Assembly (NCBI GenBank): GCA_021158055.1
Contig: JAGGVJ010000023.1
Coordinates: forward strand, 1 to 30,050
Length of the DNA: 30,050 bases
Source of the DNA: Candidatus Iainarchaeum sp.
GTDB lineage: Archaea; Iainarchaeota; Iainarchaeia; JAGGVJ01
Reading direction: 5' to 3'
The notes under the pieces were generated by a model. It saw nothing but the letters and a program-made list of their open reading frames with translations. It made no database searches and was not told where the DNA came from. The position numbers and the translations under genes were made by a program. This document shows, piece by piece, positions 1 to 30,050 of the stretch (its first letter is position 1; each line of letters begins with the position of its first letter).

Positions 1-126
1 AGTGAAACTAACTTCATATCTTTCAGTGAAACTAACTTCATATCTTTCAGTGAAACTAACTTCATATCTTTCAGTGAAACTAACTTCATATCTTTCAGTG
101 AAACTAACTTCATATCTTTCAGTGAA
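1..126. repeat. 24-bp perfect tandem array at the 3' end of the KaiC-like gene
   Basis: Five identical 24-base units (unit starts AGTGAAACTAAC, ends TTCATATCTTTC) fill 1-120, followed by AGTGAA of a sixth before the match is lost. The units are head to tail with no spacers. The array is cut by the window edge, so its real copy number is unknown. It begins inside the last codons of the minus-strand KaiC-like gene, whose TGA (119-121) is the TGA carried at the end of each unit. Because 24 is a multiple of three, every unit places an in-frame stop behind the gene. Each unit has a weak symmetry (TGAA ... TTCA). Identity among units suggests recent expansion. It could be a replication-slippage minisatellite, a protein-binding array, or assembler-collapsed repeat sequence. 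Confidence 0.95.
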
Positions 127-823
127 GCGACTCCCACATTATCTCGTCTTTTGAGTGAACAGTTACTCCTTTGTCAGTTATGTCAAACGGGTGAACTCTC
201 TTGTCATGGTTTGTGCCGCGCATTTTTCGCACAAAAATTGACCTGTTCGGCGGAACAAAATAAAGCATGACTATCCCGTCAACTGCAAACTCCTCCACCC
301 CGAAAGCAGAATACACGTCTTTTTTACCGTTTGTTTCAGCAGTCAAAAGCGTTGTGCACCCTAGTTTTTTGAGACTTTCGCTTATCTTAAAGATTGTGTG
401 GCGAATCATCTGCTCTTTTTCAAGCCACAAACCAAAAGCAGTAGTCGAATCAATTACAAGGCGCTTTGCGCCCATTTCCTCAACCATCTCCTGTATTTTC
501 TTAAGCTCGTCATCAATCTTGTTGGCAAAAACCGCAGGGTCATACATTCCAAAACGATAAATCTTAAGTTTTTTTTCGGTTTGAAGCTTGGTTATATCCC
601 AGTGAAACCTCTGCATGTTCCACCAAATGTTTGTGGGACCCTCTTCAAGCGTAATGAAAATACCCGGCTCCCCGTAATCTTTTGCACCGTTGTACAAAAA
701 CTGCGTGCAAAAAATCGATTTACCGCAACCCGCACCACCGGAAACAAGCGTTGCACTCCCCTCTAAAAACCCGCCTTCTATAAGCTCGTCCATTCCCGGA
801 ATACCGCTTGGAATTCTCTTCAT
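119..823 (-). CDS. KaiC-like RecA-superfamily ATPase, single domain
   Basis: This 234-residue cytoplasmic ATPase has one KaiC/RadA-type domain. Walker A is GGAGCGKS at residues 29-36, the catalytic acidic pair lies in TLEEG (59-62), and Walker B is LVIDS at 122-126. The C-terminal segment with MRGTNHDKR (201-209) is typical of archaeal KaiC-domain proteins, which are usually annotated as circadian clock or signal-transduction ATPases although their archaeal roles are mostly unknown. The ATG at 821-823 follows an AAGGTGG site (830-836) at six bases, which supports this start. No second ATPase domain or DNA-binding domain is present, so it is not RadA. It diverges from scpA. The stop codon lies inside the 24-bp tandem array. 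The family call is firm; the cellular function is not. Confidence 0.88.
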   Translation of the reverse strand: MKRIPSGIPGMDELIEGGFLEGSATLVSGGAGCGKSIFCTQFLYNGAKDYGEPGIFITLEEGPTNIWWNMQRFHWDITKLQTEKKLKIYRFGMYDPAVFANKIDDELKKIQEMVEEMGAKRLVIDSTTAFGLWLEKEQMIRHTIFKISESLKKLGCTTLLTAETNGKKDVYSAFGVEEFAVDGIVMLYFVPPNRSIFVRKMRGTNHDKRVHPFDITDKGVTVHSKDEIMWESLH

Positions 824-969
824 ACAAAACCACCTTCAATAACCTTTATAACTACTGATATATTTAAGTTATATAATTTCAGTCTAAACAATAAATCATA
901 AAAAGGTAAATGCCTGACAGTATTTATAAGTTTGCGATAATACAAAAAATACAACACTAAAAAATTTTG
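824..969. promoter_or_regulatory. Divergent promoter region between KaiC-like gene and scpA
   Basis: On the minus strand a TATA-like CTTAAATATA (859-868) lies about 40 bases before the KaiC-like ATG, giving a short leader that carries the GGTGG site. On the plus strand TATTTATAAG (921-930) would start RNA near 950, upstream of scpA. Both are read by eye from archaeal TATA spacing. Confidence 0.5.
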
Positions 970-1929
970 ATGGTCCTCATGGCACAGGTTAAAAAATCCG
1001 CAAAACAAAAGGCAAAAAAGCCGAAACAAACGCAAACGGATAACAAAACCCTTTTGGAAGATTTAAAAACCGCGCCGGAACAACAGGAATTAACAGGTCA
1101 ACCGACAAAAAAAACCGGTGAAAACCAAACTGAACAAACTGACCCTAAAAAAATAACTTCCGGCAAACAGGAAAACGCAGAAAGCAATGAAAAGAACCCT
1201 GATCTTGTTACAATGATTGACGAGCCAACATGGAAAGTCATACTGTTTGACCTGGTCAAAAAAAACAACTTCAACCCCTGGGACATAAACATTGTCAGCC
1301 TTGCAGACGCTTACATGAACAAAATCCAATCACTGAAAAAATTTGACTTCCACATTCCTGCAAACGCGGTGCTTTGCGCATCCATTCTTCTCCGCATAAA
1401 ATCAGACATTTTCAAAATCGACTTTAAAGAAGAACCCAGTGAAGACCCCGATGCCTCAATGTTCAGCATGTTTGATGATTCGTTTTCAATGGATGAAACC
1501 CTGTTAAATGACCTCACCGAAAACACAAGCGTAGTGCCTCACCTGCATGCTCCGAAAAGAATAACCAAACGCAAAGTCACACTCACAGAACTTGTCGACG
1601 CAATAAACGATGTGCTTCACAGGACAAGACAACCAAGAAAACAACCTGTAAATCTTGAAGACGAACTTGACTTCATGGATTACTTCAATGCAGAAGAAAC
1701 CGAAACAATAGAAGAAAACGTAAAAAACATCTATGAAACAGTGAAAAAAAACGTTGACAACGAAGGACTGACAAATTTTTCGACAATAATTGAATCAAAC
1801 GAACCAGAAGAAAAAGTCTCAAAATTCTTTCCCCTTCTCTACCTCATGAACGACAACAAAATAAACCTGTGGCAGGACGACTTCTTTGGAGAAATATTCA
1901 TAGCGCTGATAGAAAACCAAAAAGCATAA
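970..1929 (+). CDS. scpA: Segregation and condensation protein A (ScpA, kleisin)
   Basis: ScpA is the kleisin subunit that bridges the SMC head domains and recruits ScpB in the chromosome condensin complex. The first ~70 residues are Lys/Gln/Thr-rich and low in complexity. The family core then begins with a stretch around KNNFNPWDINIVSLADAYM, followed by a helix with CASILLRIKSDIF and an acidic middle. The C-terminal winged helix ends with KFFPLLYLMNDNKINLWQDD, the part that binds the SMC cap. Length (~319 residues) is normal apart from the charged N-terminal tail. Starts at TTG 967, ATG 970 and ATG 979 are all in frame; I take 970, but 979 is equally possible because no clear SD is seen. scpB is about 3.7 kb downstream on the same strand. 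No smc gene is in the window. Confidence 0.88.
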   Translation: MVLMAQVKKSAKQKAKKPKQTQTDNKTLLEDLKTAPEQQELTGQPTKKTGENQTEQTDPKKITSGKQENAESNEKNPDLVTMIDEPTWKVILFDLVKKNNFNPWDINIVSLADAYMNKIQSLKKFDFHIPANAVLCASILLRIKSDIFKIDFKEEPSEDPDASMFSMFDDSFSMDETLLNDLTENTSVVPHLHAPKRITKRKVTLTELVDAINDVLHRTRQPRKQPVNLEDELDFMDYFNAEETETIEENVKNIYETVKKNVDNEGLTNFSTIIESNEPEEKVSKFFPLLYLMNDNKINLWQDDFFGEIFIALIENQKA

Positions 1930-2000
1930 CGGCAAATCAAACCACGCGGGATTCTATTCCAGAAATCCAGACCCGTCAATTCAAATTCGACTTGCAAACG

Positions 2001-3281
2001 GTGATAAGCATCACAAAAGAAAAAAACGCAAAAACGCAAACGCAAAAACTTGCCGGCCTTAAAAAAACACTTGAAGGAAAAATCCTTGAAAGCGTCAATA
2101 AAGAAAAATACCTCAAAATTATCAACATAACAACCAACATCGAAAAACTGAAGCAAAAAGCAAGAAAAAACGGACTTATTTTGCTTCACAAAAAAATACC
2201 CCTGGAAATACCACACATAAGCGGAAAAATAAATCACATAAAAAACATCAGAAAAACATACGAACTGATACAGGAAATAGCTTCAGTAAACGGAATCAAC
2301 CCTGATGAAAAACTGCTCCACAGAACCATGTTCAACTCAGAAACACTTCCGCCGTTGGGAAAAGAATACTGGTGGTTTCTTTTCATCGGGGAAGACACAG
2401 ACAAACCAATCCAGGTAATGTTTCTTGTCTTTCGAAAACACGGAAATCAAATGCTATTCAACAAAAAACACATGGATTTCAAAAATATCAAAAATAACAA
2501 ATTTCAAGGCGTTACTTCTTGCTGGGCATGGGACGGCGAGAAAATGCATGATTTGGGTGACACAAATGCAATCACCACGCTCGACCCAAAACACAATACA
2601 CTAACCAGCAAAATTTCAAACCATGACATTCATTTTAACGGAACCTACCCCAATTTCAAGCTAAAAATCGGTGACGCAATCAACCTGGAAATGACTGAAC
2701 TGAACCAGATAGACAGCAAAGACGCTTACGCGACATTTCTGCCTCCCTTTGGCATCGGGTGGGTGGACATGTTCTCAAAAACAACAGGAACCGTGCTTGG
2801 GAAAAAATTCAAAGGAAAAGCACACCTTCAAAAAGTTGTCGGAGTCACGACCTCCGGATGCTTTAACTGGGGGGAAATCTTCTTTGAAAACGGGTCATCA
2901 TTTACCATTTTCTGCATCAAGCCAAAAAAGAACTCAAAAATTGCCCTTCACACATCCGCCACTTTCTATGACAATCATAAAAAAACAATCACAAAATTTA
3001 ATGACCCGAAAATAGAAATATCCAAAAAAGAACCGGAAAATAAAAATGAAAATATCCAATGGGTAATTCAAGGGGCTGACAACGACAACGAATTCACCCT
3101 CGTGCTGGACACATACAGTAAAAAAGAATTCAACATGAAAACCATTGAATGGCAGACATACATTGAATACCTTGTAACAGCAAAAGAATTCAAGCTCAAA
3201 ACAAAAAGCAAAGAAATTAACTTAAGCAAACTCAGCAAAGGCACGGGAACATTTGAAGATGCCTACGGGTTCATATTCTAA
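2001..3281 (+). CDS. Hypothetical protein, lipocalin/AttH-CrtC-like, tandem paralogue 1
   Basis: I do not recognise this as a named gene. The frame is open from GTG 1869 (inside scpA) to 3281. The GTG at 2001 is chosen as the first start beyond scpA with GGTGAT beside it, but the start is uncertain. About 110 Lys-rich N-terminal residues precede a core shared with the next gene: an EYWWFLF segment, CWAWDGEKMHD, KGKAHLQKV, FNWGEIFFENGS and the final GTGTFEDAYGFIF. The order of a G-x-A-x-x-Q element, a W-x-W segment before an acidic DG/NGS turn, and a terminal G-x-G-x-x-E-x-x-x-G resembles the two-lipocalin AttH/CrtC superfamily (carotenoid hydratase-like), though the usual DH motif is not seen. 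No signal peptide or membrane span is visible. The gene follows scpA and probably shares its transcript. Confidence 0.7.
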   Translation: MISITKEKNAKTQTQKLAGLKKTLEGKILESVNKEKYLKIINITTNIEKLKQKARKNGLILLHKKIPLEIPHISGKINHIKNIRKTYELIQEIASVNGINPDEKLLHRTMFNSETLPPLGKEYWWFLFIGEDTDKPIQVMFLVFRKHGNQMLFNKKHMDFKNIKNNKFQGVTSCWAWDGEKMHDLGDTNAITTLDPKHNTLTSKISNHDIHFNGTYPNFKLKIGDAINLEMTELNQIDSKDAYATFLPPFGIGWVDMFSKTTGTVLGKKFKGKAHLQKVVGVTTSGCFNWGEIFFENGSSFTIFCIKPKKNSKIALHTSATFYDNHKKTITKFNDPKIEISKKEPENKNENIQWVIQGADNDNEFTLVLDTYSKKEFNMKTIEWQTYIEYLVTAKEFKLKTKSKEINLSKLSKGTGTFEDAYGFIF

Positions 3282-3291
3282 AAAATCAAAC

Positions 3292-3298
3292 GGTGATC
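3292..3298 (+). promoter_or_regulatory. Shine-Dalgarno GGTGATC deciding a TTG start
   Basis: GGTGATC matches the middle and end of the archaeal anti-SD complement GGAGGTGATC. GGTG is followed by five bases and then TTG at 3301. The same GGTG-5 nt-start spacing occurs before the trm1 TTG (10780) and the L35Ae ATG (10446). It argues against the earlier in-frame TTG 3253 and ATG 3259, which overlap the upstream gene. Confidence 0.6.
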
Positions 3299-3300
3299 AC

Positions 3301-4422
3301 TTGTCTGAAAAACAAGACAAAAACAAACAAAACGACATATGTGAAAAAATCTGGGAAATCGACCCGAGCGACAAAAAAACCGGAACCTGGTGGTGGTGGT
3401 TTTGGCTTTTTTTCATTGACAGTGAAAACAACCGGGATAAACCGGAGCAACTCATGGTTCTCTGGTCAACAAAAAACAACCCGAAAATAAAATGCAACGA
3501 CATTGTCATGGAACTCAACAACCAAATCTCACCCCTGAAAGACAAAACCACTTTCAAGGGAGCAGTGGCAGTGTGGTATTTTGACGGGGAAAAAATGCAC
3601 GACAACTACATTCTTGAAAACTGCAACATGACCCTTGACAAAAAAACACGCAGCCTAACATCTGATTCAAAAGACAAAACTGTTTTCCGTGAAAAAGAAG
3701 GCAAATTCACAGTAAATATAAGCAAAGGTGAAAAAAAATTCACCTTCACTTCAAAAACCATGGGCAGTAACAGATTTACTGCCGTCAGCGCAACCAAAAG
3801 CAACTACTTAAAAGGACTGTTCAGCCACGGCATAATAAAGCTGCCGAAAATAGGCTTCGACGGGCTGATAAAAGACACAAACGGAAAACGGGACATAAGC
3901 GGAACAGCATACTTTCAAAAAGTCACAGTCAATGCACCTGTTTCGCCATGGTACTGGGGAATATTCCATTTTGAAGACGGCAGCATACTATCATACTTCA
4001 ATCCGTACATCGGCACAGCGATCCTAAAAGAAAACATTCCCGATTGCCTTGTGCCGTTTGACAGGAAAATCGCTTTGAAAAAAGGGATGTATTTCTTTGA
4101 CAACAAAACAAAAAAACAGCACGTGTTTGAAGGCCTGTCCATAAAAGAACAGACAAACAATCAAAATCAGCCCACATTTAAAATCAGGGGGGAAAACAAA
4201 GATTCAAAAATAGCTTTCACGCTTGACTGCTATTCAAACGCATCCTGGAAATTTGAAAAACCCACGCTTGGACCGGTTAAAACACGGCTGAAATACAACG
4301 AATACCCTGCAAAAATAACGTTTTTTGAACTTTCTTTTAATAAAGAAGAAAAGAAAATCGTATTAAATGACCTGGGAAAAGGAATCGGAAACGTCGAACA
4401 TTCCTGGGGAATCCTAATCTGA
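3301..4422 (+). CDS. Hypothetical protein, lipocalin/AttH-CrtC-like, tandem paralogue 2
   Basis: This is a ~373-residue protein with no recognised name, and a tandem paralogue of the preceding gene. Shared landmarks in the same order are a Trp-rich WWWWFWLFF segment near the N-terminus, VWYFDGEKMHD, SGTAYFQKV, SPWYWGIFHFEDGS and a terminal KGIGNVEHSWGILI. This pattern of paired beta-barrel halves, a W-x-W strand followed by a DG turn, and a closing G-x-G-x-x-E ... G strand fits the AttH/CrtC (lipocalin-like) superfamily. Such proteins bind or modify hydrophobic ligands, but ligand and activity here are unknown. It lacks the ~110-residue N-terminal extension of paralogue 1 and has no signal peptide. 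The start is TTG 3301 by its GGTGATC site; ATG 3259 is the alternative. It converges on the endonuclease III gene. Confidence 0.72.
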   Translation: MSEKQDKNKQNDICEKIWEIDPSDKKTGTWWWWFWLFFIDSENNRDKPEQLMVLWSTKNNPKIKCNDIVMELNNQISPLKDKTTFKGAVAVWYFDGEKMHDNYILENCNMTLDKKTRSLTSDSKDKTVFREKEGKFTVNISKGEKKFTFTSKTMGSNRFTAVSATKSNYLKGLFSHGIIKLPKIGFDGLIKDTNGKRDISGTAYFQKVTVNAPVSPWYWGIFHFEDGSILSYFNPYIGTAILKENIPDCLVPFDRKIALKKGMYFFDNKTKKQHVFEGLSIKEQTNNQNQPTFKIRGENKDSKIAFTLDCYSNASWKFEKPTLGPVKTRLKYNEYPAKITFFELSFNKEEKKIVLNDLGKGIGNVEHSWGILI

Positions 4423-4458
4423 AAAGCATATGCTCCCCGCAACAAAACCAGTTACCAC

Positions 4459-5106
4459 TCACTTAAAACTAAACGCGGACGGGCACAACTTGCTAATGAC
4501 ACAATCATTGCAAGATGGTTTCCTTGCAGTACACACTTGCCTTCCGTGAGCTATAATCAAATCAGAAACCAATCCCCACTTGTTTTTTGGAAACAACCCA
4601 ACGAGATCTCTTTCAATATTTTCAGGGCTGGTGCTTGAAGAAAACCCCAGGCGAAAAGAAAGCCTTTTCACATGGGTGTCAACTGCAATTCCTTCAACTG
4701 CCCCAAACGCATTCAACAGCACAACATTTGCAGTTTTTCTCCCAACACCGGGAAGACCCAGCAAATCTTGCATGGAACCTGGAACCTCTGAGTCAAACTC
4801 TTCCCTTATGATCCTTGAAGTCTCTTTAATGTTTTTTGCCTTATTCCTGTAAAATCCAGTGGACTTAATATCTTTTTCAAACTCCGAAATATCCGCGTCC
4901 GCATAGTCATCAACTGTCACGTATTTTTTGAAAAGCTCTTTTGTAACCTTGTTAATGCGCTTGTCCGTGCACTGGGCCGAAAGAATAGTCGCAACCAAAA
5001 TTTCAAGCGGATTTGAATAACAAAGAGTAGTATGCGTTTTTTGGTACTTGTTTTCAAGAAGCGAAAAAACAGTGCCTGCAAGATTTTTTTCAATCACTCC
5101 CACCAT
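4459..5106 (-). CDS. nth: Endonuclease III (DNA glycosylase/AP lyase)
   Basis: Nth removes oxidised pyrimidines and cleaves the resulting abasic site in base-excision repair. The 215-residue protein has the full family plan: an all-helical core with LVATILSAQCTDKRIN (37-52), the helix-hairpin-helix LPGVGRKTA (118-126) carrying the Schiff-base lysine K124, the catalytic aspartate D143 in AVDTHV, and a 4Fe-4S cluster loop with C192, C199, C202 and C208 (C-x6-C-x2-C-x5-C). Length is normal for the family. The gene is on the opposite strand from the scp block, with its 3' end facing the second lipocalin-like gene 36 bases away. No SD stands upstream of the ATG (5104-5106), so a leaderless or weakly initiated start is likely. 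Confidence 0.95.
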   Translation of the reverse strand: MVGVIEKNLAGTVFSLLENKYQKTHTTLCYSNPLEILVATILSAQCTDKRINKVTKELFKKYVTVDDYADADISEFEKDIKSTGFYRNKAKNIKETSRIIREEFDSEVPGSMQDLLGLPGVGRKTANVVLLNAFGAVEGIAVDTHVKRLSFRLGFSSSTSPENIERDLVGLFPKNKWGLVSDLIIAHGRQVCTARKPSCNDCVISKLCPSAFSFK

Positions 5107-5314
5107 AGATTAATTACTAATCAAACTTGTTAAGAAACCTATGCAAACAGTCAAAAACAAAACAATTACATAAAAAATGATTCAAGATTCACCAAAACAA
5201 AAATCCCGCTGAAAATCAAAAAATTACCAACTGTTTTTTATATTCAGTGCCATTTATTCTATTTCGGCAACTAACAAGGTAAACAAAAAATTGCTTGAAG
5301 GGAGGGATAAAAAA
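5107..5314 (+). promoter_or_regulatory. Intergenic region with promoter and SD of the small orphan gene
   Basis: TTTTTATA at 5235-5242 is a good TATA box for plus-strand transcription starting near 5267. GGAGG at 5301-5305 lies nine bases before ATG 5315 and picks that ATG over the in-frame TTG at 5291. The rest of the interval is AT-rich with nothing else recognised. Confidence 0.55.
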
Positions 5315-5566
5315 ATGACTGATTCAGATGGAAAAAACGAACAAGGAAAACACAGCGAACTCATAGAAGAAGTTTACACAAACCTAGAGAATCTTCAGCA
5401 GTCACTTGACAATCTCGCTGAAAAAGAATTCCCCATGGACTTGATTGTCATTGCATCGCTCATAGAACAAAACATAAAAATCGACCAGGTTGACTTCTTC
5501 CTGAAACTTGTCAAAAAAGAAGTCCTTGACCAGCACAAGTTCTTTGAAAAAACAAAAAAGAAATAA
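5315..5566 (+). CDS. Small hypothetical protein upstream of scpB
   Basis: This is an 83-residue acidic/basic helical protein that I cannot name. It has a charged N-terminus and an amphipathic helical middle (LIEEVYTNLENLQQSLDNL, then a segment with PMDLIVIASLIEQ). A Lys-rich tail ends in KFFEKTKKK. Heptad-like Leu spacing in the first half suggests a short coiled coil or helical dimer. No Cys, signal peptide or membrane span is seen. It has its own strong SD (GGAGG at 5301) and promoter, and it ends 93 bases before scpB on the same strand, so it may be co-expressed with scpB and chromosome-associated. That role is an inference from position only. Confidence 0.7.
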   Translation: MTDSDGKNEQGKHSELIEEVYTNLENLQQSLDNLAEKEFPMDLIVIASLIEQNIKIDQVDFFLKLVKKEVLDQHKFFEKTKKK

Positions 5567-5659
5567 ATCAACAAAAACCGCAAAAACGTTAAAACAAAAG
5601 CCCTTAAATAAGTTCAGACTTTCTTTTTACAGGCACTTTGCCAATCAACAGATGAGACT

Positions 5660-6382
5660 ATGGAAGACAAAAAACTGCTTGAAGCAGCATTATTCATGAG
5701 CCCCGACGCTCTTGACCTGAAAAAACTTGCAAGGGTGCTTAAAACCAAAAAATACTCTTACGTGGAAGCTTACCTCAAGGAACTGAAAAAAGACTACTTT
5801 GCACGAGACACCGCAATTGAACTCACGCGGGACGAAAACGGCAAATACCGGCTTAAAGTAAAAGACAAATACCTTGAAAAAGTCGCGTTCTTTGCAGCTG
5901 AAAAAGACCTTGGGAAAAAAGAACTTGAAACCCTGGCATACGTCGCTTACCACGAGCCTGTCAAACAAAGCTCGATTGTCCAAAAAGTCAGGTCTTCTTC
6001 ATACGACTACATAAAAAAATTAAAAGAACACGGGTTCATTTCAAAAGAAATCATTGACGGAGAACGCTCGCCAATACTCAAAACCACAAAAAAATTCCGC
6101 GACTACTTCGGAACAGACGCAATCGCATTAAAAGAAATGATAAAAAATGCACCTGCTGAAGAACCCACTCTCGAAGACTACAACCAGACAAAAGAGCAAG
6201 AAAAAAACAACACCCGGCAAGAGAAAACCGATTTCCCGCAGCAAGAGAAAACCGATTCCACACAACAGGGAACGCAACAAAACAACAAACCCGATGACTG
6301 GCAAACAACAACTGATCCTGTTTCTCAATCTGAAAAAAAAGAAAACCTGCCTAAAAGCGCGGAAAAACCTAAGAACGCATAA
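5660..6382 (+). CDS. scpB: Segregation and condensation protein B (ScpB)
   Basis: ScpB is the dimeric tandem winged-helix partner (KITE subunit) of ScpA in SMC-ScpAB. The opening EDKKLLEAALFMSPDALDLKKLARVL is the family N-terminal helix and first winged helix. The second winged helix lies around KKELETLAYVAYHEPVKQSSIVQKVRSS, with a wing ending near FRDYFGTD. The last ~75 residues are Gln/Lys/Glu/Thr-rich, disordered-looking and internally repeated (see 6217-6262). A TATA-like CTTAAATA (5603-5610) lies ~50 bases before the ATG, so scpB may also be transcribed on its own. It is separated from scpA by about 3.7 kb, whereas the two are adjacent in many genomes. Confidence 0.87.
   Translation: MEDKKLLEAALFMSPDALDLKKLARVLKTKKYSYVEAYLKELKKDYFARDTAIELTRDENGKYRLKVKDKYLEKVAFFAAEKDLGKKELETLAYVAYHEPVKQSSIVQKVRSSSYDYIKKLKEHGFISKEIIDGERSPILKTTKKFRDYFGTDAIALKEMIKNAPAEEPTLEDYNQTKEQEKNNTRQEKTDFPQQEKTDSTQQGTQQNNKPDDWQTTTDPVSQSEKKENLPKSAEKPKNA
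6217..6262 (+). repeat. 24-bp in-frame tandem duplication in the scpB tail
   Basis: The unit GCAAGAGAAAACCGATT plus CCCGCA (6217-6240) is followed directly by a second, slightly diverged copy from 6241. It encodes two copies of a Q-E-K-T-D-[FS]-[PT]-Q peptide in the disordered C-terminal tail of ScpB. Confidence 0.8.
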
Positions 6383-6435
6383 AAACAGCGAAAATAACAT
6401 ATAACACCTCAACCTAAAACTTTGAGGCAATCAAT

Positions 6436-6987
6436 ATGACATCAAAAAAAGCACTTTTGACAAGAGCCCAGGCAATCAAGCTTTTGAAAAAGTACAGCAC
6501 AGGTGAAAAATCGTTCGAAGCAGTGCTTTCTCACTCACTTGCAGTTGAAAAGTCCTCAATAATACTGGCCAAACACATAGAAAAGAAACAACAAACAATA
6601 GACTTTCACCTGCTTTCAATCGGCGCCATTCTCCATGACATCGGGCGCTTTTCATGCCCGCCGAAAACACCCGCCTCCATTCAGCACGGAGTAAAAGGAG
6701 CTGAAATTCTTGAAAAAGAAGGGTTTGAAAAACTCGCAAGAATCGCTGAAACACACATTGGCTCGGGGCTTGACAAAGACACCGCTGAAAAACTCGGGCT
6801 TCCAAAACGCGACATGAACCCGAAAACAGTTGAAGAAAAAATAATCTGCCTTGCAGACACGCTTGTGTTTGGAACGCGAATCGGCTCCTTTGAAGAAGCC
6901 GTTGAAAGATACAGAAAAGAAGTCGGGAACGACTTGGCAGAAAAAACAAAAAAACTCAAACAAGAGCTATACAACCCAACAAACTGA
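6436..6987 (+). CDS. HD-domain phosphohydrolase, HDIG/TIGR00295-like archaeal family
   Basis: This 183-residue cytoplasmic metal-dependent phosphohydrolase has ligand positions H33 (SHSLAVE), H67-D68 (ILHDIGRF), H84, H107 (ETHIG) and D141 (CLADTLV). This HD layout with the following D-T-L-V-F matches the archaeal HDIG-domain proteins known as TIGR00295. Substrates of that family are not established; nucleotide or phosphate monoester hydrolysis is expected. GAGG (6424-6427) precedes the ATG at eight bases. It follows scpB by 53 bases and may be in the same unit. Downstream is a strong hairpin before the convergent membrane-protein gene. Confidence 0.85.
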   Translation: MTSKKALLTRAQAIKLLKKYSTGEKSFEAVLSHSLAVEKSSIILAKHIEKKQQTIDFHLLSIGAILHDIGRFSCPPKTPASIQHGVKGAEILEKEGFEKLARIAETHIGSGLDKDTAEKLGLPKRDMNPKTVEEKIICLADTLVFGTRIGSFEEAVERYRKEVGNDLAEKTKKLKQELYNPTN

Positions 6988-7008
6988 TTCTGATTCATTT
7001 AAAAAAAG

Positions 7009-7040
7009 AGATAAAAGAGAGCACCTGCCCTCTCTTATCT
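7009..7040 (+). terminator. Stem-loop downstream of the HD gene
   Basis: AGATAAAAGAGAG (7009-7021) pairs with CTCTCTTATCT (7030-7040) around loop CACCTGCC, with a two-A bulge. A second CTCTCTTATA at 7086-7095 could replace the right arm. It sits between two convergent genes and may stabilise or end the HD-gene transcript. No long U-run follows, so termination is inferred only. Confidence 0.45.
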
Positions 7041-7087
7041 GCCCCGCACCCTCCATTATCTGCCCCGCACCCTCCATTATCTGCCCT
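7035..7087. repeat. 21-bp direct repeat, two full copies plus partial third
   Basis: The unit TTATCTGCCCCGCACCCTCCA occurs at 7035-7055 and 7056-7076, and a third copy starts at 7077 but runs only TTATCTGCCC. It is C-rich on the plus strand, unlike the AT-rich flanks, and lies in the gap between convergent genes. No coding frame uses it convincingly. Confidence 0.85.
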
Positions 7088-7149
7088 CTCTTATACCACA
7101 TACCATGCCACTGCATCATGTTACCGGCTGATTGTTTTGTAATGCCTGT

Positions 7150-8754
7150 TCACACAAGCAAACCAACAATATAAACAAGCAAGCATGCCAACACTCCGCT
7201 CATGATGCCCACTAAAACAAACTCAACAACTTTCGTGCCCTTTGGCATGCCTGTGTATTTTGCTGTCATCTGCCAGCAGCTTTTCTTAAGGTTAAACGAC
7301 AAACTCAAACGCTTTTTAACCTGCTTAAACAAAACATCGACACCCAACAGCATCAAAACAGTCATCACTGCCGCCACAATAAATCCCAACAAGTTTGCAA
7401 ACAGATTGACATCATACATGCTGCCCCCGAAAACAGGGGCTATTGAAATAGCGAATAATATGACAAAAAGCACAAATGCAAAAAACACCACTGAAAACAC
7501 CGACAGCAGCACCAGCAACACAACTGGTGCAAAAAGCGAAAACAAAGCTGTTTTTTTAAGCGGCTGCTTCTTTCCCATTGCCCTAAAATATCCAAGCGAT
7601 GCCAAAAACCAACTCAAATAAACAATCAGCACTGCAAAAGGAAAAACCGGAACCGCGTTCACAATCGCAAGCGAGCGACCATAAACAGCCATATCGTCTT
7701 TTGAATCCTTCAGGTAAAGACGCAGATCCTTTGAATACAGCTCTGATTTCACTCCGGGCTGCGGCGGAACGTACTTCATATACATATCTTCATAGCCACC
7801 GTCATAATAGTTATTGAAAGCGTTCCACACAAAAAACCTGTTTTCAAGGTTTTTTGTTTCAAGAGAAGGGTCAATGTTTGAGGTCAGCGTGTTTTCAACA
7901 GGAATCTTTACTTTGATGCTCATATTTCTCGGCATTTCTTTCCAGTACTGTGTGGTTCCCGACGGAAAATAAAGCTTTTTTCCCGCAGAAGTGTTTGTGA
8001 GATGAGTGAACATCGCGTAAACACCCACAGAACTAACGCCAACCGGTTTTTTTATCGTGAAAACAACAACTGACTTGTCAAGATAATCTGAAAAATCCAT
8101 CTGCATCCCGGACACGCCGTAATACTCAAGCACTTCCCGCAAGGAATTTGAATCAAGCCCTTCAAAGACTTCTGCGTGACCGACATCGCCAAACAAGTAC
8201 TCTTCAGTCGGCCTGATGCCTTCCTTTGCATTAAGGGTGTCATATCCTGAAAAAGACTCCCTGCCAACGCTCTGGATTGCATAAAAAGGGAAAAAAACAG
8301 CTGAAAGCGGAGCAGTATACATCGTCAAAACATCTGCAGAAAGTTGGGGTGCAAAATCCTTTATCTTATTTTCGGAATCAACTGCTTCCCGGATTTCTTC
8401 TTCCCAAGAAGAAAACTTGTTATTGAAATCATCGCGGTTCATCTTTTCAAGATTCAGGTTAACCGGCTTTTCTTCAAAGGGAACAATCCAGACTACTTCG
8501 TCCCTTTCATACTCCGCGAAATCCAAAGTCACATACAGGTGAGTCATGTAATTGTCACCCATCAACTCAAGGTACCCGAGCTGTTCAAGCTCTGAAACAC
8601 TGGGCGGACCAGGATTATAAGGCATGATAGGTATGCCGTCAGCTGACACAAAAGGCATCAAAAAAGAACCAATCAACGAAAACAATACAAAAGCAAAAAA
8701 CAACCCCTTTGCATTGTGCCTTGAAAAACCGGAAAAACTTTTTTCAATATCCAA
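7150..8754 (-). CDS. Large membrane protein with N-terminal extracytoplasmic domain, function unknown
   Basis: This 534-residue protein has a signal-anchor or signal peptide at about 17-37, a ~325-residue extracytoplasmic region (about 40-365), and a C-terminal hydrophobic region with about five membrane spans (near 366-388, 403-440 as two, 450-474 and 508-533). The outer region includes a WIVPFEEKPVNLNLEKM segment and is rich in aromatic residues and short beta-like stretches. This loosely recalls DUF2330-type proteins, but I cannot confirm that. No catalytic motif is recognised. The start is TTG (8752-8754), supported by GGAGGG at 8761-8766 with six-base spacing; no ATG fits as well. It is a single gene between the C-rich repeats and its own upstream promoter near 8846. 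Confidence 0.75.
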   Translation of the reverse strand: MDIEKSFSGFSRHNAKGLFFAFVLFSLIGSFLMPFVSADGIPIMPYNPGPPSVSELEQLGYLELMGDNYMTHLYVTLDFAEYERDEVVWIVPFEEKPVNLNLEKMNRDDFNNKFSSWEEEIREAVDSENKIKDFAPQLSADVLTMYTAPLSAVFFPFYAIQSVGRESFSGYDTLNAKEGIRPTEEYLFGDVGHAEVFEGLDSNSLREVLEYYGVSGMQMDFSDYLDKSVVVFTIKKPVGVSSVGVYAMFTHLTNTSAGKKLYFPSGTTQYWKEMPRNMSIKVKIPVENTLTSNIDPSLETKNLENRFFVWNAFNNYYDGGYEDMYMKYVPPQPGVKSELYSKDLRLYLKDSKDDMAVYGRSLAIVNAVPVFPFAVLIVYLSWFLASLGYFRAMGKKQPLKKTALFSLFAPVVLLVLLSVFSVVFFAFVLFVILFAISIAPVFGGSMYDVNLFANLLGFIVAAVMTVLMLLGVDVLFKQVKKRLSLSFNLKKSCWQMTAKYTGMPKGTKVVEFVLVGIMSGVLACLLVYIVGLLV

Positions 8755-8937
8755 AATAAACCCTCCGCTAAAAACAATTATCTTAAAACAAAAATAATAA
8801 TCTAAAAAGAATTTTTTGTTTTTTTAAATTTACAAAGGTTTTGAACTTATATAAAGAATATGTTTTTGTATGGTCAAAAACCTACTAAAAACAACCAGAA
8901 CCGATAGCAAAACCATTCACAAACCCCCGGCCACCAA
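8755..8937 (-). promoter_or_regulatory. Promoter region of the membrane-protein gene
   Basis: CTTATATAAAG at 8846-8856 is a near-symmetric TATA box. Read on the minus strand it would start RNA near 8825 and give a ~70-base leader carrying the GGAGGG site. Read on the plus strand it points into rnhB antisense. The remainder of the gap is AT-rich with a C-rich patch near 8925. Confidence 0.5.
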
Positions 8938-9600
8938 CTAAAAAAGAGTCTGCTGCCCAAATGCATGCGGCTTTTTTTTGTACTTGTCAAGGGTTTTCCA
9001 GGCGCTTCGCATAAAGTGAGGGATTGACTCGTTTTTTGAAAAATAGTCTTCTATAAACGCTTTTGTTTTCGGGTCAGAAGGGTATCCTGAACCAAAATCA
9101 CCCAACTCTTCTCTTAAAACTTCAATTGTAGAATCACGGGTCACTTTTGCAAGAATCGACGCCGCACCCACAATCGGGTAATTCACATCTGCCTTGTGCT
9201 CGCTCACAATATCAACTTTCGGGTTGTCAAGATATTTTCGAATCCTCCTTGCAAACCTCGGCGCTTCAGTGTCAGGGGAATCAACATAAATCCTGCCGAA
9301 CCGCGAATCAATTGCATTGATCGCTTCCGCGATTTTCATTGCCTCGATCTCGTTCAGACTGTGCTCTTGCATCAGCAAGTCAAGTTCAGACGGAGAAACG
9401 CTTATGATTGCGGATTCAAAAAGTTCCGCAATCAACCAGTCATGAAGCTTTTTTCTTTTCTTCGGGGCAATCAGCTTTGAGTCGCGAATCTCCATTTCCA
9501 AAAGCTTTTGCTCATCTTCATCATCAAGAACCGCAACAGCAAGAACCATCGGCCCTATCACAGGACCTCTTCCCGCTTCATCAACTCCGGCAATTATCAT
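8938..9600 (-). CDS. rnhB: Ribonuclease HII with C-terminal PIP box
   Basis: RNase HII cleaves RNA in RNA-DNA hybrids and single ribonucleotides in DNA. The 220-residue protein shows VDEAGRG at 6-12 with metal ligands D7 and E8, RDSKL at 39-43, YVDSPD with D107, HKAD with D138, VGAASILAKVTRD at 144-156, and SGYPSDPKT at 171-179. The final residues GQQTLF (215-220) form a PCNA-interacting peptide, as known for archaeal RNase HII, which tethers the enzyme to the sliding clamp. It diverges from the MscS gene with a TATA (TTATATAAAA, 9641-9650 on the minus strand) about 45 bases before its ATG. Family and start are secure. Confidence 0.96.
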   Translation of the reverse strand: MIIAGVDEAGRGPVIGPMVLAVAVLDDEDEQKLLEMEIRDSKLIAPKKRKKLHDWLIAELFESAIISVSPSELDLLMQEHSLNEIEAMKIAEAINAIDSRFGRIYVDSPDTEAPRFARRIRKYLDNPKVDIVSEHKADVNYPIVGAASILAKVTRDSTIEVLREELGDFGSGYPSDPKTKAFIEDYFSKNESIPHFMRSAWKTLDKYKKKPHAFGQQTLF

Positions 9601-9748
9601 AACAACACATCAATTCAAAAAACTTAAAAACATAAGGGCATTTTATATAATGTCTAAGTTCAAACATGTTAAATAATGTCTGGCCTGTAAGAATCTATAA
9701 AAACACGCCTGAAACATACAAAAAACAAAAAATCCTGAGGGACCCCAA
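9601..9748. promoter_or_regulatory. Divergent promoters of rnhB and the small MscS gene
   Basis: On the minus strand TTATATAAAA (9641-9650) serves rnhB. On the plus strand TCTATAAAAA (9694-9703) is followed by GAGGGA (9737-9742), an SD six bases before ATG 9749. The word TAATGTCT occurs twice between the two TATA boxes (near 9648 and 9673). Confidence 0.5.
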
Positions 9749-10288
9749 ATGATTGAAGAAATCACAAACACCGCGGAACTATTACTGACCACGTTAAACA
9801 ATTTCATTGCAGCCAACTTGTTTCAATGGGGAATTGCACTCATAACACTCATAATCGGGTTTTTTGCCATAAAAATCGTAAGAGCTTACGTGAAAAGGTT
9901 TTTCGACAACGTAAACCTTGACAAAACACTTGAGGTATTTATTCAAAAACTCATAAGAGTCTTTTTGTGGATAATACTTGTAATAATTGTTTTGAGCAAC
10001 CTGGGATTTGACGTAACCGGTTTCATTGCAGGGCTTGGAATACTGGGCTTTATTGTCGGCTTTGCAACAAAAGACGTGCTTTCAAACCTTGCAGCCGGCA
10101 TGTTCCTGCTTTTAAACAGGCCTTTTAAAGTGGGGGACGAGATAAAGGCAGCAAAAATAGAGGGAAAAGTCAAAGCAATCGGAACATCAGCATGCATACT
10201 TATCACTGAAAAAAACGAGTACATAACCATACCAAACTCAAAAATATGGGGCGGTCCGATAACAAACCTTTCCCGCCTGAAAAAATAA
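9749..10288 (+). CDS. Minimal MscS-family mechanosensitive channel
   Basis: This 179-residue inner-membrane channel protein has three predicted spans: about 26-46, 66-86 and the pore helix region about 88-122. The pore region (GLGILGFIVGFATKDVLSNLAAG) keeps the Gly/Ala-rich TM3 packing of MscS. It is followed by the beta-domain signature NRPFKVGDEI and a compact beta domain ending at IPNSKIWGGPITNLSR. The usual C-terminal alpha/beta cage domain is absent, so the protein is far shorter than E. coli MscS (286 residues). Such short forms occur in archaea and should gate on membrane tension. The longer MscS at 16044-17114 has the C-terminal domain. GAGGGA precedes the ATG. Family call firm; conductance properties unknown. 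Confidence 0.85.
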   Translation: MIEEITNTAELLLTTLNNFIAANLFQWGIALITLIIGFFAIKIVRAYVKRFFDNVNLDKTLEVFIQKLIRVFLWIILVIIVLSNLGFDVTGFIAGLGILGFIVGFATKDVLSNLAAGMFLLLNRPFKVGDEIKAAKIEGKVKAIGTSACILITEKNEYITIPNSKIWGGPITNLSRLKK

Positions 10289-10445
10289 AGATTTATAAGC
10301 AGTCAAAGCGATATATCATATCCACTAAAACAACAATATTAGTAATAACACATTAACACAAACTGCAACAATAACACCCGGCAACCGCAAAACCAATTTG
10401 CTGCTTGATAACAAATTATTTTAATCAATCTTATAAGGTGATTTA

Positions 10446-10703
10446 ATGGAAGGAATAATAAAAAACTACAGGCAAGGCGTCCACACCCAGCACACAAACC
10501 AATTCGTGGTAGAAATCAACGAGTCAAAAACAAAAGAACAGGCATCAAAATTCATCGGGAAAAAAACTGTTTGGACAACCGGTTCAGGAAAAGAAATCAA
10601 AGGAAAAATCACTCAAACCCACGGAAACAAAGGAGCAGTGCGCGTAAGGTTTGAAAAAGGACTACCGGGACAGGCAATCGGGGCAAAAATCAAAATACTT
10701 TAA
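10446..10703 (+). CDS. rpl35ae: Large ribosomal subunit protein L35Ae (eL33)
   Basis: This 85-residue basic protein of the large ribosomal subunit occurs in eukaryotes and some archaea. It carries the family landmarks GIIKNYRQGVHTQHTNQFVVEI at the N-terminus, AxxFIGKKTVW in the middle, and the conserved GKITQTHGNKGAVRVRFEKGLPGQAIG with the terminal KIKIL. Length is as expected for archaeal members. The start is well placed: GGTGAT at 10437-10442 lies just before the ATG, the same SD type as trm1. A TATA-like GATTTATAAG near 10290 starts the ~150-base gap behind the MscS gene, so transcription probably begins there. It is followed closely by trm1. Confidence 0.93.
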   Translation: MEGIIKNYRQGVHTQHTNQFVVEINESKTKEQASKFIGKKTVWTTGSGKEIKGKITQTHGNKGAVRVRFEKGLPGQAIGAKIKIL

Positions 10704-10770
10704 CTGAAATGCTGATTTCAACACCGAGTTTATACCAAACAAACTCAAAAACAACCATTAAACAAATCCG

Positions 10771-10776
10771 GGTGAC
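10771..10776 (+). promoter_or_regulatory. Shine-Dalgarno GGTGAC for the trm1 TTG start
   Basis: GGTGAC lies immediately upstream, with five bases between GGTG and TTG 10780. No ATG occurs in frame before the conserved N-terminal region, so this site decides the start. Confidence 0.65.
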
Positions 10777-10779
10777 AGG

Positions 10780-11961
10780 TTGTCAAAAACAGACCCAGTA
10801 ACCAGACAAATCACGGAGGGAACAACAAAACTCATTGTTCCCGATGAAACCCACTATTTTTCAAAAGAAATCAAAGAAAAAAGCACATACGTTCCCTCAA
10901 CCCTGCCTGTTTTTTTCAACAAAATGATGGTGCTGTCCCGTGACATAACCGTTGTCTTTGCAAAACACGCGAAAAAAAAACTCAAAAAACTAAGGGTCAT
11001 TGACCCGTTTTGCGCAACAGGGGCAAGAGGGATCAGAATAGCAAACGAAGCAAAAGCAGACCGCCTCATACTAAGCGACTTTGACGAAACCGCGTGCTTT
11101 CTTGCGGAAAAAAATGCAAAACTAAACAGCCTTGAAAACACTGAAATCTTAAACCAGGATGCAAACACAATCCTTTGCCAGGCAAAAACAATAAACTTCG
11201 TGGAACTTGACCCTTTCGGCTCTCCGGCTCCTTTTCTTGACTCTGCCGTAAGAAGCATCAAAAAAGGAATCCTGTCACTGAGCTCAACTGACCTGGCAGC
11301 GCTCGCCGGAACATACCCGGACGTTGCACTCCGAAAATACGGCTTGCGGCCCTTTAAATCAGATTTTTCAAAAGAACTTGCAATGAGAATACTTGCGACA
11401 ACAATCATCCGGACTGCCGCAAGACACGACCGGACAGTTCAATTCGAACTCTGCTTTTACGACACACACCACCTCAAAATGTTTTGCTTCATAAAACACG
11501 GAAAAGAAAAAACCACAAAAATGATCCAGTCACTTGCATACATGAACTTTTGCCAAAAATGCCTTCACAGGTTCGAGTCAAAAGAAAAGCAGGCAACATG
11601 CCCGCACTGCAAAAACAAGATTTTTAGCTGCGGACCCATTTTCACAGGAAACACAAGCAACAAGGAAACTGTTTTGGACTGCCTGAAGACAGCGGAAAAT
11701 TCAGAATTAAGCGCAAAGAAAAAAGCGCTCAAAACACTGACTTTAATTGCAGGCGAACTTGAAAGACCTTTTTACTTTGACATCCACAAGGTTTGCGACC
11801 ACTTCAACATCCCCTGCATTTCAACAAAAGCAATGATCGACGGGCTTGAAAAAAAAGGATTCAAGGCAACGCGCACTCACTTCTCAGCAACTGCAGTGAA
11901 AACAAATGCAAGTATTGATGTTGTGGAATCAGTTATTCTAAAAACTATCAAAAATCAATAA
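10780..11961 (+). CDS. trm1: tRNA (guanine26-N2)-dimethyltransferase Trm1
   Basis: Trm1 uses S-adenosylmethionine to dimethylate G26 of tRNA. The 393-residue protein opens with ITEGTTKL, typical of the family, and has the SAM-binding motif DPFCATGARG (75-84), LSDFDETA (98-105) and the catalytic DPFG (144-147). Two CxxC knuckles, C258/C261 and C274/C277, form the zinc ribbon, followed by the CGPIFTG family motif (284-290). Length is usual for archaeal Trm1. It starts at TTG with a GGTGAC SD, as judged above. It follows L35Ae on the same strand by 76 bases and likely shares its transcript, a translation-related pair. The stop lies two bases from the end of the convergent AT-rich winged-helix gene. 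Confidence 0.95.
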   Translation: MSKTDPVTRQITEGTTKLIVPDETHYFSKEIKEKSTYVPSTLPVFFNKMMVLSRDITVVFAKHAKKKLKKLRVIDPFCATGARGIRIANEAKADRLILSDFDETACFLAEKNAKLNSLENTEILNQDANTILCQAKTINFVELDPFGSPAPFLDSAVRSIKKGILSLSSTDLAALAGTYPDVALRKYGLRPFKSDFSKELAMRILATTIIRTAARHDRTVQFELCFYDTHHLKMFCFIKHGKEKTTKMIQSLAYMNFCQKCLHRFESKEKQATCPHCKNKIFSCGPIFTGNTSNKETVLDCLKTAENSELSAKKKALKTLTLIAGELERPFYFDIHKVCDHFNIPCISTKAMIDGLEKKGFKATRTHFSATAVKTNASIDVVESVILKTIKNQ

Positions 11962-11963
11962 TC

Positions 11964-12248
11964 TTATTTTTCTATAAAACACAAAATTTCTCCTTTAAAT
12001 TCAGGGTTAAGAGAATAACGTTTACCGCCAACATTGCTATGATGTGCTAAAACAACACCAATTCTAACTAATTCTTTTAAAACATTTTTAACATTCAATT
12101 TTTTATCAGTTTTAAACTTTCTATTTTTAAAAAGATGGTCATCAATAATTAGACGCCTGCCCCAATAGCCTTGTCTTGCCATTTTTTTAAAAACCCAAGC
12201 AACAATAATTTTTTCATCATTGTTTTCAAAAGTTTTATTGATAATCAT
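11964..12248 (-). CDS. Small winged-helix-like protein in an AT-rich insert
   Basis: This is a 94-residue protein of unknown role. The middle and C-terminal part (NVKNVLKELVRIGVVLAHHSNVGGKRYSLNPEFKGEI) looks like the recognition helix and wing of a winged-helix DNA-binding domain, with a GKRYSLN beta-wing. The N-terminal half (TFENNDEKIIVAWVFKKMARQGYWGRRLI) would supply the first helices. A TATA box (GTATTTAAAAG read on the plus strand at 12272-12282) sits ~29 bases before the ATG, implying a leaderless message. The base composition is clearly more AT-rich than trm1, whose stop is only two bases away, which suggests later acquisition. It could be a regulator or part of a small two-gene module with the divergent gene at 12445. 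Confidence 0.6.
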   Translation of the reverse strand: MIINKTFENNDEKIIVAWVFKKMARQGYWGRRLIIDDHLFKNRKFKTDKKLNVKNVLKELVRIGVVLAHHSNVGGKRYSLNPEFKGEILCFIEK

Positions 12249-12271
12249 TAAACCATTAAGCAGCAGACCGG

Positions 12272-12282
12272 GTATTTAAAAG
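12272..12282 (-). promoter_or_regulatory. TATA box for the 94-residue winged-helix gene
   Basis: CTTTTAAATAC on the minus strand, centred about 29 bases upstream of the ATG at 12248. No SD is visible, so the transcript is probably leaderless. Confidence 0.5.
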
Positions 12283-12346
12283 TATTGTCCAATATTAATA
12301 CACCAATCATTCAATTAGTGCACATTTAATATTAAAAAAGAATACA

Positions 12347-12371
12347 TTTAAATATGCACATATGTGCATAT
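12347..12371 (+). promoter_or_regulatory. TATA box overlapping a perfect 20-bp palindromic operator
   Basis: TTTAAATA (12347-12354) is the likely TATA box of the 12445 gene. Its last three bases begin a perfect 20-bp inverted repeat (12352-12371; half-site ATATGCACAT). The related word GTGCACAT occurs about 30 bases upstream (near 12318). A dimeric repressor bound here would cover the core promoter. The winged-helix protein encoded just downstream is the obvious candidate, by inference. Confidence 0.7.
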
Positions 12372-12444
12372 ACATATACACACATAGTATAAACCATTAT
12401 AATATAAAATTAAAGAAAACAAGTCAAAAAACAAAGGCAAGCAC

Positions 12445-12780
12445 ATGGACAAATCAATTTTCTTAACAATAATGGGCGAGTCGCCTCAGTTAAAAGTGAT
12501 TGACTTTTTAATTGAAAACAGTATTTTTGATTATTCAAAATCAGAAATTTCAAAAGGAGCAAGCATATCCAGAAACACTTTAAATAACATATGGGATCAG
12601 CTAGTTTTTTCCGACATAATCACAAAAACAAGAACTGTAGGAAGAGCAACGTTATATAAGTTGAACACCAAAAACCCCGTTGTTAAAAAATTTATTCAAC
12701 TCGACCAAACACTGACCAGAGAATATGCTGAAAAACTGTCTCAAACCAAAACAGCCATAACACAACCAGTTAAAAACTAA
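12445..12780 (+). CDS. Winged-helix transcriptional regulator
   Basis: This 111-residue DNA-binding protein has a winged helix-turn-helix with order helix (PQLKVIDFLIEN), HTH (KSEISKGASISRNTLNNIWDQLVFSDIIT) and wing (RTVGRATLYKLNTKNPVV). A C-terminal helix (KFIQLDQTLTREYAEKL) could support dimerisation. This is the common archaeal ArsR/MarR-like single-domain layout; there is no ligand-binding or metal-binding Cys set. The message has a ~65-base leader downstream of the palindrome at 12352, suggesting autoregulation. The gene lies in the AT-rich patch with the divergent 94-residue gene, and only 48 bases before the HD nucleotidase gene, which it might also control. Confidence 0.75.
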   Translation: MDKSIFLTIMGESPQLKVIDFLIENSIFDYSKSEISKGASISRNTLNNIWDQLVFSDIITKTRTVGRATLYKLNTKNPVVKKFIQLDQTLTREYAEKLSQTKTAITQPVKN

Positions 12781-12828
12781 AAAAATAAACAAAAAAAGTT
12801 ATTTAACCTCACAAGCACTATTTATACC

Positions 12829-12864
12829 ATGGAAAAAAAACACAAAATGGAAAAAAAACACAAA
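12829..12864 (+). repeat. 18-bp tandem duplication containing the start codon
   Basis: ATGGAAAAAAAACACAAA is present twice in succession, followed by a diverged third unit beginning ATGGAAATAAAA. It multiplies the start codon in frame and adds two MEKKHK units to the protein. Confidence 0.9.
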
Positions 12865-13488
12865 ATGGAAATAAAAAGCCAAAACCCGATAAACCACCTG
12901 GATCCTGAAAACACGCACGACATAATTGAATTTTACTTTGAAATCAACCACCTGAAACAACTGTTCAGACAAGGGTGGCTCAGGAACGTACCAAAAGACC
13001 AATGCGAGAGCGTTGCAGACCACTCATTCGGAACTGCTTTGCTTGCAATGGTTATCGGAAACGAGCATTTCCCGCAAATAGACATGTCAAAAGCAGTGCA
13101 GATTGCTTTAATTCACGACCTTGGAGAAGTTTACGCGGGAGACCACACTCCGTATCACAACATCAGCCAGGAAGAAAAAAGCAGGCTTGAAAGAGAATCA
13201 ATAAAAAAACTTTTTTTGAAGCTTCCAAAAGGCAAAAAATACATTGAACTATGGGAAGAATTCGAATCAGGCACAACAAACGAAGCAAAATTTGCAAAGC
13301 AAATAGACAAACTTGAAATGGCACTGCAGGCAAGCGTTTACGAACACCGTGGTTATAAAAACATGCAGGAATTCTTTGACGACGCAAAAGAAAAGATAAC
13401 CGACAAAAAACTGCTTGAAATATTCAAAGAAATCGAACCCATACGGAACAACAAGAATCAAACCAAGCCACGTAACAAAATTGACTGA
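12829..13488 (+). CDS. HD-domain 5'-nucleotidase, YfbR/HDDC2-like
   Basis: This 219-residue cytoplasmic metal phosphohydrolase of the HDDC2/YfbR type probably dephosphorylates deoxynucleoside monophosphates. It has the family signature GWLRNVP (49-55), H65 in VADHS, H96-D97 in LIHDLGEVYAGD, E100, and D160 in QIDKLEMALQA. The N-terminus is odd: an 18-base unit starting with ATG is duplicated (12829-12846, 12847-12864), followed by a third, diverged ATG unit, giving MEKKHKMEKKHKMEIK and three possible starts. A TATA-like GTTATTTAAC (12798-12807) is ~26 bases before the first ATG, so a leaderless start at 12829 is favoured. Confidence 0.87.
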   Translation: MEKKHKMEKKHKMEIKSQNPINHLDPENTHDIIEFYFEINHLKQLFRQGWLRNVPKDQCESVADHSFGTALLAMVIGNEHFPQIDMSKAVQIALIHDLGEVYAGDHTPYHNISQEEKSRLERESIKKLFLKLPKGKKYIELWEEFESGTTNEAKFAKQIDKLEMALQASVYEHRGYKNMQEFFDDAKEKITDKKLLEIFKEIEPIRNNKNQTKPRNKID

Positions 13489-13531
13489 CATGCTCTTTCA
13501 CCCCCATAAAAATGCAAATATGAAACACCCA

Positions 13532-13560
13532 TCATTTTTATATAAGGTCATTTTTATATA
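13532..13560 (+). promoter_or_regulatory. Duplicated TATA element upstream of the KamA-like gene
   Basis: TCATTTTTATATA occurs at 13532-13544 and again at 13548-13560, 16 bases apart. The second TATA lies ~25 bases before ATG 13580, giving an essentially leaderless message. The first would give a leader of ~15 bases. No SD is seen. Confidence 0.65.
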
Positions 13561-13579
13561 ACGCGTCCCAAATTATAAT

Positions 13580-15421
13580 ATGCCAAACTCTAATACAGAA
13601 AATTACAATACAGAAAACATTATCCTGCTTTCAAAACAAGAATTAACAAAAAAACTTTGGTCAGCCGACCCGCACATCAGGCAATTTCTTAAGAAAAGCA
13701 AAGACCTCCACTGCGCAAGAAACAATTTTTTTGAATATCTAAACGAGCTAGAAAGGCACTACTTCAACATTTTCTCAGACAACCACTTCAAAAACATACA
13801 CATACTGGAAAAAAACAATGCAAAAGAATGCATAAGGGTACTGAAAAACATCATAAGAACCGAAAACGAAAAAATAACAGGGTTCTCTGCACTGAAAAGA
13901 CTATCCGGCCTTGCAAAAGACAAAAACAAGACCCTGCCTAAAATAAGCGAGGGTTTTTTGTGCGAATTTATTTACCTTTTCAAGGGAATTAACGGAAAAT
14001 CAGGCATTCTCCGCCCCATACACAAGGACCCGGACCTGAAAGACGCGAACGAAATCGCAGTCAATCGCTCAAGTTACCTGGACTCATACTCGAAAACAAT
14101 CCAGGAGCATTTTAAAAAATACAAAGACGGGTGCGATGCAGAATTGCTGAAAAGTTCAAAGGCACTTAAAAAAGAAATTCTTGATTACTTTGAATCCACG
14201 GAAAAAGACTGGGAAGACTATTCATGGCAACTCAACCATGTAATCAAAGACAGAAAAACCCTGTCTTCCTTGATCAAACTGAACAAAGATGAAGCAAGCG
14301 GATTAAAGTGCGCTGAAGAAAAAAACATCCCTTTTCAGATAACCCCTTACTACCTTTCACTCTTCAACAAAAACAAAAGGTCTTACCACGACCGCGTCCT
14401 CCGCGCCCAGGTAATCCCAAGCCTTAAGTACTGCTCAGCCATCAAAAAAAACTGTGAATCCGAACTTGATCTGGATTTCATGGGGGAAAAATTCACCAGC
14501 CCAATAAAAAGCATTACAAGGAGATACCCTCAAATACTAATCCTGAAACCGTTTGATTCCTGCCCGCAAATCTGTGTTTACTGCCAGAGAAACTGGGAGA
14601 TAAAAAGCCTTGAGGAAACAAAAACAAACAAAAAAGAAATACAAAAAGCCATTGACTGGATAAAAGACAACGAAAGCATAACAGAAGTTTTGGTAACCGG
14701 CGGGGACCCGCTGACCCTAAACAACAAATACCTGGGGTGGCTGCTTGACGAAATCTCAAAAATAAAACGCGTTGAACGAATAAGAATCGGAACCAGAACA
14801 CTAGTCACTCTCCCTTTCAGATTTGACAAAGAACTGCTGAAAATACTTGAAAAACACCACTGCATCGGCAAAAGAGAGATATGCATCGTAACCCACTTTG
14901 AACATCCAGTGGAAATAACCCCTGACTCGATAAAAGCAATAAAAAAAATAAAAAAACTGGGAATCAGCATTTACAACCAGCAGGTTTTCACATACTACAA
15001 CAGCAAAAAATTTGAAACATCTTTTCTCAGAAAAAAACTAAAACTGTCAGGAATAGACCCTTACTATACATTCAACACAAAAGGAAAAGAAGAAACAATT
15101 GACTTTCGGGTTCCGATTGCAAGAATCGAACAGGAAAGAAAAGAAGAGGCAAGACTCCTGCCCGGCATTGTCCGCACAGACGAGCCCGTCTTCAACGTGC
15201 CAAAACTTGGAAAATCACACTTGAGAGCATGGCAGGACCACGAACCAATCATGGTTTTAAGTAACGGCAAAAGAATCTACCGGTTTTACCCGTGGGAATC
15301 CAAACTCAACCTGACCGATGACTACATTTATACAGACGTGCCAATTTACGACTACTTAAAGAGACTGCACAAAGACAACGAAAACACAAACGATTACCAC
15401 TCAATATGGTACTACTTTTAA
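13580..15421 (+). CDS. KamA-like radical SAM protein (lysine 2,3-aminomutase family), long form
   Basis: This 613-residue protein has a C-terminal half that is a KamA-type radical SAM barrel. It has C328-x3-C332-x2-C335 (CPQICVYC) for the 4Fe-4S cluster, GGDPL at 374-378 in the SAM-binding strand, a TRTLVTLPFRF segment and the Y-N-Q-Q-V-F strand (465-470). Classical lysine 2,3-aminomutase binds PLP through a lysine in a PGGGGK motif. Here the matching place reads VPKLGKSHLRAW (540-551), so K545 is the candidate PLP lysine and the loop is different. The first ~300 residues are mostly helical, charged and unrecognised; KamA itself is ~416 residues. Aminomutase activity on lysine or a related substrate is thus plausible but unproven. 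The gene stands alone, with no companion aminobutyrate or beta-lysine genes visible. Confidence 0.83.
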   Translation: MPNSNTENYNTENIILLSKQELTKKLWSADPHIRQFLKKSKDLHCARNNFFEYLNELERHYFNIFSDNHFKNIHILEKNNAKECIRVLKNIIRTENEKITGFSALKRLSGLAKDKNKTLPKISEGFLCEFIYLFKGINGKSGILRPIHKDPDLKDANEIAVNRSSYLDSYSKTIQEHFKKYKDGCDAELLKSSKALKKEILDYFESTEKDWEDYSWQLNHVIKDRKTLSSLIKLNKDEASGLKCAEEKNIPFQITPYYLSLFNKNKRSYHDRVLRAQVIPSLKYCSAIKKNCESELDLDFMGEKFTSPIKSITRRYPQILILKPFDSCPQICVYCQRNWEIKSLEETKTNKKEIQKAIDWIKDNESITEVLVTGGDPLTLNNKYLGWLLDEISKIKRVERIRIGTRTLVTLPFRFDKELLKILEKHHCIGKREICIVTHFEHPVEITPDSIKAIKKIKKLGISIYNQQVFTYYNSKKFETSFLRKKLKLSGIDPYYTFNTKGKEETIDFRVPIARIEQERKEEARLLPGIVRTDEPVFNVPKLGKSHLRAWQDHEPIMVLSNGKRIYRFYPWESKLNLTDDYIYTDVPIYDYLKRLHKDNENTNDYHSIWYYF

Positions 15422-15464
15422 ATTCCGGCAAAACACAACACAGAAAATATTATCCTGACCGCGC

Positions 15465-16004
15465 TCAAAGCGGCTCAATTGACGCGTATTTTCCGCTTCC
15501 GATATATGAAATCAACTTCACGCCGTTTTTGCCAAGCTTTAAAACACCTAACTTCGCGTCAAAAAACTTTTCTTCAACGCCGCAGTTTACCACTTCCCCT
15601 ACCACAAGAAAGTGGTCTGAAACCTCAAAAACGTGAATTACCCTGCACTCAAGAAACGCAACGCAGTCGTCAAGGATAATATTGCCGTTTTCAGTAACGG
15701 TTGTCCTGTAGTTCCTCTCCAGAAACTTGTCCTTGTCGCGGCCTGAAACATTCCCGCAGTAAATCACTTCTTTTAACTGGTCCGCTGTCGGGATATTCAC
15801 TGCAAAATAACCACTTGCGCGAATCAACTCAAGCGAAAACCTGTTTTTTGCAACGCTCAACATCACCTGCGCGGGACTGCGTGAGACAGGGGACAGCCAC
15901 GAAACCGAAAAAACACTTCTTTTTTCTTTGTGCCTTGAAGTGACAAGGGAAACCGGGTGGCAATAAAGAAGAATTTCCGGGTTGCTTACAGGTATTTTTG
16001 CCAT
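15465..16004 (-). CDS. Flavin-reductase-like FMN-binding split-barrel protein
   Basis: This 179-residue cytoplasmic protein has the flavin reductase-like fold. PVSLVTSRHKEKRSVFSVSWLSPVSRSPAQVMLSV (about 17-51) is the N-terminal FMN-binding region, where small residues contact the isoalloxazine and phosphate. It is followed by SLELIRASGYFAVNIP (57-72) and a barrel ending in GKYASIEPL. Family members reduce or merely bind flavin and include FMN:NAD(P)H reductases and ferric reductases; the partner here is unknown. It converges on the KamA-like gene and is followed upstream by the MscS gene on the same strand with 39 bases between them, so the two may be co-transcribed. No strong SD precedes the ATG. 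Confidence 0.85.
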   Translation of the reverse strand: MAKIPVSNPEILLYCHPVSLVTSRHKEKRSVFSVSWLSPVSRSPAQVMLSVAKNRFSLELIRASGYFAVNIPTADQLKEVIYCGNVSGRDKDKFLERNYRTTVTENGNIILDDCVAFLECRVIHVFEVSDHFLVVGEVVNCGVEEKFFDAKLGVLKLGKNGVKLISYIGSGKYASIEPL

Positions 16005-16043
16005 TAAACCAATCCTTTATTAAAAACTATACCCTGCAATGCA

Positions 16044-17114
16044 TCAATTGTCCCTGTTGAGATAAATTGTCTGGGTCGGGAACGCCATCTCAATTGCTGC
16101 TTTTTCAAACTGTTCCTTTATGGTAAAATTAATGCTTTGCTGGGTGTCCATGAATTTGTTGTAGTCGCCTGAACTGACAAAGTAAACAACTTCAAAATTC
16201 AAACTGAAATCCCCAAAGTTTTTGAAGTGCGCGCGGCTGAAATCCGCAAGCTCTTCTTTTTCAATAATTTTTTCAACCATTCCGGGAATACTCTTCAGTT
16301 TCTTGACAGGTGTGTCATAAGTGACGCCAAAAGGAAACACAACCCTTCTCTTTTCCATTTTCTTGTAATTATTAACCCTTGCCTCGGTCAATTCCTTGTT
16401 TGAAATGATAAGCTCCTGGCCCTGAAGAGTCTTTATTTTGGTTGATTTTATGCCGATTTCCTTTACTGTCCCGGAATCGGTTCCGACAACAATAAAATCA
16501 CCCACCCTGAAAGGCTTGTTGAAATAAATTGAAAAAGAAGCAAAAATGTCAACCAGAATATTCTGCAATGCAAAAGCAATTGCGATTCCGCCGATTCCAA
16601 GCCCTGCCACAAGAGTCGTAACGTCAAAGCCGATGTTTGAAAGGATAAGCACTGCCGCAACAAACCACAATCCAATTTTCAATGCCTGGTTCAAAAACAA
16701 TATGACTGAATGGTCGGTTTTTTTCTCTTCCTGCTGCCTTTTTTCAATAATTTTTCCGCTGCCGTAATCAATGACTTCGTGAAGCGCTTTCACTGCATAG
16801 AAAACAATTGCAACAATAAGCAAATATTCAATTCCCACACTCACCAATCCGGGAACATTAAGGAACTGAAGTGAAACATACATCGAAACAATGACATAAA
16901 AATACCAGTTTATCCTGTCAATGAAATGAATAAACACGTCATCCAGATCATTTTTGGTTTTCTCAAAAAGAGTCTTCAGCCTGGAAACAACAATGTACTT
17001 GAAAATCTTCATTGCCGAAATCAATACGACAAAAAGCAGAAGGCAAAAAACGTAATCAAAAACAGTGTTTCCGAAAAAAGTACTTGCCATTATTTCAGGG
17101 GAAATCAAATCCAT
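16044..17114 (-). CDS. MscS-family mechanosensitive channel, full-length
   Basis: This 356-residue membrane channel has hydrophobic spans near 14-40, 70-90, 92-112 and 143-165, then the pore helix (LVAGLGIGGIAIAFALQNILVDIFASF), the beta-domain signature NKPFRVGDFI and STKIKTLQGQELIISNKEL. The C-terminal alpha/beta region extends to the end (VVFPFGVTYDTP, FSLNFEVVYFV, the terminal FPTQTIYL). It probably releases solutes on hypo-osmotic shock. Compared with the 179-residue MscS at 9749 it has extra N-terminal spans and the full C-terminal domain. A TATA-like AAATAAATA (minus strand, 17137-17146) is ~26 bases before the ATG and no SD is seen, so a leaderless transcript is likely. Confidence 0.9.
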   Translation of the reverse strand: MDLISPEIMASTFFGNTVFDYVFCLLLFVVLISAMKIFKYIVVSRLKTLFEKTKNDLDDVFIHFIDRINWYFYVIVSMYVSLQFLNVPGLVSVGIEYLLIVAIVFYAVKALHEVIDYGSGKIIEKRQQEEKKTDHSVILFLNQALKIGLWFVAAVLILSNIGFDVTTLVAGLGIGGIAIAFALQNILVDIFASFSIYFNKPFRVGDFIVVGTDSGTVKEIGIKSTKIKTLQGQELIISNKELTEARVNNYKKMEKRRVVFPFGVTYDTPVKKLKSIPGMVEKIIEKEELADFSRAHFKNFGDFSLNFEVVYFVSSGDYNKFMDTQQSINFTIKEQFEKAAIEMAFPTQTIYLNRDN

Positions 17115-17257
17115 ACAAGAACTAAATCAAAAACAGTATTTATTTCTTTTCAAAAAACAGGGTTATTCTTTTTCAAAAACCAGTTTTTTTCAATGTTCTG
17201 CAAAAAACAAAAAAAATGAACCTCACTGTGAGGCCCATTGTTTCATTCTGTTCCACT

Positions 17258-18166
17258 TTACGTGTTGACGTCGATATCAAGCTCTTTTTTTAGTTCCCTG
17301 TAGCGGTTTCTTATTGTGACTTCAGTTACCCCGGCAACGTCTGCCACTTCTTTCTGGGTTCTTCGCTCACCCATCAAAACCCCTGCAATGTACACTGCAG
17401 CAGCGGCAACCCCTGTGGGACCCCTTCCTGAAATCAAGCCTTTATTGACTGCGTTTTCAAGGATGATTCTTGCCTTTTCCTGCACTTCGCCACTCAAGCC
17501 AAGGGCAGAAGCAAACCTCGGAATGTAATTCACGGGATTTGTCAACGGAACATTAATCTTGAGTTCCCTTGAAATAAACCTGTAAGTCCTTCCAATTTCC
17601 TTTCTGGTAAGGCCGGACGCTTCAGCAACCTCGTCAAGGGTTCTCGGAACGCCGTATTTCCTGCACTCGGTGTAAATGATCGACGCAACAACCGATTCAA
17701 TCAACCTTCCCCTGATAAGCCCTTTTTCAACTGCCTTCCTGTACAAAAGAGCAGCTGACTCTCTAATGTTGTTCGGAAGCTTGAGGAAAGAAGACATCCT
17801 TTCAAGTTCGCTCAACGCAATTGCAAGGTTTCGCTCCATTGAAGAGCTGATTGAAGCCCTTTTGTGCCATTTTCTCAAACGGTACATCTGCGCCTGGGTT
17901 CCGGCAGAAATCTTTCCGCCGCGGGCATCCCACGCATACCTGTCAATTTCAGTTACAAGCCCTTTGTTAAGTCTCGTGTATTTCATTGGGCCGCCTGTTC
18001 TTGCGCGCTTGTCCCGCTGGTCTGCATCAAAAGCCCTCCACTCGGGGCCAGTGTCAACCAGTTCATCTGAAACCACCAGACCGCATTTGCTGCAAACAAT
18101 TTCTGCTTTCTCATAGTTCCTGATCAACGATTTTGACTTGCATTCCGGACATTCTCCTTCTCCCAT
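17258..18166 (-). CDS. tfb: Transcription initiation factor B (TFB, TFIIB homologue)
   Basis: TFB recruits RNA polymerase to the TBP-TATA complex and contacts BRE DNA. The 302-residue protein has the N-terminal zinc ribbon (C6, C9, C25, C28), then the B-reader/B-linker segment with [23 protein letters not shown] (38-60). Two cyclin-fold repeats follow; the first contains [25 protein letters not shown] and the second [46 protein letters not shown]. Length and order are standard for archaeal TFB. It lies downstream of gar1 on the same strand with 68 bases between them, the gar1-tfb arrangement common in archaea. GGTG lies close upstream of the ATG. Confidence 0.97.
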
Positions 18167-18234
18167 AACACCAACTCCACTAAATTAAAATTATTCAATA
18201 AAAAATTGCAAAAAACAAATGCAAAAAAACACTT

Positions 18235-18501
18235 TCAATGCCTGTATTTTTTCCCGCGGGGATTGTCTTCAACAAAAAGCTTGTTTCCCTGAAGCAGCTC
18301 TTTTTTCGGATTCACTGACACGAACGGTTCCTCAACAGGTCCGAAAACATCAAAAACAAAACCAACAGGTTTTTCCGAATCCAGATAAACTTTTGCACCG
18401 ATCTTCGGCGGTTTCCTGCAACGCAACACAACACGGCCGCTTTTAGAAATATGTGCAACTTCGCCTAAAAACTTCAAAAGAAACAGTCCCGCAAAAACCA
18501 T
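18235..18501 (-). CDS. gar1: H/ACA ribonucleoprotein subunit Gar1
   Basis: Gar1 binds Cbf5 in H/ACA RNPs, which convert specific uridines of rRNA to pseudouridine. The 88-residue protein has the small beta-barrel of the Gar1/Naf1 family: LGEVAHISKSGRVVLRC near the start, PKIGAKVYLDSEKPVGFVFDVFGPVEEPFVSV in the middle, and a basic tail (PRGKKYRH). The frame is open further upstream to 18546, but ATG 18499-18501 gives the normal domain start and lies ~37 bases after the shared TATA at 18536, whereas longer forms would run into the promoter. It leads the gar1-tfb unit. Confidence 0.88.
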   Translation of the reverse strand: MVFAGLFLLKFLGEVAHISKSGRVVLRCRKPPKIGAKVYLDSEKPVGFVFDVFGPVEEPFVSVNPKKELLQGNKLFVEDNPRGKKYRH

Positions 18502-18534
18502 ATGTATTATATATAACATATTGCCAATCAAAAA

Positions 18535-18544
18535 GTATATAAAC
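18535..18544. promoter_or_regulatory. Symmetric TATA box shared by gar1-tfb and the TreT-like gene
   Basis: GTATATAAAC reads GTTTATATAC on the other strand, a good TATA box both ways. On the plus strand it is ~25 bases before ATG 18565 (leaderless). On the minus strand it would start RNA near 18512, about 10 bases before the gar1 ATG. No other TATA of equal quality fits the plus-strand gene. Confidence 0.65.
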
Positions 18545-18564
18545 ATTTCGGTTATCTTTACAAT

Positions 18565-19818
18565 ATGGCAGGAAATCTAAAGCGATACGAAAAAATTGTT
18601 GGAAAAAAAATCATAAACGAAATATACTCCAAAGTAGACAAGCTTTCGGGAAAGCATATTGTCTGCATCAACTCGACCAACCAGGGAGGGGGGGTTGCAG
18701 AAATACTGAACAGTCTTGTGTTCTTATTCAATGAAACCGGGTTAAGTTTCGGGTGGAGAACCCTGCACGGAACCCCTGACTTTTTTGGGGTCACAAAAAA
18801 GTTCCACAACGCATTGCAGAGCGGGAAAATCCGTCTGTCAGAGAGAAAGAAAAAAGTATATTGCGAGACAAACAGGAGGTTCTCGGCGTTCACGCACATA
18901 AACCACGACCTTGTCATAATCCACGATCCCCAGCCGCTGCCCTTGATTGACTTCTACGAAAAAAAAGAGCCGTGGATATTCAGGTTCCATGTAGACCTGT
19001 CCGACCCCAATCCAAGGCTCTGGAATTACCTGAAAAAATTCGTTGAAAAATACGACCACGTAGTTGTCTCAAAAGAAGAATTCAAAAAAGATGATTTAAA
19101 CGTTCCGCAAAGCGTTATCTGCCCGGCAATAGACCCGCTGAGCTTCAAGAACAAGCCCTTGTCTGCAAAAACCATCAACAAATGCATGACTGCATTCGGG
19201 ATTGACATGAACCGGCCCATAATCTCCCAAGTATCAAGGTTTGACAAGTGGAAATGCCCACTTGACGTAATAACAATTTTTGAGCTGGTCAGGAAAGAAA
19301 TCGACTGCCAACTAATCATGCTCGGGTCGCTTGCAACAGACGACCCTGAAGGCCAGGCGCTGTTTAAAAAAACCGAGAAAAGAATGGAAAAAAGCAAATA
19401 CAAAAAAGACATCAGGTTAATCCTACTTGAAAGCAACATTTTGGCAAACGCCGTGCAACGGGCGTCATCAGTGGTGATACAGAAATCCTCAAAAGAAGGA
19501 TTCGGACTCGTGGTCTCGGAAAGCATGTATAAAGGCACTCCGGTTGTGGCTTCCCGCGTCGGGGGAATCCCCTTGCAGATAATCGACGGAGTCAACGGAT
19601 TCCTGCACGAACCCGAAGACATTAAAGGATTCAGCAAAAGCGTAATCAAACTGATGAAAGACAAAAAGCTGAGGGAAAAATTCGGGAAAAACGGAAAAGA
19701 ACACATAACACGCAATTTTCTTATCACAAGACTGATGCTTGACTGGCTCAACCTGTTTGAAAAATACCTGCTAAAACCAGGCAAGAAAGCTAAAATAAGC
19801 AAAAAGCTGGAAATGTAA
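18565..19818 (+). CDS. treT: Family 4 glycosyltransferase, TreT-like trehalose synthase
   Basis: This 417-residue cytoplasmic GT-B enzyme resembles archaeal trehalose glycosyltransferring synthase, which joins a nucleotide-glucose donor to free glucose. Landmarks are GGGVAE (41-46), a WRTLHGTPDFFGVTKKFHNALQ segment close to the TreT signature, IIHDPQPLPLI, FRFHVDLSDPN, VSRFDKWKCPLDVI, and the donor-binding KEGFGLVVSESMYKGTPVVASRVGG with the family E-x7-E. Length equals that of characterised TreT (about 415 residues). It stands alone rather than in a trehalose/maltose transporter operon, so an osmolyte role is inferred. The family is secure; the acceptor specificity is not, and another sugar is possible. 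Confidence 0.82.
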   Translation: MAGNLKRYEKIVGKKIINEIYSKVDKLSGKHIVCINSTNQGGGVAEILNSLVFLFNETGLSFGWRTLHGTPDFFGVTKKFHNALQSGKIRLSERKKKVYCETNRRFSAFTHINHDLVIIHDPQPLPLIDFYEKKEPWIFRFHVDLSDPNPRLWNYLKKFVEKYDHVVVSKEEFKKDDLNVPQSVICPAIDPLSFKNKPLSAKTINKCMTAFGIDMNRPIISQVSRFDKWKCPLDVITIFELVRKEIDCQLIMLGSLATDDPEGQALFKKTEKRMEKSKYKKDIRLILLESNILANAVQRASSVVIQKSSKEGFGLVVSESMYKGTPVVASRVGGIPLQIIDGVNGFLHEPEDIKGFSKSVIKLMKDKKLREKFGKNGKEHITRNFLITRLMLDWLNLFEKYLLKPGKKAKISKKLEM

Positions 19819-19847
19819 CTGACACCGTGTTTTAGTTAAAGGCATAA

Positions 19848-22800
19848 TTACTCAACAAACTCTGCTTCTACTTTCACGTAACTTATCCTGTTCAAAGGGT
19901 CATTGCTTATTATTGCTATTTCCTTCTCGTAAACTTCCCCCGCCTGATAGCTTTCTAAAGATTCAAATTGACGGAAAAAATAAAACCCAATCATCTGCCT
20001 TTCCCCGGGTTCAAGAGTCATGTAGCTTTCGTCCGGTTTCCTGCCTTCACAGCCCTCACAAGGCGGGAATTCAACTGAATCTGAAGTTGCCCTAAAAAAC
20101 AATGCAGAGTTGCCTTCGTTTTTGACAATGAATTCTTCTGAATTTTTCCCAAGCAAACTTTTTTTGTCCTGAACTTTTCCAAAGTGAATTATGTTCCTGT
20201 CAACAGATAACTTTGGTTTGCCTTCCTGCACATCGTACCTCAACTTCAGAGTCGGGTCCCCCAGCAAAGTCCTCGTAATACCCCAACTTTCTTTAAAGTA
20301 ATCCCCAAAAGTCACTCCCGCTGCCAACGGGAACAAATTATCCAGGAATTCACTCTCAAAAATACACGTGTCTGTGCACCCGTAAACAACTAACCCGTTG
20401 CCTGAAAAAAGATACGCTCCACCAATATAATTTCTACTGGTGAAATCGCAAAGATTGCAACTTTTTAACCAGTAGAACCCGGGCTTTGGTTCTGTTTGCT
20501 TGATATTTCCTGTGAATATGTTTTCTTCGTGCTGGTCCGGTGAACCGTGGCCGTTATATACCACAATTTCATAGGGCTTGCTTAATTTTTCAAGGTATTC
20601 CGCGTCTTTTTGAAGCGGGTCGTCTTCTTCGCTTACGCGGATAAGCTCAATTTCTTCGGGTTTGAACAAGTTTTGAGAAACCATTGAATTTAGCCCGGTT
20701 ATGTATTTTTCTTTTATGAAATCAACGGGTTTTTCCCTGAATTCAAGCAATGGATCATATACAAGTCCGTTATTCAAAAAAGCCAATTTACCTGTTCTGT
20801 ACAAGTGGTTTCTTTCAAAATATCTCTTCAGCAAATCAACCCGTTCTTCCTCACTTGCTTCCTGCTCACTTGTTCCCTGCGCCCAGGCAGTGGGTGCAGT
20901 CAATCTCCCCACCCACACTTTCGGGTTTTTCCATTTTAAGTTCATTAACGAAGTATTGCCGGTGACTTCGCCTGAATCCGGGTCAATAGCCACTACATTT
21001 TCCTGAATACGGGCTGTGCAGGTGTCCAGATTGTAATAAACAGAACCCGAAGGCAGCTGATATTCGTCAAGAACAACATATTCATCTTCAATGCGCTGAA
21101 AAGGCTTGCTTAGATAATCATAACCTTCATATTCTTCTTCATAATAGCTTTTTATTTCTTCAATAATCTCCTGGCTAAGCGGCTTGCAGGACTCCTCAAT
21201 ATCAGCGTAGTAAAAATCACCGGAAGTGCCTTTGAGGGCATAGCAAACATCTGACACCATTCTCGACGGCTTGAAAAACAGCACGAAAGGTATTTTCCCC
21301 ACAAGAAGCACCCCGGTTACAGAATCCTTGTTTTCAAGAATTACCTCTTTTATCCGCTCCGGAGACTCCCATTCGCCGTGATAGATCTCCACGTCAAAAC
21401 CAAGTTCGTTTTTAACGTCTTCAGAATATGTGTCCAAGTAAGGTTGGAGGGATCCAAATATTTTCTCCTCTACAAAGACCAAAACTTTACAGCTTTCAGA
21501 ATTGCATGCCGGCTCAACAAAAGGAGGGACAAACCGCTCGACAAACAACCCGCTCAACTCAGAAAAAAGCATGGGCTCTTCCGACCCTCTCTTCAGGACA
21601 AACTCAAACAACCTGGCTGCCTGCTCTCTTCCGGTTGCGTCAATTTTTATCCAGAAAGTGTCTGAAAACTCTTTTTCAACAACGATATTGTTGATTTTGG
21701 AACCGGCGTCAACTGTTATTATTGTCCGCGGGGTTATCCTTGAATCGTTGATTAATGACCAACGCAGGTCATTAAATGACCTGATCACGTCATCAAAATC
21801 ATCAAAATTTTTCTCTGAAGGCAGCTTGTCTCTTTTTATCACATGCGTTAAAGGAATAAATCCGACTGCAACTTTTTCTAAAATTTGTTTTGTTTCATTG
21901 GTGTCTGTCACCACAAAAGTGTTCAGCGGGTTCAAGGCGTTTCCGAGATTCTCCAGGTTTACTTCGCAATATTCCGGCAACTCTTTTTTGTCTTTTATTT
22001 GGAGTGAAATATAACTTGAACCTGCTAAATAATCCTTGTATTTCATTGTCAGATCAAAAACGTATTCCCCGCAGGATTCGCTGAAAGGGACTTCATTGAA
22101 ATTTGTGTAAAACACATCGTCTAAAAGAGGCTTGACTGACAAATCATCATCACTGTAGAGGATTCCCGGAAAATCTGAAAAAAATGACCCGCTTTCTATC
22201 CTTTCAAGCTTGACATTCGAAGCGCTGAACGGCTCGGCAAAATCGTCAAAAGAAGCATACTTTAACCTTGCCTTGAATCCGTTTTCAAGCTCAGACCTTA
22301 ATTTGCTCCAGACCCCCCTCATGGATTCCAGAAATTGGTCTGGCAGGGCTTCACTTTCAAGCACTTTTTCAAGCAGGTTCCTGTAATCGCAGTAAGAACA
22401 GTCCAATTGCGCAACTTCAGGCGACTGCCGAAGCGACTCAAGCAAATGCCGCCTCAACTGCACTTGCGCCAGAATCTGGGCTGCGTCACAAAAGTTTTTT
22501 TCACAGGAACCCATTATTTCAAGAAGTCCTTCCGATGAAAGTTTCCCGTATTCAATAGTGATATCCTTTGGACTCTTCAAACTAAAGTATTCTGTCTTGT
22601 AACTTGTCGGAAAAGTTTTGCTGTCATCCACGGTAAAATTTAAGTTTCCAGCAACCCGAAGCCCGTCGCCAGCCCCGTCAATGTGGTTGGAGGTATTCGT
22701 TGATTTTTCCTGAAACAGTTCAAGGCATCTCTGCCTGTATTGAGAGTATTCCCCGACCAGCTTTTCGCAATCATCTTCTGTTATTGCCCCGCCGGCTTTC

Positions 22801-22961
22801 AACCCTTCAAAGCACTGGTCCTGCTGTTGCTTGGTCGGAAGGTCAATGCAGTCTTTTATCTTTGAAACCCTGTCTTTTTCCCCGAACAACTCTCCAAGAC
22901 AGCCGGAAACCAACAAAACAAAAATTAGTGCTGATGCAAGCAAAACTTTTTGACCAAACAT
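19848..22961 (-). CDS. Secreted lipoprotein with gingipain-like C25 peptidase domain and Ig-like C-terminus
   Basis: This 1037-residue exported protein has a lipobox LVSGC placing the lipidated cysteine at C21. A short Cys module follows (C38/C50 as C-x11-C, C65/C79). The middle (about 490-870) resembles C25 cysteine peptidases (gingipains): LLVGKIPF (552-559), the catalytic-His motif YNGHGS with H805, and SCNLCDF with C835 about 30 residues later, the spacing of the His-Cys dyad. The end (about 925-1037) is an Ig-like strand domain of the ASPM/SPD-2/Hydin type (IIHFGKVQ ... FIVKNEGNSALFF ... MTLEPGERQMIGFYF). It probably acts at the cell surface as a protease or processing enzyme. A minus-strand TATA (near 22989) ~26 bases before the ATG implies a leaderless message. 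Activity is not proven. Confidence 0.82.
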   Translation of the reverse strand: MFGQKVLLASALIFVLLVSGCLGELFGEKDRVSKIKDCIDLPTKQQQDQCFEGLKAGGAITEDDCEKLVGEYSQYRQRCLELFQEKSTNTSNHIDGAGDGLRVAGNLNFTVDDSKTFPTSYKTEYFSLKSPKDITIEYGKLSSEGLLEIMGSCEKNFCDAAQILAQVQLRRHLLESLRQSPEVAQLDCSYCDYRNLLEKVLESEALPDQFLESMRGVWSKLRSELENGFKARLKYASFDDFAEPFSASNVKLERIESGSFFSDFPGILYSDDDLSVKPLLDDVFYTNFNEVPFSESCGEYVFDLTMKYKDYLAGSSYISLQIKDKKELPEYCEVNLENLGNALNPLNTFVVTDTNETKQILEKVAVGFIPLTHVIKRDKLPSEKNFDDFDDVIRSFNDLRWSLINDSRITPRTIITVDAGSKINNIVVEKEFSDTFWIKIDATGREQAARLFEFVLKRGSEEPMLFSELSGLFVERFVPPFVEPACNSESCKVLVFVEEKIFGSLQPYLDTYSEDVKNELGFDVEIYHGEWESPERIKEVILENKDSVTGVLLVGKIPFVLFFKPSRMVSDVCYALKGTSGDFYYADIEESCKPLSQEIIEEIKSYYEEEYEGYDYLSKPFQRIEDEYVVLDEYQLPSGSVYYNLDTCTARIQENVVAIDPDSGEVTGNTSLMNLKWKNPKVWVGRLTAPTAWAQGTSEQEASEEERVDLLKRYFERNHLYRTGKLAFLNNGLVYDPLLEFREKPVDFIKEKYITGLNSMVSQNLFKPEEIELIRVSEEDDPLQKDAEYLEKLSKPYEIVVYNGHGSPDQHEENIFTGNIKQTEPKPGFYWLKSCNLCDFTSRNYIGGAYLFSGNGLVVYGCTDTCIFESEFLDNLFPLAAGVTFGDYFKESWGITRTLLGDPTLKLRYDVQEGKPKLSVDRNIIHFGKVQDKKSLLGKNSEEFIVKNEGNSALFFRATSDSVEFPPCEGCEGRKPDESYMTLEPGERQMIGFYFFRQFESLESYQAGEVYEKEIAIISNDPLNRISYVKVEAEFVE

Positions 22962-23016
22962 ATAATCAATGTATAACTAACCAAGTTTATAATTATTGCA
23001 CTTTTACATCGTTTTT

Positions 23017-25668
23017 TCAATCTGCAAACTCTTTCTTAGGAACAAACCACACAACCGCTTTTGTCAATGCGATGGTCAAAACCCAACCCACTGCAAGCGT
23101 GACAGCAATTGCGGTCCACATTTCAAGTGTCAAAGGCACAACACTGAAAAACTCGCCCAAAGGAGTGTACAAAAGCACAACGTGCAAACCCAGGGCAACA
23201 ATCAAAGCCAGATTCAGCCACTTGTTTGAAAAAAACGGCGTTTTTTCCTGGTGCCTGATTGCGGCAATCAACAACAGCTCATAGAAAACAAGCGCCGTGA
23301 AAACAATTGTCTTTGCCGCTTCAAGGCCGAACAAATTGACTGAAACAAAAAACAATGCAATGAGCAAAAGCCCAATCTTAAACCCAATAATTGCAACCAG
23401 CCACACCAACTGCTTGTTGATTATGTTCTCGCCTGAATCCCTGGGCTTGACTTTCATCACATCCTTTTTCGGCGGGTCGGCGCCCAAAGCAATAGCCGGC
23501 AGGCCGTCAGTTAAAAGGTTTACCCACAGGATCTGAACCGCGCCCAAGGGAAAAAACCCCAGAAAAGACGTGAAAAGCACGAGAATCACTTCTGAAAAAT
23601 TGCAGGTTAAAAGCAGATTTACAAACTTCCTGATATTTGCAAAAATCGTTCTTCCCTCCTTGATCGAAGCAACAACGTCTGAAAAATCGTCGTCAAGTAT
23701 AATCATGTCAGCAGAACACTTTGCAACATCTGTTCCGCGAATACCCATTGCAACCCCGACTTCCGCCATCTTCAAAGCAGGAACATCGTTTACGCCGTCA
23801 CCGGTCATCACAACGCGATGGCCGCTCGCCTGAAGCAACTTCAAAATCCTGACTTTGTGAGACGGGGAAAGCCTTGCAAAAACATTGACTTTGGGAAGCA
23901 GATCCGAAAACTCGCTGTCAGACAACAGGTCAATTTCGTTTCCGTCAAGAGCGACTGTTCCGATACCCACCCTTTCCGCAACCACTTTAGCAGTGAGCTT
24001 GTTGTCCCCGGTCAGCATTATGACCCTGATTCCCGCAGAATGCGCGAGCTTGACTGCCCCGGGCACATCTTGTCTCGGCGGGTCCATCATGGCCTGGAGC
24101 CCCAAAAACACAAGGCCGTTTTCCGCAGCAGAATCATTTGAAATACCCGCAACTTTCCTTGAGGCAAAAGCAAGGACCCTAAGCGACTGCAAAGCAAACT
24201 CATCGCTTTTCCCTAAAATTTCCTTTCGCCTGCTTTCAGAAAGCAAAACCTCTCGTCCGTCAACCAATACTTTGTTGCACCGGCTCAAGATAACTTCCGG
24301 AGCGCCCTTAACAAAAGAAATCTTAAAGTCCCTGAAACCACAAATCACACTCATACGCTTTCTCTCCGAAGAAAACGAAAACTCCTTCAACCTCTGCTTT
24401 TGAGCCCTAAGTTCCCTGACATCAATTCCCGCTTTTGCTGCAACATCCAAAAGGCTGGTCTCTGTGGGGTCACCGATCAGACCTTCTTTCCCGTCAAAAG
24501 AAATGCCGTCGTAAGCATTGTTGCATAAGACACCGCACTCCAAAAGCCCGATCATCTCCCTTAAACCGACAGCATTACCGTCTGAAAGAAAATGCCTGTC
24601 AACGACATCAATTGTTTTTCCGTTAAAAAAAAGTTTCTGGATAACCATCTTATTCTCTGTTATCGTGCCTGTTTTGTCAGTGCAGATCACATCAACAGAA
24701 CCCAGTGTCTCAACAACGGGAAGGCGCCGGACAACCGCGTTTTTCCTGACCATCCTTTGCGTGCCGACTGCAAGCGCAAACGTCACGACCGCAGGAAGCC
24801 CCTCCGGAATGGCTGCCACCGCCAGGCTGATTGAAACCATAAAAACATTCAGGAGATAACCCGCCTCCAGAAATTTTTCGCTGTAAAAAACAAACTGGAC
24901 CAGAACAATAAGCACGACCAAACCCGCTAATCCAAAGCCGATCTTTTTGCCGAGAGTGTTTATTTCAACCTGAAAAGACGCGGGTTTTTGTTCTGTCCTG
25001 TTAACTTCCTCTGCAATGGAACCCACTTCAGTTTTCATGCCCGTCGCGACAACAACAGCCATTCCGGAACCGCGAAGCACATTTGTGCCCATGAACACCA
25101 TGTTGGCCCGCTCGGCAAGGCAAGCGTCTTCAAAAATAACCCTTTCATGCTTGTTTGAGCCCATGCTTTCCCCGGTAAGAGCCGACTCGTCAACCTTTAA
25201 ATCAACTGCCTCAATTATCCGTGCGTCTGCAGGAATAGCTTCCCCTTCCCCGAAAACAATTATGTCTCCCGGAACCAGCTTGCCTGCATCAACAACCATT
25301 TCCCTGTCGTCCCGGATAACAACAGCACGCTTCACAATCATTTTTTTAAGCGCTTCAATGCTTTTTTCCGCACGGTAATCCTGCACAAAACCAAAAACAC
25401 CGTTTATGAAAACAATTGCCGCAATCAGGCACGTGTCAATCATGTGCCCCGCAATAAAAGACACGACTGCCGCCGCAATCAAAATAAGTACCAAAAAATT
25501 CCTGAACTGGGAAAGAAAGATCTTAACCGCACTTGGACCTTGTTTTTCTTCAAGCACGTTCAACCCGTATTTTTTCAGCCTTGAAGCTGATTCAAACAAC
25601 GAAAGCCCCTGTTTTGAAGTTTCAAGTTCTTTAAATATCCTGTCAACAGACTTTATGTGCCATTTCAT
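23017..25668 (-). CDS. P2-type Ca2+-transporting ATPase
   Basis: This 883-residue membrane pump carries all P-type landmarks: TGES (165-168, A domain), PEGLP (288-292, M4), [10 protein letters not shown] with phosphorylated D331, KGAPE (454-458), MLTGDN near 551 and TGDGVND (622-628). Ion-site residues match SERCA-type pumps: N690 and E693 in M5 (CNFSEVI), N717, T720 and D721 in M6 ([13 protein letters not shown]), and a glutamate in VFYELLL in M8. The N-terminal [21 protein letters not shown] is the cation-ATPase N domain. It most likely exports Ca2+; Mn2+ or Na+ pumps of the same type remain possible. A TATA (TCTTTTATAGT, minus strand at 25698-25708) with AACAATTGTT just behind it precedes the start. 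Length is normal. Confidence 0.93.
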
Positions 25669-25870
25669 TTCATATCAGAAAAAAAAAAGGAAAAACAACT
25701 ATAAAAGAACAATTGTTTAAACACGCTGACTGCCAAAAAATAAAAACAAGTCAAATCAAATAATATTGTGCGCGTCAAATACCGTGTCTGCAGGCAAAAG
25801 CTGCTTCAAACCGCAAAACAACCCGCAGTTTTAACAAAAAACCCGTGACCTGCAACAACCATTCCAGACA

Positions 25871-26713
25871 GTGAACAAAATGCACTCAAACAACCCCTCT
25901 CTTCCGGAAGCGAAGCAAACTATTGAAAACGCAATACACTCCGGCAGAATGACTTTAATTGTCGGAGAATGCTCAATAAAATACATGGGGCGCGCCGGCT
26001 CAAAACTCTCAAACGGCGAAAGGCTCATAATCATAAAACAAGACGGCAGTTTTTTAGTGCACCAGAACCAAAAAATGAACCCTGTAAACTACCAGCCACC
26101 CGGGTGCATCTTTCAGCTTTCGATTGAAAACGAAATGACAAAATCCAAAGAAACAACAGGGCCTGAAGAAACAACAGGGTCCGAAAACAATCAAAACTGC
26201 GAAACAGAACTCAAGCTTTCAAGCATAAGAAGAAAGCCAAAAGAAAAAATCGAAGTCATCTTCAAGACCATTTCATTTGTTTCAACGCACAAAATGCACG
26301 ACAACCAATCAATCAGGCTTTTCGGATCGGAAAACCAGCTCTCAGAACTTTTGCTTTCAGACCTTCATCTAATCGAAAAAGGCCTGGTTCCGGTGAAAAA
26401 AGAACAGGTGATGAAAAAAGGAACAGTTGACATCATGGCAAAAGACTCGCACGGCAGGCTTGTTGTAATAGAGCTTAAAAGGCGAAAAGCAGAACTCAAT
26501 GCGGTCTCCCAGCTTTCAAGATACGTTGAAGAAACAAAAAAACTCAAAAACACGCAAGTGCGCGGGATACTCGTGGCGCCGGAAATAACTCCGGGCGCCC
26601 AAAAATACCTTGAAAGAGAAAACCTTGAATTCTTCAAACTGGACTTTTCAATAGGAAACCCGAGCGCGAAAATAAACGGGCTTGAAAGCAAGCAAAAAAC
26701 GCTTTTCGAGTGA
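25871..26713 (+). CDS. nucS: Endonuclease NucS with PCNA-binding tail
   Basis: NucS cleaves branched or mismatched DNA and works with the sliding clamp. The 280-residue protein has an N-terminal beta domain (to about 85), a linker, and a RecB-like nuclease domain with GTVDIMAKD (D187), VVIELKRRKA (E201, K203) and the QLSRYVE motif (Q214). The end, QKTLFE (275-280), is a PIP box for PCNA. The linker (about 88-112) contains a repeated KETTG-PEETTG stretch encoded by a ~15-base direct repeat, so it looks recently expanded. GTG 25871 and ATG 25880 are both possible starts; neither has a strong SD. Shared PIP-box logic with RNase HII in this window fits a replication-coupled repair role. Confidence 0.93.
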   Translation: MNKMHSNNPSLPEAKQTIENAIHSGRMTLIVGECSIKYMGRAGSKLSNGERLIIIKQDGSFLVHQNQKMNPVNYQPPGCIFQLSIENEMTKSKETTGPEETTGSENNQNCETELKLSSIRRKPKEKIEVIFKTISFVSTHKMHDNQSIRLFGSENQLSELLLSDLHLIEKGLVPVKKEQVMKKGTVDIMAKDSHGRLVVIELKRRKAELNAVSQLSRYVEETKKLKNTQVRGILVAPEITPGAQKYLERENLEFFKLDFSIGNPSAKINGLESKQKTLFE

Positions 26714-26739
26714 CGTTTTTGCTGCCTCCTTTTTGCCCC

Positions 26740-26752
26740 CGGATTTTATCCG
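26740..26752. terminator. Small hairpin between convergent nucS and lipoprotein genes
   Basis: CGGAT-TTT-ATCCG forms a five-pair stem with a three-base loop in the 64-base gap. T-runs at 26716-26720 and 26729-26735 (after nucS) are more typical of archaeal termination than the hairpin. Confidence 0.35.
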
Positions 26753-26777
26753 ATCTCAAGGCATTGGCTCTTCCTGA

Positions 26778-27488
26778 TTACTCTTCAGGAAACAGATCTT
26801 CCACAGCAGAAACACACACTGACTTCATGAAATCGTCAGCTATCTGTTCGCAGAGTTCCGCGTTTTCCTCGCTGACTGCCTGGTCTATAATGCATGCGTC
26901 GCGGGCAACGGAATCAGAAATCATGTTGCAGTCAGGGTTTTCGCTTGCCAGAACACGGCAGTTTTCCTGCATCATATAATCAAATATACCATCGCAAAAA
27001 GACGGATTTTTGTCCTGAAGCGCAAGGTCATACAAACAATTGTTTTTCAGCGACTGGTCAGTCATCAAATTGCATTCCTGCAACTTCAAAACATAAACAT
27101 CTTCTTCTGCCAGCCCTTCACTTCCTTCTTCAAGAACAAACTCCTCTTCTTCACCAGACAACATCTCTTCTTCAGGCAAGAGCATTTCTGTGTCCGGAAG
27201 CCCAGGCGGGTTTGCCGCTATTTCAAGGGCGCTTGGGGCAGGTTCTTCAACATGCTCATGCGGAAGTCCAACACTGGGAACTGCGGGTTCAGATGAATCC
27301 TGCTCACTGCCTGAAGAAGACTGCGATGCCTGCGCTTGCTCTCCCTGAACTTCCGGAACTGAATCTGATTCCGGAGAAATTATTTCGCTTTCTGAAAAAG
27401 GACCTTTCAAATTGCTGTCCGGAGAAACGCAACCCGCAAACAGGACAACTGCCAATACCGATACCGCAAAGATTTTGCCTGAAAACAT
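26778..27488 (-). CDS. Cys-repeat lipoprotein, function unknown
   Basis: This 236-residue exported lipoprotein starts at ATG 27486-27488, preceded by GGTGG (27493-27497), rather than further upstream. The signal peptide ends in LFAGC (lipidated C20). A long acidic and Ser/Pro/Glu-rich linker (about 21-130) follows, then a C-terminal domain of four C-x11-C units: C139/C151, C165/C177, C187/C199 and C213/C225. The pattern suggests disulfide-paired helical hairpins outside the cell. The same kind of C-x11-C unit follows the lipobox in the C25-like protein. Its neighbour upstream on the same strand is the thioredoxin-CcdA fusion, a plausible supplier of thiol-disulfide exchange. No enzyme motif is visible. 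Confidence 0.75.
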   Translation of the reverse strand: MFSGKIFAVSVLAVVLFAGCVSPDSNLKGPFSESEIISPESDSVPEVQGEQAQASQSSSGSEQDSSEPAVPSVGLPHEHVEEPAPSALEIAANPPGLPDTEMLLPEEEMLSGEEEEFVLEEGSEGLAEEDVYVLKLQECNLMTDQSLKNNCLYDLALQDKNPSFCDGIFDYMMQENCRVLASENPDCNMISDSVARDACIIDQAVSEENAELCEQIADDFMKSVCVSAVEDLFPEE

Positions 27489-27649
27489 TAAACCACCTGT
27501 CAAAATTATAATCCGCCAATGCTATACTATACAAATCATTATTATGTTAAACTATAATGTCAAAAAACCTTAATATCAAAAGATGTTTAAATACCCTCCC
27601 ACACTTGCAAGCCTTCTTGCAACGCTTAAAAAACAGTCCTATAAGCTTA

Positions 27650-28759
27650 TTAAAGCATTCCAAGCTGCATTGCAATCAACATCCCTACACCAAGGCACAG
27701 GAGGATTATCCCCGCGATGAAATGCAGTACCCCCAGCTTTTCTTTCCTTAACGCTTCTGCTTTTTCAGTGGTTGTAAAGCCGAAGTAAACTGCCAGCGTA
27801 ATTAAAATCATGGGCATGACAAAAATTAAATTGTACAGCAACAGCAAAACCAAAGCATAATCCCTTGTTGCAACTTTTGAAAGCAAGCCGAGTATCACTA
27901 TGTAAGGCCCTGACGTGCATGGAAGCAAAAACAAACTTACCAAAAACCCGATTGCAAACGCCCCGGGAACCGACGTGACCCCCTTGATCAGCGACTTAAG
28001 CTTTGGCCTCCAGCCCATCGGGACTTCCATTACAAACCATTTGCCGTACCACAAATAATCCTTTAGATTAAACAACCCGATAACTATTGCCAAAAACGCT
28101 ACAATCGCGTAAAAAAAATTGGTCATCCCGGTTGCCTGAATGGCAGAATACAAGCCAACGCCCATCAAAAAATATGAAATGAAAATCGACAGGGTAAAAG
28201 CAAAACCGGTCATCAGTGCCTTCTTTTTCTTTTTTGAAGCCAGAACTGTCGTGAGCAGTACAATAAGCACCGCAAAAGCGCACGGGTTAATGGCGTCGAC
28301 AACAGCTGCGAATATCACTGCGGGAACTGTAATCGTCTGCCTGAACTGTTCCTTTTGAGAATTTTCTTCTTCCGCCCCGGGATTTTCGCCGGAAAACTCC
28401 AGACAATTCACTACTTCCTGTTCAATTTCCCCTGCAATTGAATCACTAAAACCGACAATCATTTTACTGCCAATAAAAATAGTGGGGACGCCTTCAATTT
28501 CCCTGTTGAAGTTGTTTGACATCTCAATAAACAGATCCCTTCCCTCTTTATCAAAATAAGTCTCGTACCTGTGGATATTTAACTGCGGGTATTTGTCCTC
28601 AAGAATTTCAAGAAAACTCAATGCTTTAGCGCAATGAGGGCAACCCTGGCCATAGAAAAAATACAGGTCAACTCCGGGATCATTATCCTGAGCCAAAGCC
28701 ACTGAAGGCAACAAGGCAAAACTCAAGGACAAAATAATCAACACAGCGCTAAATCTCAT
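27650..28759 (-). CDS. Thioredoxin-like domain fused to CcdA/DsbD-type electron-transfer membrane protein
   Basis: This 369-residue membrane protein has a signal peptide (1-22, ending ALA-Q). A thioredoxin/glutaredoxin-fold domain with C40-P-H-C43 and a cis-Pro loop GVPT (90-93) comes next. A charged linker leads to a CcdA/DsbD-beta-like membrane domain with ~6 spans and the key cysteines C160 (INPCAF) and C281 (LLPCTSGP). DsbD-type proteins pass electrons from cytoplasmic thioredoxin through the membrane to outer thiols; here the acceptor thioredoxin is fused at the N-terminus. The ATG at 28757-28759 has GAGGTGG (28765-28771) five bases upstream, which favours it over the ATG three codons earlier. 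It likely maintains exported Cys proteins such as the neighbouring lipoprotein (inference). Confidence 0.88.
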   Translation of the reverse strand: MRFSAVLIILSLSFALLPSVALAQDNDPGVDLYFFYGQGCPHCAKALSFLEILEDKYPQLNIHRYETYFDKEGRDLFIEMSNNFNREIEGVPTIFIGSKMIVGFSDSIAGEIEQEVVNCLEFSGENPGAEEENSQKEQFRQTITVPAVIFAAVVDAINPCAFAVLIVLLTTVLASKKKKKALMTGFAFTLSIFISYFLMGVGLYSAIQATGMTNFFYAIVAFLAIVIGLFNLKDYLWYGKWFVMEVPMGWRPKLKSLIKGVTSVPGAFAIGFLVSLFLLPCTSGPYIVILGLLSKVATRDYALVLLLLYNLIFVMPMILITLAVYFGFTTTEKAEALRKEKLGVLHFIAGIILLCLGVGMLIAMQLGML

Positions 28760-29080
28760 GCTCTCCACCTCTTTTTTGAAAAGTAACCAATGTTATCTAT
28801 CAAGTGACCAATATTTTATTAGGTGCGTATTGTTAGATAACCATTTTACTAGATAACTATTAATATTAGACAATTAAATAAGTTATCATTAGATAGCTCG
28901 TCAATTATTCATAAAACGACTTGTATTACTCATAAATTCTTTGATAATCTTAAATCCGCCTTTTTTTAACTTACAGTTTTTGTTTAAATATCTTGTTTAA
29001 AAAACTAATCTCTTATTCAGAAGATTAATAAAAAAAAAGAAAAGCAAGAATAAAAAGCATTCAACTGAAAGTTGCCGCGT
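28760..29080. promoter_or_regulatory. 321-base gap: repeat-rich upstream region of the Trx-CcdA gene
   Basis: The gene-near part holds AAGTAACCAATGTT (28781-28794) and AAGTGACCAATATT (28802-28815) as a direct repeat, a minus-strand TATA-like AATAAAATATT near 28810, and several copies of TTAGATAAC or its inverse (28792-28799, 28833-28841, 28849-28857, 28882-28897). These look like binding sites. The rest (28898-29080) is very AT-rich. A weak stem TAATCT ... AGATTA near 29012-29032, and an A-run at 29031-29046 that reads as a T-run behind the minus-strand zinc-ribbon gene, suggest its terminator. No gene is seen there. Confidence 0.55.
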
Positions 29081-29296
29081 TTATATTCTTGCCATTATTG
29101 TTCCACATTTAGGGCATGGGAGCTTGTTGCAGGGCTGCGCCCTGGTATGCTCTTGTTCATACCCGCATTTAGGGCACTTGCAGGTTCCTCCAAGACCTGC
29201 TGCCAGCGGACCACCCATTCTTCCGCCAGTTACTCCAAATCCTCTGCCAGCTCCTCTTCCCTGACCAACCGGTCCGGTTCCGTCTCTTCCAGGCAT
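29081..29296 (-). CDS. Small Gly-rich zinc-ribbon protein (DUF5320-like)
   Basis: This is a 71-residue protein. Its start MPGRDGTGPVGQGRGAGRGFG matches the Met/Gly-rich N-terminal signature of DUF5320-type proteins, often found beside redox or iron-sulfur genes in anaerobes. The C-terminal half is a zinc ribbon or rubredoxin-like knuckle pair: C41-x2-C44 and C61-x2-C64, with extra C39 and C56. The ATG at 29294-29296 is set by a perfect GGAGGTGA (29304-29311) seven bases upstream. A longer frame to 29341 would include the promoter. The promoter carries a 22-bp palindrome (29333-29354), so tight regulation is likely. Metal binding is inferred from the cysteines; function is unknown. Confidence 0.75.
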   Translation of the reverse strand: MPGRDGTGPVGQGRGAGRGFGVTGGRMGGPLAAGLGGTCKCPKCGYEQEHTRAQPCNKLPCPKCGTIMARI

Positions 29297-29332
29297 TTCA
29301 CATTCACCTCCATGAATTTTTATTGCCTTTCT

Positions 29333-29365
29333 ATTATGCATTATAATGCATAATGTTATATATAA
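29333..29365 (-). promoter_or_regulatory. 22-bp perfect palindrome between TATA and start site of the zinc-ribbon gene
   Basis: The 22-bp inverted repeat (half-site ATTATGCATTA) at 29333-29354 is perfect. Read on the minus strand, the TATA box GTTTATATATAAC (29354-29366) abuts it, and transcription would start near 29334. The palindrome therefore fills the space from TATA to +1, a typical repressor site in archaea. The binding protein is not identified. Confidence 0.7.
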
Positions 29366-29403
29366 ACATTTCTGAAAACAAACATTCTTGAAATATTGAA
29401 AAA

Positions 29404-29571
29404 AATATCGGCGAAATATTGAAGAAATGAAAACCTAACACCCCCAGAGATATCAAAGATTTATAAAGAACCAATAAATATGAACTAAAACTAGAATATT
29501 TCAGTAAATTGTTTAGGGAAAATTTTACAGGTAATAAAAAACAAAAAAAATCAAAAAAAGGAGTGGGAAAA
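29404..29571 (+). promoter_or_regulatory. Upstream region of the secreted-protein gene
   Basis: GATTTATAAAG (29458-29468) is a TATA box for the plus strand, giving a leader of ~80 bases. GGAGTGG (29560-29566) is the SD, five bases before ATG 29572. Upstream, GAAATATTGAA occurs twice (29390-29400, 29413-29423), 23 bases apart. Confidence 0.55.
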
Positions 29572-30050
29572 ATGAAAAAAATAATGGGTTTTTTAAGTCT
29601 TGTGCTTGTTCTTGCCGTCGCAAACGCAAGCGTGCTTGACACAAGCGACATGCTTTTGATGGCATATTATCAGGACAGATGTCTTGACGGCGGAATCGAG
29701 GACTTGAGCAAAGTAGCGGAAGAATATGACATCATAACCGAAAGTACTCCGCAGTACCTTGAAGGGCAAATAAAAATCATTCAAAATACCAGCAGTCAGG
29801 AGTACACAATGGTAAATGTGAGAACCAGAACTGACGGGTGGGTTGTCGCATGGCTTCCGAGTTCAACCGAACACATTCTCGGAGACATCCCGAAATGGGA
29901 CACAATAACAAACAGCGCCGTGTCCACAACAACAGTTGAAAACGCAATTGATAGGATAATTACGAGAGCAGGGCACAAAAGCTGCACAGTTGAGGCATCA
30001 CCTTACACTTACTCAAAAAGTGATGTTGCTTACTACTCAGGGTTTTACCC
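29572..30050 (+). CDS. Secreted protein, N-terminal part (cut by window end)
   Basis: The frame from ATG 29572 stays open to the window edge: 159 codons, no stop. The first ~19 residues (MKKIMGFLSLVLVLAVANA) form a clear signal peptide without a lipobox cysteine. The mature part begins SVLDTSDMLLMAYYQDRCLDGG and is followed by an acidic helix, then beta-rich Thr/Ser segments (EYTMVNVRTRTDGWVVAWLP; TNSAVSTTTVENAID). Two Cys are visible so far (C38 in DRCLD, and one in KSCTVEA). I do not recognise a family; a surface or extracellular protein is likely. The SD GGAGTGG and the TATA upstream support expression. The C-terminus and any domain call lie outside the window. Confidence 0.75.
   Translation, partial: MKKIMGFLSLVLVLAVANASVLDTSDMLLMAYYQDRCLDGGIEDLSKVAEEYDIITESTPQYLEGQIKIIQNTSSQEYTMVNVRTRTDGWVVAWLPSSTEHILGDIPKWDTITNSAVSTTTVENAIDRIITRAGHKSCTVEASPYTYSKSDVAYYSGFY

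Follow-up and report, generated by a model that had tools for sequence, protein, structure and literature searches.

The window analysed here, a 30,050-nucleotide stretch of archaeal DNA, encodes a long KamA-type radical SAM protein (P0001), and the question it raises is which substrate this protein acts on and to what end. Because its pocket is of the glutamate type and its relatives often lie beside salt-stress genes, P0001 may well make a protective solute, beta-glutamate. It is best explained as an enzyme that resembles glutamate 2,3-aminomutase (Eam), depends on SAM, a [4Fe-4S] cluster and PLP, and yields a compatible solute, and we put the probability of this reading as a whole at about 0.5. 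That P0001 functions as a 2,3-aminomutase is very likely. To judge by the pocket residues, an acidic amino acid is the likely substrate, and glutamate specifically is slightly favoured. A role in osmotic adaptation is probable.

The Gene and Its Genomic Setting

The P0001 reading frame contains no frame break (Table 1) and is the single match of its kind in its own genome (1.15 Mb, 95% complete). It is neither a chance ORF nor a broken gene, since full-length homologues with 52–61% identity were found in several phyla. Contamination of the contig was considered unlikely. The neighbouring genes encode proteins of archaeal character (TFB-like, L35Ae-like and Trm1-like, by-eye reading of the sequences), the GC content of the gene resembles that of its surroundings, and the two TATA-like boxes upstream are unique in the window. 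The second box is so spaced that transcription would begin at the ATG or close to it, which suggests a leaderless archaeal transcript.

The sole osmotic neighbours in the window are two MscS genes, which lie outside any operon with the P0001 gene. The HD phosphohydrolase gene upstream opens with a short tandem repeat (MEKKHKMEKKHKMEIK), and its true start may therefore be a later ATG. Elsewhere in the window (19848–22961), a 1037-aa predicted lipoprotein contains the motifs VYNGHGSPDQ and SCNLCDF, which recall caspase-like or C25 peptidases.

Searches of the whole 95%-complete genome gave no match to AblB (TIGR03827) and no glutamine synthetase, so that N-acetyl-beta-lysine and beta-glutamine are unlikely products in this organism. 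AblB is the usual companion of archaeal AblA, yet it is not required of the enzyme. The original prediction had remarked that no beta-lysine acetyltransferase is adjacent to the gene, and this held both for the neighbours and for the genome.

Table 1. Features of the P0001 locus, with positions given in the window.
Feature	Position	Strand	Basis or remark
Long KamA-type radical SAM aminomutase (P0001, 613 aa), predicted	13580..15421	+	ORF (ATG at 13580, stop at 15421) and profile searches
All-helical N-terminal region, residues 1–193	13580..14158	+	Predicted model, profile and sequence searches
LAM-like catalytic core, residues 194–575	14159..15304	+	2A5H: Z 42.8, rmsd 2.1, 339 aligned
C328-P-Q-I-C332-V-Y-C335, radical SAM [4Fe-4S] ligands (CX3CX2C motif)	14561..14584	+	Motif, LAM alignment
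Lys501, position of LAM Asp293 (side-chain recognition)	15080..15082	+	LAM alignment, family alignment
Asn539, in line with LAM Asp330 or one column away	15194..15196	+	Family alignment
Altered PLP loop V-P-K-L-G-K545	15197..15214	+	K545 = LAM Lys337 (PLP Schiff base)
TATA-box-like TTTTTATATAA	13535..13545	+	Only two copies in the 30-kb window, 0.03 expected
Second TTTTTATATAA	13551..13561	+	Copy nearer ATG 13580
MscS-type mechanosensitive channel, two genes downstream, opposite strand	16044..17114	-	Neighbour annotation
Short second MscS-type channel, 3.3 kb upstream	9749..10288	+	Neighbour annotation
HD_3 / YfbR-like phosphohydrolase, upstream neighbour, no known part in the system	12829..13488	+	Neighbour annotation
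Flavin reductase-like protein, convergent neighbour, no known part in the system	15465..16004	-	Neighbour annotation

Family Assignment and Active Site

P0001 passes the cut-off of the NCBIfam model for the KamA family (TIGR00238; 307.9 against 199.2 bits), which also matches all 28 long homologues; Pfam recognised the radical SAM core only. Among the models of characterised enzymes, the glutamate 2,3-aminomutase (TIGR04368, Eam) scores highest with 261.2 bits (equivalog cut-off 650), followed by the lysine 2,3-aminomutase (TIGR03820, AblA; 206.7 bits, cut-off 525), the arginine 2,3-aminomutase (160 bits, far under its equivalog cut-off) and EpmB (TIGR03821; 134.1 bits, cut-off 369). P0001 fails each of these cut-offs. 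The structure model, built by AlphaFold with 28 natural homologues (pLDDT 89, pTM 0.88), has the core fold of lysine 2,3-aminomutase (LAM, KamA/AblA; 2A5H). Together with the CX3CX2C motif and the family score, this bears out the earlier description of a KamA-like enzyme with a radical SAM core.

The roles of the LAM residues, including that of Asp293 and Asp330 as the pair which recognizes the lysine side chain, are those that we take from the 2A5H structure. The equivalents of Arg134, Gln258 and Lys337 are all found in P0001: Arg337, two residues past C335, lines up with the carboxylate binder Arg134, while Gln467 and Lys545 occupy the positions of Gln258 and Lys337. These three residues and the cluster ligands C328, C332 and C335 are invariant in the long homologues (28/28). 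By alignment, the PLP Schiff-base lysine is kept as K545; an enzyme without PLP, which had been suggested, was rejected because this lysine is invariant. The loop that precedes it is altered as originally described, with VPKLGK replacing PGGGGK at the cost of a one-residue deletion. Across the long clade it reads [VLI]P[KRG][LIM]GK, with constant Pro, Gly and Lys. At the position of LAM Arg116, a PLP phosphate contact, Ile or Val is found in the clade and Ile in P0001. The C-terminal Cys ligands of LAM are absent.

The pocket also differs from that of LAM. Lys501 and Asn539, invariant in the long family (28/28), replace Asp293 and Asp330, although the pairing of Asn539 with Asp330 requires a one-residue gap and the glutamate-type proteins have Thr there. 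The latter are nine proteins which score 571–592 bits with TIGR04368, all under its cut-off of 650; they were used as proxies for Eam since a search of about 970 genomes, a number that includes some double counts, gave no sequence above that cut-off. In the KamA alignment, position 293 is Lys in all nine proxies and Asp in the AblA/LAM-like, arginine-type (BlsG) and EpmB proteins; six divergent KamA proteins of other types have Asp (three) or Arg, Glu or Met (three). P0001 and the proxies share an FN[CT]K motif that contains this Lys (FNTK and FNCK, respectively). Ruzicka and Frey reportedly found in 2007 that a Lys (Lys332) and an Asn stand at the Asp293 and Asp330 positions in the C. difficile glutamate 2,3-aminomutase. 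With Lys and Asn in place of both aspartates, the pocket would favour an acidic or neutral substrate. The earlier suggestion of an amino acid other than lysine is thus supported by a pocket that would suit an acidic one, and by model score and chemistry glutamate appears to be the leading candidate.

The likeness to Eam extends to a segment ahead of the core. P0001 differs from Eam in its additional N-terminal domain (about 155 residues) and in its separate tree branch, and from the Eam-type proxies in its PLP loop and C-terminal tail. Since the Eam score is far under the cut-off, and since the long clade and the glutamate-type proteins stay separate in the tree, the shared Lys may be convergent.

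The N-Terminal Region

About 300 residues had been described as lacking a recognised domain, which proved to be too large a figure. Residues 194 to about 327 superpose on LAM's own N-terminal part (2A5H residues 3 onward), and residues 157–205 align with the start of TIGR04368, an equivalent segment being visible in the glutamate-type proteins. Therefore the truly extra part is residues 1 to about 155, and at most 1–193; measured against LAM it amounts to about 190 residues. It is all helical in the AlphaFold model, and among 14 family members W27, L37, E58, N96, G125, L133, G136, R163 and D168 are invariant.

A sequence search of the PDB with this region returned nothing convincing (best E 0.37), and in the fold comparison of the whole model the matches were taken up by radical SAM chains. 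The commonest Pfam match was NAT, found in 4 of the 14 members with a best E of 5e-6. In the window copy, which matches with an E of 0.02, the hit spans about 70 residues against a model of 168 positions, and for this reason NAT was not accepted as the N-terminal domain.

The Long KamA Clade and Its Distribution

In a maximum-likelihood tree of KamA proteins, a 704-aa relative from gut Bacteroidales joins the 28 long proteins in a single clade (support 100/100), which branches away from the LAM, glutamate-type, arginine-type and EpmB proteins. The distinct subfamily that had been proposed is supported by this tree, and no characterised long aminomutase came to light as an orthologue of P0001. 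The long clade is a KamA lineage with a glutamate-type pocket which, on the criteria applied, is not LAM and fails the Eam equivalog cut-off. Its raw identity is 33–36% to the glutamate-type and 32–37% to the LAM-like set. The 704-aa protein (WP_009275016.1), a divergent long type on a very long branch, resembles P0001 in its FSVK motif, its NLPAIGK loop with Asn and Lys, and its IW-Y tail; it differs in that core identity is 36% and the N-terminal part can be aligned only partly.

A scan of bacterial and archaeal genomes revealed 14 relatives, 13 of them near full length and 52–61% identical. Their hosts are Bacteroidetes, Fibrobacter/Chitinispirillaceae, Wallbacteria, Spirochaetes, UBP16 and a record labelled Euryarchaeota. 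Further long members were found in 14 of 247 sampled Spirochaetota genomes, in 3 of 395 sampled Bacteroidota genomes and, at 43% identity, in one complete archaeal genome. In the window organism's own class, none of the other genomes sampled yielded a full-length copy. So scattered a distribution suggests that the window's lineage acquired the gene horizontally. Viral contigs contained no relative, and the copies found on plasmids are KamA proteins of less than 36% identity, the 704-aa Bacteroidales type among them. On a Parabacteroides distasonis plasmid (NZ_OY725748.1), an NhaC Na+/H+ antiporter is encoded three genes downstream of the gene for the 704-aa KamA (60642–62756). An Ilyobacter polytropus plasmid has a gene annotated ablA (L157:1453–3603) whose 716-aa product is of a size that suits a LAM-AblB acetyltransferase fusion.

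Salt-Stress Genes and a Riboswitch Near the Long KamA Genes

Examination of 31 long KamA loci, the window included, showed an osmotic gene within two genes at seven of them. An OtsA-OtsB fusion for trehalose synthesis adjoins the KamA gene at L019 (32 nt), L020 (99 nt) and L097 (divergent), and at L097 an NhaA antiporter gene lies 38 nt downstream. MscS genes are found at L022 (31 nt downstream) and L028 (two genes upstream), and a Na+/H+ exchanger gene at L030 (28 nt). In a control of 40 regions from the carrier genomes, 7 of 514 anchors (1.4%) had an osmotic gene within two genes; against this rate the binomial p is about 2e-7, or about 4e-6 with six loci, values which are optimistic because the osmotic families were chosen after the neighbours had been seen. 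The spread of these neighbours over unrelated phyla and in differing arrangements is stronger than the p-values. Moreover, an nhaA-I riboswitch was found at L025, 151 nt upstream and on the same strand as the long KamA gene (43.1 bits, gathering score 37); none of the other loci had a convincing riboswitch upstream. For the window's own organism, an osmotic role would be suggested by the proximity of MscS and by analogy with the relatives.

Such an arrangement has precedents. Na+ riboswitches have been reported ahead of ablA and eam and tied to osmoprotectants (PMC9337991), while nhaA-I RNAs sense Li+ and, in some variants, Na+, and are sometimes found ahead of trehalose-6-phosphate synthase genes (PMC9646797). 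Methanoperedens is described as having a kamA-ablB operon that salt induces and that also carries an MscS gene (PMC11337218). Beta-glutamate itself is a near-inert osmolyte of methanogens and is abundant in marine species; a 2005 review gave no full pathway for its biosynthesis, which it left unresolved, and early NMR data counted against methanogens using a glutamate aminomutase (PMC1224877). In Methanohalophilus, glutamine synthetase (GS) converts beta-glutamate to beta-glutamine (PMC1224877).

Other genes were also observed near members of the clade. Those for CitMHS-type transporters adjoin or lie near the KamA gene at three loci (L018:3172–4440, L030:6430–7689 and L028:5263–6636, the last with weaker NhaB similarity), and their products could be ion or dicarboxylate transporters tied to the solute. 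In a spirochaete, a glutamine synthetase gene (L093:6356–7648) lies upstream of the long KamA gene, and a type III GS gene lies three genes away in UBP16 (L019:1000–3192).

Alternative Explanations

The reading as a beta-glutamate-forming enzyme was weighed against others. The same mechanism could act on another acidic or polar amino acid, such as aspartate, glutamine, 2-aminoadipate or a glutamyl derivative, and give a solute or a building block. The Lys/Asn pocket would tell of its partner no more than that it is non-cationic, and the long clade is equally far from the glutamate-type and the LAM-like proteins. We know of no osmotic use for the beta products of these amino acids. Beta-glutamate, in contrast, is a known osmolyte (PMC1224877), and the top-scoring characterised model is that of the glutamate enzyme, which makes another substrate of this kind unlikely. 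A little less likely still is a beta-amino acid enzyme for wall, lipid or natural-product biosynthesis, with the osmotic neighbours a coincidence. Most of the 31 loci do lack an osmotic neighbour within two genes, and a glutamate 2,3-aminomutase has been proposed to act in the biosynthesis of incednine (PMC11284099). However, at the loci examined no recurrence of NRPS, PKS or wall genes was observed beside the clade's genes, and coincidence would have to account for the varied osmotic neighbours in unrelated phyla as well as for the L025 riboswitch.

It is improbable that P0001 is a lysine 2,3-aminomutase whose pocket has been rewired and which supplies the synthesis of N-acetyl-beta-lysine or of some other product of beta-lysine. 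Fold, PLP lysine and catalytic residues are as in LAM, and the ablA/ablB pathway is likewise osmotic, its genes in Methanoperedens having MscS as a neighbour (PMC11337218). Yet both aspartates that bind the epsilon-amino group are invariantly replaced, by a positive Lys and an Asn; the AblA score is less than half of its cut-off, the genome lacks AblB, and the C-terminal Cys ligands are missing. Modification of a protein-bound lysine, also raised in the original prediction, was not supported. It would make P0001 an EpmB-like enzyme that docks its substrate protein through the helical N-terminal domain, and the size of this extra region and its conservation through the clade would suit such a function. 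EpmB and BlsG share the KamA superfamily core with P0001, but both retain Asp at position 293 and P0001 is far under their cut-offs. Nor was efp or another protein-substrate gene seen recurring beside the clade's genes at the loci examined, and an EpmB-like function is accordingly very improbable.

Proposed Reaction and Its Significance

If P0001 is a glutamate 2,3-aminomutase-like enzyme, the cluster at C328/C332/C335 would cleave SAM to give a 5'-deoxyadenosyl radical, and the amino group of the substrate would form an imine with the PLP held by K545. The alpha-carboxylate would be held by Arg337 and the side-chain carboxylate by Lys501 (with Asn539). The radical would then abstract a hydrogen from C3, the amino group would shift from C2 to C3, and return of the hydrogen would yield beta-glutamate (3-aminoglutarate). 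This product, hardly metabolised, would build up as a compatible solute when the cell is under salt or osmotic stress.

A wider proposal is tentative. The scattered, N-terminally extended clade may make the osmolyte beta-glutamate in uncultured bacteria and archaea, a tiny-genome archaeon included, under ion-responsive control, with a pocket change that arose independently of Eam and an N-terminal domain that is a new regulatory or assembly module. With its glutamate-type pocket and recurring salt-stress context, the long clade is a concrete candidate gene family for beta-glutamate synthesis, and its relatives occur in organisms as different as gut Bacteroidales and a small-genome archaeon. 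For these proteins, the glutamate reading would correct the default annotation as 'lysine 2,3-aminomutase'.
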